From Coleofasciculus sp. LEGE 07092 (lineage in GTDB: Bacteria > Cyanobacteriota > Cyanobacteriia > Cyanobacteriales > Coleofasciculaceae): a stretch of DNA of 64,000 bases. Positions 1 through 64,000 of this stretch are shown here, one piece after another; within the stretch, counting starts at the first letter, position 1; each line of letters begins with the position of its first letter. Location of the stretch: NCBI RefSeq assembly GCF_015207375.1, contig NZ_JADEWY010000019.1:1-64000 (forward strand), in the 5' to 3' direction. The position numbers were made by a program, and so were the translations under genes. A model generated the notes under the pieces. That model had not been told where the DNA came from, did no database searches, and saw only the letters and a list, made by a program, of their open reading frames with translations.

Positions 1-91
1 CCCTTGTCCCCTTGTCCCCTTGTCTCCTTGTCCCCTTGTCTCCTTGTCTCCTTGTCCCCTTGTCCCCTTGTCCCCTTGTCTCCTTTTCCAA
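1..91. repeat. Octamer tandem array CCCCTTGT/CTCCTTGT
   Basis: About eleven copies of an 8-bp unit (CCCCTTGT or CTCCTTGT), starting at or before the window edge and ending in CTCCTTTTCC. It lies inside the glycosyltransferase-like frame on the minus strand, where it encodes cycles of GDKGTRGQ/GDKETRGQ. The same array occurs inside hypF at 44998-45079. Confidence 0.9.
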
Positions 92-1212
92 TAAAGAATC
101 AAGCCAACAATTGACACCAGTAACAGAAGCCAAGAAACCAAATAAGGCAGAATTTTCCAATAATATACCCAAGCCTCTATGGTATTGAGCGGTGGGTCGC
201 CTTCTGCGATCGCAGAATCAATGGTTGCCCGTTTCCCTGATGTCAGCATCAATAGCCAGTTGGTACGATACCAGAATCCAAATACAAACACTGACAGAGT
301 TAAACTTCCCACTAATTGCGCCAACTGTCCCCACTCCCGCCGTCGAATAGTACCACCGAGTACCCACAGGATTGGTGTGACTAGAAAGAATAGCGCCGTT
401 TGCTTCACCATTAGCGCTACCCCCAGAGAAAAACCCAACCCAACTGCCCATAATAGGGAGTGGGGATTACAGCACTTTGCGAGTCGGTGTGGTACAGTCC
501 CCCCCTTGATTAGGGGGGTCAAAATGTAGTCTATTAATTTGAAAACCCCTGTAAGTTGTTGTTTAGAACCTTTCGCTTTTAGTACTAATTCTCCGTGATG
601 TTGCGCTTTATTTGACCCCCCTGTAGTCCCCCCTTGGTAAGGGGGGACGGCGGTAGCCGGGGGGTGTATGCGTTGCAGAATTAAAGAGAATGGGTATGAT
701 TTTTGATTCCGCCAACCTGTAAGGCAGAAGAAACTGAAAGTAACGACGGCTGTGAGCGGATAATCTAAGAGAAACTCCAACCGATACCGATAGAGTGCAG
801 GAAATAGTACCGTTAACCCAGCCGCCCACAATCCTACTCTGCGGCTGAATAACTGGACGCCCAACCCGTAGACTGAACCTAGGAGAATCGCGCTGAATAT
901 TAGTTGAACTAGAGTAGCTTGGTCAGCACCCGTCCCGAAGATATTCTGGATAATAGCAGCGGCAATATAGGTAAACGGTGGTATTTTAGACGACAACTGC
1001 CAGAAACTCGTCCACCATTCCCCAGAGAGCCAGTTAGGATGCTGTAGTGCTTGCCAATAGTTTAATGAACCGGTTAAGTAATCTGCCTGATCCCAAGCTG
1101 GAACGGAGTGATCAAGGGTAAACCAAAAGCGATCGCACAAAGCACTTGCTAACCAAATTATCCCCAGAATCAGCAGACTTCTGAACTGAGTGTGTCGATT
1201 CTTCTTTACCAC
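1..1212 (-). CDS. GT-C (family 39-like) membrane glycosyltransferase, partial
   Basis: An uninterrupted reading frame of about 404 codons runs from a GTG at 1212 (AGG eight bases upstream) off the left edge; the 3' end is missing. The N-terminus has a membrane segment followed by WDQADYLTGSLNYWQAL (about residues 40-56) and IPPFTYIAAAI, a layout I recognise from polyprenyl-phosphate-sugar dependent glycosyltransferases; the acidic residues there would be the catalytic candidates. Further hydrophobic segments follow. Two stretches look foreign yet keep the frame: a hydrophilic insert near residues 181-244 encoded by a palindromic element, and a tail after about residue 375 encoded by an octamer array (GDKGTRGQ cycles). 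Family assignment rests on the N-terminal motif and hydrophobicity. The missing 3' end prevents deciding whether the array lies inside the protein or forms its C-terminus, and whether the gene is functional. Confidence 0.6.
   Translation of the reverse strand, partial: MVKKNRHTQFRSLLILGIIWLASALCDRFWFTLDHSVPAWDQADYLTGSLNYWQALQHPNWLSGEWWTSFWQLSSKIPPFTYIAAAIIQNIFGTGADQATLVQLIFSAILLGSVYGLGVQLFSRRVGLWAAGLTVLFPALYRYRLEFLLDYPLTAVVTFSFFCLTGWRNQKSYPFSLILQRIHPPATAVPPYQGGTTGGSNKAQHHGELVLKAKGSKQQLTGVFKLIDYILTPLIKGGTVPHRLAKCCNPHSLLWAVGLGFSLGVALMVKQTALFFLVTPILWVLGGTIRRREWGQLAQLVGSLTLSVFVFGFWYRTNWLLMLTSGKRATIDSAIAEGDPPLNTIEAWVYYWKILPYLVSWLLLLVSIVGLILYWKRRQGDKGTRGQGDKETRGQGDKGTRGQG
490..670. repeat. Palindromic repeat element inside the glycosyltransferase-like gene
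   Basis: Two G/C-run hairpins, CCCCCCTTGATTAGGGGGG (about 498-517) and CCCCCCTTGGTAAGGGGGG (about 628-647), border about 110 bp. Their inner sides carry inverted TTTGACCCCCC/GGGGGGTCAAA motifs. This is the structure of a cyanobacterial palindromic or MITE-like intergenic repeat, but here it is read through in frame and encodes a hydrophilic segment of about 60 residues between two hydrophobic parts of the protein. Confidence 0.6.
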
Positions 1213-1293
1213 GAAATTTACCTGGGTTGTTCTCGTTGCTTCTCCCTTTTGATTAGAGCATGAAATCCACTTACCGCGTCCGCTTCGCGTCCG

Positions 1294-1416
1294 GATACCT
1301 ATCCTTGCAATGAGATTATCACTCGTATCAAACAGGTAGGTCGTAAGGAGTGGAAACAAGAAAATGGTTATCATCGCCGTTCTCTTGCCGAAAACACCAT
1401 CTTTCGCTTCAAATAG
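1294..1416 (+). pseudogene. IS5-family transposase C-terminal remnant
   Basis: This frame ends in GYHRRSLAENTIFRFK then TAG, matching the C-terminal E-containing motif of IS5/IS1031-type DDE transposases (the YHRRSLAE...MFR.K signature). Only about 40 codons remain, there is no start codon or upstream catalytic domain, and no terminal inverted repeats are visible. Just upstream (1274-1293) is a GC-rich repeat of the form CGCGTCCGCTTCGCGTCC. The rest of the gap 1213-1503 shows nothing else. Confidence 0.7.
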
Positions 1417-1503
1417 ATTACTGTAGGTGATTAACAATCAAGAGTTTCTCATCGCAGGGATAGAAAGTCAAAAAATTGCTCAATACTGAAGAGCCAAAGG
1501 CTT

Positions 1504-1950
1504 TTACCTTGAGTTTGCCATTCGTTTTCTCATCTTAATATGAGGAATACCAGCTTCTTCAAAACCATCCCCCTCTTGCACAAATCCTAAAGTTTGATAA
1601 AGATTTTTTACATAGTCTTGAGCGTGAATAACCACTTCTTCCATCTCATTTTGCGCAGCAACCTCTAACGCTTTTTCCATCAGTTGCTTACCAATGCCTT
1701 TCCTTCTAGCATCAGGCAAAACTGCAAGTCTTTCTACCTTGGCAGTTTGACTATCTAGATACCTTATCCTGGCAGTTCCCACAGGTCGATCATCTAAATA
1801 AGCCAGTAAATGTTCAGCCGTTTCATCTCTGCCGTCAAACTCTAACGCCGGATTAACCCCTTGTTCGACTTGGAAAACCCGAACCCTTACCAGTTGAATG
1901 TCTGCTGCTTTGTCAGTATAACTAACAACTTTGAGAATAATTCTATCCAT
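1504..1950 (-). CDS. GNAT-family N-acetyltransferase
   Basis: A 148-residue single-domain acetyltransferase of the GNAT fold, which transfers an acetyl group from acetyl-CoA to an amine. The pyrophosphate-binding A motif is visible as VERLAVLPDARRKGIGKQLM (about residues 71-90, RKGIG core), followed by the C-terminal motif VKNLYQTLGFVQEGDGFEEA with the usual conserved tyrosine. The N-terminus (RVRVFQVEQGV, EFDGRD) resembles the ElaA/YjcF subgroup, whose substrates are poorly known. It ends 36 bp before the antiporter's start side would be reached on the same strand, so it lies downstream of that gene and may be co-transcribed with it. Family is firm; substrate unknown. Confidence 0.88.
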   Translation of the reverse strand: MDRIILKVVSYTDKAADIQLVRVRVFQVEQGVNPALEFDGRDETAEHLLAYLDDRPVGTARIRYLDSQTAKVERLAVLPDARRKGIGKQLMEKALEVAAQNEMEEVVIHAQDYVKNLYQTLGFVQEGDGFEEAGIPHIKMRKRMANSR

Positions 1951-1986
1951 CCAACCATTTACCTCCTAAAACTCCTAACCCCTACT

Positions 1987-4212
1987 CTAAGAAGCCAATT
2001 TCGCCACCTGCTCAACGCGATCGCATTCTCCTCGCAGCAGCAGGTAATCTTTTGGTTGTAATTCCAAAACATCATCAACAGCATTATAAAGTTTGCCTTG
2101 CCTGCGCACAGCCTGAATCACCACATGGTATTGATGCTGGATATCTATTGGATGCAATCCTGCTAGGGTGGAACTTTCAGTCAATGTTACCCAATGACTG
2201 CATCCCTCACCAACCCTAGCTCGATCCGTCATCAAGTCTCGAAACGCGACCAATTCTTCCGGTTCGCCAACCACTAGCAAGCGATCTCCTACATTCACAA
2301 CCGTCTGCGGTTTCGGGTAATACAAGGTTTGACCGTCCCGTTGAATTGCCATAACGGTTACGCCTGTGAGATTGCGAATATCTGCTGCGGCTAGGGTTAT
2401 CCCCTGCAACGGTGAATCCGTCTCTACGGTTAGCCAATCCCTGTGAAATTCTGATGCTGTTTGGTTCAAGTCATGCTGTAACACACTAGTGGCGCGTTCC
2501 GGTCGGATGCTCAAGTAGCGATTTGCCCGAATAGCATTAATGACAGACTGAGTAAGGGATGGATTTTCTCCCAGAGTTGTCAGCAGGTGCGACCCGATTT
2601 CCAAGGCGGCTTCAAATTCCGGTTGTACGACTTCCTGCGCCCCTAGCTGAGTGAGTACGTCAATCTCGTTATTGTGGTGACAGCGAACGACTACATCCAG
2701 TTCTGGGGCAAACTCTAAGGCGCGTTTGAGCAGCAATCGGGTACTCACTGGATCGGGTAAAGCGATCGCTAAAGCTTTTGCCTTTTCCAGATGCGCCTTT
2801 TCCAATACCATTTCTGAGTCAGCATCCCCAAAAAGATAAGGAATTCTTTGAGTCCTCAACCGTTGGATTGCCGCCTCACTATTATCAATCACAAGAACGG
2901 CATACCCCTGATTTTGCAAAATATTAACAACAACTTGCCCGACTCGTCCATAGCCTGCCACCACAACATGGTCGCAAATCGTTTCGGGAATCGATAGCGC
3001 TTTGGTTTCTCGAAACCGACGCAGGTAATTTCTCAACCCTGGTAGATTCGTAAGTTCATCAGCCAGACGGGGAGAAAATTTCAGCCAGACAGGTGTCAGC
3101 ACTAATGTAATGGCAGTCGTTCCCAAAAGTAAGAGATACTTTTCCCGCTCAATCAACCCCTCATTAAAGGCAACCAAGGCTAACACAAAGGAAAATTCCC
3201 CAATTTGATTAAGACCAAAACTAGTAATGAAAGCCGTTTTGAACGAATAGCCAAATTTCAATACAATTGGTAAAATGATAGTAGCCTTGCCTAGCATGAC
3301 CACGGTAACTAAACCCAAAATTAAGCTAAAATTCTGGAGAATAGTTAAGGGATCGATTAGCATACCGATCGATGCGAAAAATAGGCTGGCAAATGTATCT
3401 CGTAGAGGTAAAATTTTAGCTAAAGCTTGGTCGGCATAGTCGATTTCCGAGATCATTAGTCCGGCAACAAAGGCTCCCATCTCGATGGACAAACCGAGCC
3501 TATCCGTAATCAAAGCAACCCCCAAACAAAGGGCAATAACCGTTAGCAAAAAAAGTTCGCTACTTTCTGTTTTAGCAACGCTTTCGATTACACGGGGAAC
3601 AAGCCACCGACCCGCAGCAACAGCAGCAACCCCAAATAACAATACTTTCAGTAATGCACCAGCCAGCGCTCCGCCAATATTAGTCGGTTGGTCGAGTGTC
3701 GGTAGAATCGCTAACATCAGACCTAGGGCGAGGTCTTGGGCAATCAAAATCGCTAGCATGACCTGACCGTGAAGTGTATTGGTTTCTCCGCGTTCGGTCA
3801 GGGATTTGAGAACCACGGCAGTAGAGGAGAGGGAAAGAATAGCTCCCAGGAAGATGCCCTGAGTCAGTCCCTCGACCCAACCTGTCAAGGTCGCTAGTAA
3901 CGTCACCAAGACAATTGTCAGCCCAATTTGCAGTAAACTCCCTTTCAGGGCAATGTCTTTAACTCGCTTGAATTCAGCAATGGAAAATTCAACCCCTAAG
4001 GCGAATAACAGTAAAGCAACGCCTATTTCCGCGAGGGCTTCGATCTGGTTGGCTTCGCTTAACAGTTTCAGACCAAACGGACCCACCACCAATCCACTGG
4101 CTAAATAGCCTAACAGTACGGGTTGGCGTAGCTGTTTGGCGAGGTATCCACCCAAAGCAGATGCTCCCAAAACTGTCATCAGATCCAGAATGAAATTGTG
4201 CCCTGCCGCCAT
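1987..4212 (-). CDS. CPA2 cation:proton antiporter with RCK (TrkA) domains
   Basis: A 741-residue inner-membrane antiporter of the KefB/CPA2 type, expected to exchange K+ or Na+ for protons. Residues 1 to about 380 are a Na+/H+ exchanger domain with a dozen hydrophobic helices (opening GASALGGYLAKQLRQPVLLG; later GAFVAGLMISEIDYADQ). A TrkA-N nucleotide-binding domain starts near residue 410 (VVVAGYGRVGQVVV, the GxGxxG fold), followed by two TrkA-C ligand-binding lobes (near 590-660 and 675-740). The doubled C-terminal lobe is longer than in E. coli KefB. The first ATG in frame is used. The GNAT gene follows after 36 bp. Ion specificity cannot be read from sequence. Confidence 0.9.
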   Translation of the reverse strand: MAAGHNFILDLMTVLGASALGGYLAKQLRQPVLLGYLASGLVVGPFGLKLLSEANQIEALAEIGVALLLFALGVEFSIAEFKRVKDIALKGSLLQIGLTIVLVTLLATLTGWVEGLTQGIFLGAILSLSSTAVVLKSLTERGETNTLHGQVMLAILIAQDLALGLMLAILPTLDQPTNIGGALAGALLKVLLFGVAAVAAGRWLVPRVIESVAKTESSELFLLTVIALCLGVALITDRLGLSIEMGAFVAGLMISEIDYADQALAKILPLRDTFASLFFASIGMLIDPLTILQNFSLILGLVTVVMLGKATIILPIVLKFGYSFKTAFITSFGLNQIGEFSFVLALVAFNEGLIEREKYLLLLGTTAITLVLTPVWLKFSPRLADELTNLPGLRNYLRRFRETKALSIPETICDHVVVAGYGRVGQVVVNILQNQGYAVLVIDNSEAAIQRLRTQRIPYLFGDADSEMVLEKAHLEKAKALAIALPDPVSTRLLLKRALEFAPELDVVVRCHHNNEIDVLTQLGAQEVVQPEFEAALEIGSHLLTTLGENPSLTQSVINAIRANRYLSIRPERATSVLQHDLNQTASEFHRDWLTVETDSPLQGITLAAADIRNLTGVTVMAIQRDGQTLYYPKPQTVVNVGDRLLVVGEPEELVAFRDLMTDRARVGEGCSHWVTLTESSTLAGLHPIDIQHQYHVVIQAVRRQGKLYNAVDDVLELQPKDYLLLRGECDRVEQVAKLAS

Positions 4213-4627
4213 GTCTGTAATGCTCGTTAGTTGAATGCACCAGCCTGATTCATTCTAGAATCAGAGCAAGAAGCCTTGATGCCAGTCTGTAAAGATCCGA
4301 GAAGAGTCTGCTGAAGCCATAAACCGATAATTGATAGATGATTATAGATAATGTCAATCTTAAAGATATTGGTTACAGTGAAAGCTATCTGTAGTAACCC
4401 CTAGTAGTTGACAAATTGATCGCAATCGGCATATAGCACAAGAACTTTAAAGAGCAGGGGGGTAGGGAAAATGGACTGCGGCATTCATCAGGTATCAGTT
4501 TGGTGGACTACTAGCGATTGAAAACTCACGCTTGCGAGCGGTTGCTGTGAATTCCACGCTTTACCGCTTGAGGCAGTTAGGAGTCAGGGACTCCAACATT
4601 ACTTAAAACTCTTTAAGGGACACTGCT
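4213..4627. other. Intergenic region upstream of the CheA-like gene
   Basis: This 415-bp stretch separates divergent genes and holds no convincing frame. It contains a sigma70-like promoter candidate (4408-4437), a run of G residues near 4458, and a Shine-Dalgarno-like TTAAGGGA at 4613-4620, seven bases before the kinase ATG. The segment 4510-4590 contains the phrase ACGCTTGCGAGCGG, similar to ACGCTTGCAAGCGG inside the tnpB gene near 11318; this may be a mobile-element scar but is too short to assign. Confidence 0.5.
4408..4437 (+). promoter_or_regulatory. Candidate sigma70-type promoter
   Basis: A consensus TTGACA (4408-4413) is followed after 18 bp by TATAGC (4432-4437), four of six matches to TATAAT, on the strand of the downstream CheA-like gene. 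The implied 5' leader would be about 185 nt. Seen by eye only. Confidence 0.3.
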
Positions 4628-7600
4628 ATGCAGCCGGAACAACAACAGCGAATCATGGGCTACTTCATTGAGGAGGCAAAAGACCACCTCAATACCATTG
4701 AGCAGGGTTTGCTAAGTCTGCAAAGCACCATGCAAGACACTGAAATGGCAAACGAACTCTTTCGTGCTGCCCATTCCGTCAAAGGTGGTGCTGCCATGTT
4801 AGGACTGGAGAGCATTCAGCAAACAGCCCATCGTCTAGAAGATTACTTCAAAATTCTCAAAGACTCACCCGTCCAGACCGACCAGCAGCTAGAATCCCTT
4901 TTTTTGCGGGTATTTGATACCCTTCAATCGCTGTTAGACCAACTCCAAGGACCTTTCGGCTTGACTGACGACACAGCCAAGACAATCATGTCAAATGCCG
5001 AGCCGATTTTTGAGCAACTCAGCCGTCATCTCAATCAACTGGTTCACAAAGACGGAGGAACTACCACCGCTACCGTCCGAGAGGCAAATGTCGCTGGCAG
5101 GCAATCCTCTGAATCGAGTGCTAACCCCTTACCAGTAACTTTTAAACGAGATGTTCTGGTGGAACTGCGAGAGATGTTACAGCTCTTTAAGCAGTCAGAC
5201 TCACCCCAACATCGCGCCGCTCTGCAAAACCACTGCGATCGCCTGCTTTCCCTCGGCAAGGAATGGGATTTGGCTGGTTGGGGCGAGTTACTCGAAACCG
5301 CAAAAGCAGCAATTGCCAATCCCCAAAATTCCTATCGCCTGCTTGCTAGTGTGACGATCAAAGAAATAAAACAGGCTCAGGAGTTAGTTCTATTAGGTCG
5401 CTCAGTTGAAATTGCCCCTAGTGAACAGCTTGAATCTCTAGCGCCAGCCTTAGCTGATATTGATGCGGCACCAGCACCCAATCCCTACGAGCAAGCACCT
5501 TCTACAGACACCAATACAGTGTCGGAAACGGACAGAACCTCTAGTAATGTATCTTCAAAAGGCGATCGCCTGAACATCTCAGACAACTATGTTAACGACA
5601 AAGAAACGTACATTATTCACGACTTTTACGGAGAAGATACTTTCATTCAACCAGAGACTACCCATGTTCAAGAAAACAGTTCCTCTGAGCCGAACCAAGG
5701 ATTCGATCAACTGTCAAATCCCTTTGCACCACCATCACCATTGTCTGACCAAAACGATCCAGAAGTTGGTTTAGTAGAACTAAACACGTTAGCCGATATT
5801 TTTGAAGGTCAAACCCCCGAGCTGGATCAAACCTGGCAAGAAGAAGAAATTATCAGTCTAGATGACGATCCCTTCTCAGACACTTCAGATGATCTATTTA
5901 ATTTAGACAACTCAAGTGATTTTTCTGATCTCCTCAGTGACGCAGAGAACCGCGATTTTTTTCAGGCAGAAACGTCAGCGAGTGACGGTTTATCCGAATC
6001 TCAAGCAAACCTAAATGATGAGTTTTCCGACCTACTCTTTGAATCGGATATATCAGACTCTTCTGTGAATTCAAGCTCTTCTACAGCCGATTTAAGCACC
6101 TTATTGGACGATAGCTTCTTAGAAGAAGACGAGGAAACAACACCGCCAGGAAATGATAGGGATTTAGACTTCTCCGCATCATCATTAGACTTCAGCAATC
6201 AAAATGATGACTTAGTAGACCTAGACTCGGCAGCAACAGATGCCTGGGATTTGTCTAATCCCTTTGAAGAAATGTCCTTTGACAGCGAAGAGTTGGATTT
6301 AGAATCGTTAGAGCAATCGGAACTTGATGCTGATTTTGAGTCCCTAGATAACTTTTTTGATACCGATTCAGTAACTCTTGATGATAGTGATAGTTCGGCA
6401 ATCATTAGCCCAAGAAACTCAGAAGACTCTTCTATCCTTGAGATGCCTGGACTAACCGATGAACTTGAAGCAAATCAAGAAGAAACCCTTGAAGAACAGC
6501 TAGATGATAGCGAAACTTTAGCTGAACCCGTGTCTGACTTATCAGAACCTTTATTCAATGAAGATGCACTAGAGATTCCGCCAGTTGCTGCCGAAGATTT
6601 AGAAGCCCTTTTCATCGAAGAAACAGAGGAAAGCCAAGCACCATCCGAGTTTAATTTAGAATCGGATTGGTTAACCGAGGAATCGGATTCCTCAGAATGG
6701 GATTTAGAGACAAACGACTTTCAAACTGAACCAGACGAGACGAGTGATTTATTTGAGTCTTGGGAAAGTGAGGCAACAGCACCGGAAGCTGTAGAAGATT
6801 TAGAAGGCTTGGCAGATTTCTTCACAGAAGAAACTTCAGAACCCCAACCCTCATCCGAGTTAGATTTAGAAACCGATTGGGACTTCAACTCCCAACCCTC
6901 AACTGAACCAGACGAAACAAGTGATTTGTTCGAGTCTTGGGAAAGTGAGGCAACGGCACCGGAAGCTGTAGAAGATTTAGAAGATTTCTTCACAGAAGAA
7001 GCTTCAGAACCCCAACTCTCATCCGAGTTAGATTTAGAAACCGATTGGGACTTCAACTCCCAACCCTCAACTGAACCAGACGAAACAAGTGATTTGTTCG
7101 AGTCTTGGGAAAGTGAGGCAACGGCACCGGAAGCTGTAGAAGATTTAGAAGATTTCTTCACAGAAGAAGCTTCAGAACCCCAACTCTCATCCGAGTTAGA
7201 TTTAGAAGCTGATTGGGACTTCGACTCCCAACCCTCAACTGAGCCAGACGAGACAAGTGATTTGTTCGAGTCTTGGGAAAGTGAGGCAACGGCACCGGAA
7301 GCTGTAGAAGATTTAGAAGATTTCTTCAGTAGTGAAGGAGTAACTGCTGAAGGTGATTTTTCTTTAGAAATTAACGAAGAAACTGACTGGGCTTTAGATA
7401 TTGATTTGGAGAGTAGCGATGAGTTTGAAGATTTAGAGGCAATGCTGGCATCGGAAACTCCTACCTTGCCTGCTGAATTCGATAGCATTGATGAGTTTGA
7501 AGATTTAGAGGCAATGCTGGAGTTGGACACTCCTGGTGCACCTGTAGCTTTTGGAGCAGTAGATAATGATGCATTTGAGGATCTTGAAGCGCTCTTAAGC

Positions 7601-9739
7601 GAACAGATGCCTCCCAAAGCTGCAAATCAAGAGAAAAAGGCTGGTGTTCAAAATAAAGACACCTTGGATGAAGACTTAGAGAAACTGCTCGAGCAGGCAG
7701 ATAAAACAATGCCTGGATCTCCAACGTCAAGTACCGACTCGCGTCAGACTCGCATCCTTCCGGCTCGGCGGATTAAGGTATTCGAGCAGACAATGCGGGT
7801 TCCCGTCAAACACTTGGATAGTCTCAGTAATTTGGTGGGAGAACTGGTGGTGAGCCGCAATAGCTTAGAACAAGATCAAGAACGCTTGCGGCAATTCCTG
7901 GATAATTTACAGCACCAAGTGTCTGCCTTGAGCGATGTTGGGGCGAGGATGCGAGATTTGTATGAGCGATCGCTCTTAGAAGCCTCTTTGTTAGCTAGTC
8001 GCCACAACTCTCCCCCTCCATTATTCAGTTCGGATAGTTCTTCTCACAGTAGTGATTCTGCTGGTGCAGAATACCATCCCTTGGAAATGGATCGCTTTAC
8101 GGGGTTCCATTTGCTTTCCCAAGAGATGATCGAGCTCATCGTTCAAGTGCGGGAGTCGGCGTCTGACGTTGAGTTTTTGGTGGATGAAACTGATCAGGTT
8201 GCCCGGAATCTGCGGCAGGTAACGACTCAGTTGCAAGAAGGACTGACGCGATCGCGCATGGTGCCTTTTGCTCAGACGGCTGACCGCTTGCCCCGTGCCG
8301 TGCGCGAAATTTCTATGAAGCTAGGGAAAGAGGCAGAATTGCAAGTTGAGGGTCGGGAAACCTTGATTGATAAAATGATCCTCGAACACCTCTACGACCC
8401 AATGACCCACTTGGTCAACAATGCGATTACTCATGGCATTGAAACCCCAGAGGAGCGCCGAGCTGCTGGCAAGCCGCCAGTCGGTCAAGTGACTCTCCGG
8501 GCATTTCACCAAGGCAATCAGACCGTTATTTCCATCTCTGATGATGGGGCAGGTATCGATCCCGAACGAGTCAGAAGCAAGGCAGTTGAGAAAAAACTCA
8601 TCTCTCGATCCGAGGCGAAAAACCTAACCCCTACGGATTTGTACGATTTTCTCTTCCACCCAGGTTTCAGTACCAAAGACCAAGCCGGTGAGTTTGCAGG
8701 TCGTGGCGTGGGCATGGACGTAGTTCGCACCAGTTTAAGTGAAATTCGCGGCGCTATCTATATTGATTCTGTCCTAGGCAAAGGCACAACCTTTACGATT
8801 CGTCTACCTTTAACCCTGAGCATTTGTAAAGCGCTCTGCTGCTTGAGCGATCGCTCTCGTATTGCCTTCCCAATGGATGGTGTGGAAGATATGATGCCCG
8901 ATATCGGACGTGAACGGATTCAGACGAATTCAGACAATCAAACTTATATCCAATGGCGCGACAGTCTGCTGCTATTTCAACCCCTCTCTGATTTGCTGAC
9001 GTACAACCGTCAACTCAATCGAGGCACTGTTTATGGTGGCAAGCGAGAAGACGATACGATCTCGATTGTTGTACTCCGGAGTGCCGGAAACTTCCTCGCC
9101 ATCCAAGTCGATCAAATTATTGGTGAGCAAGAAATCGTGATCAAGCAACTAGAAGGTCCGCCACCCAAACCCGTGGGCATTGCTGGAGCAACTGTTTTGG
9201 GGGATGGTCGGATCATGTCTATTGCTGACGTTCTTGAACTCATTGACCTTGCAAGTGGACGACTTCGCAAAGATAGTATTACCATTTGGTCGAGGGAAGA
9301 ACCCGACGGTGAAGTTCCCCAAGAGCCACCCGTGACTAAACACGAGCCGATGGTGCTCATTGTGGATGACTCGATTACAGTGCGAGAACTCCTCTCTATG
9401 ACCTTCGCTAAAGCAGGTTATCGGGTTGAACAAGCCCGTGATGGTCAGGAAGCTTGGGAAAAACTCCGGTCAGGGCTCCCTTGCGATATTGTTTTCTGCG
9501 ACATTGAAATGCCCAGAATGGATGGTTTGGAATTGCTGTCTCGCTTACAGAAAGATGAGGATCTCCGCAAGCTGCCAATCGCTATGCTCACCTCTCGCGG
9601 TGCCAAGCGCCATCGGCAAATGGCATCTCAGCTAGGAGCAAGCGGCTACTTTACCAAACCCTATCTGGAGGAAGTGCTACTTGATGCTGCTCAACGAATG
9701 ATTCAAGGGGAAGTACTCTTTAGCAGCAGTGAGGCTTGA
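4628..9739 (+). CDS. Hybrid CheA-type kinase (HPt-CheA-CheW-REC), PilL-like
   Basis: A 1703-residue chemotaxis-type histidine kinase. An HPt domain (residues 1-110) has the phospho-site motif AAHSVKGGAAMLG with His49. A highly acidic low-complexity linker spans roughly residues 250-1030 and includes tandem 56-residue repeats. The CheA dimerisation and ATPase core follows (N box HLVNNAITHGIE, G1 DDGAGI, G2 GRGVGMDVV), then a CheW-like domain, then a C-terminal receiver (about 1575-1695) with acceptor Asp in FCDIEMPRMDG. Such hybrids (PilL, HmpE-like) control type IV pilus motility and phototaxis in cyanobacteria. No receptor, CheW or CheY genes are adjacent, so the partner system is unknown. 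A good ribosome site (AAGGGA) supports the start. The linker is far longer than usual. Confidence 0.92.
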   Translation: MQPEQQQRIMGYFIEEAKDHLNTIEQGLLSLQSTMQDTEMANELFRAAHSVKGGAAMLGLESIQQTAHRLEDYFKILKDSPVQTDQQLESLFLRVFDTLQSLLDQLQGPFGLTDDTAKTIMSNAEPIFEQLSRHLNQLVHKDGGTTTATVREANVAGRQSSESSANPLPVTFKRDVLVELREMLQLFKQSDSPQHRAALQNHCDRLLSLGKEWDLAGWGELLETAKAAIANPQNSYRLLASVTIKEIKQAQELVLLGRSVEIAPSEQLESLAPALADIDAAPAPNPYEQAPSTDTNTVSETDRTSSNVSSKGDRLNISDNYVNDKETYIIHDFYGEDTFIQPETTHVQENSSSEPNQGFDQLSNPFAPPSPLSDQNDPEVGLVELNTLADIFEGQTPELDQTWQEEEIISLDDDPFSDTSDDLFNLDNSSDFSDLLSDAENRDFFQAETSASDGLSESQANLNDEFSDLLFESDISDSSVNSSSSTADLSTLLDDSFLEEDEETTPPGNDRDLDFSASSLDFSNQNDDLVDLDSAATDAWDLSNPFEEMSFDSEELDLESLEQSELDADFESLDNFFDTDSVTLDDSDSSAIISPRNSEDSSILEMPGLTDELEANQEETLEEQLDDSETLAEPVSDLSEPLFNEDALEIPPVAAEDLEALFIEETEESQAPSEFNLESDWLTEESDSSEWDLETNDFQTEPDETSDLFESWESEATAPEAVEDLEGLADFFTEETSEPQPSSELDLETDWDFNSQPSTEPDETSDLFESWESEATAPEAVEDLEDFFTEEASEPQLSSELDLETDWDFNSQPSTEPDETSDLFESWESEATAPEAVEDLEDFFTEEASEPQLSSELDLEADWDFDSQPSTEPDETSDLFESWESEATAPEAVEDLEDFFSSEGVTAEGDFSLEINEETDWALDIDLESSDEFEDLEAMLASETPTLPAEFDSIDEFEDLEAMLELDTPGAPVAFGAVDNDAFEDLEALLSEQMPPKAANQEKKAGVQNKDTLDEDLEKLLEQADKTMPGSPTSSTDSRQTRILPARRIKVFEQTMRVPVKHLDSLSNLVGELVVSRNSLEQDQERLRQFLDNLQHQVSALSDVGARMRDLYERSLLEASLLASRHNSPPPLFSSDSSSHSSDSAGAEYHPLEMDRFTGFHLLSQEMIELIVQVRESASDVEFLVDETDQVARNLRQVTTQLQEGLTRSRMVPFAQTADRLPRAVREISMKLGKEAELQVEGRETLIDKMILEHLYDPMTHLVNNAITHGIETPEERRAAGKPPVGQVTLRAFHQGNQTVISISDDGAGIDPERVRSKAVEKKLISRSEAKNLTPTDLYDFLFHPGFSTKDQAGEFAGRGVGMDVVRTSLSEIRGAIYIDSVLGKGTTFTIRLPLTLSICKALCCLSDRSRIAFPMDGVEDMMPDIGRERIQTNSDNQTYIQWRDSLLLFQPLSDLLTYNRQLNRGTVYGGKREDDTISIVVLRSAGNFLAIQVDQIIGEQEIVIKQLEGPPPKPVGIAGATVLGDGRIMSIADVLELIDLASGRLRKDSITIWSREEPDGEVPQEPPVTKHEPMVLIVDDSITVRELLSMTFAKAGYRVEQARDGQEAWEKLRSGLPCDIVFCDIEMPRMDGLELLSRLQKDEDLRKLPIAMLTSRGAKRHRQMASQLGASGYFTKPYLEEVLLDAAQRMIQGEVLFSSSEA
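6725..7326 (+). repeat. 168-bp coding tandem repeats in the CheA-like linker
   Basis: Four copies begin at about 6725, 6902, 7070 and 7238. The first spacing is 177 bp (three extra codons) and the next two are exactly 168 bp; the fourth copy is partial. Each encodes a 56-residue acidic unit beginning TEPDETSDLFESWESEATAP. Copies are nearly identical at DNA level, indicating recent expansion. Confidence 0.92.
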
Positions 9740-9872
9740 TTTTGCCGGGGAGCTGGGGAGCTAAGGGAAACACATTCCCTGTTCGTTTCGTCCTCTTCTG
9801 AGTTCTCTCAAATTCCAGATACAACCTTTCAAGGTGGTGAGTATAGATAGTTCACGAGGCAAAAACCTAGAA

Positions 9873-9910
9873 GCGTTCATCCCTGTAACTTTAGTTACAG
9901 GGATGAACGC
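9873..9910. repeat. Perfect 18-bp-arm hairpin upstream of tnpB
   Basis: Arms GCGTTCATCCCTGTAACT and its exact reverse complement flank TT. The position just before tnpB suggests it belongs to the left end of an IS200/IS605-family element, where subterminal hairpins are recognised by the Y1 transposase. Confidence 0.7.
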
Positions 9911-9914
9911 AATG

Positions 9915-9930
9915 GGCGACTTTAGTCGCC
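9915..9930. repeat. Second perfect hairpin upstream of tnpB
   Basis: GGCGACT-TT-AGTCGCC, seven-base arms, four bases after the larger hairpin and with the same ACTTTAGT apex. Likely part of the same element end. Confidence 0.65.
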
Positions 9931-9943
9931 GTTTCCGTATACT

Positions 9944-11515
9944 GTGAATACAGGATATACTCAGTTGAAAGTTAGCTCTTGTACTGTCGCCGTGCCTAAA
10001 AAGTCCCCAACACCTTCATTTGTTTGCGAGATACCCCTCAAGATATCTCCAGCAAATGAAGGTATTTTGCTATCTAGGTTTGAAGCGGCGCGGCAGATGT
10101 ACAACGCTTGCCTTGGCGAAGCCATGCGCCGAATTAGGCTCATTCGGCAATCCAGGGATTTCAATAAAGCTCGTTCTCTTAAGTCCAATAATCCGGAACG
10201 CAAAGTTCTGTTTAAACGGGCAAGAGAACGATACGACTTCTCCGAATACGCCCTGCATTCCTACAGCACCGGATTAAGACAATCCTGGCTCGGAAACCAC
10301 ATCGACTCCAACACTGCCCAGAAACTAGCAACTCGTGCCTACAAAGCAGCAGAGAAAGTGCTGTTTGGACAGGCAAAGAAAGTCAGGTTCAAGGGTGCAA
10401 ACCAGATGGACTCTGTTGAGGGCAAGTCTAACAAGTCTGGTATTCGGTGGAAGGGAGAGACTGTTGAGTGGGGTGGATTAGAGCTACCTGCATTGATTGC
10501 TTCCAATGACCCAGTTATTCTGCATGGACTCCAATCGAAGGTCAAATATGTTCGACTAGTTCGTCGAAAAATCAACGGGTGCAATCGGTTCTACGCTCAG
10601 TTAGTCTGTCAGGGCAAGCCATTTATTAAGCCTAAGAACTACCTGGGGCATGGTGATGTTGGTATCGACATTGGACCAAGTACGATAGCCGTAGTATCTG
10701 ATACCGATGTCAAGCTACAGCAGTTTGCCTCTGAACTAGAGTTTGATGCAGCACACATCGAATGGCTGCAAAGAAAGATGGATAGGTCACGTAGAGCGAC
10801 CAATCCAGGTAACTACAACCCCAACGGTACGGTCAAGAAGGGTAAGAAAAAATGGAATAATTCCAAAACTTACCTCAAGACCCGTAACTCCAAAGCTAAC
10901 AAAGAGCGGAAGTTAGCAGCCCACAGAAAGAGTCTTCATGGAGAGCTGGTAAACACCATTCTCCGTACTGGAGACACTATTAAATTTGAGAAGCTTTCCT
11001 ATAAAGCATTTCAGAAATTATTTGGTAAGTCTGTCGGTAAGCGTGCGCCCTCCATGTTCATATCTCACCTGATAAGCAAGGCTGAAAGAGCTGGCTCGCA
11101 GGTGATAGAAATTCCGACGTACAGCACAAAGCTATCTCAGACTTGCCATTGCGGTCGGGTAAAAAAGAAAAATCTCTCGGAGCGCATCCACGATTGTGAG
11201 TGTGGAATAATCGCTCAGAGAGATTTGTATTCGGCGTTTTTAGCTAAACACATAGAACCCGACACCTTCGTTCTCCAGGTGAGCCAGTTACTAGTTGACT
11301 GGCAAAGTGTGGAGCTACGCTTGCAAGCGGCTTGGAGAACAGCAACGGAATGCAACCAACCTGCAACTCGAAGGATTCGTCCTTCCTCCTTTGGTCGTTG
11401 CCCAAAGGTAGAGCAGGTCGCTGCAAAAGTCTTAACTCAAGTGCCTAAGAGCCAGGATGTTGTAGGTGATACCCTGAGCATTTCGACAAGACTTCGGCGT
11501 GAGCGCGGTTCCTGA
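9944..11515 (+). CDS. tnpB: TnpB, IS200/IS605-type RNA-guided nuclease
   Basis: A 523-residue TnpB protein. The RuvC-like catalytic residues are all present: Asp242 in GIDIGPST, Glu349 in IKFEKLSYKAF and Asp427 in QRDLYSAF. A four-cysteine zinc ribbon sits between the last two (Cys401/403 in TCHCG, Cys418/420 in DCECG). TnpB proteins of this type cut DNA guided by an omega RNA made from the element's right end, and promote retention of IS200/IS605 transposons. The start is a GTG at 9944; a downstream start is possible. No tnpA accompanies it, so it is either mobilised in trans or stranded. The last 15 or so codons are read from an inserted repeat (see 11472-11587), so the natural C-terminus is probably altered. 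The catalytic core looks intact. Confidence 0.9.
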   Translation: MNTGYTQLKVSSCTVAVPKKSPTPSFVCEIPLKISPANEGILLSRFEAARQMYNACLGEAMRRIRLIRQSRDFNKARSLKSNNPERKVLFKRARERYDFSEYALHSYSTGLRQSWLGNHIDSNTAQKLATRAYKAAEKVLFGQAKKVRFKGANQMDSVEGKSNKSGIRWKGETVEWGGLELPALIASNDPVILHGLQSKVKYVRLVRRKINGCNRFYAQLVCQGKPFIKPKNYLGHGDVGIDIGPSTIAVVSDTDVKLQQFASELEFDAAHIEWLQRKMDRSRRATNPGNYNPNGTVKKGKKKWNNSKTYLKTRNSKANKERKLAAHRKSLHGELVNTILRTGDTIKFEKLSYKAFQKLFGKSVGKRAPSMFISHLISKAERAGSQVIEIPTYSTKLSQTCHCGRVKKKNLSERIHDCECGIIAQRDLYSAFLAKHIEPDTFVLQVSQLLVDWQSVELRLQAAWRTATECNQPATRRIRPSSFGRCPKVEQVAAKVLTQVPKSQDVVGDTLSISTRLRRERGS

Positions 11516-11715
11516 GCACTTCGACAAGCTCAGTGTTCCACTTGCCGAAGGGCAGTCGAACGCTCAGTGTTCCACCTGTCGAAGGGTGCAAGCCGAGAGC
11601 CTGGAAGAGGGTATGCCCATCCGCCCGTCGGGTTGGACTGTGGAAGTTAAGAACCTTCCGTTTTTAAACGCGAGAGTCTCAGGAATGTACTGCAAAGCAG
11701 AACCTAAGAGGTAGG
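11400..11715 (+). ncRNA. Candidate omega RNA / right-end region of the tnpB element
   Basis: In characterised IS200/IS605 elements the guide RNA derives from the 3' end of tnpB through the element's right end. Here the segment after tnpB has hairpin-forming sequence (for example GGAAGTTAAGAACCTTCC at 11642-11659) before the next gene. The exact 3' boundary, and hence the guide, cannot be placed. The call is positional inference, complicated by the inserted repeat. Confidence 0.3.
11472..11587. repeat. TTCGACAAG/CAGTGTTCC dispersed repeat in the tnpB 3' end
   Basis: Degenerate units containing GAGCAyTTCGACAAG, CTCAGTGTTCCACyTG and their inverted forms (CTTGCCGAAGGGCAG, CTGTCGAAGGGTG) occupy about 115 bp. 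They straddle the tnpB stop and supply its final codons. The pattern resembles small interspersed palindromic repeats. Confidence 0.65.
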
Positions 11716-13476
11716 ATGAAGAGCGATTACTGGTTCCAGCACAAGCGGTTGACTGTAAAAAAACACGAGTCCCAGGGCTCCACTTCAGTGAAAAAGGATT
11801 TCCAAACTGACACACAAAAGAAGGATCGCCAGCAAACCCGATTAACTTTTGACCAGACATCGCCCTATGGCATTAAAACTCAAGTGTCACGTTTTACCCT
11901 TCACACGTTCTGGATAGCTTTGTGTCTTTGGGGAGTGGCTGGTTGGTGGGCATCCCCAGCTCAAGCCAAGGATTTAGAGCTGAAAGTGGGAGTCATGCAG
12001 CGCTTCGGCGATGAAGATACTGACCAACTTACCTTGGAAGCGATATCAGGCGATCGCTTGACTTTGCGGTTTTTGTCGGGGGATATGCAACCGCAAACCT
12101 TACAAACGGATAGCGTTGAAGTAGAGGTGGCAATGCAACCCCTATCAGCACCCTTCCTACAAGAGCGTTTGGTTCTTAGCGATCATGCTACCTTTGAAAC
12201 CGCAGAAGATACTGCTAATCAGTGGAAAGAGAAGGGTATTGAGGTAGAGGTAGCCCAACCGGAACGCTGGCAGGTTTGGGCGAAACGAGATGTTTATCAA
12301 ACGCCTTTGCTACGACGCTTACTGCTTTCAACGCTCCAATCTCAAGGGGATACAACCGCTCGCTTAGAAACCCAAGTGCTGCAAAAAGTGCCGCGAGTTT
12401 CGTTTGTTATCAACGGCTATCGTTACAATCGTCAGTGGCTAGAAATTTCGTCGGAAAAGAATCGGGTTCGGGTGAGTCAGGGTGAGAATGACAGAAATCC
12501 TCGCCTCTATGCTGGTAGCCTCCGAATTCAGCCCAACGCCTATGGCAACTATTCGCTAGTCAATCAGGTGCCTTTAGAAACCTATTTGCGGGGTGTTGTT
12601 CCTCATGAAATTGGAGCGGGAGCGCCCTATACTGCGGTGGAAGCTCAGACTATTATTGCCCGAACCTATGCCCTGCGAAACCTGCGTCGCTTTGCCGCTG
12701 ACGACTACCAACTCTGTGCAGATACCCACTGCCAGGTTTATAAAGGATTAGGAGAGACATTCCCGACATCTGACCGAGCGATCGCGGCAACGAAAGGGTT
12801 GGTGCTAACTTACAATAATGAGCTGGTAGATGCTTTGTATTCTTCTACCTCTGGTGGCATCACTGCTCCTTTTGGTGACTCTTGGAACGGACCCGAGCGA
12901 CCTTATTTAAAAGCTGTGGTAGACTCACCCAAGATCATCTGGGATTTAACGCAGAAACCTTTAGCTAATGAACAAAATTTCCGCGAATTCATTAATTTGA
13001 AGGATGGGTTCAATGAAAGTGGCAGGGATGTCTTCCGTTGGCGCAGAACAAGCACTCTAGAACAGATCACGGCTGATTTACGACGCTATCTGGAAAAAAC
13101 AAAACATCCCCTCGCTGATTTCACCACCCTTGTGCAGATGCAGGTGGTGAAGCGATCGCCTGCTGGACGTGTTCTCAAACTTACCGTTCAAACTGATAAG
13201 GGTGTCATTGAACTCCATAAAAATGAAGTTCGCAGTGCCTTTGGTCCCCCCCGCAGCACTCTGTTTTATCTCGATCCGGTTTATGGTGCTTCCCAAATCT
13301 TAAAAGGTTATGCCTTTGTCGGGGGTGGCTTCGGACATGGTGTGGGTTTGAGTCAATATGGTGCTTATAACTTAGCGAATCTGGGTTGGTCGGGAGAGCA
13401 AATTCTCAAGTTTTACTATCCTGGAACTCAAATTCAACCCCTCAACGATTCGATTGTTTTTTGGGAAGATCCTTAG
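11716..13476 (+). CDS. SpoIID/LytB-domain secreted protein
   Basis: A 586-residue exported protein with a C-terminal SpoIID/LytB domain (about residues 270-580). In Bacillus, SpoIID is a lytic transglycosylase and LytB an amidase enhancer, so a cell-wall remodelling role is likely. Visible signatures are VPLETYLRGVVPHEIG, AQTIIARTYALRNL, YSSTSGG and GGGFGHGVGLSQYGAYNLA. A signal segment FWIALCLWGVAGWWASPAQA ends near residue 84. The first 50 or so residues are atypical and abut the tnpB element's right end; the true start may be an in-frame GTG at 11788. Domain call firm, start uncertain. Confidence 0.85.
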   Translation: MKSDYWFQHKRLTVKKHESQGSTSVKKDFQTDTQKKDRQQTRLTFDQTSPYGIKTQVSRFTLHTFWIALCLWGVAGWWASPAQAKDLELKVGVMQRFGDEDTDQLTLEAISGDRLTLRFLSGDMQPQTLQTDSVEVEVAMQPLSAPFLQERLVLSDHATFETAEDTANQWKEKGIEVEVAQPERWQVWAKRDVYQTPLLRRLLLSTLQSQGDTTARLETQVLQKVPRVSFVINGYRYNRQWLEISSEKNRVRVSQGENDRNPRLYAGSLRIQPNAYGNYSLVNQVPLETYLRGVVPHEIGAGAPYTAVEAQTIIARTYALRNLRRFAADDYQLCADTHCQVYKGLGETFPTSDRAIAATKGLVLTYNNELVDALYSSTSGGITAPFGDSWNGPERPYLKAVVDSPKIIWDLTQKPLANEQNFREFINLKDGFNESGRDVFRWRRTSTLEQITADLRRYLEKTKHPLADFTTLVQMQVVKRSPAGRVLKLTVQTDKGVIELHKNEVRSAFGPPRSTLFYLDPVYGASQILKGYAFVGGGFGHGVGLSQYGAYNLANLGWSGEQILKFYYPGTQIQPLNDSIVFWEDP

Positions 13477-13514
13477 GAAATGATATAAGGAATAACTTAT
13501 CCCCATTAAAGTTT

Positions 13515-13762
13515 TAGGGGTACGGTATGCCGATTGGTATCAACTTAACCCTAAAAACTTCTTCTTAATAAAGCCCTCACTAGGCGCTCATCTTCTGCCC
13601 CCCTTAGTCCCCCCAATTCTGGGGGGAAAAGAGAGAGGAGAGTCAGTTATTAGTACCCCTTCTCCCAAGTTTGGGAGAAGGAGTTAGGGGATGAGGGCTA
13701 ATACCCCAGTAGCAACAAACATGAGTGCTTAAGTTGATACAGATGGGTATGCCTTACCCCTA
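13515..13762. mobile_element. MITE-like element, 248 bp, with 34-bp terminal inverted repeats
   Basis: The ends TAGGGGTACGGTATGCC... (13515-13548) and its partner (13729-13762) match in 28 of 34 positions as an inverted repeat, both ending inward at TATCAACTTAA. The interior holds two further palindromes, CCCCCCAATTCTGGGGGG (about 13609-13626) and CTTCTCCCAAGTTTGGGAGAAG (about 13660-13681). No coding frame. It fills most of the 13477-13803 gap. Confidence 0.7.
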
Positions 13763-13803
13763 CAGGAACTAATCAATCAATCGGTTAGATAATGCCGACG
13801 ATT

Positions 13804-14103
13804 TTAGTACAATTCTTCCTCTTGGTGAGTGGTAATGGTGCAATCAGATTTTGGATAAGCAACACAGGTCAGAACAAATCCAGCCTCAATTTGGTCGTCA
13901 TCTAAGAAAGACTGGTCAGACTGGTCAATTTCACCACTAACTAATTTGCCAGCGCAGGTAGAACAAGCACCAGCACGGCAGGAATATGGTAAGTCAATAC
14001 CTTGCTCTTCCGCAACATCGAGAATATATTCGTCGTCGGGACAATCAATTGTGGTATTCAGCCCTTCAGCTTCGTTCTTTAAGGTGACTTTGAAAGTTGC
14101 CAT
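13804..14103 (-). CDS. petF: [2Fe-2S] plant-type ferredoxin
   Basis: A 99-residue ferredoxin that carries electrons from photosystem I to FNR, nitrite reductase, thioredoxin reductase and others. The four cluster ligands are in the standard CX4CX2C...C pattern: Cys42, Cys47 and Cys50 in [13 protein letters not shown], and Cys80 in FVLTC. Length and the C-terminal THQEEELY are typical of photosynthetic Fd1. It is a lone gene with about 440 bp of upstream leader, which would fit its usual monocistronic, light-dependent expression, although no regulator site could be identified. Confidence 0.95.
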
Positions 14104-14497
14104 TATCTCTCCTCTGTAGTTGATTTCAAACGGCAGGATAAATTCTGCTAAAGCACCCTTGACGCACCTAAGCTTTCCTCTAAGCGGATTGGCTACGACG
14201 TGCGTGGTGTCTGCTTCATTTCTGATACTACGAGAAAAACCTAGAGTGGTTGAACAGGATTAGGAATGAAAGTGTTAATTGAATATTAAATTAGTTTTTC
14301 TTATATTGAATGAATGGGGTTAATGATGGAATATGGGCTATTGTGACTTGTTCTCAAGTGTAGGTTTAAAAAGGGTTTGAGGATTTTTTGTCCTTGTCAG
14401 TTACTCACTGCCACACCTCATCAATCAGTATTAATTATATTTATAGTTGAGATCAATGATTTGTTCTTAGACTTAGAACTCAGGAGAATCATTTTTA
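14104..14497. other. Intergenic region between petF and glpK
   Basis: Holds the petF upstream region (minus strand) and AT-rich sequence. The 72-codon frame at 14377-14595 has no recognisable motif and overlaps the glpK end, so I do not call it. No RNA gene recognised. Confidence 0.4.
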
Positions 14498-14525
14498 GTA
14501 GAGACGTTCCACGTAACGTCTCTAC
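14498..14525 (-). terminator. Palindrome just 3' of glpK
   Basis: GTAGAGACGTT, six bases, AACGTCTCTAC: a perfect 11-bp stem starting 23 bp after the glpK stop. The GTAGAGACGTTxx...AACGTCTCTAC form is a recurrent interspersed palindrome in cyanobacteria, so it may be a repeat element, possibly also acting as a terminator. Confidence 0.45.
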
Positions 14526-14548
14526 TTGTCAGAATCAATTATCCTGCC

Positions 14549-16063
14549 TCAATCAACCCAATTTTTGGCACGTTCGACCGCTTTCTGCCAGGTAGTAAAG
14601 TTTTGTTGGGCTGCTGTTGCTCCTGCTCCAGGCTCGAAGGTTCGGTCAATCGGAGTAGTTGCGACTAGCTTTTTGTAATCGCTCCAGAAGCCAACAGCTA
14701 AACCTGCACCAAATGCAGCTCCTTGAGCTGTTGCATCCAATACTGCCGGACGTTCTACCGGGATGCCGAGGACATCAGATTGGAACTGCATTAAGAAGTT
14801 ATTCTGAGATGCGCCGCCATCAACTTTCAGCAGTTTGATGGGAGTGTCGCCATCTTTATTCATGGCATCAACAACTTCCCTCACTTGATAGGCGATGGAC
14901 TCTAAGACCGCTCGCACCATATGCTCTCTCTGTACGCCCCCGGTAATGCCCAAGAATGCACCCCTAGCGCTCATATCCCAGTGGGGCGCTCCCAAACCGC
15001 TGAGGGCAGGAACAAAATAGATACCGTTAGTATCCTCAACCTGACGCGCTAAGGGTTCGGTTTCAGCCGCAGAACTAATCAGCTTCAGACCATCCCGCAG
15101 CCACTGAATGCAAGCACCCGTAGTAAACATAGCTCCTTCTAGGGCATATGCTACGTCTGTGCCACTGCCATTGGCGGCATTTGTCCAAGCAACGGTTGAG
15201 AGGAGTTGATTGTGCGATCGCGTCAGTTCTGTGCCAGTCTGGGAAATTAAGAAACAGCCGGTGCCGTAAGTACATTTGAGCATACCAGGGCGATCGCATC
15301 CGTGGGCGAAGAGTGCGGCTTGTTGATCGCCGAAGATAGCCGTAATCGGAATTTCCGCTCCTAGCAAGTTAGGCTCAGTCTTACCAAACATCCCCATACT
15401 CGGCTGAATTTGGGGCAATATCTGCGGGGGAATGCTGAATAAATCTAACAGGGTTCGATCCCATTCCTCCTTTGCCAGATTCATCAGCATGGTACGGCTA
15501 GCATTACTGTGATCGGTAGCGTGGACTTTTCCGCCTGTAAGATTCCAGAGTATCCAGGTATCAACGGTGCCAGCTAATACGTTATCGAAGTTAGTATCAG
15601 GTTTTTCGCTTCGTACCCAATTCAGCAGCCATTCTAATTTAGTTGCTGAGAAGTAAGCATCGAGGACTAATCCTGTCCGTTCTTGAATGTCAGCCGCATG
15701 ACCTTGTTGGGTTAACTCACGACATCGGGACGCCGTGCGGCGATCTTGCCAAACGATCGCATTGTGCAAAGGTTTGCCTGTGGTTTTATCCCATAGCAAG
15801 CAGGTTTCGCGTTGTACGGTTAGACCAATTGCTGCTATTTCCGCTTCGGAAATACTATTATCTTTCAACACTTGCTGCATACAAGCGCGAGTATCTTGCC
15901 AAATTTCGTTGGGGTCGTGTTCTAACCAGCCCGGTTTGGGGTAGTGTTGAGTGAATTCTTTATAAACCTGACCTGCAATGGCACCTTGAGCGTCAAATAA
16001 AATGGCGCGGTTGCCTGTTGTACCAAGGTCAAGCGCTAGGACGTATTTCGCGTTAGTAGTCAT
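14549..16063 (-). CDS. glpK: Glycerol kinase
   Basis: A 504-residue FGGY-family kinase that phosphorylates glycerol to sn-glycerol 3-phosphate using ATP. The N-terminal phosphate-binding loop LALDLGTTGNRAILFD (about residues 9-24), the substrate region GWLEHDPNEIW, the VWQDRRT motif and the C-terminal LLKVDGGASQNNFLMQFQSDVL FGGY signature are all present, and length matches the family. No glycerol facilitator or dehydrogenase is adjacent. The canonical bacterial DQGTTSSR loop is DLGTTGNR here, a conservative variation that I do not regard as inactivating. Confidence 0.93.
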   Translation of the reverse strand: MTTNAKYVLALDLGTTGNRAILFDAQGAIAGQVYKEFTQHYPKPGWLEHDPNEIWQDTRACMQQVLKDNSISEAEIAAIGLTVQRETCLLWDKTTGKPLHNAIVWQDRRTASRCRELTQQGHAADIQERTGLVLDAYFSATKLEWLLNWVRSEKPDTNFDNVLAGTVDTWILWNLTGGKVHATDHSNASRTMLMNLAKEEWDRTLLDLFSIPPQILPQIQPSMGMFGKTEPNLLGAEIPITAIFGDQQAALFAHGCDRPGMLKCTYGTGCFLISQTGTELTRSHNQLLSTVAWTNAANGSGTDVAYALEGAMFTTGACIQWLRDGLKLISSAAETEPLARQVEDTNGIYFVPALSGLGAPHWDMSARGAFLGITGGVQREHMVRAVLESIAYQVREVVDAMNKDGDTPIKLLKVDGGASQNNFLMQFQSDVLGIPVERPAVLDATAQGAAFGAGLAVGFWSDYKKLVATTPIDRTFEPGAGATAAQQNFTTWQKAVERAKNWVD

Positions 16064-16467
16064 AGCAATTTTATCTGCTTACAGCTAAACCCGCATTGGG
16101 GTTGAGTCCAGATTTACCAGGTTATGGGCTGCTTCGCTACTACCGTTAGTGTTTCTTTGCTTTACAGTGACCTACTCCCCTTTCAATGCGGCTCTGTGTT
16201 TAGGACTGTCTCACGAAATTCTCTAACGGCTTCAACCCTAGAAGTTTGGGCGATTAAGACACACTCGGACAGCAACTTGATGTCGAGTTCTGTTCATCCA
16301 AGAAGTTCACTGCGGCGAATGCCTTCATAGCCCTGGGCTCGCAGGTCAGCATTGTACCGCTTTCCGTTCTGGAATATTGCTTGAGAGTATTTTTTGTTAC
16401 TCCGCTTAATTTTGCCACTACCATCATGGGATTCTAGATGGGGACTGCGCTCAACTATTTCGTTAAA
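16064..16467. other. Gap between glpK and tRNA-Gly
   Basis: About 400 bp without a convincing gene. A minus-strand frame reaching 16294-16524 overlaps the tRNA and is not called; its C-terminal half (FNEIVERSPHLESHDGS..., ...YEGIRRSELLG) does not match a family I know. Confidence 0.4.
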
Positions 16468-16538
16468 AGCGGGCAGCGAGAATCGAACTCGCATCATCAG
16501 CTTGGAAGGCTGAGGTTTTACCACTAAACTATGCCCGC
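16468..16538 (-). tRNA. tRNA-Gly (anticodon UCC)
   Basis: On the minus strand the acceptor arm GCGGGCA pairs with TGCCCGC, the D arm region is TAGTTTAGTGGTAAAA, the anticodon stem TCAGC/GCTGA encloses CTTCCAA with anticodon TCC, and the T arm CGAG-TTCGATT-CTCG is perfect. Length 71 nt; CCA is not encoded. Confidence 0.95.
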
Positions 16539-16625
16539 AGCATATCGTACTTAATACGCCACCCTACTAACAGTAGCACAATTTTGAGTTAAATAGGCAA
16601 GTCAAGCCCCATTCTTTTACAGTTA

Positions 16626-17507
16626 TCAGGGAGTAATATTCAGTTCAAGGTTGTAAGCCTGCTCAACTGGTTGATTCCCCATATAAGTGGGTTCAAATCG
16701 CCACTCGGAAACAATCTGCTGTGCCAGTTGCTCTGCCTGCTCAGTACTGATGTTTCCAGATAAAACTTGAGTATAATCTGGCAGAGGTTCGGCTTGACCC
16801 GTCGTATCAATCAATACAACTACTTTTAAACGGATAGCCTGCTCAGGATTAAGTCCCAACTGCGTCAGATACTCCCTTGGAAATTCAGTTGTGTTCCCTG
16901 ACTTCAGTGTTGCCGGTTGGTCAGGAATATCCCGACTGCCATCAGTGAGGCTCAATCCGCCTAGGGCGACACCAAAAGATCCGCTGTCATCAGAACTGGG
17001 TGAAGTTGGTTCTGGCGATCGCTCCGACGATGGGTTGGGGGAAGAGTTAGATTTTGGCGATCGCTCCGACGATGGGTTGGGGGAAGAGTTAGATTTTGGC
17101 GATCGCTCCGACGATGGGTTGGGGGAAGACTTCGTTGCAGGTGACTGTCTGCCTGTTTCCTGAAGTTGAGAACGAGTTGAAGATACAGTAGAGGTAGGGG
17201 ACGGCTGAGGATTAATCGATTGGCTTGGGAAAGTTTGGGTGGTGCGATCGCTCGGTGCTGGTTGTCGGGGGGATGTCAACCCTGGAGAAAGCGCTCTGGC
17301 TTCGGGAGTAAAAGCAATCACATTGACGGGAATCAGAGTTTTGTTAGATCGCAATCCCTGGAAGCGTCCCATCAGCACTATACTCAGCACTAAAAATGCT
17401 AGTAGATGGATAAGACCAGAACCTAGGATCACAAAAGTCCACAGCGTGGGGGGATCGGAGTGATGCCGCTGGGGTATTTGGGAAGGAGCAGTTGGAGGTG
17501 TCATCAA
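16626..17507 (-). CDS. TonB-like energy transducer protein
   Basis: A 293-residue protein with TonB-like architecture. A membrane anchor (about residues 22-46, WTFVILGSGLIHLLAFLVLS) is followed by a Pro/Ser-rich periplasmic linker and a C-terminal TonB-like domain (about 200-292, RLKVVVLIDTTGQAEPLPDY ... IVSEWRFEPTYMGNQPVEQ). TonB couples the proton-motive force to outer-membrane receptors; cyanobacterial homologues often lack neighbouring ExbBD, as here. The linker contains three near-identical 14-residue units built on SSPNPSSERSPKSN. It may instead be a cyanobacterial TonB-like protein not engaged in transport. Confidence 0.7.
   Translation of the reverse strand: MMTPPTAPSQIPQRHHSDPPTLWTFVILGSGLIHLLAFLVLSIVLMGRFQGLRSNKTLIPVNVIAFTPEARALSPGLTSPRQPAPSDRTTQTFPSQSINPQPSPTSTVSSTRSQLQETGRQSPATKSSPNPSSERSPKSNSSPNPSSERSPKSNSSPNPSSERSPEPTSPSSDDSGSFGVALGGLSLTDGSRDIPDQPATLKSGNTTEFPREYLTQLGLNPEQAIRLKVVVLIDTTGQAEPLPDYTQVLSGNISTEQAEQLAQQIVSEWRFEPTYMGNQPVEQAYNLELNITP
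17014..17132. repeat. 42-bp coding tandem repeat containing HIP1
   Basis: Three copies start at 17014, 17056 and 17098 (period exactly 42 bp), each opening with GGCGATCGCTCCGACGATGG. The palindrome GCGATCGC is therefore tandemly multiplied in the TonB-like linker. Confidence 0.9.
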
Positions 17508-17627
17508 AGTTCAGTCGAGGTGCCTTCTTTCATACTGCCAAAAAGTAAAGACATTGTAGGTAAAGTCTCTACCTCACACTCTCGCTATACTGCCAACAGG
17601 TGCAGAGGTGAATTATTTATTACACCC

Positions 17628-18392
17628 ATGAAAGATCGTCGTCTATCCCCCACGATAAGAACAATCATTATTATCACTATTATCCTGCTGGGACTCATGC
17701 TGACTGGCTGGAGACTTTCAATACCCAATGCTGCGGCTGAATCGGGTTCAGTATACCAGCAGCGAATCGTCCACAGCGCCGATGGTATCGCCAAGTTTTA
17801 CATGGGTCGAGAAATTGCTAAGGTGATGGGACACACGGAAGCGCTGTGGCTGGAGCGTCCCAGTCGAGCAACAGTAGAACAACCGCAGCAAGTGTTGGAT
17901 GCCCTGGAGCTGAAACCGACGGATACTGTCGCAGATATTGGAGCAGGTACAGGTTATTTTAGCTTTCGCCTCAGTCCCTTGGTTCCGCAGGGAAAGGTGC
18001 TGGCGGTAGATATTCAGCCGGAGATGATTAATATCCTGGAGTTCCTGAAAAAGGAAAACGCTATAACTAATGTTGAACCCATTTTAGGTAGTGTGACTAA
18101 CCCTAACCTGCCTGATGAGAGAGTGAACCTAGCGCTGATGGTGGATGCATACCACGAATTTGCATATCCCAGAGAGATGATGGAAGCTATTGTGCGATCG
18201 CTCAAACTGGGCGGACGAGTGGTGCTGGTTGAATACCGTCGGGAAAATCCGTTAATTCCCATTAAAGCACTTCACAAAATGAGTCAGAGACAGGCACGTA
18301 AAGAAATGAAGGCAGTGGGATTGCAATGGGTGGAAACAAAAGAGGTTTTACCCCAGCAGCATTTGATGATCTTTGAGAAACAGGCTCTCTGA
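17628..18392 (+). CDS. Membrane-anchored/exported class I SAM methyltransferase
   Basis: From the ATG at 17628 this is a 254-residue protein. Residues 10-40 form a signal or anchor (IIIITIILLGLMLTGW). The SAM-binding motif I is VADIGAGTGYFSFRL (about residues 101-115), with the acidic end of beta2 in VLAVDIQPEM and motif post-I DERVNLALMVDAYHEF. Substrate is unknown. A possible upstream extension to 17460 would overlap the divergent TonB-like gene and adds unconserved-looking residues, so the later ATG is preferred. Its location outside the cytoplasmic side of the membrane, if the signal is cleaved, would be unusual for a SAM-dependent enzyme. Confidence 0.82.
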   Translation: MKDRRLSPTIRTIIIITIILLGLMLTGWRLSIPNAAAESGSVYQQRIVHSADGIAKFYMGREIAKVMGHTEALWLERPSRATVEQPQQVLDALELKPTDTVADIGAGTGYFSFRLSPLVPQGKVLAVDIQPEMINILEFLKKENAITNVEPILGSVTNPNLPDERVNLALMVDAYHEFAYPREMMEAIVRSLKLGGRVVLVEYRRENPLIPIKALHKMSQRQARKEMKAVGLQWVETKEVLPQQHLMIFEKQAL

Positions 18393-18585
18393 GTTGCTTT
18401 TGCGATCGCTGATAAAAGGATTTTTGTGCCGTTAGAAATAATTCTTACTGAAGAATAAACCTGTTGCAACCATCATGGACAAACCCCCCCTCTGCCAATT
18501 CTACGAGAATGGCTGGGAGTGAAGGCTTAATTTTAGATAGAATGCTGTAAGTTTTTTTAATTGAGTGTGAGGTAGGAGAATCCCC

Positions 18586-18903
18586 TTGAATTACTTCCAC
18601 GAGGCAAAAGCCCACTTCATTGCCAGTCACCAGCATCCCATCAACCAAGTTTTGCACCACATTACCAACCTACTGGCGATCGCAGCAGTAGTCCTGTTGT
18701 TCTACGACTGGCGGTTAACCCTTATCTGCTTAGTCCTGACTCAAGTCTTTGCCCTAGGGGGACACGCTTTCTTTGAGAAGAACGAACCCGCCTTTAGAAA
18801 ATACCCCGGCATCACAATCCTAGCTTCCCTGTCGTGGTCTGTTGAAAACGGGTTTGGTCTGCGTCAAGTTTGGAGTCACCTGCGCCAGCAACAAAACGCT
18901 TAG
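18586..18903 (+). CDS. Mpo1-like (DUF962) membrane protein
   Basis: A 105-residue protein with TTG start preceded by a good site (GTAGGAG, 8 bases upstream). The histidine-rich opening FIASHQHPINQVLHHITN, two hydrophobic segments and GGHAFFEKNEP are characteristic of the Mpo1/DUF962 family; yeast Mpo1 is an iron-dependent dioxygenase in 2-hydroxy fatty acid alpha-oxidation. The bacterial role is not established. It lies alone 95 bp before an amidohydrolase gene on the same strand, with which it may be co-transcribed. Confidence 0.8.
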   Translation: MNYFHEAKAHFIASHQHPINQVLHHITNLLAIAAVVLLFYDWRLTLICLVLTQVFALGGHAFFEKNEPAFRKYPGITILASLSWSVENGFGLRQVWSHLRQQQNA

Positions 18904-18997
18904 TCATTTATCATGGGTCATTTGTCCTTGGTTTAAGACCTCCTCATTGACAACCGATGAGCGATGACCAACAATCTATTCAACTTAAGGAGTATTC

Positions 18998-20386
18998 ATG
19001 TACAAAGGTTTACTGGTAATCGATGCTGATGCCCACAAGCTAGAAAATCCCCTAGTAATGCGGGATTATATAGAGCCAGAGTATCGCGATCGCATTGGTT
19101 TGGTGATTGACAGTCTTGGCGATCAACGGGCGAAAATCATTGACTTTAATCCCGAAACGGGGAGAAATGACTGCCTACGGATGTTTCCCCAACCCCAAGG
19201 TTTAGGTAAAGGTGGCTTTCGTAACCTGCATCCGGATACGACATTGGGTGCCATGTTCAATCGGGTGCGGATTGATCACATGGATCAAGAAGGCATTGAT
19301 GTGCAAGTGATCTACGGCACATTGAATCTGATCTTTTCCAGCATTCTGGATAAGGATTTAGCGATCGCCCTATGCCGCGCCTACAATAACTACATGGCTG
19401 ACGATTGTCGGGGCTACGATAACCGCCTCAAACCCATTGGTGTCATCGCTCTTCAGGATGTGGATGAGGCAGTCAAGGAAATGCATCGTTGCGTCAACGA
19501 ACTGGGAATGATTGGCGTTGCAGTTGCCCCCAACCTGCCGATTCCTCATCCCAAAGCCCCGGACGCCTTCCCAGAAATTCGCACCTGTAAGGCAATCAGC
19601 CATCCTGATTTCCGCCCTATCTTACAAGCGGCAGTAGACCTCAATATTGGTTTAGGCATTCACGGTGGTCCTGGTTCCTTCATGGTAGGTGGTATTTCCG
19701 ACCATATGGAAACCTTTGTCCTCACTCATATCTTTGTACAGCGGAACCAGCAACAGCTAGCCTTAGCGCGGATGGTTTTTGATGGGGCATTTGAGCAATT
19801 CCCCACCCTGCGCGTTGGCTTTTTAGAAGGGGGTTGCGGTTGGTTGCCAGACTTGGCGCACGCTTTTCACGAACATTGGGAAAAGCGCATCCGTGACTTT
19901 GACCCCAAAAATCCCTATCGCCCGTCCTTAATGGAATTTACCAAACTGATGATTCAGGAACGGGGGGGTAAAGACAATATCAACATCATCAGCAAGGCGA
20001 AAAATCTCTTCGATTTGTTGTGGAACGCCAAACACGACCCCACCAAGATTGATGATGCCAGCTTATACGAGCATTACGACCTTCGCCACCGCGACCCGAT
20101 AGAGTATTTTGAACGGGGGCAAATCTTTACGTCCTTTGAATCGGATGACCCCGGTCCTTCCTATATGCACATTGCTATGGGGGAAGTGGGTAAGCGACTC
20201 GCTTGCTTCTCTGGAGACTACGGTCACTGGGATGGCGTCCTGCGGGGTTGTGTAAAGGATGCGGCGACAGTTGCCGATTACGACCAGGAACATCTGGCGC
20301 TGCTGTTGGGGGGTAATGCCCTGGCATTCTATGGCGATCGCTTGCGCCAATCCCTACCTACTAACCTTATGGTTAGTCGCGTCTAA
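18998..20386 (+). CDS. Amidohydrolase-2 family protein (ACMSD-like)
   Basis: A 462-residue TIM-barrel metal enzyme of the amidohydrolase-2 group, which includes decarboxylases such as ACMSD. Candidate metal ligands are the N-terminal DADAH, the central histidine in GLGIHGGPGS and the aspartate in CFSGDYGHWDG; FLEGGCGWLPDLAHAFHEHW is also typical of the family. Long for the family (usual 300-400) owing to an N-terminal insert around residues 45-85. The preceding AAGGAG supports the ATG. Substrate unknown; nothing in the neighbours suggests a pathway. Confidence 0.8.
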   Translation: MYKGLLVIDADAHKLENPLVMRDYIEPEYRDRIGLVIDSLGDQRAKIIDFNPETGRNDCLRMFPQPQGLGKGGFRNLHPDTTLGAMFNRVRIDHMDQEGIDVQVIYGTLNLIFSSILDKDLAIALCRAYNNYMADDCRGYDNRLKPIGVIALQDVDEAVKEMHRCVNELGMIGVAVAPNLPIPHPKAPDAFPEIRTCKAISHPDFRPILQAAVDLNIGLGIHGGPGSFMVGGISDHMETFVLTHIFVQRNQQQLALARMVFDGAFEQFPTLRVGFLEGGCGWLPDLAHAFHEHWEKRIRDFDPKNPYRPSLMEFTKLMIQERGGKDNINIISKAKNLFDLLWNAKHDPTKIDDASLYEHYDLRHRDPIEYFERGQIFTSFESDDPGPSYMHIAMGEVGKRLACFSGDYGHWDGVLRGCVKDAATVADYDQEHLALLLGGNALAFYGDRLRQSLPTNLMVSRV

Positions 20387-20882
20387 TCTGAGGGAATTTT
20401 TCTAATAACTGATAGGAGTCGTGTTTTTCTGAGAAACACGACTTCTGACAGATTCAGGACTCCGAGCTTTGAGCAGACTCCTCCCTCGGTTATTTCGTTT
20501 AACCGATAGACTTCTAAAGAGCGGTTATTGACTTGGTAAATGCCGTCTGTCATGGGAAGCTTAAAAAATCCCGTGATAATTTTATATTTTGGCAGACTTA
20601 GATTGCAGGAAGTAAAGTTTGCTGTTGATCCTATGATTTCGCCGAAGAAAGAATGGAAATGGATGATTAAATTACATTAGCTTTTGACGGCGCTACTGGG
20701 TACGAAAGCGATCGCCTCAGCAACAGCTTTATCGTAGACGATAGCGGCTATCACCTCTTTCCCATCTGAAAAACTCACGATTGCCAGCCAAAGCGTATAC
20801 TAAGGGGGACTGAGAACTAAGGACAAAAGAGCAAGGGAAGGAAGAACCCTCCCACTCCCCAATCCCCATTCCCCAAACTGTC
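20387..20882. other. Intergenic region after the amidohydrolase gene
   Basis: About 500 bp. A hairpin follows the amidohydrolase stop (20417-20443). Near 20685-20800 the minus strand has a short open stretch (IVSFSDGKEVIAAIVYDKAV) that looks like a degraded coding fragment but is too short to assign. No other gene. Confidence 0.4.
20417..20443 (+). terminator. Hairpin 3' of the amidohydrolase gene
   Basis: AGTCGTGTTT/AAACACGACT, a perfect 10-bp stem with a 7-base loop, 31 bp after the stop. No U-tract follows, so intrinsic terminator function is uncertain. Confidence 0.45.
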
Positions 20883-22481
20883 ATGCGTGTTTTACTCCTC
20901 TATCCCCTCTTTCCCAAATCATTCTGGTCTTTTGACAAAGCCTTAGAACTAATAGGGCGCAAAGTTAGCCTCCCACCATTGGGCTTGATTACCGTCGCGG
21001 CCATCTTACCCCAGACTTGGGAGTTTCGTTTGGTAGACCGGAATGCTCAGTTTGAAATGGAAGCAGACTGGGACTGGGCAGATTTGGTGATTGTATCGGG
21101 GATGATTGTCCAAAAACCAGATCTGCTGCACCTGATCCGTGATGCCAAGCGGCGCCGTAAACCGATAGCGGTGGGGGGACCCTACGTCACCTCTGTTCCC
21201 GAGGCGGCACTAGAAGCTGGGGTAGACTTTTTGATTTTAGATGAGGGAGAGATTACCCTGCCCCTATTTGTCGAAGCGCTAGAACGGGGGGAAACTTCCG
21301 GAATATTCCGCGCCGACGGAGAAAAGCCAGATGTCACCAACACACCCATTCCCAGATATGACCTGCTAGACTTGAATGTCTACAGTGATATGTCGGTGCA
21401 GTTTTCGCGGGGTTGCCCGTTTCAGTGCGAATTTTGTGACATTATTGTCCTCTATGGGCGCAAACCGCGCACCAAAACCCCAGCTCAGTTACTGGCGGAG
21501 TTGCAAACCCTCTATGATTTGGGCTGGCGGCGATCAATTTTTATGGTCGATGACAATTTCATCGGCAACAAGCGCAATGTCAAGCTCTTGCTACGTGAAC
21601 TGGGTGTTTGGATGGCAGAACACAAATACCCGTTTTACTTTGTTACTGAAGCCTCAATAGACTTGGCACAAGATGACGAACTGCTAGATTTGATGGTTGC
21701 AGCCAACTTCCGCTCGGTATTTATAGGGATTGAGACACCCGATACTGATAGCTTGGCTCTAACTCAGAAATTCCAGAATACCCGCAACTCTTTGGTAGAG
21801 TCTGTCCAGAAAATAAATCAGATCGGTCTGCGTGTTATGGCTGGTTTTATTATTGGCTTCGATGATGAAAAGCCAGGAGCTGGTCAACGCATTATTGACT
21901 TTGTAGAAGCAACCGCCATTCCTCAAGCCATGTTTGGGATGTTAGCAGCTCTGCCCAATACAGCCCTATGGCATCGACTCAAGAAAGAAGGTCGTCTGAT
22001 AGAGGGAAAAGAAGAGACGGAGGGCAATCAGCAGATGGCGCTGATTAACTTTGTGCCTACCCGCCCTATCGAAGATATTGCCCGTGAGTATGTGAGCTGC
22101 TTTTGGGAACTGTATGAACCGAGGCGTTATCTATCCCGAGTTTTTCGGCACTTTATAACAATGAAACCATTTGCCCACAAAACACCGTTTCGGATGCTAG
22201 AACTGATCGAGGTGCGAGCGATACTGATTATTTTTTGGCGACAGGGATTTAAACGCAGTACACGCTTCCAATTCTGGCGTCAGCTATTCTCAATTCTGCG
22301 CCACAATCGTGCTGTATTGGTCAATTACTTAACTATTTGCGCCCTGAGCGAGCATTTCTTGGAGTACCGTCAAATTGTGCGAGATAATATTGAAGCGCAA
22401 GTGGCTGAGTATTTGGCAAATAAACCTAACCTTTCAACCGAAGCTCGACCACCAGAATTGGTAACTCAAAGTTCTATCTAG
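20883..22481 (+). CDS. B12-binding-domain radical SAM protein (HpnP-like)
   Basis: A 532-residue protein with an N-terminal cobalamin-binding-like domain (residues 1-140), a radical SAM domain with the cluster motif GCPFQCEFCDII (CX3CX2C, about residues 178-185) and a C-terminal DUF4070 region. The opening (YPLFPKSFWSFDKALELIGR, PPLGLITVAAILP) is that of the family containing the hopanoid C-2 methylase HpnP. Cyanobacteria carry several paralogues of this family, so methylation of hopanoids is possible but not assured; no hopanoid genes adjoin. Convergent with the histidine kinase downstream. Confidence 0.82.
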   Translation: MRVLLLYPLFPKSFWSFDKALELIGRKVSLPPLGLITVAAILPQTWEFRLVDRNAQFEMEADWDWADLVIVSGMIVQKPDLLHLIRDAKRRRKPIAVGGPYVTSVPEAALEAGVDFLILDEGEITLPLFVEALERGETSGIFRADGEKPDVTNTPIPRYDLLDLNVYSDMSVQFSRGCPFQCEFCDIIVLYGRKPRTKTPAQLLAELQTLYDLGWRRSIFMVDDNFIGNKRNVKLLLRELGVWMAEHKYPFYFVTEASIDLAQDDELLDLMVAANFRSVFIGIETPDTDSLALTQKFQNTRNSLVESVQKINQIGLRVMAGFIIGFDDEKPGAGQRIIDFVEATAIPQAMFGMLAALPNTALWHRLKKEGRLIEGKEETEGNQQMALINFVPTRPIEDIAREYVSCFWELYEPRRYLSRVFRHFITMKPFAHKTPFRMLELIEVRAILIIFWRQGFKRSTRFQFWRQLFSILRHNRAVLVNYLTICALSEHFLEYRQIVRDNIEAQVAEYLANKPNLSTEARPPELVTQSSI

Positions 22482-22514
22482 GTCGTGCGGTATCTTGGAG
22501 TCAGTCTTCAAAGT

Positions 22515-22535
22515 CCCTCTCCCAATGGGAGAGGG
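22515..22535. terminator. Palindrome between convergent genes
   Basis: CCCTCTCCCA-A-TGGGAGAGGG, perfect 10-bp arms, between the convergent radical SAM and kinase genes. It is also a common interspersed cyanobacterial repeat; a bidirectional terminator role is inferred from position only. Confidence 0.4.
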
Positions 22536-22631
22536 ATTTAGGGTGAGGGCTGAAAAAAGTAACATAATCTCCATGAAACCCAAATTCCGCAGGTTGCCAA
22601 ATTGACAAGTTTTAACCAGCAATTTCCGCCA

Positions 22632-24713
22632 CTACAATTGATCCTCCTGTTCCGAAGGAGATTTAACTGACTCGGAAGAGCTGATTTGTTTATTTTTGAT
22701 CTCTTGTCCCTTATCAAGTGTCGGTAAGGTAATCTTGACTGTAGTTCCCTGACCCTCTCCCTCACTGAACAGGGTAATCGTACCTCCCATCATTTCTATT
22801 AAATTTCGGGAAATAGCAAGTCCAAGACCCGTACCGCCGTACTTGCGAGTCGTTGAACCGTCAACCATTACGAAAGGACGAAAGAGTTTGGACTGTTGAG
22901 CTGGATCGATACCAATACCTGTATCCTTAACAGTCACAACGACCTGGGAGGAGAAAGATGTTTTAGCCAATGTGGAGTTCGCTTTTTGCTGTGGCTCTTT
23001 ACCGTTTACTTGGAATTCCTTGATTTTCAAAACTGCTTTATCAGTATCGACATCTTGATATTCCTGCTCGGTTACTTTCTCAATCCGCGTACTAATCGTA
23101 ATGCTGCCGGAGTCAGTAAACTTAGCCGCATTACCAACTACATTTAGCAGTACCTGTTTGAATTTAGCGGGATCGGCACGAACTGGAATGCTCTCGTCTA
23201 AGTTACTGATATTAAACTCGATACCTTTGTTTTGAATGGGAACCGCCTGTAAATTAATCACTTCATCCATTAACTCACGCAAGTTAACGGATTCCATTTC
23301 TACTGAAAGCTTACCCGCTTCAATCTTGGCAAGATCCAAAATGTCATTGATAATCCCTAACAGGTGAATGGCAGCATCATCGGCTCGCTGTAAAAAATCT
23401 AGTTCTTCTTCACGATCATCACAGAAGCCGTCTCTGACGAGTCGCAAACAGCCAATGATACCGTTGAGAGGAGTTCTCAATTCGTGGGAGGTACTGGCGA
23501 GAAACTCATTCTTGAGTTGGTTCGCGGCTTGAGCTTCCTTCCAGGCAGCTTCGAGTTCTTCTGCCCAGTGCTTCAGGTGTTCGATCATCCGATCAAGAGC
23601 TTCAGCCAATTGATTGATTTCTCGAATTTTAAAATTATGGGGAATTCGGTCTATAGAATGTAGCTCAGATTCATTGAGGGCATAGTCTCTGAGTTTTTCT
23701 AAGGGGCGTGACAGTTCCCAAGACACGTAAACCGTGGCTAAAAAGCAAGCGGCAAGCAAGCCGCAGGTTAAGATGATGAGTACTTGACGAATTTCTCCTA
23801 GACCTGCTAAGGCACCCTTATCTAGGGGAGTAACAGCTAAAATTACCCATTTTTGGTTGGTTTGGTCACTAATGGGACTCTTGATTGAGCCGTAGCCAGC
23901 CAGCAATTCCACACCATTTTTTTCTAAGGCAAGATGCTGGAAATACTCCTGTCCGGCGATCGCATTGTCCACGATACTCTCAAGCCTTTTCCCATCGGGT
24001 TCCTGCTTGATATTGCGTCCTACTCGCTCGAGCTGAGGATAAGCTAAAATAGTGCCGTCTTCGTGAATCACCACGGGATAGCCAGTTAGGGAGCCAGGTT
24101 CAACTTGCTTCGGCTGTTGCAAGAGAGTTGACTGAATGTTCAAAGCATATCGGAGTTGACCCGCCCAGTTATAAACCGGGGCACTGAATAATAAATGAAG
24201 TTGACCGATAGAGTTGGTTTGAGTCTCCTTACCTGTTATCGTTTTTTCAGGCGGGACTACGGTCACGTAGATTTGCGAAGGATCTGAGAACAAGCGACCC
24301 GGTTGGTGATTCCATAGAGACGTTGCCGCCTTACTAAAGAGCAACTGATTTCCACAGGTACTGGCAGCAATTTCTTGAGTTTGGATCTCAACCAACTGTA
24401 CACAATCGATCTGGGTTGGTAATTGTTCAGCGAGTTGGTCAACAAATCCTTGATAGGCTTTTGATGACTGCGATTGCAACACCACGGCTTCACTAGCGGT
24501 TACTAGGTTAGCTTGTAGAGCCACAATAGATTGCTGAATGCTTTCCCCTTTTCTGATAGCACTTTCGGTGAGATTTTGACGAGCTGTTTCCAACAGGGTT
24601 GAGCGTGCTTTCCTGTAGGTCACGTAAACCCCCGTTAGTAATACTGGCACACTTAACAGCAACAGGCGCGATAGCAGAATACGACGAAAGGAGGATTGAC
24701 CTGACTTAGCCAT
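22632..24713 (-). CDS. Membrane sensor histidine kinase (Cache-HAMP-HisKA-HATPase)
   Basis: From the ATG at 24713 a 693-residue kinase. A first membrane helix (about residues 17-30) precedes an extracytoplasmic Cache-like sensor of some 280 residues, a second helix ([18 protein letters not shown]), a HAMP linker, a HisKA domain with phospho-His in [19 protein letters not shown], and a HATPase domain (N box [13 protein letters not shown]1 DTGIGI, G2 [11 protein letters not shown]). A start 54 bp upstream (24767) is possible but adds unlike residues. No response regulator is adjacent, so it is an orphan kinase; the ligand is unknown. Confidence 0.9.
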
Positions 24714-25183
24714 AGGATTTCTGATGGTGATGGAAGGTAAAAACCCAATAGCAGAGTGTGAATGCACTAGAGCAACAATCTACTCTTAACTTGGCAGCTA
24801 AAAGTAGAATATAGCGGTTTTCGCTTGCGTGAGGTACATTTTTAGGGATGAAACCCTTACTGGGCAAGCATTGGTTGTACCTCATACATTTGAGAAAGGC
24901 TATAGCTTTTGCCGATAATAAATAAAGGACTCGAATATCCAACCTCACGCCTTATCTTCCTTACCTCTATTTTCAAGCTGTTTTGGTTTTATTTGACCAT
25001 TCTGACAAACCGAAAAGGTTACTCGCATTCCCAGCCTCCACTGAACTTGTTTTTATCCTAAAACAGTTCAAAATTACCTGAATACTGTTTAAAATTCTAT
25101 CTTTTGAAACATTAGCTAACTCTTAGCCCAGCATCCCTATTGTTGTAAAAGTAACTTTTTATGAATCTACTCACTCAATCATC
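24714..25183. other. Divergent intergenic region, kinase / RibD-like
   Basis: About 470 bp separating divergent genes. AT-rich toward the RibD-like gene; promoters for both must lie here but no convincing box pair, repeat or RNA was recognised. Confidence 0.4.
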
Positions 25184-25915
25184 ATGCTCGAAAATTATGC
25201 CATCAATCGACCCCATATGACAGTGATTCTTGCCATGAGTGCAGATGGCAAAATTGCAGATGTAACCCGCTCCCCAGCTCGATTTTCATCCCCTACCGAC
25301 CGGGCGCATTTGGAAAAACAAGTAGCTTTAGCCGATGGCGTCTTGTTCGGCGCAGGCACTCTCCGCGCCTATGGCACCACCTTGGGCGTCTCAAACCCTC
25401 AATTACTGAAACTACGCCAGCAGCGAGGTGTTCCCACCCAACCTGTACAAATTGTTTGCTCTCGCTTGGCTCAACTTGACCCGAAATGGCGCTTTTTTCG
25501 TCAGCAGGTGCCTCGGTGGTTATTGACCACAAGGGCTGGTGCCGAAGGATGGCGGCATTCTTCCGCATCGGCAGATGGCGGTTTCGATCAAATTTTGGTA
25601 GCGGGAACTTCAGGAGGTGGGATTGACTGGGAGCAGGCTTGTCAGCAGCTAACCGGGCTGGGAATCCGACGCCTAGCTGTCTTGGGTGGTGGCGAATTGG
25701 TGGCATCCCTACTTGCAGCAAATTTGATTGATGAATTCTGGTTGACCGTTTGTCCCTTAATTCTAGGCGGTTCAACAGCGCCAACACCAGTAGAGGGTGA
25801 AGGCTTTCTTGGGGAACTGGCAAAACCCCTGGAACTGGTAGAGATTGAGAATATTGGACAGGAAATATTTCTTCACTATCGACGGCAAGCCTATTTCCTT
25901 GGGTGTAGGAAATAA
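25184..25915 (+). CDS. RibD C-terminal domain reductase
   Basis: A 243-residue protein corresponding to the reductase half of RibD (DHFR-like fold), which in riboflavin synthesis reduces 5-amino-6-ribosylaminouracil phosphate with NADPH. Visible features are MTVILAMSADGKIAD at the start (about residues 12-26), LADGVLFGAGTLRAYG, the glycine-rich LAVLGGGELVASLL and the closing WLTVCPLILGGST. There is no deaminase domain. Stand-alone RibD_C proteins may act in riboflavin synthesis or on other pyrimidine-like substrates. A second start at residue 12 (25217) would better match the family's N-terminus. Confidence 0.85.
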   Translation: MLENYAINRPHMTVILAMSADGKIADVTRSPARFSSPTDRAHLEKQVALADGVLFGAGTLRAYGTTLGVSNPQLLKLRQQRGVPTQPVQIVCSRLAQLDPKWRFFRQQVPRWLLTTRAGAEGWRHSSASADGGFDQILVAGTSGGGIDWEQACQQLTGLGIRRLAVLGGGELVASLLAANLIDEFWLTVCPLILGGSTAPTPVEGEGFLGELAKPLELVEIENIGQEIFLHYRRQAYFLGCRK

Positions 25916-25948
25916 GGTCTGGGGTGTGGGAAAGTGGGGAAAATGAAG

Positions 25949-25985
25949 TTGACATATCCCTCGGTTAAAACACGAGGGATTCTAA
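25949..25985. repeat. Solo IS200/IS605 right-end sequence, intact hairpin
   Basis: A 37-bp sequence beginning TTGACATATCCCTCGG, with hairpin CCCTCG-GTTAAAACA-CGAGGG, matches the sequence at 27205-27241 in 36 of 37 positions. The latter forms the right end of a dead tnpB gene. This copy has no tnpB next to it. Confidence 0.8.
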
Positions 25986-25987
25986 CG

Positions 25988-26239
25988 GGACTTAAACGAA
26001 AAACAAGAGATAACAAGGGTATAATGCTATTACATTTATTTTATGGCACACCTTAACGGGAGGATTAAGGCGAAGGTGGGCGAATAAACCTTTAAACACT
26101 TTTGCCGATGCTTTATAGGCATTTCGTACAGCAATGTCAAGTCATTTTGTGGCTTGTTTGAATGAGAACAGGGACGTATTTATTGCTTATAAAGCCAGTT
26201 TAGGCTTTATTTGGGCTTGATATTTGTTTAAGTCCCGCT
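25988..26239. mobile_element. Putative non-autonomous element next to the solo right end
   Basis: CGGGACTTAAAC near 25988 is matched in inverted form by GTTTAAGTCCCG near 26227-26238, bounding about 250 bp of non-coding sequence immediately adjoining the solo IS200/IS605 end. Together they look like a short, non-autonomous IS200/IS605 derivative (PATE-like). No gene in 25916-26299. Confidence 0.45.
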
Positions 26240-26299
26240 AGGGCGATAGACAGTGCGGTGATGCATTGAGGATATCAGCGTTCGGGGCAGCAAACAACT

Positions 26300-27208
26300 A
26301 TGAAAAAAATCAAATACATCCTATTAAGCTTATTGGGAATAGCAGCTTTGCTGGCAATCTGGAGCTTAATTGAGCCTTACATCATCGATAAAGAAGAAGA
26401 AGTTGCTGTCATTCCCAATCTTCCTGCTGCTTGGGAAGGTAAACGAGTGGGACTTATCGCAGATTTGCAAGTGGGGATGCGGCTACATAACACCAACACC
26501 ATCAGTCGCATCGTCGAGGAACTCATTGAGGAACGCCCTGCCTTAGTACTAATTAGCGGCGACTTTATCTATCATGCCCTACAAGACGAAGACCGAGAAG
26601 TTGCTCATGTAGTCGAATTAGTTCGTCCCTTACCAGACGCGGATATCCCTACCTATGCGGTACTAGGCAACCATGATTATGGAATGAGAAGCACGAACAT
26701 TTCACCAAAAGAGAAATTAGCGGCTCGATTGGAAACAGCTTTAGAAGAAGTAGGAATAGAAGTTCTCAGAAACGAAGCTGTAAAACTGGCGCTACCGGGA
26801 AATTCAGCTCAAAATGTCAGTAATTCTGAATCACTTTACCTGGTTGGTATTGATTCCTATTTAGCCCAAAAAGATAAACCGACAGTGGCTCTGGCAGATG
26901 TTCCCAATGCTAACCCTAGAATCGTGATGATGCACAATCCCAAATCCTTTCTGGCTTTGCCCCCCCAAACTGCACCGGTAGCCGTCGCGGGACATACCCA
27001 TGGCGGACAAATTCGCATTCCCTTCACACCAAATTGGTCTTGGTTAGAAGATGCACGAGATTGGGAACACGTTGACGGCTGGAGTGAAGACTATGGAGCT
27101 GAAGGCAATCGCTTATATATCAATCGGGGGATTGGGTTTAGCCGTTTACCAATACGCTTCAACTGTCCTCCAGAACTTACATTGTTTACACTTCAAGCTG
27201 AGTATTGA
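26300..27208 (+). CDS. Membrane-anchored metallophosphoesterase (YkuE-like)
   Basis: A 302-residue calcineurin-like phosphoesterase with an N-terminal signal anchor (about residues 5-24). Metal-binding motifs are VGLIADLQVG (position usually DxH, here Asp-Leu-Gln), ISGDFIYH, VLGNHDYG and VAGHTHGGQIRIP. The YkuE/LpxH-like group acts on phosphodiester or pyrophosphate bonds in membrane precursors. The replacement of the first motif histidine by Gln leaves the other ligands intact. The stop codon TGA is part of the TTGACA that begins the adjoining IS200/IS605 right end, so the insertion defines the gene's 3' terminus and may have changed its last residues. Confidence 0.87.
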   Translation: MKKIKYILLSLLGIAALLAIWSLIEPYIIDKEEEVAVIPNLPAAWEGKRVGLIADLQVGMRLHNTNTISRIVEELIEERPALVLISGDFIYHALQDEDREVAHVVELVRPLPDADIPTYAVLGNHDYGMRSTNISPKEKLAARLETALEEVGIEVLRNEAVKLALPGNSAQNVSNSESLYLVGIDSYLAQKDKPTVALADVPNANPRIVMMHNPKSFLALPPQTAPVAVAGHTHGGQIRIPFTPNWSWLEDARDWEHVDGWSEDYGAEGNRLYINRGIGFSRLPIRFNCPPELTLFTLQAEY

Positions 27209-27241
27209 CATATCACTCGGTTAAAACACGAGGGATTCTAA
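27205..27241. repeat. Right end of the dead tnpB element
   Basis: Second copy of the 37-bp right-end sequence; one substitution (CACTCG for CCCTCG) breaks its hairpin. It overlaps the stop codon of the metallophosphoesterase gene and supplies the last codons of the dead tnpB. Confidence 0.8.
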
Positions 27242-27965
27242 ACTGATATTTAGCTGTGTCGCTACTTTACGGAGGATATTGGCGGCAGCGTTCGCATCCG
27301 CGTTGACGAGCCATCCTTGTTGAGTGCGATAAAGCCCTCGCTTTACTCGCCTGCCAGAAGCCACCCACCCTAGGGGTTTTTCACCATGCTTAGGTAGGCT
27401 GTCACCATCTAAGAATGAAGCTTTTGAGGTATTTGCTTCTTCTGTGACGGTGACAACGATTAACGATGAATCGAGCTGCCTTGTTAACGGCCTCTCGATT
27501 CTGGTTGTTACGCTTGCGTTGAATCCTGTCTAAATTCAAGTCCCAGTAGAATTCGGATTTGCCTTGCTTATATTTGGCGACTAGACGAGAGTAACCTTGA
27601 TTCATTGATCGCAATCGTCTGCCATATAGAATCAAGCTTTTGCCCTGAGTGGAAACACCTGTCAACCAGTTATTGCCACCGTGGTCAAAGCCCCAAGCTT
27701 GGGAATAGTCAAGGTTAGGGTTATCGATAATTGCTTGTTTCCCATCGTCGATCACCCAATCAATCCATAATTGTCCCAAATAAGGACGAACTGTAACTTC
27801 CTTGATCCAATCAGAATCGATGAAGTTAGGAGGAGTTAAGCAGACTTCAGTGATTAGTTCTGGCTTAGTCTCTCGACTAATTGAAGGCTTTAAGCTGCCA
27901 TTACTATAAGTTAGCGCTTGACGCGGAAACGTAATGGCATCACCTCCTAGTCGTCCATTATAGTT
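27205..27965 (-). pseudogene. tnpB: Degenerate tnpB with internal deletion and frameshift
   Basis: Minus-strand pieces of a TnpB protein. An open stretch contains AWGFDHGGNNWLTGVSTQGK, QGYSRLVAKYKQGK and NREAVNKAARFIVNRC. About 70 codons, including the catalytic Glu region and part of the zinc-ribbon approach, are then missing; sequence resumes in another frame as TSKASFLDGDSLPKHGEKP through VNADANAAANILRKVATQL to a stop at the right-end repeat. The first RuvC Asp is present (GFDHG), but the N-terminal hundred residues are also absent. The element is dead. Confidence 0.88.
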
Positions 27966-28074
27966 GATATGACACTACCTATTAATAAGGTTTTATGGCT
28001 AAACTGTCAGCATAAGATTACGAGCATCGTCGAACAGAAAGCTCCGTATCTTCAATCAACTAAGAAAATAATTT

Positions 28075-28188
28075 CGTGATCTCAAAAAACTTCCAACGCT
28101 CTGGAGTCCCAGCTATTTCGTTGCAACAACGGGCAAGGTTAGCACTGAAGTCGTTAAACGCTATATCCAGGAGCAACGCAATAAGTAA
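28075..28188 (+). pseudogene. tnpA: IS200-type TnpA C-terminal remnant
   Basis: A 37-codon stretch reads RDLKKLPTLWSPSYFVATTG then VVKRYIQEQRNK and stop, matching the C-terminus of Y1 HUH transposases of IS200/IS605 (the WSPSYF...ST..VVKRYI signature). The HUH and catalytic Tyr regions are not present; the Tyr helix lies nearby in this family, but the rest is deleted. Divergent to the dead tnpB, as in IS605-like arrangements. The rest of 27966-28356 has no gene. Confidence 0.8.
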
Positions 28189-28356
28189 AAGGGATACACA
28201 GGTTAAAACCTGCTGTGTCCCTTTCATCCCTCGGTTTCTAACCAAGGGTTCTCAGCTTCTAAGTTCTTTTGATAGATTAACCTATATTAAAGTTTTTGTT
28301 TTTACCATTGAAGTAGGAACTGACGTTGATCAATCGAATCCGTTCCTACCTGACTG

Positions 28357-29589
28357 ATGACCCAGTATCTTAACCAATTTTTACGCTGGATTTTCCCAAT
28401 GGTTCAACAACCGCAGCTCGACTACTCCGTTACCTGGGTCAACCGGATGGCTGATATTCCTCAAGCCCCTTGGGACGCCCTTGCCCAGCCTTTGAAAACG
28501 CCGTTTCTGGAATGGGACTGGTTGAATAATCTGGAAACATCGGGCAGTGCAACGGCTAAAACAGGATGGTTGTCCAGTCACCTGACTGTCTGGCGAGATC
28601 GACAGCTTATTGCGGCAGCTCCCTTATATGTTAAAAGTCACAGTTACGGAGAGTTTGTCTTCGATCACCAGTGGGCGGATTTGTCCCATCGCTTGGGCAT
28701 CCGGTACTACCCAAAACTTGTGGGAATGACACCGTTTACACCAGCAGTCGGTTATCGGTTTTTAATAGCACCGGGAGAAGATGAAGAGGAACTGACAGAG
28801 TTAATGATTGCTGCCATTGACCATTTTTGCGATCGCCACCGCATCAGTGGCTGTCATTTCCTCTTCGCTGACCCTGAATGGCGCTTACTCATGGAACGCC
28901 ACGGCTTTACAAGCTGGCTGCACCACAGCTACATTTGGCAAAATAAAGGCTTCCGCACCTTTGAAGACTACCTCAGCGTCTTCAATGCTAATCAGCGCCG
29001 CAATATTAAACGGGAGCGCAAAGCTGTTACGCAAGCCGGTTTACGCATGGAAACCCTGACAGGGGATGAGATTCCTAAATCCTTGTTTCCGCTGATTTAC
29101 AATTTCTACAGCAGCACCTGCGATAAATTTTTCTGGGGTAGCAAGTACCTGACTCGTAAGTTTTTTGAGCAATTGTATCCTAACTATCGCGATCGCGTTA
29201 TATTAGTTGCTGCCTATCGGCAGGGGGACGATCAGCATCCTGTGGGACTGTCCTTTTGCTTGTATAAAGGCAACCAGCTTTACGGACGATATTGGGGATG
29301 TTTTGAGGAGTATGATTGTCTTCACTTTGACGCCTGCTACTATACGCCAATTGAGTGGGCGATCGAGCGAGGAATCCAGATGTTTGATCCGGGTGCGGGT
29401 GGGCGTCACAAGAAACGTCGCGGCTTTCCAGCAACCCCCAACCACAGCTTGCACCGATTTTACAATGGGCGGCTCACCCAAATTTTGCGTCACTATATAG
29501 CTGAAGTAAATGCCATGGAACAGGAGGAAATTGACGCCATTAATCAAGATTTGCCCTTTACTAAGCGCGAGATTGAATTTCTACTCTAG
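28357..29589 (+). CDS. DUF482/FemAB-like GNAT-fold protein
   Basis: A 410-residue protein of the DUF482 family, a group with tandem acetyltransferase folds annotated as peptidoglycan-recognition or biosynthesis-like. Recognisable segments are PFLEWDWLNNLETSGSA (about residues 49-65), NQRRNIKRERKAV (central), and DPGAGGRHKKRRGF near the C-terminus, where a substrate-binding loop is expected. FemAB proteins transfer amino acids from tRNA to peptidoglycan precursors; whether DUF482 does so is unknown. The start may instead be the ATG at 28399. Gap 29590-29850 downstream shows nothing distinctive. Confidence 0.8.
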   Translation: MTQYLNQFLRWIFPMVQQPQLDYSVTWVNRMADIPQAPWDALAQPLKTPFLEWDWLNNLETSGSATAKTGWLSSHLTVWRDRQLIAAAPLYVKSHSYGEFVFDHQWADLSHRLGIRYYPKLVGMTPFTPAVGYRFLIAPGEDEEELTELMIAAIDHFCDRHRISGCHFLFADPEWRLLMERHGFTSWLHHSYIWQNKGFRTFEDYLSVFNANQRRNIKRERKAVTQAGLRMETLTGDEIPKSLFPLIYNFYSSTCDKFFWGSKYLTRKFFEQLYPNYRDRVILVAAYRQGDDQHPVGLSFCLYKGNQLYGRYWGCFEEYDCLHFDACYYTPIEWAIERGIQMFDPGAGGRHKKRRGFPATPNHSLHRFYNGRLTQILRHYIAEVNAMEQEEIDAINQDLPFTKREIEFLL

Positions 29590-29850
29590 GAATCGATTTA
29601 TAGTATAAAGTTTGTAGTCTGGCGATTTTTGTGCGTTACTTAATGGAGTAAGGGGCGAGGTGATGGAGGGCAGCAGCCCCCTTGCCTCAAACCAGGGCAA
29701 AGCATTGGACTTAATTTTCCGGTACAGACGGTCTTGGAAATGTTGTATCTGCCTTAAGTTGCTGCTTAACGACCGATATCTTTAAGTGGTAGGTTTACAT
29801 TGCCCTTACTTTTCCGCATTGTGGATTTGTGACCCTCTGGATAAAGAGCC

Positions 29851-31203
29851 ATGAGTGAAGCTGACACCCCAAATAACCAGCCCCTTCCTGAACCCACTGC
29901 ACCCACAGATAGTAGTGGGGCTGATTTGTCGGATGTAATAGAGAGTACAAACGAGCCAAAACTGGTTCATCTTTTCGAGGGATCTGAGGGCAACGATATC
30001 AGTCAGCAGGAGCCAGACCCAACTCCTGACCAGGACTATGCCACAATTGTAGAGGTAGAGGACGATACTACTGAGACCTTCGATGATGGTGGTCAAGAGC
30101 GCAGTAAGGATGCCGATTGGTTTGCCTTAGCACAAAAAATGCGTCAGCGCAACCGCCGATTACTCGACCAAGTGACTCAGTTAAAGCAGGCACTTAATGA
30201 GAAGCAAGAGGCATTAAATGTAGAGTTAGTGCGATCGCAAGACCAGGAACTCTTGGTTGTCCGACAGAATGAGGAAATAAATACACTCCAAACCCAATTA
30301 ACCCGCCTGTTCCATACCCTGGAATCCTCTCATCAAGCTGCCCAGCGCCAACAAATTCTGATTGAAACCCTATCAGAGCAACTTCAAAGCTCTCAAGAAC
30401 GGGTTGCCCAACTTGAGCGAGAATGCGCTCTTACTCAGCAGCGTTACAACGAGCAGTCTCACCAGCTTCTACAAGCAGCCAATACTTGTCGGGAACTTAA
30501 AACCCGTCTAAACAGGCAGCAACAGCAAACTTTGCAATTCAAGGTTGCCCTGGAAAAATGTCTGGAAATGCCCCCTAACAAAGCAACAGAGGAACAAAGC
30601 CTCCGTCAAAGTCGGGACGTGACGACTCCATCCGTTGTCCCCAAAGCTCAACCCATCCAACCTTGGTCAGCTCAACCGGATTTGCTCGAAGACCCATCCG
30701 AAACCAATACCCTTTGGAATCGCTCCATACAGCTAGAACTTCTCTCAAACTCATCTTCGGAAGTAACAAAACCAACAACCGATTGGCTCTCAAGGACAGA
30801 TACCTCTGAACCCCACAAAACAACCTTCGCGGCTTCTCAAGATAGTACAGCCGCAGAACTAGAAGTCGAAGAACAGCTTCTTGCCGAAATGACCTCTCTA
30901 GCGGAGGCATCTGGTTTGTCAGAGTTAGTCTCCGATTTAGTCCAAGAGCAAGGGAATTTAACACCAACCCTAAGACCTAACTCTACAAACGAGCCATCCG
31001 CTTCTAGAGATGCCGAGGAGATACCCTCACCAGACTATCCTGAAGCAGTTGCAGGAGACACTGCTAATCATGAGCTAGACGAGTCTGATGAAGTGATTCT
31101 GCCCCAATCCAACTGGCCCTCACCCGTCCTCTACCCGCTGCGACGTCCTAAGAAAATCAAGTCTTTAGCAGCGATTGAGTTACCTCATTTTCCACGGTAT
31201 TAA
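29851..31203 (+). CDS. Cyanobacterial coiled-coil protein, function unknown
   Basis: A 450-residue hydrophilic protein. Residues 1-85 are acidic and disordered-looking; about 90-240 form a long predicted coiled coil (heptad-rich from RQRNRRLLDQVTQLKQAL to RQQQQTLQFKVALEKCLEM); 240-410 are low-complexity acidic; the C-terminus LYPLRRPKKIKSLAAIELPH is basic and short. No enzyme motif or membrane segment. I do not recognise a named family. An architecture with a central coiled coil and basic tail suggests a scaffold or cell-structure role, but that is inference. It is convergent with the cruA-like gene. Confidence 0.75.
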   Translation: MSEADTPNNQPLPEPTAPTDSSGADLSDVIESTNEPKLVHLFEGSEGNDISQQEPDPTPDQDYATIVEVEDDTTETFDDGGQERSKDADWFALAQKMRQRNRRLLDQVTQLKQALNEKQEALNVELVRSQDQELLVVRQNEEINTLQTQLTRLFHTLESSHQAAQRQQILIETLSEQLQSSQERVAQLERECALTQQRYNEQSHQLLQAANTCRELKTRLNRQQQQTLQFKVALEKCLEMPPNKATEEQSLRQSRDVTTPSVVPKAQPIQPWSAQPDLLEDPSETNTLWNRSIQLELLSNSSSEVTKPTTDWLSRTDTSEPHKTTFAASQDSTAAELEVEEQLLAEMTSLAEASGLSELVSDLVQEQGNLTPTLRPNSTNEPSASRDAEEIPSPDYPEAVAGDTANHELDESDEVILPQSNWPSPVLYPLRRPKKIKSLAAIELPHFPRY

Positions 31204-31273
31204 CGATCTCGAACGAAATACCTGCTGTTGTGAACTCATAAACTCCCTGTGGGGGGTGATTGCATCCTTCATC

Positions 31274-33382
31274 TTAAGAGTCAAAGGCTTTTCCCTGAGT
31301 TGAGTTGGCGATTAGCTCACCACTCTTGATACTGAACCCTTCGCGCCTCACCTTTTCAGGACGCCCCATTCCCGTAGTAAGGGCGTAATGTTGAGCCAAC
31401 AACCGTAGCCAGAAAGCGGCATAATGCTCTTCAATCCAAGGCTGTAAACGACGGATGAGAGACGGAAACCAACCTCTCAGCAACCCACTTACTAAAGATT
31501 GGCGTGAAAAACTTAAGTAACTGCCTACCCAACGCCATAAATCTCTAACCCCCGCCATTTCCCAAATCCAGAGGATCAGAGCAGGATTGCGTCTAGCTGC
31601 TTTCAGGGCTAATCGATTGAAGGTGAGCCAGTCAAAACGGTCTTTAATAAAGTTGTCTGCCACCTCTAGGGGTTCATCTGCCAACAATCCGAAGAAAGTA
31701 TTGAGCATGGCATTAATTCGTTGGGGTGGCAGGTGAGAGCCTGTCGGCACCATCATGCCTTTAGAAAAAAGCCAGGTGACAGAAATATTGCTTTGATAGG
31801 CGCGAATTTGGTTTAAATCCTTAGCACCTAGAAGATTGTGTCGCAGAGCGGTGTCTAAAAGGTCGGTTAAGCGATAGAGATTGCGAACTAAGGAGCCAAA
31901 GCCTGTGAAGACAAGGGGAGACTGGAGCGACGCGGCATCGCCAATGGTAATCAGGCGGTCAAATGCCACCGTGCGATCGCCACTTCCTACCGTAAAATGC
32001 CCTGGAATATACCCAAATGTCGGCTTCTTCCAGACCAGTTTTTCCATATCGCAGCGGCGATACTCCGGCAAAATTGTAAAAAAGTCTTCATACATTTCTA
32101 ATAAGGAACCGGGATTCTGAGAATTTACCTGATGGTAGTGAAACAAATAAATCGTCAGTTCCGCTCCTGCACCTGGGAATAGCTCCCAAATGAGCTGCCG
32201 TCCTCGTGAGATATCACCGTGACTGTAGAGAACATCCCCATAATTAGAATCCCACACCCCTGGCTCAAACCCACTGGCAATCACAGCACCCACTGTCGGA
32301 CAAACGCTATCGAAGGCTCTTCCACCATTAAGTTGCCAAGCAATGGGAGAAGCAGTTCCCATGGCATCCACCAACAATTGCCCCGTTGCTTGTTTATTTG
32401 ATCGAGTTGGTAGGTGTTGCAGGCTGACGATAACTTGCTCGGGTGTGATATCTGCTCGGATAAATTCTGTCTCATCCCAGATTTCTCCCCCAGCCTGTCT
32501 GAGCTTTTCGCCACACATTTGTAACAATTTCTCAGAATCCAACGCCACGTTCAGCACCTTGGGCGTGTGTAAGACAGGGGCTTTTAGATAGGAGGGATTG
32601 TTACCGTCAAAGAATTTATTGAAGCCATCGATATATTCCTTAGCAATAATGCTTTCAAACTCCGTCGGTGTAAATAAACCCAAGTCAATCAGGCTTTGGA
32701 ACTCATCCCGCGAAATATTCCATTCCCGGTTCATCCGCCCAAAGGGTAATCGTTCTACCAGAAGTACTTTGTAGCCTCGCTGCGCCATAACTGCCGCGTG
32801 GATGACACCCAAGGCACCACCGATATAGATAATGTCATAAGTCGGCATTGGTGTCCTAGTCCCCAATCCCTCAAACACCACCTGCTTGGGCTGCTGGGGA
32901 TTGCGAACGCCCTCTCGCCACCGTTGCTCCCACCAGTAGACGCGGTTCAAATCGTATTCCCCGTTCGGCATTTTTTGAAAGAAGCGCACGGTTTGGGGAT
33001 AATAAGGAGCCAGCGCCTCGAAGATGGATTGCTCAGATAAATCGATAATGGGAGGCTTTGGATAGTGATAAGGAAACTGACGGCGCAAATCCCTTGTCAG
33101 AGCTTGGAGCAGTTCTCCTTCCCCGGGAATAGCAGATTCACCCCAGCGAAAGGCTTTGAGGTAGGTGGTTCGCTGCACTGACCAAATAAAAATGGAGATT
33201 TCCGGAATTGGGGCGGCAGCCGATGTAGTGGCATTTCTGGAAAGAGTAGGTATGAGTTGCACTCGGATACCGTCAGGGGTAATAATTTTCTTCCCTAGCT
33301 CACAGTGCCATTCCTGTTGCAACCAAGTACAGACGGCGGCTGTATCGGGAGTAGGTAGTTCTACATAGATAAGTTCGTTCAT
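31274..33382 (-). CDS. cruA: CruA-type lycopene cyclase (putative)
   Basis: A 702-residue FAD-dependent protein. After an N-terminal extension of about 180 residues, the FAD-binding beta-alpha-beta motif is YIGGALGVIHAAVMAQRGYK with acidic LLVER, followed by the signature GRMNREWNISRDEF shared by CruA and CruP lycopene cyclases of green sulfur bacteria and cyanobacteria. CruA converts lycopene to gamma-carotene, then beta-carotene. Length and the N-terminal extension favour CruA over the shorter CruP. In Synechococcus PCC 7002 CruA carries bound chlorophyll. No other carotenoid gene is adjacent. A divergent small gene begins 173 bp upstream. Confidence 0.72.
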   Translation of the reverse strand: MNELIYVELPTPDTAAVCTWLQQEWHCELGKKIITPDGIRVQLIPTLSRNATTSAAAPIPEISIFIWSVQRTTYLKAFRWGESAIPGEGELLQALTRDLRRQFPYHYPKPPIIDLSEQSIFEALAPYYPQTVRFFQKMPNGEYDLNRVYWWEQRWREGVRNPQQPKQVVFEGLGTRTPMPTYDIIYIGGALGVIHAAVMAQRGYKVLLVERLPFGRMNREWNISRDEFQSLIDLGLFTPTEFESIIAKEYIDGFNKFFDGNNPSYLKAPVLHTPKVLNVALDSEKLLQMCGEKLRQAGGEIWDETEFIRADITPEQVIVSLQHLPTRSNKQATGQLLVDAMGTASPIAWQLNGGRAFDSVCPTVGAVIASGFEPGVWDSNYGDVLYSHGDISRGRQLIWELFPGAGAELTIYLFHYHQVNSQNPGSLLEMYEDFFTILPEYRRCDMEKLVWKKPTFGYIPGHFTVGSGDRTVAFDRLITIGDAASLQSPLVFTGFGSLVRNLYRLTDLLDTALRHNLLGAKDLNQIRAYQSNISVTWLFSKGMMVPTGSHLPPQRINAMLNTFFGLLADEPLEVADNFIKDRFDWLTFNRLALKAARRNPALILWIWEMAGVRDLWRWVGSYLSFSRQSLVSGLLRGWFPSLIRRLQPWIEEHYAAFWLRLLAQHYALTTGMGRPEKVRREGFSIKSGELIANSTQGKAFDS

Positions 33383-33555
33383 CGGTGTGAGTTCATCGGT
33401 GTGATCTGAGCAGCATAAAGATTATGAAGGAAGACGGAGGTGCCTGGAGAGGAAAATACGCTACACTTCCGAATACTGAATTTGTTTAATATTAGTAAAA
33501 AAAGTTTACAGTCTTCTCATTTTTGTTAAAGTTAGGGTGCCATTGTTAACTTGCC

Positions 33556-33795
33556 ATGAATTATCCCATCCCAGTTAGCCCTCAAGAAGTTGTGGCTCTA
33601 CGTCAAGAACCCGTTGATGAAGAATTGGTAGCAGCGGCAATTGCTGGTGTCATTCAAATCGCTCGCGATCAAGGACAATCCCTCGACGATCTAACAGCCG
33701 AAGTCCTGGCCGAAGATACGTTGTTAGATCAGGTGCAACGACGCTGGCTCAGTGACATTGTTGCTCATGCCTGGGAAAGCCTGCCATCAGTTTAG
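33556..33795 (+). CDS. Small conserved-looking cyanobacterial protein
   Basis: A 79-residue acidic protein with no signal or membrane segment: PQEVVALRQEPVDEELVAAA is followed by two predicted amphipathic helices and ends HAWESLPSV. Not a family I can name. The start ATG lacks an obvious ribosome site but codon use is gene-like. It is divergent from the cruA-like gene and separated by 173 bp, so the two might share regulation; function unknown. Confidence 0.65.
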   Translation: MNYPIPVSPQEVVALRQEPVDEELVAAAIAGVIQIARDQGQSLDDLTAEVLAEDTLLDQVQRRWLSDIVAHAWESLPSV

Positions 33796-34000
33796 GCATT
33801 GGCAGTCAGGGTGGAGGTGTTGGGAAGCGGGGGAGCAGAGGAGCAGAAGGGCTGGGGAGTAGAGGATAAATTGACTTGTTTTTCATCTCCCCCATCTTCC
33901 TTTAGTCCCAAAATTATGCGGAACCCTGTCAACAATCTCCTCGTCACGCGGTAATATCCGAGAGAACAGGCATTCATAAGCCTTTAACACCTATACGCTA

Positions 34001-34540
34001 GTGCTAAAGAAAGGGATAAAATTTATTGGAGCTTTTAGCTGGGTAGGAGCAACTGCCACAGCGATAGTGGTTAGCGGACTAATTACCATCACTTCTGCTA
34101 AAGCCCAGTCAAAGCAACCTCAGCCCATCTTTGAAAATGTCAGAATCGGCTCAAACTTTGCCCCTGATCCCTTAGTCATTCGGGGTATCAGTGGGGGTTC
34201 AGTACCCGCAAGAAGCGTTGCCGGTCGTGGGGAAACACCAACGGGTGCTTGTATGGGTTATGTAGACGAACAGCCTGACCATACGATGGAGTTGACGAAT
34301 TTTTTCAACTATCTCAGTTTACAAGTCCAAAGCCCAGAGGACACAACCCTGGTGGTTAGGGGTCCTGGGGGTAGCTGGTGCAATGATGATGCTCAAGGGA
34401 AGAATCCTGGTATCGCAGGTCAGTGGCAACCGGGTACTTACCGAGTTTGGATAGGGTCTTACGAGAAAGACCAATACCACCCCTATGTGATCCGCATGAG
34501 TGAAGTTCAGCTACTCAATCCTGGTCCTTCTCGGCGTTGA
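34001..34540 (+). CDS. Secreted protein of unknown function
   Basis: A 179-residue protein starting at GTG with a signal peptide (about residues 1-35, ending TSAKAQS). The mature part has repeated glycine-rich and beta-prone segments (VRIGSNFAPDPLVIRGISGG, RGPGGSWCNDDAQGKNPGI, GTYRVWIGSYEKDQYHPYVI) and two cysteines. It resembles small exported cyanobacterial proteins with a beta-sandwich, but I cannot place the family. The flanking 33796-34000 region is a low-complexity G-rich stretch without a gene. Confidence 0.7.
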   Translation: MLKKGIKFIGAFSWVGATATAIVVSGLITITSAKAQSKQPQPIFENVRIGSNFAPDPLVIRGISGGSVPARSVAGRGETPTGACMGYVDEQPDHTMELTNFFNYLSLQVQSPEDTTLVVRGPGGSWCNDDAQGKNPGIAGQWQPGTYRVWIGSYEKDQYHPYVIRMSEVQLLNPGPSRR

Positions 34541-34723
34541 CACTCTGTCTTCTGAGGGTTGAGAAATTTTGATGTTTAGGGTTTAGATTTATTCCCTTGT
34601 TCTTGCTTTCCCTCTTCCGTCTGATGCGGTAGCATGAGTCACTATGACGCCTGCAATGCACCCGTGGGGTCAGTGTAGGAGGATGTTACTCACGGAAGCT
34701 TCTTCAAGACATTACAACGACTA

Positions 34724-35467
34724 ATGGTTCAACTTCCCAAGACTTTAGACGATGCGATCGCTCAAGCCAAAGACGCGACTCAAGCTGCCCTCAATGACGG
34801 TAACAGCCGGGTACAAGTCGAGTTGGTTTTTCCTGAAATTGCCTTGCAAGCCCAGTCGATCGCTTGGCAATTTATCCCTATCTTTACAAAATACGGATCG
34901 GGATTAAAAGTTCTCTTTCCCGATGCGGGTGCCGCTGCCCTCGCTCGTCGTGACTGGGGAGAGATACCGTTTAAAGTCAGCGACATTGGCACTAGTCGCT
35001 CCCCCATAGAACTCAAGGTTCAGCCAGAGGATGAGGCGTTTTTGATCGTTTCTCCTTCAGCAGTAGAAGTAAACCAAGTCGAAAAGCTTTGCAATCTGGC
35101 AGGCGATCGCCCCTGCGTGTTGCTCAACCCCCAGCTAGAAGACCTCAAAGTTGTGGGTATTGGTTACGCAGCACGTCAGCTACGCGAACGATTTCTCAAT
35201 ACGATTGAGTCCAGTTACTATCTCCAACCCCTTGATAATGCTGCCCTAGTACGCTCCTATCCAGGTCTTTGGCAGATTTGGCTAGAAACCGAAAACAACT
35301 ATCAACTTCTTGCAGAGGAACCGCAAAAACCTGTAGGAGATGCGATTGAGCAAATCCTTGCCCGAGGGACTGGCACCAGCGATACCGACGAACCAACACC
35401 AGCCCCTGCCAAAAAACCAGGATTATTGACTAATCTCCAGCGTTTCTTAAACGCTCTGAGTCGCTAA
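34724..35467 (+). CDS. DUF1995 family protein (LPA3-like)
   Basis: A 247-residue protein of the DUF1995 family, found in cyanobacteria and plastids; the plant member LPA3 assists photosystem II assembly. Seen: LPKTLDDAIAQAKDATQAAL opening, VELVFPEIALQAQSIAWQFI, LFPDAGAAALARRDWG, and LLNPQLEDLKVVGIGYAARQ. The C-terminal tail (about 220-247) is Pro/Thr-rich and of variable composition. Its location just before the hyp cluster, on the other strand, implies no operon link. Family call good; precise role inferred from the plant homologue only. Confidence 0.82.
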   Translation: MVQLPKTLDDAIAQAKDATQAALNDGNSRVQVELVFPEIALQAQSIAWQFIPIFTKYGSGLKVLFPDAGAAALARRDWGEIPFKVSDIGTSRSPIELKVQPEDEAFLIVSPSAVEVNQVEKLCNLAGDRPCVLLNPQLEDLKVVGIGYAARQLRERFLNTIESSYYLQPLDNAALVRSYPGLWQIWLETENNYQLLAEEPQKPVGDAIEQILARGTGTSDTDEPTPAPAKKPGLLTNLQRFLNALSR

Positions 35468-35565
35468 TACGATCGCTATTTCTTTTCGCCGTCTATGCTC
35501 TGGTAGACGGATGGCTACAATAGTTCGATTTGAGAGGGAAAATTTTAGCGATCGCTTCCTGGCTG

Positions 35566-36408
35566 CTATTTCTGAAACTGAGATTTCAGCCATTCATACC
35601 AACTCTCCAACCCGACTTCCGTTGTCGCTGAAACCTGCAAGATTTCCATCTGAGGATTAACTGTCTTGGCGTAGTCTAGGCAGCGTTCTACATCAAACTG
35701 CACGTAAGGCAGTAGGTCAATCTTAGTCAGAATCATAACCTGACTGGCACGGAACATATGGGGATATTTAATTGGCTTATCTTCTCCTTCTGTAACCGAT
35801 AGAATCGCCACTTTTGCATACTCACCCAAGTCAAATAAAGCCGGACAAACAAGATTGCCTACATTCTCAATCATTACCACCGAATTGAGGGGTGGGTTGA
35901 GTTGGGTGTAACCCCTCTCCACCATTGCTGCATCCAGGTGACAACCAGTACCCGTGTTGATTTGCACTACCTGGCAACCCGTTTCCTGAATTTTCCGGGC
36001 ATCATTGGCGGTTTCTTGATCCCCTTCAATCACGTTAATCGGCAATTGGTCTTTTAAATCTTGGATAGTACGAGTTAGGAGAGTCGTTTTACCTGCGCCG
36101 GGAGAACTGACTAGATTCAGTGCTAGGATATTACGACCTTTAAACCAGCCACGGTTTTGGGCAGCGAGGAGGTTATTTTTTGCTAGGATATCCTGTTCTA
36201 AGGAGATAGTTGTGCCGTGGACTTGGGCATGAATTTGGGATGCTTCGCCGTTAGGAGTGTGGTGAGAGTGAGAATGGGTGATAACAGTCCCATCTAGTAG
36301 AGTATGAGTATGATTGTGTTGGTGAGTATCAAGTGCGATCGCTTCCCCAGTTTCGAGATTAGTAACGGTAGGTTCGGCATTCTCGGCACAACCGCAAGTT
36401 ACGCACAT
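35566..36408 (-). CDS. hypB: Hydrogenase nickel incorporation GTPase HypB
   Basis: A 280-residue GTPase that delivers nickel to NiFe-hydrogenase large subunits together with HypA. The N-terminal metal site MCVTCGC is present, followed by a His-rich region (DTHQHNHTHTLLDG, HSHSHH; about residues 28-50) that can store nickel. The G domain starts near residue 99: Walker A VSSPGAGKTTL, GDQETANDA, TGTGCHLDA, the SVTEGEDKP switch and LTKIDLL as the guanine specificity motif. It overlaps hypA by 10 bp, so the two are coupled. This is the last gene of the hyp group on this strand. Confidence 0.96.
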   Translation of the reverse strand: MCVTCGCAENAEPTVTNLETGEAIALDTHQHNHTHTLLDGTVITHSHSHHTPNGEASQIHAQVHGTTISLEQDILAKNNLLAAQNRGWFKGRNILALNLVSSPGAGKTTLLTRTIQDLKDQLPINVIEGDQETANDARKIQETGCQVVQINTGTGCHLDAAMVERGYTQLNPPLNSVVMIENVGNLVCPALFDLGEYAKVAILSVTEGEDKPIKYPHMFRASQVMILTKIDLLPYVQFDVERCLDYAKTVNPQMEILQVSATTEVGLESWYEWLKSQFQK

Positions 36409-36737
36409 AGTTCCACCTCCATTTCCTTAATTTTCAATTCTTGACCTGAAATCACATCCAGTTCGACACTACCGCAGTCGCAAATACCGAAAGGTTCGTC
36501 GAGGTGTACCTCAGCCCCACATTGACGACATCGGGCTAATCCTGGTATTTCAATTATGTCTAAGGTAGCGCCTTCTAACGGTGTGCCTCGAGTGCAAACA
36601 TCAAAGCAAAAGTGGACTGCATCGGGCATAATGGCGGCAAGTTTACCGATTTCTAAGGAAACTCGCTGCACTTTTGCACCCTTGGCGTGTTGGGTAACAG
36701 TATCAACAATGGTTTGAGTAATTCCGAGTTCATGCAT
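36399..36737 (-). CDS. hypA: Hydrogenase nickel chaperone HypA
   Basis: A 112-residue protein that binds nickel through its N-terminal MHE motif and zinc through two CXXC motifs. Here MHELGITQTIVDTV opens the protein; the zinc site is CRQCG (about 73-77) and CDCG, a CxC form rather than the usual CPxC. The C-x-C spacing in the second half is common in cyanobacterial HypA. It pairs with HypB for nickel insertion. About 190 bp separate it from the upstream cyclase gene. Confidence 0.94.
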   Translation of the reverse strand: MHELGITQTIVDTVTQHAKGAKVQRVSLEIGKLAAIMPDAVHFCFDVCTRGTPLEGATLDIIEIPGLARCRQCGAEVHLDEPFGICDCGSVELDVISGQELKIKEMEVELCA

Positions 36738-36927
36738 AGGGGTTATTGGTCATTAGCAAACACCAACCGATAACTGATCTGTACAAGCGGATTTTGAAGT
36801 GATCGCTCTTTGGCTCTATCTTAGTCGAAAATTCCTATAAAATTAGCCCTAAGACTTTTCACGCCTGTCTCCTGACCCCCAGCCAAGTTTCACATTTCCT
36901 TTAGACTGACTATGGATGAGATAGGGA

Positions 36928-39675
36928 TCAGCTACGACCGATGAGCCAATAGGTCATCATTTCACCTTTACCCTTAACAGTGATCGCACCCCGTTCTTCA
37001 AATACAAACTTATCTTTCAAACGCTCATAAGTTTGGGTAGTCACTTGAATTTTTCCAGGGACTCCTGAAGATTCCATCCTTGATGCGACATTGACGGCAT
37101 CTCCCCACAAATCATAGATAAACTTATTAATGCCAATCACCCCAGCTACAACAGTGCCCGTGTTTATGCCGATGCGAATTTGGAAGGATTCACCGATATC
37201 AGCTTGGAAACGAGAGATGGCTTCTTGCATCTCCAACGCCATATTCGCGATCGCTTCAGCATGATTTGCCATGGCTACAGGCAAGCCTCCCACCACCATA
37301 TAAGCATCACCAATCGTTTTAATTTTTTCCAAACCGTGCTGATATGCTAATTGGTCAAAGAGGGAAAAAACTTGATTGAGCAACTTGACCAGTTCTGTCG
37401 GATGCATTTTAGCAGAAAGGGGAGTAAAACCCACAATGTCAGCAAACATAATTGTGGTTTCATCAAATTGCTCGGCGATCGCACTAGTATCTTGTTTGAG
37501 CCGCTCGGCAATGAGTTTGGGTAAAATATTGAGTAATAATTGTTCTGATTTTTCTTGTTCTACCCGCAGAGATTCTTCTGCCTGTTTCCGTTGGGTGATA
37601 TCTTCTATGACTCCCAGAATACCAATGACTTTGCCTTGAGAGTCATGGATAGGAATTTTATTGATATCAAGCCAGCATTTTTGTCCATCTTCTCCCAGTT
37701 TTTGTTTAACATCAATATGATGAAATTCCGGCTGATCCGCCTCCATAATTTGACGATCTTTCGCTCGTAATGCGTCTGCCACGGCTTTGGGGAGTAGATC
37801 ATAATCTGTCAAACCGACTACGGCTTCTGGACTTTCTAACTGAGCGGCTTTAGCCCAGTTACGGTTACATCCTAGAAAGACCGAGTTAGTGTCTTTTAAG
37901 AAAACTTGCTGGGGGATATTATCTAAAATTAGCCGCAAATATTCTTCTTTTTCTCGGAGGGCTTCTTCGGCACGTTTGCGATCAGTAATATCTCGTGCGA
38001 CCCAAATGACTCGGTTTGCTGAGATGGGTGAAATGCTGGCAGAGAACCAAGCCGTTTGCTCCGGAAGAGTTAAGCTATACTCAACATTGACTGTTTTCTG
38101 ACTCGTAAGGGTTCTTTGGATATAACCCACAAACTGCTCGGCTTGCTCGGCAGGCAACAGTTCATAGTCTGTTTTACCCAGCATTTCATCAGCAGCTTTC
38201 GCCAAAAGTTCTGGACTGGCAGAGACAATTTTCAAATAACGTCCCTGTCGATCTTTAACGAAAATTAGCTCAGTCATTGCCTCAAACAAACCCCGTAGTT
38301 CGGCTTCAGCATTGACTAGTTGCACCGTTCTTTCATCAACCTTTTCTTCTAGCTCATCGTTGAGCTTTTCTAGGTCAGTAAAAGACTTACTCAACTGCCT
38401 TGCCATTTGGTTAAATGACTCAGCTAAAAGCTTCAGCTCATTGATTTGTAAAGGTGTATCATCATACTTCTCTACAGTTTGGTCGAGTTCTCCACTAGCC
38501 ATGTTGCGACTCGCTTCACCCAATTCTAAGATGGGTTGAGTTATCCACCGAGAGGTAACAATTCCCACTCCCGTAGCTACTACAAAAGCTGCAAAACACA
38601 ACAAAATCGTTGTGCGGGTATTGGCGTGGATCTGCGCCATGAAGTCGGCTTCTGGAACAACGACTACAATCAACCAGTCAAGACCAAATTCATCTTGATA
38701 GGGTGTCACCTGAACCAGTTGCTGCTTATTATTAAGTTTAAAAGTGAGCTGCTGTTGTTGCTCAATTTGACTGAAGCGATTAAATTCTTTGAGCAAATGG
38801 TTAGCTGTTGATTGAATCAAGAGATCATCAACTTGAGTCGCCTGGAGACGCTTGGGTTCATCAGTTTCACTAATAAATGAGGCTTCAGGAGTTGAAGAAG
38901 CAACCAAAAGTCCGTCTCGTCCCATGATAAAAGTCTGTCCTGTTTTGCCAACTTTTAGGGTACTTAAGAAATGACCAATATCTAACAGGGACAAATCGAC
39001 GGCAAAAACCCCTTGTAAATCTCCGGTAGGATTGTAGATGGGCAAAACAGCAGGGAGGGCAATATTGGGGTAGGGAGCAGCCCAGACATAGATATCACCC
39101 CAGGTGGGTTTACCAACACGAGCCGCAGTTCTGTACCAAGGGCGAATCAGCATATTATAGTTGGGAATAGCTGACAACTCCTGAGTGCGATCGCCTTGGC
39201 TATTGGTTGCATAAGTGTAAAACTTACCGTTCGGAGAGTTGCTCGACCAGTAACCGATATTGAATGTACCATCAGGAGTCCGTTCTACGCCAGTGAAGAC
39301 TTCCTGTTCGCTACCGAAATAAATGTAAGTCGCAGAATCAAATAATTGAATCTGCTTCCAAAAATGATGTTCTAAGCTCCTAGTATTCTGCAACTTTAAT
39401 TTACCCAGATGGACATCATCAGCATTGATTTGATTAATCAGATGGGGTGTGCTTAAGTAAGTGTCAAGGCGATCTTTTATGTGCGCCGTGATTTCATTGC
39501 GTAACTGGCTGGCTAAATTCTCAACTGCCCTTTGACCGTTGCGAAAGGAAAGATACCCCACTAACCCCACAGCTACGACAACTTGCACAACGAATGGCAC
39601 GACCAGAATAAGGCGTAGTGGTACTTTGGGATTGACGATGAAGTGGAGGGGTTTAGTCATGGTCAGAGCAAACAT
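36928..39675 (-). CDS. Membrane adenylate cyclase (Cache-HAMP-PAS-PAS-CYC)
   Basis: A 915-residue class III cyclase. A TM helix (about residues 18-40) leads into a Cache sensor (to about 345), a second TM helix, HAMP, coiled coil, two PAS domains (about 460-570 and 575-695) and a C-terminal cyclase catalytic domain (about 715-905). Metal-binding Asp residues are in FADIVGFT and GDAYMVVGG, the purine-contacting Lys in EKIKTIGD and Asp in DLWGDAVN, and the transition-state Arg in NVASRM, so adenylate rather than guanylate specificity is favoured. Its gene lies between hypE and hypA; a start at 39660 is equally possible. cAMP effector genes are not in the window. Confidence 0.9.
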   Translation of the reverse strand: MFALTMTKPLHFIVNPKVPLRLILVVPFVVQVVVAVGLVGYLSFRNGQRAVENLASQLRNEITAHIKDRLDTYLSTPHLINQINADDVHLGKLKLQNTRSLEHHFWKQIQLFDSATYIYFGSEQEVFTGVERTPDGTFNIGYWSSNSPNGKFYTYATNSQGDRTQELSAIPNYNMLIRPWYRTAARVGKPTWGDIYVWAAPYPNIALPAVLPIYNPTGDLQGVFAVDLSLLDIGHFLSTLKVGKTGQTFIMGRDGLLVASSTPEASFISETDEPKRLQATQVDDLLIQSTANHLLKEFNRFSQIEQQQQLTFKLNNKQQLVQVTPYQDEFGLDWLIVVVVPEADFMAQIHANTRTTILLCFAAFVVATGVGIVTSRWITQPILELGEASRNMASGELDQTVEKYDDTPLQINELKLLAESFNQMARQLSKSFTDLEKLNDELEEKVDERTVQLVNAEAELRGLFEAMTELIFVKDRQGRYLKIVSASPELLAKAADEMLGKTDYELLPAEQAEQFVGYIQRTLTSQKTVNVEYSLTLPEQTAWFSASISPISANRVIWVARDITDRKRAEEALREKEEYLRLILDNIPQQVFLKDTNSVFLGCNRNWAKAAQLESPEAVVGLTDYDLLPKAVADALRAKDRQIMEADQPEFHHIDVKQKLGEDGQKCWLDINKIPIHDSQGKVIGILGVIEDITQRKQAEESLRVEQEKSEQLLLNILPKLIAERLKQDTSAIAEQFDETTIMFADIVGFTPLSAKMHPTELVKLLNQVFSLFDQLAYQHGLEKIKTIGDAYMVVGGLPVAMANHAEAIANMALEMQEAISRFQADIGESFQIRIGINTGTVVAGVIGINKFIYDLWGDAVNVASRMESSGVPGKIQVTTQTYERLKDKFVFEERGAITVKGKGEMMTYWLIGRS

Positions 39676-39973
39676 ACCTAAGTTTTGTTAATTTCTATTG
39701 ACAAGTACCGTAACAATAGGGAATAGTTCCCAGAACGACTTGCTTTCGTCTGAAATCAGCCCTTTTTGCTTTTTTTCGCCGATCCCATGGGAAGCACAGA
39801 AGACGATTTCAGATTATTCAGGAGCGTTTTAGCAGATACGGTCAAATCTAGGTCAATAGATTTATGGGACTGACAAAACTCAACTATGTAGCAATACACT
39901 AGCTGATCCCCCATTTTCGGATACGGAGGATTACACGAGAGGAAAATGAGGATTATAAATGGCTAATGACAAA

Positions 39974-41080
39974 TTAGCAAATTCTAGGTAATTGGTCGCC
40001 GACTAACATATCAACGATGCGTTCGGCACCGAAGCCGGTTTGCATGAGGACGATTCCGGGGGGTGAGGGTATGACTTCGCCGATAATACGGGCGTCTTGT
40101 CCGGTGGGGTGGGATTGCATGGCAGATAGGACGGATTCAGAATGCGATCGCGGCACGATAACCACCAGTTTGCCTTCATTTGCCAGATACAAGGGGTCTA
40201 GTCCTAAAATTTCACAGATTCCTTTCACCTCCTCCCGTACTGGGATAGACTCCTCATGCAGGCGAATTCCTACATCAGAACTGAGAGCAAATTCATTTAA
40301 TACCGTTGCCAAACCGCCGCGAGTGGCGTCTCGCATTGCGTGAGTTTCAGGGCAAGCATTAATAATGGCATCCACTAACCCATTTAAGGGTTGGCAGTCG
40401 CTTTTAATTTCCGTTTCAAGTGCCAATTCCCCACGGGCAATTAAAATAGCAGCACCATGATCTCCTAATTGTCCGTTAATAATAACTGCATCTCCAGGTT
40501 GAAGATTGCGGGCGGAGACAGACACCCCTTCACGAATTACGCCAATGCCAGCAGTATTGATAAATAACTTATCAGCAGATCCGCGATTGACTACTTTTGT
40601 ATCCCCAGTAACAATTTGTACTCCCGCTGCGTCTGCTGCGACTTTCATACTCTGGACTACCTGCCGCAATGTGTTGACTGACAGCCCTTCTTCTAGAATC
40701 ATGCTACAGGTTAGGTAGAGGGGTTTAGCCCCACTCACTGCCAAATCATTGACCGTTCCGTTAATTGCTAATGCGCCAATATCACCGCCTGGAAAAAATA
40801 GGGGATCGACAACATAGGAATCGGTAGTAAAGGCTAATCTATCTCCTTGAGTTAGCAGCGTTGCTAGTGGGACAGTTGCTTGATCCTCAAGTTGGGAAAG
40901 AAGGGAATTATCGAAACTGCCAACAAAAATATCATCAATTAAATCTCGCATTGCTTTACCACCACTGCCATGTGCCAGGGTAATATGGGTATCTCGGACT
41001 TTACTCTGGCGGCGTCGGACTTGTTCGATTTTTTGGAATAGGGGATGTTGTCCTGGGTTACTGATTGAAGTTTCGCTCAT
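39974..41080 (-). CDS. hypE: Hydrogenase maturation protein HypE
   Basis: A 368-residue PurM-like enzyme that dehydrates the carbamoyl group transferred by HypF to its C-terminal cysteine, yielding the cyanide ligand of NiFe-hydrogenase. Seen: ITLAHGSGGKAMRDLI (about residues 34-49), FTTDSYVVDPLFFPGGDIG, SVNTLRQVV, GDTKVVNRG, DATRGGLATVLNEFA and the closing DQLPRIC, with the reactive cysteine as final residue. Complete. It is about 300 bp upstream of the adenylate cyclase gene on the same strand. Confidence 0.95.
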   Translation of the reverse strand: MSETSISNPGQHPLFQKIEQVRRRQSKVRDTHITLAHGSGGKAMRDLIDDIFVGSFDNSLLSQLEDQATVPLATLLTQGDRLAFTTDSYVVDPLFFPGGDIGALAINGTVNDLAVSGAKPLYLTCSMILEEGLSVNTLRQVVQSMKVAADAAGVQIVTGDTKVVNRGSADKLFINTAGIGVIREGVSVSARNLQPGDAVIINGQLGDHGAAILIARGELALETEIKSDCQPLNGLVDAIINACPETHAMRDATRGGLATVLNEFALSSDVGIRLHEESIPVREEVKGICEILGLDPLYLANEGKLVVIVPRSHSESVLSAMQSHPTGQDARIIGEVIPSPPGIVLMQTGFGAERIVDMLVGDQLPRIC

Positions 41081-41124
41081 AGTGTTACGTTAAATTTTGT
41101 CAGTAGCACAGCCTATAATTGCCC

Positions 41125-41505
41125 TTAACTTCTTTCCAGTGTCAACACTCCTGCTGGCATATCTACCACAAGCCGCCGATGTCTCAACCAAGGTAAACCT
41201 ATGATAGTTTCTCGAAATCCAGACCCAGCAACGACGGGAATTGTGAACTCCTCTCCATCTAACACCACTTTTCCCAAGTAGGTTTCCAACGTCGTTTCAC
41301 CCATTGCGGTTAGCACATCTAGTCTATCAACAAGATTCCAGCTAAGTGCCTCTAAGTCTTGGTCGTTGATTGCTAGAAACTCAGTCGAACCTGTATCAAG
41401 TAGCGCATTAATTGGGAATATCTCCCCATTAGCCGCAATTAAATCAATCTCAAAAAATAGCTGACCAAGGCTATCAAACTCACCCTGAATCATACTCGTC
41501 CGCAC
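41125..41505 (-). CDS. Retropepsin-like aspartyl protease (clan AA)
   Basis: A 126-residue protein with a single retropepsin-like fold: ALLDTGSTEFLAIN holds the catalytic Asp-Thr-Gly (about residues 36-38), and GETTLETYLGKVVLDG plus ETIIGLPWLRHRRLVVD match the rest. Small soluble clan AA proteases in bacteria act as dimers; role here unknown. Its start overlaps the upstream gene's end by 16 bp, implying coupling. It is not the hydrogenase maturation endopeptidase (HoxW/HupW), which has a different fold. Confidence 0.82.
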   Translation of the reverse strand: MRTSMIQGEFDSLGQLFFEIDLIAANGEIFPINALLDTGSTEFLAINDQDLEALSWNLVDRLDVLTAMGETTLETYLGKVVLDGEEFTIPVVAGSGFRETIIGLPWLRHRRLVVDMPAGVLTLERS

Positions 41506-41807
41506 AATCCAGTCTCATTGAGACGAAATGTATAAAATACAGCATTAGGATAATGTTCAAGTGCTTTCAGTAATGCCCCCATACGCTCTTGATCGATAAA
41601 GTAGTTTTCACTATCTGGTTCAATGACAATAAACCAGTTATAGTGGTTCTCGATTAACTCAGGGCGAAGTTTTTCAAAAATCGGGCGACAACGCTGGCGA
41701 AATGCCTGGAGTTCTGCTTTTTTTCGGGTTCTATCTGCGGTTGATAGAGTCTGTTCGGGTAAAACTCTGCCGCGCTGTAGGGTGCGTTGAGAAAAGGATT
41801 GAGTCAT
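41490..41807 (-). CDS. Unknown protein coupled to the aspartyl protease gene
   Basis: A 105-residue soluble protein: basic N-terminus (QRTLQRGRVLPEQTLSTADR), a helical central part (KKAELQAFRQRCRPIFEKLR) and ENHYNWFIVIEPDSENYFID followed by HYPNAVFYTFRLNETG. The stop overlaps the protease start by 16 bp. The arrangement (small helical protein then small retropepsin) looks like a conserved pair, and its Asn-Trp-rich C-terminal block suggests a compact domain. I do not recognise the family, and its place in the hyp cluster may be accidental. Confidence 0.65.
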   Translation of the reverse strand: MTQSFSQRTLQRGRVLPEQTLSTADRTRKKAELQAFRQRCRPIFEKLRPELIENHYNWFIVIEPDSENYFIDQERMGALLKALEHYPNAVFYTFRLNETGLCGRV

Positions 41808-41895
41808 GTTGTGTTCTCCCTGTTGAATAAATTTGCCCAGGTTCGTTGGTAGACATTTTTCTCGACTTGAATAATCTCTAACACTATTCTATTTC

Positions 41896-43068
41896 TCATG
41901 CTGTTACCGTTGATTGATTCGGCATTGGTTCTTTAGCAACCTTAGAAAAGCGTCCATATTTGTAATACGCAGCACAAGCCCCTTCTGAGGAAACCATGCA
42001 GGTTCCAATCGGTGTTTCTGGGGTACAGGCTGTACCAAATACTTTACATTGCCAGGGTTTCATCACGCCTTTAAGAATTTCTCCACATTGGCAGGCTTTA
42101 TGGTCAGCCACCTTACGATTGGGAAGAGTAAACTTCACTTCAGCATCAAATTGGGCGAACTCTGGGCGAATCTTAAACCCAGAATTAGGAATATCACCCA
42201 ACCCCCGCCATTCAAAATCCTGGCGTACTTCAAAAACTTTTTGCATGGCATCTAATGCTACCCGATTCCCCTGAGATTGGACAATGCGATCGTACTGATT
42301 TTCTACCTCACAACGACTCTCTACTAATTGTCGCAAAATCATCCAAATCGATTGCAAAATATCCAAGGGTTCAAATCCAGAAACAACCAGGGGTTTCTGG
42401 TAGTTTTTAGCAATAAACTGATAGGGTTCAATGCCAATAACCATGCTAACGTGACCAGGACCAATAAACCCATCTAGTTGCAAATCAGGATTATCTAAAA
42501 GCGATTGCAGGGCAGGAATCACTAAAACATGATTGCAAAATATGCTGAAGTTTTCGAGCCCTTCTAATTTCGCTTGTCGGATGGTTAATGCCGTACTGGG
42601 GGCAGTGGTTTCAAAACCAAGTCCAAAGAAAACAACCTCTTTATCCGGGTTTTCCTTCGCCATTTGCAGGCAGTCTAGGGGAGAATATACCATTCGGATA
42701 TCTGCGCCTAGGGCTTTGGCTTGTAAAAGGCTGGTTTTAGAACCTGGAACCCGCATGGCATCGCCAAAGGTGGCGAAAATAACCTTAGGATGTTCGGCAA
42801 TAGCGATCGCATCATCCAACCTCCCCCTCGGCATCACACACACCGGACAACCCGGTCCGTGGATTAATTCAATCGTATCGGGTAGAATTTCTTCAATAGC
42901 GTATTTAAAAATAGAATGGGTATGCCCTCCACAGATTTCCATCAACTTCAGCGGTTGATTTTGCCTTTTTGGAGAAACGGAATCTATCGCGTCTTTACTT
43001 AAGGTTTTAATTTCACGGAGTAGGGCTTTTGCTGCTTGGGGGTTGCGAAATTCATCGACGTATTTCAT
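41896..43068 (-). CDS. hypD: Hydrogenase formation protein HypD
   Basis: A 390-residue iron-sulfur protein (from ATG at 43068, with GGAGAA upstream) that together with HypC forms the scaffold on which the Fe(CN)2CO unit is built. Conserved motifs: MEICGGHTHSIFKYAI, HGPGCPVCVMPRGRLD (two of the cysteines), FFGLGFETTAPSTA, GFIGPGHVSMVIG and the C-terminal cluster cysteines in CQCGEILKG, KVFGTACTPETPIGTCM and SSEGACAAYY. Complete. An upstream extension to 43098 adds ten unlike residues. Confidence 0.95.
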   Translation of the reverse strand: MKYVDEFRNPQAAKALLREIKTLSKDAIDSVSPKRQNQPLKLMEICGGHTHSIFKYAIEEILPDTIELIHGPGCPVCVMPRGRLDDAIAIAEHPKVIFATFGDAMRVPGSKTSLLQAKALGADIRMVYSPLDCLQMAKENPDKEVVFFGLGFETTAPSTALTIRQAKLEGLENFSIFCNHVLVIPALQSLLDNPDLQLDGFIGPGHVSMVIGIEPYQFIAKNYQKPLVVSGFEPLDILQSIWMILRQLVESRCEVENQYDRIVQSQGNRVALDAMQKVFEVRQDFEWRGLGDIPNSGFKIRPEFAQFDAEVKFTLPNRKVADHKACQCGEILKGVMKPWQCKVFGTACTPETPIGTCMVSSEGACAAYYKYGRFSKVAKEPMPNQSTVTA

Positions 43069-43138
43069 AAGAGTTCTCCTAATTCTGAAAATAGGCAACC
43101 GGAATGGGATATTGTTTTAGTGTCGGCAATTATCCGTC

Positions 43139-43384
43139 TTAGCTAACCTCTGCTAATTCCTTCAGTAACTGCAACGTCTCCGCTGCTTCTTGTTCATCAA
43201 TCCGATTCATCGCAAAGCCAACATGAACTAACACCCAATCTCCTACACAGGATTCAACGGGGTGGGTATCATCGATAATGCAAGCAATATTAACCTGACG
43301 CTTTACTCCACCAATCGTTACCATCGCTAATTGGCGTTCTGTATCAGTTATCTTTACAATTTGACCAGGAATTCCTAAGCACAT
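43139..43384 (-). CDS. hypC: HypC/HupF-family maturation chaperone
   Basis: An 81-residue chaperone that binds HypD and the hydrogenase large-subunit precursor. The critical N-terminal cysteine is at position 2 (MCLGIPGQIVKI), and GDWVLVHVGFAMNRIDEQEA is the standard C-terminal half. Complete and in order between hypF and hypD (69 and 70 bp gaps). Confidence 0.96.
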   Translation of the reverse strand: MCLGIPGQIVKITDTERQLAMVTIGGVKRQVNIACIIDDTHPVESCVGDWVLVHVGFAMNRIDEQEAAETLQLLKELAEVS

Positions 43385-43400
43385 TTGTTTTTTGTCCTTT

Positions 43401-43434
43401 GTGGCAACGGATTTGGTAACGGATGTAACGGATG
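43401..43434. repeat. 34-bp repeat between hypC and hypF
   Basis: GTGGCAACGGATTTGGTAAC... matches 44931-44964 inside hypF in 32 of 34 positions. Here it is intergenic, flanked by TTTGTCCTTT on one side and ATGACTAATGACTAA-type tandem sequence on the other. Confidence 0.85.
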
Positions 43435-43453
43435 TTTAACCAATGACTAATGA

Positions 43454-45946
43454 CTAAATTAACTGTGCTGCTGCAATAACTGCTTGCCCTAAAGATATCC
43501 CTCCATCATTGGGCGGTACTAACCGATGAGTCAGTACCTCAATTCCCATTGCTTCTAAGCGATTAGTAACTTGTGCGAGTAAAATACGGTTTTGAAATAC
43601 ACCTCCTGTAAGAACAACGCGATCGCTAACCGTTTGGGGACGGAGTTGATCAACTATGATAGCGATCGCACTCGCCAAACCGCTATGGAATTTAGCTCCT
43701 ATCTCTGCCTTTGAGACAGTTTGCTGCAAGTCATTCAGCAAGGCTTGCCACATCGGACGCGGTTCTAAAAAGGGAAGGAATTCCCCTCTACTCTCTAGAG
43801 TGCCAATTCCGAAGGGGTAAGGCACTACTTCTTCAACTTGATTTAACCTATCGGCATCAATAAGGGCTTCCATTTCAATTGCTGCTTGCCCCTCATAGCT
43901 GCATTCTTGCCGACAAATACCCAACGCCGCCGCCACCCCATCAAATAATCGCCCCGCCGAAGACGCTAGGGGAGAATTAATGCCTTTTTCAATTACCTGG
44001 TTGAGAAGCTGACGGGGTTTTTGTTCCAGAAACCTTACCAATTCTAAATCTCCGTACTGCTGTTGCAACTCTTCCCAGTCAAAGGCTGCCATCAATTGGG
44101 CGTAGGTATTCCGCCACGGTTGGTAAATTGCTTTTTCTCCACCGATCATTGTCACAGGTTTAAACGTTGCCAACCGTTTGAATCCCCGATAATCGGCTAA
44201 GAGAAATTCTCCCCCCCAAAGCGTTCCATTCTCCCCATACCCCAACCCATCCAGGGCAATACCCAAAACTGGGGGCGCATCGAGGGGAATACCATTTTCT
44301 GCCAGACAAGCAGCAATATGGGCATGATGATGCTGAATTTCCTGTAGAAATGTTGCATCCAACGTCTTGCCCAATTTAGTCGAGAGGTATTCAGGATGTT
44401 TATCAATGGCAATAGCAACAGGTTTATGCTTAAATAACCCCAAGTAAAGATTCAGCGTATCCCGATACGCACCAAAAGCAGCCGCATTTTCCAAATCCCC
44501 CAGATGTTGGGATAAAATCGCCTGCCCATCCCGCAGTAAGCAGAAAGTATTCTTCAATTCGCTACCCATCGCCAGAATATGAGGTACACTGTCAAACCCG
44601 GCGGGTAAACGAATTGGCGCAGGGGCATACCCACGGGCACGACGGAGAATCTGAATTTTGAATTTTGAATTTTGAATTTTGAATTTTGAATTGATAACTC
44701 GGACTACCGAATCATCAACTCGATTTACAATATCCCGGTTGTGCAATAGCAAATAATCGGCAATCTTCCCCAACTTGATACGAGCGTCCTGATTATCAAT
44801 ACATTGCGGTTCGTCAGACAGATTACCGCTAGTAAGGACAATGGGGCGATCCATCTGCTGTAGGATGAGATGGTGCAGGGGTGTATTGGGCAGCATGAAA
44901 CCGAGGGTTGTTTGTCCGGGTGCGACTGAGGTGGCAACAGATTTGGTAACGGATATAACGGATGAGTTAGATGATGTGGAATTGAAGTTATTCTTCCTTG
45001 TCCCCTTGTCTCCTTGTCCCCTTGTCTCCTTGTCCCCTTGTCCCCTTGTCCCTTTGTCCCCTTGTCCCCTTTTCTCCAACAACACAATCGGCGCTACTGG
45101 ACTTTGCAGCAATTCTCGTTCCTTCGGGTTCAGAGTGCAGTACTGTTCAATCACAGCTATATCTCGCGCCATTAATGCCAAAGGTTTGTGATATCGCTGC
45201 TTGCGCGATCGCAATTTTTGCACTGTCCTCTCGTTAGTAGCATCACAGGCTAAGTGAATACCCCCCAACCCTTTAATCGCTACAATCTCACCCTGTTGCA
45301 ATAGGATACAAACAGTATCCAACGGATCTGATGTATCAACAACTTGACCATTTGCTTGTTCTAACCATACCTGAGGACCACAAACCGGACAGGCAATCGG
45401 TTGGGCGTGAAAGCGGCGATTTTCGACATCGTGGTATTCCCTAGCGCAATCGGAACACATGACAAAGGCTGCCATGCTGGTATTAATTCGGTCATAGGGA
45501 ATAGACTGGATAATACTCAGGCGAGGACCACAATGGGTGCAGTTAGTAAAGGGATAGCGATACCACCGGGAACGGGAGTCAAAGGTTTCTGCTTGGCATT
45601 GGGGGCAGGTTGCTGCATCGGGGGCAATTTCGGTACTCACACTACCGCTTAGACTTTGAGCAATAACAAAATCATCAAAGGTACAGTCTCCTGGGTAGGG
45701 ACTTCTAGAAATGGTTTCAATTGATGCAAGAGGTGGACATTCCTTTTGCAGGCGTCGGACTAATTCTTCTATCGCTTCAGAATTACCACAAACTCGAATT
45801 AAAACCCCTTGACCATCATTACAGACATCTCCTGTGAGTTGGCAAGCTTTTGCCAAACGGTATACGGTAGGGCGGAACCCAACCCCTTGAACCGTACCGC
45901 GAACTCTAATTTCTTCTTGGCTAATTGTTGGTGAATGATTGTTCAT
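43454..45946 (-). CDS. hypF: Carbamoyltransferase HypF with in-frame repeat insertions
   Basis: An 830-residue enzyme that makes the carbamoyl group for HypE. Order: acylphosphatase domain (about residues 10-100, RGTVQGVGFRPTVYRLA), two zinc fingers (CPQCQAET, CTHCGPR, CSDCAREY, CPVCGP), YrdC-like domain (about 205-400, KGLGGIHLACDA) and Kae1-like domain (about 440-830, HHHAHIAACLAENG, VVLTGGVFQNRIL). Motifs appear intact. Two foreign segments interrupt it without breaking the frame: an octamer array plus 34-bp repeat (about residues 290-338) in the linker after VLLEKR and before VAPGQ, and a heptamer array (about 419-433). Length exceeds the usual 750-780 accordingly. Confidence 0.93.
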   Translation of the reverse strand: MNNHSPTISQEEIRVRGTVQGVGFRPTVYRLAKACQLTGDVCNDGQGVLIRVCGNSEAIEELVRRLQKECPPLASIETISRSPYPGDCTFDDFVIAQSLSGSVSTEIAPDAATCPQCQAETFDSRSRWYRYPFTNCTHCGPRLSIIQSIPYDRINTSMAAFVMCSDCAREYHDVENRRFHAQPIACPVCGPQVWLEQANGQVVDTSDPLDTVCILLQQGEIVAIKGLGGIHLACDATNERTVQKLRSRKQRYHKPLALMARDIAVIEQYCTLNPKERELLQSPVAPIVLLEKRGQGDKGTRGQGDKETRGQGDKGTRKNNFNSTSSNSSVISVTKSVATSVAPGQTTLGFMLPNTPLHHLILQQMDRPIVLTSGNLSDEPQCIDNQDARIKLGKIADYLLLHNRDIVNRVDDSVVRVINSKFKIQNSKFKIQILRRARGYAPAPIRLPAGFDSVPHILAMGSELKNTFCLLRDGQAILSQHLGDLENAAAFGAYRDTLNLYLGLFKHKPVAIAIDKHPEYLSTKLGKTLDATFLQEIQHHHAHIAACLAENGIPLDAPPVLGIALDGLGYGENGTLWGGEFLLADYRGFKRLATFKPVTMIGGEKAIYQPWRNTYAQLMAAFDWEELQQQYGDLELVRFLEQKPRQLLNQVIEKGINSPLASSAGRLFDGVAAALGICRQECSYEGQAAIEMEALIDADRLNQVEEVVPYPFGIGTLESRGEFLPFLEPRPMWQALLNDLQQTVSKAEIGAKFHSGLASAIAIIVDQLRPQTVSDRVVLTGGVFQNRILLAQVTNRLEAMGIEVLTHRLVPPNDGGISLGQAVIAAAQLI
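44649..44689. repeat. Heptamer array GAATTTT in hypF
   Basis: About six copies of GAATTTT. On the coding (minus) strand this reads KFKIQNS cycles with no stop; on the plus strand the array meets TGA. It sits between the YrdC-like and Kae1-like domains. Confidence 0.9.
44931..44964. repeat. 34-bp repeat inside hypF
   Basis: Coding copy of the repeat seen at 43401-43434 (two mismatches). It adjoins the octamer array through about 30 bp; both together form the first hypF insertion. Confidence 0.85.
44998..45079. repeat. Octamer array in hypF
   Basis: About ten copies of the CCCCTTGT/CTCCTTGT octamer seen at 1-91, ending in the same CCCCTTTTC-like tail. On the coding strand it gives GDKGTRGQ and GDKETRGQ cycles. 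Confidence 0.92.
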
Positions 45947-46230
45947 TCTTAAGGATTCTATTACCTGTTTTATTAACTCGATAGAGTCAGCCTAAAAGAA
46001 TTATGAAATTTTCTCCATTCCCCACTCCCCATAAAATACTTCTAAGGATAGATGACAGTAGATTAACAATGAATGATCAATCATTTTCAGTTATTCTTGT
46101 CATTTTTTTAATTAAAATAATATAAAGACTATTGATTAACCTGAAAGGCTAACACTTCACTCGACTCACCTTGTAGAATTGGCAGTTTAAAGGCTAATAA
46201 CTAGCTAACCCGCTCAACGTGCTAATCCTA

Positions 46231-49200
46231 ATGTCAACGGCAATCCGCTTTCGATTACGGCACTACGGTGTTGCAGTAGGAGTCGTTATCCTAGCACTGC
46301 TACTGACACTACCCCTACAAGCTCTGCTGACATCACCTATCTATGCCTTGTTTTACGCAGCAGTGGCAGTGAGTAGTTGGTACGGGGGCGCGGGATCTGG
46401 ATTAGTCGCAACGGGGCTATCGACATTAGCGATTAACTATTTTTTTACAGAGCCGCTCTACAGTTTACACATTAGCAACCTGGGTGAAATCATCCGATTA
46501 GGGGCGTTCGTGCTGGTAACATTATTGATTAGCTCCTTAAATTTAGAACTCCGTACCGCTAAGTCCCGAATTGAAGTCAGCCTTCGGAAGCTACGGGATA
46601 GCGAAGAACGCTATCGCTGCCTCGTAGATACTGCCTACGAGGGAATTTGGACAAGCGACGCGGCGGGACGAATTAACTATGTTAACCAGCGCATGGCGCA
46701 AATGCTAGGCCACAGCATTGAGGAAATGCGCGATCGCTTTATTTTTGAGTTTATGGATGCTGAAGCACGTCAAGAGCAAGAGCGGCATTTTAAGCGACGC
46801 CAACCACTGATGAAAGAACAGTTTGATTTTCGCTACCGCTGCAAAGATGGTTCTGATCTGTGGGCGATTGTCTCCACTAGTCCTATTTTAGACGACGGGA
46901 ATCACCTTAGTGGTGTACTTGCCACTGTGACAGATATCAGCGATCGCCGCTTGCTTGAACAAGAAAAAATTTCCCGTGTGGAAGCCGAAGCGAGAACTCA
47001 GGTACTGCGAGACACCAACCACCGCATTACTCGTATCCTCGAAAGCATTACCGATGCCTTCATCAGCTTGGATAGTGAGTGGCGATTCACCTACGTTAAC
47101 GGACAAGCCGAGCAGCTTATCGGCAAACCCCGAACAGCACTGATTGGTCAAATCATCTGGGAATTATTCCCTGCCATCCACGACTCCCAATATTACACCC
47201 AGATTCACAAAGCCGTAGCTGAACAGATGAGTGTCGCCTATGAAGAGTTTTATCCCACCCTAAATCGGTGGTTTGCTATCCGTCTCTATCCCTCAGCAGA
47301 CGGGGTATCAACCTACTTACTCGATATTAGCGATCGCATTCAGGAAGAAGCCCTCCGAGAACAAGCGGAAATCCTTGAAAATCAGCAAAAATGGTTAGAA
47401 GCGGTATTAAACCTCCTGCCATCCCCCCTGCTACTGATTGAACCCGGAACTGCACAAGTTACCTTTGCCAACCGAGCAGCGGCAGAAATGGCTGGGGGCG
47501 AATTTCCCAAGAACGTACCTGGCGAAGACTACCATACCGTTTACTACTGCACCGATGCTACCGGGCAGCGCATCCCTGACGATCAAATGCCAGGAGTGCG
47601 GCTGGCACGAGGCGAACGCCTAGAAGGGTTCGAGATGGATTGGCACACCCCCCAAGGTGTACGTTCCGTTATTGAAGTGGGCGATACTCTACCGCCCATG
47701 TACGGGCATCCGGCAACCTGCGTACTAGTCTTCCAAGACATCACCGAACACAAGCAAGCCGAAAGAGCGCGGACAGAAAGCCAAGAATTATTTCAAAGCT
47801 TCATGAACTACAGCCCCACCCTAGCGTTTATCAAAGATGAAAAGGGGCGCTATATTTATGTGAATGCCTTAGTTGAGCGTCTTTTTAATAAAAGTTTCGC
47901 CGATCTGGTGGGAAAAACCGACTTTGATATTCTGCCCCCACAGACAGCCAGACAAGTTCGGGAAAACGATCAGGTGGTTTTATCTTCAGGTAAGGCAATC
48001 GAGTTGATCGAGACAGTACCGCACGAAGAGGGCGATCGCTATTACCTCTCCTTGAAGTTCCCCCTCCAAGACGCTTCGGGACGAAAACTGGTGGCAGGGA
48101 TGTCCCTTGATATTACCGATCGCCAGCAGTTAGAAGATGAGCTGCGCCAAAGTGAAGCCCGATTTCGGCGCTTAGTGGAGTCGAATATTATCGGTATCTG
48201 CTTCCCCGACTTAGAGGGCAATATCTTAGATGCTAACGATGCGTTCCTCCAGATGGTAGGCTATACGCGGGAAGAATTGCATCGGGGTAAAATTAACTGG
48301 AGAGCCATGTCGCCCCCCGAATACCAAGAATTAGACGATCGCAAGGTTGAGGAACTCAGAGCCTTTGGGACTTGCACCCCCTTTGAGAAAGAGTACGTTC
48401 GCAAAGATGGCAGTCGCATCCCTATTCTGGTTGGTGCTGCTCTTTTAGAAGAGTCTGAGCAGGATACCGTTGCCTTTATTATTGATTTGAGCGATCGCAA
48501 AGAAGCCGAAGCCGCCTTACGAGAAAGCGAAGCCCGATTTCGCCAGATGGCAGATACAGCTCCGATCTTGATTTGGATGTCGAGTCCCGACAAGCTCTGC
48601 AATTACTTTAATAAAGGCTGGCTGAACTTTACCGGACGAACTCTCGAACAGGAACTTGGCAAGGGTTGGAGTGAAGCCGTCCATCCCGACGACCTCCAGC
48701 AGTGCCTCGGTAACTATACCACGGCATTTGACAAGCGTCAAGAGTTTACAATGGAATACCGCCTCCGGCGTTTTGATGGGGAATATCGTTGGATTTTCGA
48801 TATCGGTACGCCTCGATTCGCACCGGATGGTACTTTTCTCGGCTATATCGGCTCCTGCGTAGATATTAACGAGCGCAAGCAAGCGGAGGAAGAAATTGTC
48901 AAACTCAACCAATCTCACAATCGCCGGATCAAAGAGCTAGAAACGTTGCTAGAAGTTATTCCCATTGGAATTGGTATCGCTGAGGATGCTCAATGCCACT
49001 ATATCAGAGCTAATCCGCCTCTGGCTCAACTGTTAAGGATTTCCCCCCAAGTCAATGCATCCCTAAGTGCTCCCGACTGCGAAAAACCACCCTTTAAAGT
49101 CTACCGCAACGGTCGGGAATTGAAGGTTGACGAACTTCCCATGCAGTATGCTGCCGCTCACGGTGTTGAGGTTCCAAATCAAGAAATAGAAATTGTCTAC

Positions 49201-50079
49201 GACAATGGAGACAGCACCCAGCTTTTAGTCTCGGTTGCCCCCCTGTTTGACGAAGAAAGCCAGCCTAGAGGTTGTATCGCTGCCTTTTTAGACATTACCG
49301 AGCGCAAGCTCTCAGAAGCCAAAATCCGGCAACTCAATGAACAACTCGAACGACGAGTCAAAGAGCGTACCGCCCAACTCGAAGTCGCCAATCAAGAATT
49401 AGAATCCTTTTCCTATTCAGTTTCCCACGATCTCCGAGCACCGCTACGCCATATTGACGGTTTTGTCAACCTCCTTCAAAAACGAACAGGGGGAACTCTC
49501 GATGAAACAAGTCAGCGCTATTTTAATACTATTACCCAGACGGTGAAACAAGCTGGGGTGATGATTGATCACTTACTAGCCCTCTCCCGAGTGGGACGTA
49601 CCCAACTGCGCTGGGCGGCAGTTGACATGAATCAACTGGTACAAGAGATACAGCGTGAACTGACGATGGATACGAACGAACGAGTCGTTCACTGGCAAAT
49701 TGCTGAATTGCCCTGGGTTGAGGGAGATGCCTCTTTGTTGCGTTTGGCAGTCCGCAATCTGCTGGAAAATGCCCTCAAATACACACGCACTCGTCCCCAA
49801 GCGGAAATTGTAATGGGTAGCACCAGCACGGAGACTGAAATCCTTTTCTTTGTCCGAGACAATGGCGTCGGATTCGATATGCGCTACGTGCAAAAACTCT
49901 TTGGGGTATTTCAACGCTTGCACACCGAACAAGACTTTGAGGGAAATGGCATCGGACTGGCAAACGTGCAGCGAATTATTCACCGTCACGGGGGGCGAAC
50001 CTGGGCAGAGGGTGCGGTTGATAAGGGAGCAACCTTCTACTTTTCTATGCCAAAGGGTGTTCGAGGGGAGGAGGGATGA
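46231..50079 (+). CDS. DUF4118 / seven-PAS sensor histidine kinase
   Basis: A 1282-residue kinase. Residues about 5-110 are a DUF4118 (KdpD-like) four-helix membrane module; about 120-1010 hold seven PAS domains, most closing with the DITD/DISDR PAC signature; HisKA has phospho-His in SFSYSVSHDLRAPLRHIDG (about residue 1067), then HATPase (N box LLENALKYT, G1 DNGVGFDM, G2 FEGNGIGLANVQ). This Cph1-like catalytic end pairs with small Rcp1-type regulators. ATG at 46231 is preferred over GTG at 46219. The stop overlaps the next gene's ATG by four bases, so the response regulator is translationally coupled. Inputs are unknown; multiple PAS copies could bind different cofactors. Confidence 0.92.
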   Translation: MSTAIRFRLRHYGVAVGVVILALLLTLPLQALLTSPIYALFYAAVAVSSWYGGAGSGLVATGLSTLAINYFFTEPLYSLHISNLGEIIRLGAFVLVTLLISSLNLELRTAKSRIEVSLRKLRDSEERYRCLVDTAYEGIWTSDAAGRINYVNQRMAQMLGHSIEEMRDRFIFEFMDAEARQEQERHFKRRQPLMKEQFDFRYRCKDGSDLWAIVSTSPILDDGNHLSGVLATVTDISDRRLLEQEKISRVEAEARTQVLRDTNHRITRILESITDAFISLDSEWRFTYVNGQAEQLIGKPRTALIGQIIWELFPAIHDSQYYTQIHKAVAEQMSVAYEEFYPTLNRWFAIRLYPSADGVSTYLLDISDRIQEEALREQAEILENQQKWLEAVLNLLPSPLLLIEPGTAQVTFANRAAAEMAGGEFPKNVPGEDYHTVYYCTDATGQRIPDDQMPGVRLARGERLEGFEMDWHTPQGVRSVIEVGDTLPPMYGHPATCVLVFQDITEHKQAERARTESQELFQSFMNYSPTLAFIKDEKGRYIYVNALVERLFNKSFADLVGKTDFDILPPQTARQVRENDQVVLSSGKAIELIETVPHEEGDRYYLSLKFPLQDASGRKLVAGMSLDITDRQQLEDELRQSEARFRRLVESNIIGICFPDLEGNILDANDAFLQMVGYTREELHRGKINWRAMSPPEYQELDDRKVEELRAFGTCTPFEKEYVRKDGSRIPILVGAALLEESEQDTVAFIIDLSDRKEAEAALRESEARFRQMADTAPILIWMSSPDKLCNYFNKGWLNFTGRTLEQELGKGWSEAVHPDDLQQCLGNYTTAFDKRQEFTMEYRLRRFDGEYRWIFDIGTPRFAPDGTFLGYIGSCVDINERKQAEEEIVKLNQSHNRRIKELETLLEVIPIGIGIAEDAQCHYIRANPPLAQLLRISPQVNASLSAPDCEKPPFKVYRNGRELKVDELPMQYAAAHGVEVPNQEIEIVYDNGDSTQLLVSVAPLFDEESQPRGCIAAFLDITERKLSEAKIRQLNEQLERRVKERTAQLEVANQELESFSYSVSHDLRAPLRHIDGFVNLLQKRTGGTLDETSQRYFNTITQTVKQAGVMIDHLLALSRVGRTQLRWAAVDMNQLVQEIQRELTMDTNERVVHWQIAELPWVEGDASLLRLAVRNLLENALKYTRTRPQAEIVMGSTSTETEILFFVRDNGVGFDMRYVQKLFGVFQRLHTEQDFEGNGIGLANVQRIIHRHGGRTWAEGAVDKGATFYFSMPKGVRGEEG

Positions 50080-50534
50080 CGGAACTTAAGCGCATTTTGC
50101 TCGTTGAAGACAGTCCCAACGATATTGAGTTAATTCTGGCTGCCTTAGAAGAAAACCATCTGGCGAATGAAGTTGTGGTGGTGCGGGATGGGGAAGAAGC
50201 GCTGGATTACCTGTATCGGCGCGGAATTTTTAAACTTCGGCGGGAAGGTCATCCGGTTATTGTACTACTGGATTTGAAGTTACCTAAAGTAGATGGCTTA
50301 GAAGTGCTGGCTAAACTCAAATCTGACGGCCAACTCAAACGGGTTCCCGTGGTGATGCTCACCTCTTCTGGGGAGGAGAAAGATTTGCTCAAAAGTTACG
50401 ATTTAGGAGTGAATGGTTATGTAGTGAAGCCCGTGGATTTCCATGAGTTTGTAAATGCTATCAAAGAGTTAGGGTTGTTCTGGGCAGTGGTTAACCAGCC
50501 ACCTCCCGGCTCATTACCTCCTATACGTCAATAG
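50076..50534 (+). CDS. Rcp1-type single-domain response regulator
   Basis: A 152-residue receiver with no output domain. Acidic pair Glu11-Asp12 (ILLVEDSP), phospho-acceptor Asp66 (LLDLKLPKVDG), Thr in VVMLTSS and Lys in GYVVKPVDF are all present. The insert YLYRRGIFKLRREGHP is typical of Rcp1-like regulators that receive phosphate from phytochrome-type kinases. It overlaps the preceding kinase gene by four bases and is very likely its partner. Confidence 0.93.
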   Translation: MTELKRILLVEDSPNDIELILAALEENHLANEVVVVRDGEEALDYLYRRGIFKLRREGHPVIVLLDLKLPKVDGLEVLAKLKSDGQLKRVPVVMLTSSGEEKDLLKSYDLGVNGYVVKPVDFHEFVNAIKELGLFWAVVNQPPPGSLPPIRQ

Positions 50535-50709
50535 CCGTTCTACCAACGTTCTGAGTTTCCAAGTGTTAAGTACTGAGCTAACCTTAGCTGCCTATGTGTT
50601 AATGTGCTGAGTTCTGAGTCTGAAACCCCAAAATTTTTTCGGGTTCTGTCACTCATTACTCACCACTCATTACTCACTACTTAGCACTCAGTACTGAGTT
50701 TTGTAAAAG

Positions 50710-52998
50710 GTGAAAAGTATCGTGAACGCCCTGCGCATCCTTCTACTTGAAGATAGTTTACTTGATGCAGAACTGATTGAAGCGCATCTAGCCGATAGTG
50801 GAATTGACTGCGAATTGGTGCGAGTAGAAAGTCAGACAGCCTTCCATAGTTCCTTAGACTGCAATTCCTTTGACCTGATTCTTGCCGATTACTCACTACC
50901 GTCCTTTGATGGTATCTCCGCCCTAGAAATTGCTCGTGCTACCTGCCCGGATGTGCCCTTTATCTTTGTTTCAGCCACCCTTGGGGAAGAATTGGCAATT
51001 GAAACCTTGAAAGGCGGTGCTACCGATTACGTTCTCAAGCAACGCCTAGAACGCCTAGCCTCCTCAGTTAAACGAGCCCTGGGAGAAGCCAAAGAGCGCA
51101 TCGCTCGCAAACGTGCCCAAGAGGCACTTCGCAAGCTGGCATCGGAGTTAAAAGTGCAGGTGAAGGAGCGAACAGAACAAGGGCGACGGGCAGCCTTTCT
51201 CGCAGAAACCAGTACAGTGCTGGCATCCTCTCTAGACTACGAAACTACCCTCGTCGTTGTGGCACAACTGGCGATTCCTTACATTGCTGACTGGTGCGCG
51301 GTGGATATTCTCGATAAAGACAACCAAATTCTGCGCCGCGTTGCCATTGCCCATGCCGATCCTGCCAAAGTTGAGCTGGCGTGGGAACTCAATCGCCGCT
51401 ATCCTGACGACCTGAAGACATCCATGGGATTGCCAAAGATATTGCGTACCGGTCAATCTGCGATCGCTCCCAAGATTTCGGATGCTCATCTAAACCTGGT
51501 AGCCCAGAATTCAGAACACCTGGAAATTCTCCGCTCTCTAGGCTTAACCTCTTGCATAATCGTCCCTCTCCTGGCACGGGAACGAATCCTCGGTGCCATG
51601 ACGTTTGCCACCGCTGAATCCGGTCGCCATTACGGTGCAGTTGACCGGGCTCTAGTAGAAGATTTAGCCCGTCGTGCTGCCTTAGCCATTGATAACGCCC
51701 AACTCTACAGCGAAGCCCAAAACGCCCGCCAAATCGCCGAGCAGACTGCCCAACGCAATGCCAGTTTGCAAGCACTGACCGCCGCCCTCAGCGAAGCGCT
51801 GACTCCAACCCAAGTGGCAGAAGTGGGAGTTGAGCAGGGCTTGGCGGTTTTAAATGCCAGTGCAGGCTTTATGGCGCTGCTAACCGACAACCATCAGAGT
51901 TTAGAAATTGTGCAAGGTTTGGGTTACTCTCCATCCCTGCTAGAGGACTGGAAACACGTTCCCCTCTCTGCTCCTGTCCCCATCGTCGATGCTATAAAAT
52001 CTAAAAAACCTATCCTGCTCGAATCTTGCCAAGCCCTAGGGCAAGTCTACCCACACCTTGCCCAACAGTACGCTAACACCTCCCATCAAGCCTGGGTGTC
52101 TATCCCTCTGATTGTCGAAGGGGAAGCTATCGGCGGCATGGGTTTGAGCTTCAGTGAGTCTCGCACCTTTAGCCAAGACGACTACGCCTTTATGTGGGCA
52201 GTGTCACAGCAGTGCGCCCAAGCGATCGAACGGGCAAGGGCTTACGCTGCCGAACAAGAAGCACGGGCAGAAGCAGAAGCAGCTAGCCGCGCCAAAGATG
52301 AATTTTTAGCCATGCTCTCTCACGAGTTACGGACACCCTTAAATGTCATTCTGGGATGGACACAGTTGCTTCGCACCCGCCAGTGGGATGAAGCCAAGCG
52401 AAGTCAGGCACTAGAAACTATTGAACGCAATACCAAAGGCTTAGGCGCACTGATCGAAGATATCTTGGATGTCTCGCGGATTATAACAGGCAGGCTGCGC
52501 CTGTGTCAACACCCCTGCGACCTATCCCCCATCATTGAAGCCGCAATTGAGACAATACGTCCTACCGCTGAGGCTAAAACCATTCAAATTCATCGACACT
52601 TTGATGCCTCCACGGGGAAAGTTTGGGGGGATGCCAACCGCTTGCAACAGGTGGTGTGGAATTTGCTCTCGAACGCTATCAAGTTTACCCCAGCAGGTGG
52701 AGAAGTGACGGTGCGATTGGCGCAAAGTGAAGGGGAAGTAGTAGGTTGCCCCTACGCCGAGATTCAAGTGAGGGATAGTGGCAAAGGCATCGCTCCCAAC
52801 TTCCTGCCCCACGTATTTGATCGCTTTCGCCAAGAAAACGGCGGCAGAACCCGTTCTTACAACGGACTGGGGTTAGGGTTAGCAATTGTTCGCTATCTCG
52901 TGGAAATGCATAACGGTACAGTTGAAGTATCGAGCACCGGAGAGGGACAGGGGGCAACATTTACGATACGACTGCCCCTGTGGGTTCCTTCCAGGTAG
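50710..52998 (+). CDS. REC-GAF-GAF histidine kinase
   Basis: A 762-residue kinase with an N-terminal receiver (Asp60 in ILADYSLPSFDG), a short coiled coil, two GAF domains (about residues 165-330 and 350-510), HisKA ([20 protein letters not shown], phospho-His about 539) and HATPase (N box LLSNAIKFTPAGG, G1 DSGKGI, G2 GLGLGLAIV). A GTG at 50710 or at 50722 could start it; the second has an AAGG site nine bases upstream. The receiver could take phosphate from the upstream pair, making a phosphorelay. 50535-50709 is non-coding with short tandem motifs (CACTCATTACTCAC). Confidence 0.9.
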   Translation: MKSIVNALRILLLEDSLLDAELIEAHLADSGIDCELVRVESQTAFHSSLDCNSFDLILADYSLPSFDGISALEIARATCPDVPFIFVSATLGEELAIETLKGGATDYVLKQRLERLASSVKRALGEAKERIARKRAQEALRKLASELKVQVKERTEQGRRAAFLAETSTVLASSLDYETTLVVVAQLAIPYIADWCAVDILDKDNQILRRVAIAHADPAKVELAWELNRRYPDDLKTSMGLPKILRTGQSAIAPKISDAHLNLVAQNSEHLEILRSLGLTSCIIVPLLARERILGAMTFATAESGRHYGAVDRALVEDLARRAALAIDNAQLYSEAQNARQIAEQTAQRNASLQALTAALSEALTPTQVAEVGVEQGLAVLNASAGFMALLTDNHQSLEIVQGLGYSPSLLEDWKHVPLSAPVPIVDAIKSKKPILLESCQALGQVYPHLAQQYANTSHQAWVSIPLIVEGEAIGGMGLSFSESRTFSQDDYAFMWAVSQQCAQAIERARAYAAEQEARAEAEAASRAKDEFLAMLSHELRTPLNVILGWTQLLRTRQWDEAKRSQALETIERNTKGLGALIEDILDVSRIITGRLRLCQHPCDLSPIIEAAIETIRPTAEAKTIQIHRHFDASTGKVWGDANRLQQVVWNLLSNAIKFTPAGGEVTVRLAQSEGEVVGCPYAEIQVRDSGKGIAPNFLPHVFDRFRQENGGRTRSYNGLGLGLAIVRYLVEMHNGTVEVSSTGEGQGATFTIRLPLWVPSR

Positions 52999-53111
52999 GG
53001 GAGCTGGGGAGCGGGGGAGCAAAGTAACACCTCAACAAGAGTTTCCATATCTTGGTGTCCCCGCGTCCCACCTTTGACACCTGAATTGAGCCAGATGCGG
53101 TGAAAAGTAGC

Positions 53112-54671
53112 CTACCGCACAGACTTAAGGCTATCCAGTTTCTTGGCAAATAAGTCCGTAAAGATACTAATCACTGTACGCTGGCGTACCTTAATATTGG
53201 CGCTGACTGACATCCCCGATTGCAGAGAAATTTCCTTCTCATTCACCAGAATTGACTGCTTATCTAAGCGGATTTTAGCGGGAAAGCGATAGAAGGGATA
53301 AATCTCATCCGGTGGTAAGGCATCCGAACCAATTTGTATTAACTCACCTTTCACATCACCAAATTCACTGTAGGGGAAAGAATCGATACGGACATCGACG
53401 TTCATGCCCTCCTTCACAAAACCAATATCTCGGTTTGTGATGAAAACCTTTGCCATTAACCCCTCATCCGGCACAATTTTGAGAACAGGTTCGCTGGAAT
53501 TTGCCACAAATCCGGGTCCGGCTTGCAGATCGAAAACCTTGCCGCTGGCGGGTGCCTGCAATTCTTGATAAGTCAAGGTCAGTTGAGTTTTGCTGAGTTG
53601 GCTATCAATTTCTTTGATGCGTTTTTCGTTTTCAAAAACAATCTTGCTGAGTTGACTGTCAATTTCTGCAAGCTGTCTTTCATTCTCAGCGATTTTGGTA
53701 AGCAGTTCTTCCTCGGATAAAGCCATTGTATTTTGTTTGCGTGCTTTCGCTTGAGCGATCGCTTGCTGCAAGCGTTCTCTCTCTTTTTTCAGGCGCTCAA
53801 CCTCAGACGCACTCGTCTCAGTTTGCTGCTGCTGTTGCAGGTACTGAAGTTCGCCAAATGCTCCCTCTTCCCATAGCTTTCTGAGCCGCTCCGTAATTTC
53901 TTGGTTAAACTCCAGAACTTTTATGCCATCCTTGAGCTGAATGTCAGTCTGAGTGAGCTGTCGGTTAAGCTGTTGTACTTCTAGTTCAGCCGCAGCAACT
54001 CGAGAATTATACTCCTGTTGGCTAGCACGCAAACGCTGCTGTTGTTCGGGACTCAAACCAACCGAACTACCTCTCAGTTGGGCTTGGTAATACTGATTTT
54101 CAGCCATTAAAGCCACCCGATTTTTGGTCAGGGAGGCTATTTGTTCCGGCAGTTTCACCGGAATATTTTCGGCATCAAGGGCGACGGTTTTTCCGTTCAT
54201 CTGAGCTTGATAAAACTGATTTTCCTCAACCAGAGAAGATCGAATTCGCTGGAGAGACTCGAATTCTGCTCGAGCTGCTGTTTGGTCAAAGGTCAAAAGT
54301 GTATCTCCAGCTTCTACCCGCTTACCCTCTTCAACCTCAATTTTCTCAACCACGCCACCAACAGGAGCTTGCACTTCCTTAACGTCCCCTGTGGGTTCGA
54401 GTTTACCTTGAGCGGGAATTGCTTCTTCAATCTTTGCCACACAAGCCCAGCCAATTGTCAGAGTAGTGACTCCGACCAATGCCCAGACAATAGCCCGCGA
54501 CCAGACTGGAGATTGTTGCAGGATAACGGGTCGATCGAATTGGGGTGCCGTAGCTGCGGAACGGATTCTTGGTGCGGCTTTAGTATCCGTTGCTACTGCA
54601 ACAGGCTCAGATTGGGAGGGCGATCGCACTGTAATAGATTGAGTAGAGTTAGCTCCGTTGCGTTCGTTCAT
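53112..54671 (-). CDS. HlyD-family secretion adaptor
   Basis: From the ATG at 54671 a 519-residue membrane-fusion protein. One TM helix (about residues 58-80, IVWALVGVTTLTIGWACVA), then lipoyl half-motifs (PVGGVVEKIEVEEGKRVEAG; LQAPASGKVFDLQAGPGF) flanking a long coiled-coil hairpin (about 135-340) and a C-terminal beta-barrel. These proteins bridge an inner-membrane ABC exporter to an outer-membrane channel. An upstream extension to 54749 is read from TTTGTCC-type intergenic repeats and is unlikely. It is 107 bp after the ABC gene on the same strand. Confidence 0.9.
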   Translation of the reverse strand: MNERNGANSTQSITVRSPSQSEPVAVATDTKAAPRIRSAATAPQFDRPVILQQSPVWSRAIVWALVGVTTLTIGWACVAKIEEAIPAQGKLEPTGDVKEVQAPVGGVVEKIEVEEGKRVEAGDTLLTFDQTAARAEFESLQRIRSSLVEENQFYQAQMNGKTVALDAENIPVKLPEQIASLTKNRVALMAENQYYQAQLRGSSVGLSPEQQQRLRASQQEYNSRVAAAELEVQQLNRQLTQTDIQLKDGIKVLEFNQEITERLRKLWEEGAFGELQYLQQQQQTETSASEVERLKKERERLQQAIAQAKARKQNTMALSEEELLTKIAENERQLAEIDSQLSKIVFENEKRIKEIDSQLSKTQLTLTYQELQAPASGKVFDLQAGPGFVANSSEPVLKIVPDEGLMAKVFITNRDIGFVKEGMNVDVRIDSFPYSEFGDVKGELIQIGSDALPPDEIYPFYRFPAKIRLDKQSILVNEKEISLQSGMSVSANIKVRQRTVISIFTDLFAKKLDSLKSVR

Positions 54672-54778
54672 GGCAAATATGTCCTTTGTCTTTTGTCCTT
54701 TGTGTCTTGTCATTTGTCCTTTGTCCTTTGTCCTTGGTACTAAAAACAAATGACCAATGACAAATGACCAATAACTAA

Positions 54779-57700
54779 CTAAAGTTGAGCTTCTTGCTGT
54801 TGGTAGAGACAGAAATAGCGTCCTTGTAGTGCCATGAGCTCCTCATGGGTTCCCTGCTCGACAACCGCACCTTTATCCATCATCAAAATTATGTCGCTTG
54901 ACCGAATCGTAGTCAGACGGTGAGTGATGAAAAACACCGTGCGTCCTCGAAACGCTTCAATTAGGTTCAAACACACCTGCCGTTCGGTTTCATAGTCTAG
55001 GGCGCTGGTTGCCTCGTCCAGAATCAACAGTTCGGGGTTTTGCAGCACCGTTCGAGCGATCGCAACTCGCTGGCGTTGTCCGCCCGATAGAGCAGAACCG
55101 CGCTCTCCAACCCTGGTGTTGTACCCACTGGGCAAGCCCATGATAAAATCATGGGCGCTGGCAATCTTGGCAGCTTCGATAATTTCTTCAGCAGTAGCAT
55201 CAGGATTGGTGAGGGCAATATTGTCTTGAACAGTGCCATCAAATAAGAGACTATCTTGAGGCACAATCCCGATTTGGCGACGCAGGGAATACAGTTCTAC
55301 TTTACTTATATCGTAGTTGTCGATGAAAATCCGCCCAGAATTGAGTTCATAGAGACGGGGCAGCAGCTTCATCAATGTACTTTTACCGGAACCGCTTTGA
55401 CCGACAATTCCCATGAATATCCCTGCCGGAAACTCCAGGTTAATATTCGTAAGCTGCCAAGGTCCACTGGCACCAAAGCGGAACGATACATTTTCATACT
55501 TGACTGCCCCTTTAATCGCAGGCATGGGAATGTTATTGCGGTCTTCCTCTTCCGCTTCTTGAGGACTGTCTACGATATCACTCAACCGCTCTAAGGAGAG
55601 AGCCGTCTCTTGAAAATTCTGCCAGAGTTGGGCTAACCGCAACAAGGGACTGGTGACGTAGCCAGAAATAATTCGGAACGCAATCAATTGTCCGAGGGTC
55701 AAATTTCCCTCTAGTACGAGATAAGCTCCCACCCAGAGTACCAATAGGGCGGAGAGCTTGTTGAGAAAGTTGCTGGCAGAACCTGCGGTTGTGGAAGTCA
55801 GAACGGTTTTGAAGCCTGCCGATACATAACGAGCATAGCGATCTTGCCACTGCCAGCGCGATCGCAATTCAATATTCTGAGCTTTAACCGTTTGAATCCC
55901 TGAGAGAACTTCCACCAAATAAGACTGGGTTTGAGCATTCCGTTCCGCCTTAGTCCGCAACTGAGAGCGAACAATAGGAGAAACAACCACCGTCAGCAAC
56001 ACAAACAAGGGAATAGTTGCCAAGGCAACGAGAGTCAGAACCCAGCTATAGATAAACATAACGACGATATAGACGACGGAAAACACCGCGTCTAGCACCA
56101 CCGTCAGAGCCGTTCCTGTGAGAAACTGGCGAATATTTTCTAACTCGTTAACTCGGCTGGCAAGTTCACCCACCGGTCGCCGTTCAAAATACCGCAGGGG
56201 CAAACGCAACAGGTGGTCGATAATTTCTGAACCTAAACTCATGTCGATCCGATTGGTGGTATCGACAAACAGATAAGTCCGCAAACTCGTGAGCAGCGCC
56301 TCAAACACGGCGATGACGACTAAGAAAAGACCCAGAACGTGCAAGGTATCGATACTGTTTTGCACAATCACTTTGTCGATGATCACCTGGATCATCAACG
56401 GATTTGCCAACCCAAATAGCTGCACAAAAAAGGAAGCAATAAATACTTCCAGTAGTACCTTGCGGTAACGGTAGAGGGAGGGCAGAAACCACTGCAAGCC
56501 GAAGCGCTGTTTGGGAGTTTGCTTGGTACGCTCTACCAGCAGAACTTGTACAGACTCAGGGGATTGACTGTCACCTTCCCCATCCGGCACCAACGTGTCG
56601 AGCAAATCCATAGGTTTGCGGCGCACGATGCCTATTTCCGGCACCCCCAGTACCACTTCCCGCTTGTTCGCTTCGTAAAGTACGGCAAAGCCTTCGTGCC
56701 ACCGGACTAAGGCGGGGGTTTGCAGGCGGCTGACTGCTGAGAGGGGTACACTCACCAATTGGGCGTGCAATCCCATTAAATCTGCTAAAGCTCCACAAAG
56801 CGGTAGGGAGAGACTGCCAGTTCGAGCTAGTTGATCTGCCATCACGCGGCGAACTACATCCCGCTTGAAGGGCATTTCTAAATGCTTGCTAATCATTTGG
56901 AAGCAAGCTAAGGCAGAATCTAGGGTTCCTTTGCCGCGAACGTGGGGATATCGTTTGGATCTGCCAGTCTGCTTGGGTTCGCTGTCGGTTGCTTCTGGAG
57001 GGTGTTCGGATGCGTAGGGAATGTCAGTACTGTTGGTTATTTGCTGTTCCACCGGGCTGACTTGTGGCTCTTGTAGAGAGGTATTATGACCTGTCTCTAC
57101 CCAATCTATGTGCCGAAACCCCACGATCCGAGCTGGTGTTTCACCATTGACCTCAAATCCCTTTTTAGAACCGTTTGAGTTGAGTTGACTGCCTGTGGGA
57201 AAATTAGCAATCATCCCCCCACCGCTAACAAACCAGATGCGATCGGGTTCTAACGGGTCTGCTGCTGTTGTGTGCGGGTATAGGTAACGAATTACGGCAT
57301 TCTGGCAGGCTTCTTTGGCAAGGTCTTTGAGATGGGTAGCACCGCTAGCTTGCCGTTCTAATTCGGCGGCGAGCAACTCAAAGGCTTCAATCAGGCTACA
57401 ACGTTGTTGGAATGCTTCCACTACGGAGGGTTCCCGTGCCATTAGCGCTAAAAATTCCGCTCCCCCCAGGGTTAAACAGATAGTCTCGGTGGATGCAATT
57501 GCTGTTTCGCAAGGGATGCCCCGAATTAAACTCACCCAGCCGAGAATGGCTCCTGGTTCTAGCAATTCTAGGGTTACAGGCTGTTGGTTGCGGGGATCGT
57601 AGCCCAATAGACGCGCCCGCCCTTCGTAGAGGATAGAGAGTTGATTGGGCATTTTTTCCCGCACGAGGATTGGTTGTCCCATGCGGTAACGCAATAGCTG

Positions 57701-57799
57701 ACTCTTCTGTGACAACTGAGTCAGTGTGGCGGGCGTCAGTTGATTGAGGGGAAATATTTCTCCCAAAAAGTCTTGAATAGTCGCCTTGGTATAGGTCAT
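54779..57799 (-). CDS. cNMP/C39-like ABC exporter (type I secretion)
   Basis: A 1006-residue exporter. Residues about 20-150 are a cyclic-nucleotide-binding-like domain (RYRMGQPILVREKMPNQLSI); about 280-410 a C39 peptidase-like domain; about 440-720 six membrane helices; about 760-1000 the ATPase (Walker A GQSGSGKSTLMKLL, signature LSGGQRQRVAIART, Walker B LLILDEATSALDYE). The C39 motif reads TLDSALACFQMISKHL: the catalytic Cys of DCGxAC is Ser, so, as in HlyB, the domain probably binds substrate rather than cutting a leader. Nine bases after the parvulin gene, so co-transcribed. The exported substrate is not encoded in the window. Confidence 0.9.
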   Translation of the reverse strand: MTYTKATIQDFLGEIFPLNQLTPATLTQLSQKSQLLRYRMGQPILVREKMPNQLSILYEGRARLLGYDPRNQQPVTLELLEPGAILGWVSLIRGIPCETAIASTETICLTLGGAEFLALMAREPSVVEAFQQRCSLIEAFELLAAELERQASGATHLKDLAKEACQNAVIRYLYPHTTAADPLEPDRIWFVSGGGMIANFPTGSQLNSNGSKKGFEVNGETPARIVGFRHIDWVETGHNTSLQEPQVSPVEQQITNSTDIPYASEHPPEATDSEPKQTGRSKRYPHVRGKGTLDSALACFQMISKHLEMPFKRDVVRRVMADQLARTGSLSLPLCGALADLMGLHAQLVSVPLSAVSRLQTPALVRWHEGFAVLYEANKREVVLGVPEIGIVRRKPMDLLDTLVPDGEGDSQSPESVQVLLVERTKQTPKQRFGLQWFLPSLYRYRKVLLEVFIASFFVQLFGLANPLMIQVIIDKVIVQNSIDTLHVLGLFLVVIAVFEALLTSLRTYLFVDTTNRIDMSLGSEIIDHLLRLPLRYFERRPVGELASRVNELENIRQFLTGTALTVVLDAVFSVVYIVVMFIYSWVLTLVALATIPLFVLLTVVVSPIVRSQLRTKAERNAQTQSYLVEVLSGIQTVKAQNIELRSRWQWQDRYARYVSAGFKTVLTSTTAGSASNFLNKLSALLVLWVGAYLVLEGNLTLGQLIAFRIISGYVTSPLLRLAQLWQNFQETALSLERLSDIVDSPQEAEEEDRNNIPMPAIKGAVKYENVSFRFGASGPWQLTNINLEFPAGIFMGIVGQSGSGKSTLMKLLPRLYELNSGRIFIDNYDISKVELYSLRRQIGIVPQDSLLFDGTVQDNIALTNPDATAEEIIEAAKIASAHDFIMGLPSGYNTRVGERGSALSGGQRQRVAIARTVLQNPELLILDEATSALDYETERQVCLNLIEAFRGRTVFFITHRLTTIRSSDIILMMDKGAVVEQGTHEELMALQGRYFCLYQQQEAQL

Positions 57800-57808
57800 G
57801 GGAAAGCC

Positions 57809-58552
57809 TTAGGAAGTAGCAGCATTCAGGGAATTGATAGAAACTTGTTGCTGGAGTTGCTCTTGCAGCCAAGTGTTGAAGAGTTCGTTAAGCAGCCGCT
57901 GGCGCATGGATTCGTCTAGCTGGACGGGGAAAAACTTTTCCAGCCGTACAATGATAAACCATTCGCCTAGGCGGGTAGGGTGCCACAGTTGACCGGGTTG
58001 GCTGACGGTCAGCATTTGGGCTAAGACTGGGTGGGGAACACTCAGTTCGACTGGACCGACTAATCCGCCGGTTTGGGCTTCTGGACCTTGAGAATAGTCT
58101 CGTGCTAGTTCGGCAAAGGGCTGTTCTCCTTCTTTAATGCGAAAGTAAAGTTCTTGGGCAATAGGGGCATCCTTTGTCCGAATTAAGGAATAGACAACTC
58201 GGTCTAGCTGCCCTTTGCGTTTGAGGAAGTAGGACTCCAGCTTGTTTCCCCAGGTGGCTTGTTTGAATTTCTCGAGCTTCAGTCCTCGGATGGCTAAGTC
58301 TTCTGCTTGTTCTGGGGTTATGCCCTGACGTTCTAGCCATGCCTGACGTTCGGACTCGGAGGTTACTTGATTTTTTTCATAAAATATTTGACATACAGTA
58401 GTTTTCTCTTCTGGCGTATAATCTATGAGAGCGATCGCCTGTTCGATCACGAGCTCTCGAACAAGCTGGGGCAGTAGCTGATATTTAGCCAGCAGGGGAA
58501 TTAGTTCTTCAGACCTGATGGTTTGGTCACCAACCTGTAAAACAGCAGTCAT
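57809..58552 (-). CDS. Parvulin-type peptidyl-prolyl isomerase
   Basis: A 247-residue protein with a helical SurA-like N-terminal part (residues 1-115, EELIPLLAKYQLLPQLVREL) and a PpiC/rotamase domain (about 125-225: GEQPFAELARDYSQGPEAQTGG, HPVLAQMLTVSQPGQL, TRLGEWFIIVRLEK). No signal peptide, so it acts in the cytoplasm or at the inner face of the exporter. It lies first in the operon with the C39-like ABC exporter and HlyD; similar isomerases in such clusters are thought to assist export or maturation of the secreted peptide or protein. Confidence 0.87.
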   Translation of the reverse strand: MTAVLQVGDQTIRSEELIPLLAKYQLLPQLVRELVIEQAIALIDYTPEEKTTVCQIFYEKNQVTSESERQAWLERQGITPEQAEDLAIRGLKLEKFKQATWGNKLESYFLKRKGQLDRVVYSLIRTKDAPIAQELYFRIKEGEQPFAELARDYSQGPEAQTGGLVGPVELSVPHPVLAQMLTVSQPGQLWHPTRLGEWFIIVRLEKFFPVQLDESMRQRLLNELFNTWLQEQLQQQVSINSLNAATS

Positions 58553-59005
58553 TTTAATGAAAAGCCTCTCAATGTAGGGTTTTCAAGAACTCAAAGAGGA
58601 GGTGACTTCAAAGATAACATCTCGATTCAATGCAACGTTATAATCTCTGAACACAGTTAACTGAACGTTACTATTTTCCGTTTTGGAGAGAATTTCCACG
58701 AAAGGGATATTTTCTGGGGGAGTGCAGTTAACGTTCGTGATTTAGATGATCAAGAAAACACTGTGGCAAGGTTTTCCGCTCAACGGTAACGGAATTTCCT
58801 TGTAAACGGTAGACTCATGGACGAGGGTTAAACAGTCCGCCAGTGGTTTTAACCATTGTCTCATAGCTTGCATTCGTCTTGCATACGATTGGATAAGAGT
58901 TTTAGTCCACAAAGCGTGGACTTAAGCTATGACGCCGGAGTTTTAACTCTGGGTGGGTTTTCGGGTTTACTGAGAATGGTGCAAGATGTGAGTTGAAATG
59001 AACTT
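58553..59005. other. Divergent intergenic region upstream of the secretion operon
   Basis: About 450 bp with no gene. It contains a small perfect hairpin (AGTCCAC-AAAGC-GTGGACT, near 58905-58923) and direct-repeat-like GCTTGCATTCGTCTTGCATACG. The secretion operon promoter must lie in its left half. Confidence 0.4.
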
Positions 59006-59188
59006 GGTGCTACCTTGGGAGGGAATGGCACACTTGTTGGAGCATCCTCCAATATCGTGGCGGCGGGTATTTCTGAACTACACGGACGCCGGATTTCCTT
59101 TAAAACCTTTCTGCGTTACGGCATACCCGTAATGGTGATGCAACTACTGACGGCAGCTTTATACATCACGATTCGCTTTCTCCTCTAA
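59006..59188 (+). pseudogene. ArsB/NhaD-type permease C-terminal remnant
   Basis: A 60-codon frame with GATLGGNGTLVGASSNIVAA and RISFKTFLRYGIPVMVMQLL, then a stop, matches the last loop and helix of the ArsB/NhaD permease superfamily (GATLGGNATLIGAS.N signature). The remaining several hundred codons are absent and no start is present, so this is a truncated relic directly upstream of the exoD-like gene. Confidence 0.78.
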
Positions 59189-59194
59189 TTCCCA

Positions 59195-59797
59195 ATGCAC
59201 CTGAAATTTTCTCAAGACATTGAGTCGCTGCTAAAGCGGTTAGCCAACCAGCCCCTGACTCTAAGAGATATTCTGGCAGAAACCTCTGAGCGGGGGTTCA
59301 GCTTGACAATTGGGCTTTTAGTTTTACCCTTCTTGTTTCCGATGCCTCCCGGAGCATCAAGCGTACTGGGTTTAGGCTGCTTAGTTTTGTCTGTGCAAAT
59401 GGCTTTGGGACGGCGAACACCCTGGCTCCCGCGAAAAGTTGCTAGCTTTCAATTTCCTCGTAGCTTGAGCCTGCAACTACTGAAAAATTTGAAACGAGTC
59501 ATGAGGTTGCTCGAAAAAATTGTTCGTCCTCGCTGGCTAAAGGTAGCTGAAAGTCCTAAAATTTGGCGCTGGAATGGGTTTTGTATCGCTTGGCTGACGG
59601 TGCTACTTATGTTACCGTTTCCTTTCACTAACCCGTTTCCAACTGCTGTGATTTTGTTATTGGCGGTTGCCACCTTAGAAGGAGATGGCGTGTTGATGTG
59701 TGTGGGTTATGGACTGATGGCTTTAGTAACCCTGTTTTTTTGTTTTATTGCTTATGCACTTTTGCAGGCTCCCAATTTACTTCCCAATTTTTTCTAA
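59195..59797 (+). CDS. ExoD-family membrane protein
   Basis: A 200-residue protein with the ExoD opening LTLRDILAETSERGFSLTI (about residues 21-39), LLVLPFLFPMPPGASSVLG, and several hydrophobic helices. ExoD affects exopolysaccharide production and alkaline tolerance in rhizobia; the biochemical role is undefined. A six-base gap to the permease remnant's stop suggests the remnant once ran into it. The downstream sequence 59798-60005 is AT-rich without a gene. Confidence 0.82.
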   Translation: MHLKFSQDIESLLKRLANQPLTLRDILAETSERGFSLTIGLLVLPFLFPMPPGASSVLGLGCLVLSVQMALGRRTPWLPRKVASFQFPRSLSLQLLKNLKRVMRLLEKIVRPRWLKVAESPKIWRWNGFCIAWLTVLLMLPFPFTNPFPTAVILLLAVATLEGDGVLMCVGYGLMALVTLFFCFIAYALLQAPNLLPNFF

Positions 59798-60005
59798 AAA
59801 ATCTATCCAATCCTAAAAATACAATTGAAGAGAGGGAACTTCTGAATGGGGAATAGAAAAATTCTAAATAAATTTCTAATAGCGATAAAATCTTTAAACC
59901 AAAAGGTAAAAATAGACCGATTTCAAGGGAACTAATGTAGAATAAAAGCAAGAAGCTGAACCACCGATAATCCAACCATTTCCCAATTCTTTTTTGTCAG
60001 GGTAC

Positions 60006-60896
60006 ATGAAGCAGCCGTTGCCGTCTCTCAAACGAGCCTTACTTTTAATTAATCGTCAGTCTCGGCAAGGACAGCAGCGCTTGTCCCGAGCCCTCGACTG
60101 CTTAAAAGCAGAGGGTTTCGACGCGATCGCAGAACCAACAGACGAACCCCAGCAACTTTCAGAAATAATCCGTCGCTATCGGGATCAGGTTGACCTGGTA
60201 ATTATTGGTGGTGGCGACGGTACGCTGAATGCAGCCGCCCAGGGGTTAGTGGATACTCAATTACCTCTGGGTATCCTTCCCTTGGGAACGGCAAATGACT
60301 TGGCGCGGACGCTAAAAATTCCCAACTCCGTACCCGACGCTTGCCGAGTAATTGCCACGGGTAGATTACATCGCATTGACTTGGGCTGGGTCAACGGAAC
60401 GTACTTTTTTAATGTTGCCAGTTGCGGACTGAGTGTTAAGATTACCCAACAACTCACCAAAGAAGCCAAACGCCGTTGGGGAGTTCTCGCTTATGCGGCT
60501 ACTGCTTTGCGAGTTACTTGGCAATCCCGACCCTTTCGCGCAGAGATTCGATGCAATGGTGAATCCTTTCAGGTGAAAACAATTCAACTTGCGATCGGTA
60601 ATGGGCGACATTACGGAGGTGGAATGACTGTGGCTCATGATGCCACCATTGACGATCGGCGATTGGATCTGTACAGCCTGGAAATGCGGCACTGGTGGCA
60701 AATTATAATGTTACTTCCAGCATTAAGGCAGGGACGGCATACCGATTGGTCGGGGGTGCGTACCCTGCATGGCACGGAAATCGAAATTAATACGCGCAAA
60801 CCCCGTGACATCAATACCGATGGGGAAATTACCACGCAAACTCCTGCAAAATTCCGAGTGGTTCCCCAAGTTTTGTCAGTTTTGGTTCCCAGATAA
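60006..60896 (+). CDS. YegS/DagK-type lipid kinase
   Basis: A 296-residue kinase (ATG at 60006 with CAGGG upstream; a TTG at 59994 is possible) of the diacylglycerol/lipid kinase family. The nucleotide-binding [11 protein letters not shown] (about residues 70-80), [26 protein letters not shown] and the closing [16 protein letters not shown] motifs are all seen. Such proteins phosphorylate diacylglycerol or sphingoid-like lipids; the lipid is not determined. The P-type ATPase gene follows after 35 bp and may be co-transcribed. Confidence 0.9.
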
Positions 60897-60931
60897 AGGA
60901 TTTTTTCTACTTAGATTCATCGCCACCCACT

Positions 60932-63721
60932 ATGTCATTTCCTACAACATCATCCGTGTCTTCGAGTTCTCTTCCCGATACAGCTCAGGCGTGGCATACC
61001 ACCGACATTGAGCAAGCGCTGGAACTGTTAGAAAGTAATCCCGATAGGGGTTTGACACCAGCACAAATCACCCAGAGGCAGCAGCACTACGGTCTAAACG
61101 AATTAACAGAAACGGGGGGGCGCAGTCCCCTCGCTATTTTATGGGATCAGTTCACCAACATTATGTTAGTGATGCTGATTGCCGTAGCCGTTGTGTCAGC
61201 CGTGCTGGATTTGGGAAATAAAGTGTTTCCCAAAGATGCGATCGCTATTTTTGCGATCGTGATTTTAAATGGTCTATTAGGCTATCTGCAAGAAAGCCGC
61301 GCTGAAAAAGCCCTCGCCGCCCTCAAGCGCCTCTCCTCTCCCAAAGTGCGAGTCCTGCGAGACGGCAAAGTTATTGAAATTCCCGGTAAGGAACTGGTGC
61401 CGGGAGATGTGATGCTATTAGAAGCTGGGGTGCAGGTATCTGCCGATGGTCGCCTGATAGAGGCGCAAAACCTGCAAATCCGAGAATCCGCCCTAACCGG
61501 GGAAGCCGAGGCAGTACACAAGCAACCGGGAGTGCAACTCAGTGAAGACGCACCCTTAGGCGATCGCTTAACCATGGTGTTTCAGGGAACAGAAGTCATA
61601 CAGGGACGGGCAAAGGTACTGGTTACCAACACCGGAATGCAGACGGAACTGGGGCGAATTGCCACCATGCTGCAATCGGTGGAAACGGAACCCACCCCCC
61701 TACAACAGCGGATGTCCCAGTTGGGTAACGTCCTCGTCAGTGGTTCTCTAATTTTAGTGGCGCTGGTTGTAGTCGGTGGCATCCTGCACCGAGGGTTAGG
61801 ACTGTTTGAAGAACTTTTAGAAGTGTCCTTAAGTATGGCAGTGGCGGTAGTGCCGGAAGGCTTGCCTGCTGTCGTCACCGTTACCCTAGCAATTGGTACT
61901 CAGCGGATGGTGCGTCGCCACGCCCTGATTCGCAAGCTGCCTGCGGTGGAAACCCTGGGTTCTGTAACGACGATTTGCTCCGATAAAACTGGCACTCTCA
62001 CCCAAAACAAAATGGTTGTGCAGTTAGTTCATACCGCTGGGGATACCTTTGCGGTAACGGGTGAGGGGTATGCCCCGATTGGAGAATTCAGGAGTCAGGA
62101 GTCAGGAGTCGCAGTGGAGGACAATCCAGACTTGCAAACGCTGTTAACCGCTTGTGTCGTTTGCAACGATGCCCTATTGCAGCAGGAAAAGCAGGAATGG
62201 AGGATTTTGGGCGACCCAACCGAGGGCGCTTTACTATCCTTGGCGGGTAAGGCAGGTCTTTTTAAAGAGTCGTTGAGTCCGCAGTTGCCGAGGGTGGCAG
62301 AGTTTCCCTTCTCCTCCGAACGCAAACGCATGAGCGCGATTTGCGAGATAGGGAATGGGGAAGAGGCGACGTCTTACATGATGTTTACCAAAGGCTCACC
62401 GGAGCTAATTTTAGAGCGTTGCACCCAGATTCAGGGGGGTAAACTAACTGAGGCGCAACGGTTGCAGATTCTGGAACACAATAACCAGATGGCAGCGAAA
62501 GGCTTGCGGGTATTGGGATTTTCCTATAAGCCGTTGCCAGAAATTCCCCCAGAAGGGTCGTCCGAAAGCACCGAGCAAGGATTAATCTGGCTGGGGTTAG
62601 TGGGAATGCTGGATGCCCCCCGTCCAGAGGTACGGGAGGCTGTAGCCCAGTGTCGAGATGCGGGAATTCGCCCGGTTATGATTACAGGCGACCATCAATT
62701 AACTGCCCAAGCGATCGCTTTTGACCTAGGCATTGCCAAAGATGGGGATTCAGTCCTCACCGGTCAGCAATTACAAAAACTCTCTCAAGCAGAATTAGAG
62801 CAACAGGTTAACCACGTTAGTATTTACGCCCGTGTCTCCCCCGAACATAAACTGCGAATCGTCCAAGCATTGCAAAGCCAAGGTGAATTCGTGGCGATGA
62901 CGGGGGATGGGGTTAATGACGCCCCCGCCCTCAAGCAGGCTGATATTGGCGTGGCGATGGGTATTACGGGTACGGATGTGAGTAAAGAAGCCAGCGATAT
63001 GATTCTGCTGGATGACAACTTTGCCACCATCGTCCACGCTGTAGAAGAAGGTCGAGTGGTTTATACCAACATTCGCCGCTTTATCAAATACATTCTGGGT
63101 AGCAACATTGGGGAAGTTCTCACTATCGCGGCTGCACCCTTACTTGGGTTGGGAGGCGTTCCTCTTACCCCCCTACAAATTCTCTGGATGAACCTCGTCA
63201 CCGACGGATTACCAGCCCTAGCCCTGGCAATGGAACCCGCCGAACCCAACGTCATGAAGCGATCGCCCTACAGCCCCCGCGAGAGTATTTTTGCTCAGGG
63301 ATTGGGGCTGTATATGGTGCGGATTGGGATTATTTTTGCAGTGCTGGCGATCATACTGATGGTATGGGCATACGACTACGCCCAGGCATCGGGAGATCCA
63401 GACCGTTGGAAGACGATGGTATTTACTACTCTATGTCTAGCACAGATGGGACACGCGATCGCTATTCGTTCCAATACCCAGCTAACCGTACAACTCAATC
63501 CCTTCTCAAATCCCTACGTTCTGAGTGCTGTCACCTTGACCACTGCGTTACAACTTATGCTGATTTACGTTGCCCCGTTGCGGAATTTCTTTGGCACTCA
63601 CTGGTTGAGTCCTGAAGAACTCTTGGTCTGTGTTGGTTTCAGCGCGTTGATGTTTGTTTGGATTGAACTGGAAAAACTGGTGATTAACTGGTTCAGAATT
63701 CGGCAAACCGCTATGGGTTAG
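60932..63721 (+). CDS. P-type cation ATPase (P2A-like, PacL family)
   Basis: A 929-residue cation pump with the N-terminal cation ATPase domain ([18 protein letters not shown]), actuator TGEA loop ([10 protein letters not shown]), the M4 segment [20 protein letters not shown] (PEGL typical of Ca2+ and Na+ pumps), phosphorylation site [13 protein letters not shown], nucleotide domain KGSPELIL, hinge [13 protein letters not shown] and C-terminal helices ending with cation-ATPase C motifs. PacL-like Ca2+ export is likely. A short heptamer repeat (CAGGAGT three times, 62088-62110) encodes SQESGV within the nucleotide-binding region. Confidence 0.93.
62088..62110. repeat. CAGGAGT heptamer triplet inside the P-type ATPase gene
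   Basis: ATTCAGGAGTCAGGAGTC and its continuation give three heptamers in frame (FRSQESGV). AGTCAGGAGTCAGGAGTC is a familiar cyanobacterial intergenic repeat type; here it is coding. Confidence 0.8.
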
Positions 63722-63768
63722 AGGGCTTTAAGGGGGAGATAGGGGAGATGAATCGAAAGCATAGCTGA

Positions 63769-63787
63769 GACAGGCAAGATGCCTGTC
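63769..63787 (+). terminator. Hairpin 3' of the ATPase gene
   Basis: GACAGGCA-AGA-TGCCTGTC, perfect 8-bp stem, 48 bp after the stop. It is also a widespread interspersed palindrome; no U-tract. Confidence 0.4.
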
Positions 63788-63817
63788 CTACGGGAATTGA
63801 CGGGAATCGGACAAATA

Positions 63818-63999
63818 CTATCGCTCTTTTGTCACTCTCGCCAGAGCAAACCCTGAAAGCCTTGCACCAATAGAGTTTCCGCATAGGGGCTTAAGACATA
63901 GGTTTCTATCACGCAAGCGATCGCTCTACTGTCCATGGGGTTTGACTTTCATCAGTTGGCTATGATTTTACTTTTCCCAGAGTGACAGAAGAGCGATAG
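63818..63999. mobile_element. MITE-like element, 182 bp, with 21-bp terminal inverted repeats
   Basis: CTATCGCTCTTTTGTCACTC (63818-63837) and its inverse (63979-63999) match in 20 of 21 positions. The interior has no recognisable gene; the minus-strand frame from about 63938 encodes only 34 residues. The right flank is outside the window, so target duplication cannot be judged. Confidence 0.6.
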
Positions 64000-64000
64000 C

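Follow-up and report, generated by a model that had tools for sequence, protein, structure and literature searches.

The window analyzed here, 64,000 bases in length, comprises bases 1–64,000 of the 64,126-base contig C246, one of 296 contigs in a 6.71-Mb cyanobacterial draft genome (G000). The contig opens with a tandem array of CCCCTTGT/CTCCTTGT octamers (about 1–89), and a second octamer array lies within hypF (about 44994–45073, minus strand coding). The plus strand is the C-rich strand of both, and TRF assigns each a period of 8. All 11 three-unit octamer matches in the window fall inside these two arrays, compared with none in 100 dinucleotide shuffles, so both arrays are real. The family unit is CYCCTTGT on one strand and GGRGACAA on the other. 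A preliminary description of this DNA had stated that the unit lacks stop codons on either strand and that the array encodes one eight-residue peptide, GDKGTRGQ; translation of both strands confirms the first statement and yields a cycling GDKGTRGQ from the G-rich strand of the CCCCTTGT unit. The CTCCTTGT unit gives GDKETRRQ on the same strand. The C-rich strand encodes a hydrophobic peptide, PLVPLSPC, with a hydropathy of +1.1, compared with −2.2 for the G-rich-strand peptide. The minus strand, (GGGGACAA)n, provides at least four G tracts separated by short loops, some tracts being weakened by GGAG units, and so fits, as judged from its sequence, a putative G-quadruplex-type motif. The window also holds two tandem arrays with unit lengths divisible by three, at 6724–7328 (168-bp unit, 3.5 copies) and 17013–17129 (42-bp unit, 2.8 perfect copies).

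The array at the contig end belongs to an ORF on the minus strand (1–1374, ATG at 1374) that is 3′-truncated by the contig end. Its product matches Pfam PMT_2 (E = 2.7e-8) and is a membrane glycosyltransferase of the mannosyltransferase type. At this open end, the array is translated as (GDKGTRGQ)n, in a loop that follows a transmembrane segment, and comparison with orthologues places the site within an internal loop. Because the ORF leaves the contig within the array, the exit frame cannot be read from the contig. The same gene carries a second in-frame insertion, at 457–690 (amino acids 229–306), containing palindromic CCCCCCTTGATTAGGGGGG-type repeats; parts of it match C163, C57, and C67 elsewhere in the genome, and alignments to relatives break there.

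The hypF gene (43454–45946, minus strand) is a single ORF of 830 amino acids in which every HypF domain is intact on either side of the array, confirming that the array is read through in frame. It comprises ∼10 units, degenerate ends counted, is interrupted, and encodes a GDKGTRGQ-type peptide in the loop following the APIVLL motif of the YrdC-like domain. The expectation that array length would itself preserve the frame needs amendment: the total length of the loop does so, but the array (∼80 bp) is not a multiple of three. Solved HypF structures lack the segment, with query residues 299–336 falling between residues 292 and 293, which are neighbors in the 3vth chain. A second non-triplet array occupies a separate loop of the same gene (44652–44692; TRF, 5.9 units). 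It consists of TGAATTT heptamers, a true 7-mer and the only TGAATTT array in the genome, and its minus-strand reading, KFKIQNS, is stop-free. In the hypF of another genome (L085, G027), a third HypF loop reads GSVGSVGSVG followed by PPHPPHPPHPP, a G-rich and then a C-rich repeat, in frame.

Genome-wide distribution and the composite repeat

Pattern searches combined with fetched regions indicate ∼45 octamer arrays dispersed through G000. Fetched flanks yielded 38 arrays with three or more units, a set that leaves out weaker arrays such as those on C60, C206, C252, and C295. Only about 6 of the ∼45 arrays touch genes, as against a coding density of 0.80 (∼80% of the window lies in ORFs of at least 150 amino acids). 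Arrays are thus strongly depleted in genes. Coding arrays are therefore no commoner than insertion at random would produce, the outcome that the preliminary description had named as refuting its reading, and the proposal that the octamer is protein-compatible wherever it lands does not hold. Arrays are entered by long ORFs reading their G-rich strand at hypF and the PMT-like gene, at a histidine kinase gene (C127), at ldpA (C221, an identification based on its own sequence and on orthologues), at the tail of an HlyD-type adaptor (C124), and at a large ORF without assigned function (C245). On the C-rich strand, long ORFs mostly begin right after the array, which therefore lies upstream of genes in that orientation.

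Many intergenic arrays form one arm of a dispersed composite, in which a G-rich arm, (GGGGAGCT)n, is followed by a core, AGTAACACCTCAAAAAT, and then by the C-rich octamer arm, (CYCCTTGT)n. The 21-nt core AGTAACACCTCAAAAATCTCC, which links the two arms, occurs in 40 copies in G000 when up to 3 mismatches are allowed, compared with 0 for a reversed-pattern control. Comparison of flanks found neither a G-rich arm nor a full core at the hypF array. Some coding arrays in other genomes (L159, L197, L203, and L205) do contain G-rich and then C-rich segments within one loop. A second core in G000, AGAAAATTCGGGTTTTCTAT, could form a hairpin.

Of the 38 recovered arrays, 24 lie no more than 100 bases from the end of a contig, and assemblies thus break at octamer repeats. 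Since the G-rich arm is also found at contig ends, they probably break inside the composite. In these contig-end arrays the edge is always 5′ of the C-rich strand, the side on which the composite carries its G-rich arm; this one-sidedness may reflect failure of sequencing on one strand of a G4-type repeat.

The abundance of a given unit is genome-specific. CYCCTTGT has 170 matches in G000 and 1 in G001, while GGAGACGC has 206 in G001 and 0 in G000, and the GGAGACGC type has 66 in G012. Units also differ between genomes at the coding sites. The HypF loop carries GGAGACGC-type repeats in G012 and G001 and GGGAGCAG in G003; the loop of the PMT-like protein carries GGAGACGC/GGAGAGGG-type repeats in G012 and G001 and GGCAGGA in G013; and the LdpA loop carries a GGAGACAAG-like repeat in G011. 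In the clearest case, the unit found in the sister loop is abundant in that same genome. The repeat site is thus retained among sister genomes, whereas its unit undergoes turnover. Distant orthologues of all three proteins lack the segment. For LdpA, the first eight residues of the orthologue query did not come from the genome; the result is drawn from the loop region, at the opposite end of the query. Length variability computed from relatives is nowhere higher than at the array site in HypF (0 of 744 positions more variable), the PMT-like protein (0 of 621), or LdpA (0 of 317), in rankings that include relatives carrying repeats of their own, which add to the measured variability.

Strand, frame, and a stop-bearing control in other genomes

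A search for the octamer pattern in a single genome from each species returned at least 113 loci, with 78 cyanobacterial loci among the matches listed. The named matches listed are mostly filamentous cyanobacteria, together with Chloroflexota, Planctomycetota, Acidobacteria, and others. Non-cyanobacterial arrays (L129, L130, L133, L178, L213, and others) occur in Caldilineaceae, Acidobacteria, Prevotella, Planctomycetes, and Chloroflexota, some of them within long ORFs. Because high-GC genomes yield spurious long ORFs, array-spanning ORFs were counted in cyanobacteria only.

Among the matches listed, the 78 cyanobacterial loci contain 81 octamer arrays, 63 of them internal. In 14 of these 63 the G-rich strand is spanned by a gene, again far below the coding density of 0.80. 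These 14 ORFs comprise twelve mechanical calls, a RimM-like ORF (L173, identified by sequence), and the ORF of a histidine kinase (L132). The sole gene read on the C-rich strand among the matches listed encodes a gamma-glutamyltranspeptidase (L159), giving a strand ratio of 14 to 1 (p = 0.001), a rule based on 15 genes called as mechanical ORFs. A Pfam scan of ten spanning proteins found that each has known domains flanking or spanning the array: a GH31 glucosidase, an HlyD protein, an ABC ATPase, a PEP synthase, a CBS/poly-A polymerase, a TPP enzyme, two histidine kinases, MenC, and the gamma-glutamyltranspeptidase. One HATPase_c loop carries this octamer in three histidine kinases, from G000 (C127), a Richelia MAG (L132), and a Nostocales strain (L212).

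The frame is kept in all ten testable cyanobacterial genes among the matches listed (at least 150 amino acids on each side), compared with one-third expected if the frame were unconstrained (p = 1.7e-5), and we found no frame-broken ORF pairs at octamer arrays in the cyanobacterial loci among those matches. Adjacent units are identical at a rate of 0.51 in coding arrays and 0.65 in non-coding arrays (p = 0.08); coding arrays are thus not purer.

As a stop-bearing control we used the heptamer TTGAATT, which carries TGA on one strand. In relatives it forms 66 internal arrays, of which 5 span genes, all on the stop-free strand (5 to 0), and no broken genes were found at any of the 66. Its coding fraction (5/66) is lower than that of the octamer (14/63 among the matches listed; p = 0.025), in samples drawn from different genomes. 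The comparison with a stop-encoding unit, put forward in the preliminary description, therefore gives a divided answer: the coding rate of the heptamer is moderately lower, but the heptamer also resides in genes and obeys the same open-strand rule. A stop-free second strand may thus help a little.

Persistence of non-triplet repeats in genes

Considered together, these data are most consistent with a model in which the octamers are dispersed repeats of the STRR type that spread at the DNA level and are filtered by selection into permissive loops; we regard this model as probable. The repeats would arise and spread through slippage or through inter-array copying or recombination, and purifying selection would then remove most arrays from genes. 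An array would persist in a gene where its site is a length-variable loop, where the G-rich strand is read to give a hydrophilic GDKGTRGQ-like peptide, and where total length keeps the frame, three conditions that comparison bears out. A stop-free read strand would be necessary without being the main determinant. At the level of sequence, our comparisons establish the depletion in genes, the strand rule, frame retention, loop placement, and the differences in unit at the same sites; loop position and peptide hydrophilicity are stronger constraints than freedom from stops. A preference for purine-rich mRNA, rather than peptide chemistry, could explain part of the strand rule. Permissive enzyme loops might further act as docking sites at which the dominant repeat of the host at the time keeps replacing the resident unit by recombination or copying, a form of concerted evolution in coding genes that we put forward as a tentative possibility.

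The simpler reading is that the octamer survives in genes because neither strand has a stop in any frame, so that it can land anywhere if the frame is kept. In its favor, the unit is indeed stop-free, arrays are read through in real genes with the frame retained, and the coding fraction is somewhat above that of the heptamer. As an explanation it is nonetheless unlikely: arrays are depleted in genes, the octamer hardly uses its stop-free second strand (one C-rich-strand gene among the matches listed), the arrays sit in variable loops every time where this was tested, and the stop-bearing heptamer follows the same strand rule. Selection for a function of the encoded peptide in each host protein would also account for a maintained frame, yet it is highly improbable given that the site is conserved in neither sequence nor length, that distant orthologues lack the segment, and that unrelated enzymes share the same peptide.

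A contingency switch is conceivable at hypF, where slippage by one octamer would shift the frame and turn hydrogenase maturation reversibly off. Such a role is possible in principle, since HypF is predicted to be truncated at 316–409 of its 830 residues when one or two units are gained or lost, and to return to frame with three; frameshifting by tandem repeats is well established as a switch in other organisms, such as Haemophilus (PMC2651432). We nevertheless consider phase variation very unlikely here. Repeat purity in coding arrays does not exceed that in non-coding arrays, the array in hypF contains interruptions, and the affected genes are mostly metabolic and signaling enzymes without a common theme. 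The arrays might instead be debris of a small mobile composite of G-rich arm, core, and C-rich arm that inserts in genes and intergenic DNA alike. The multicopy core between the two arms and the coding loops holding G-rich and then C-rich segments argue for such an element, whereas the hypF array has neither a G-rich arm nor a full core, and sister loops often carry different units rather than empty sites; on balance we think it somewhat doubtful. This reading concerns the origin of the arrays and is compatible with a selection filter acting afterward.

Under the favored model of spread followed by filtering, the fate of a repeat in bacterial genes is set by loop permissiveness and strand chemistry, not by stop codons alone. 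The arrays would then mark where enzymes such as HypF, LdpA, and histidine kinases tolerate insertions, and the occurrence of different genome-specific, non-triplet repeats at the same loop in sister genomes offers a testable system.

Relation to described repeats

Rickettsial palindromic elements are a known instance of a repeat residing in frame within unrelated genes; the likeness is one of description, the rickettsial element being palindromic and the array here tandem. The small dispersed repeats (SDR) of Nostoc punctiforme, which Elhai and colleagues are said to have described in 2008, and which PMC3116915 mentions, reportedly have a core of ∼20 nt embedded in tandem repeats. They are likewise comparable by description, the resemblance being to the 21-nt core and its 40 copies.

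The short tandemly repeated repetitive sequences (STRR) of filamentous cyanobacteria (Mazel et al., 1990, cited in PMC4692102 and PMC2670836) are dispersed, multicopy, non-triplet tandem units that, like the ∼45 octamer arrays, are mostly intergenic, and they are hairpin-prone (PMC2670836). The STRR unit is 7 nt, matching the TGAATTT array of hypF, whereas TRF assigns the octamer a unit of 8; for the octamer we measured the share of arrays inside genes, the strand that is read, and the placement in loops. The nearest described case is the GGGGA(C/T)T heptamer of Nostoc, which is 68% intergenic with a sizable intragenic part (PMC4692102). Like the octamer, it is G-rich, mainly intergenic, and of a putative four-tract G-quadruplex type, and its G strand tends to lie antisense upstream of genes (PMC4692102), as does that of the octamer. 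However, G-rich repeats are reported as under-represented on the coding strand of ORFs (PMC4692102), whereas the coding arrays of the octamer are nearly all G-sense.

Tandem repeats within the ORFs of Borgs also keep the frame and encode disordered or low-complexity segments, and their formation is highly genome-specific (PMC9879509); the octamer resembles them in each of these respects. In Borgs, every coding unit has a length divisible by three (PMC9879509). In contrast, the unit here is 8 (or 7), so that every gain or loss of a unit shifts the frame.
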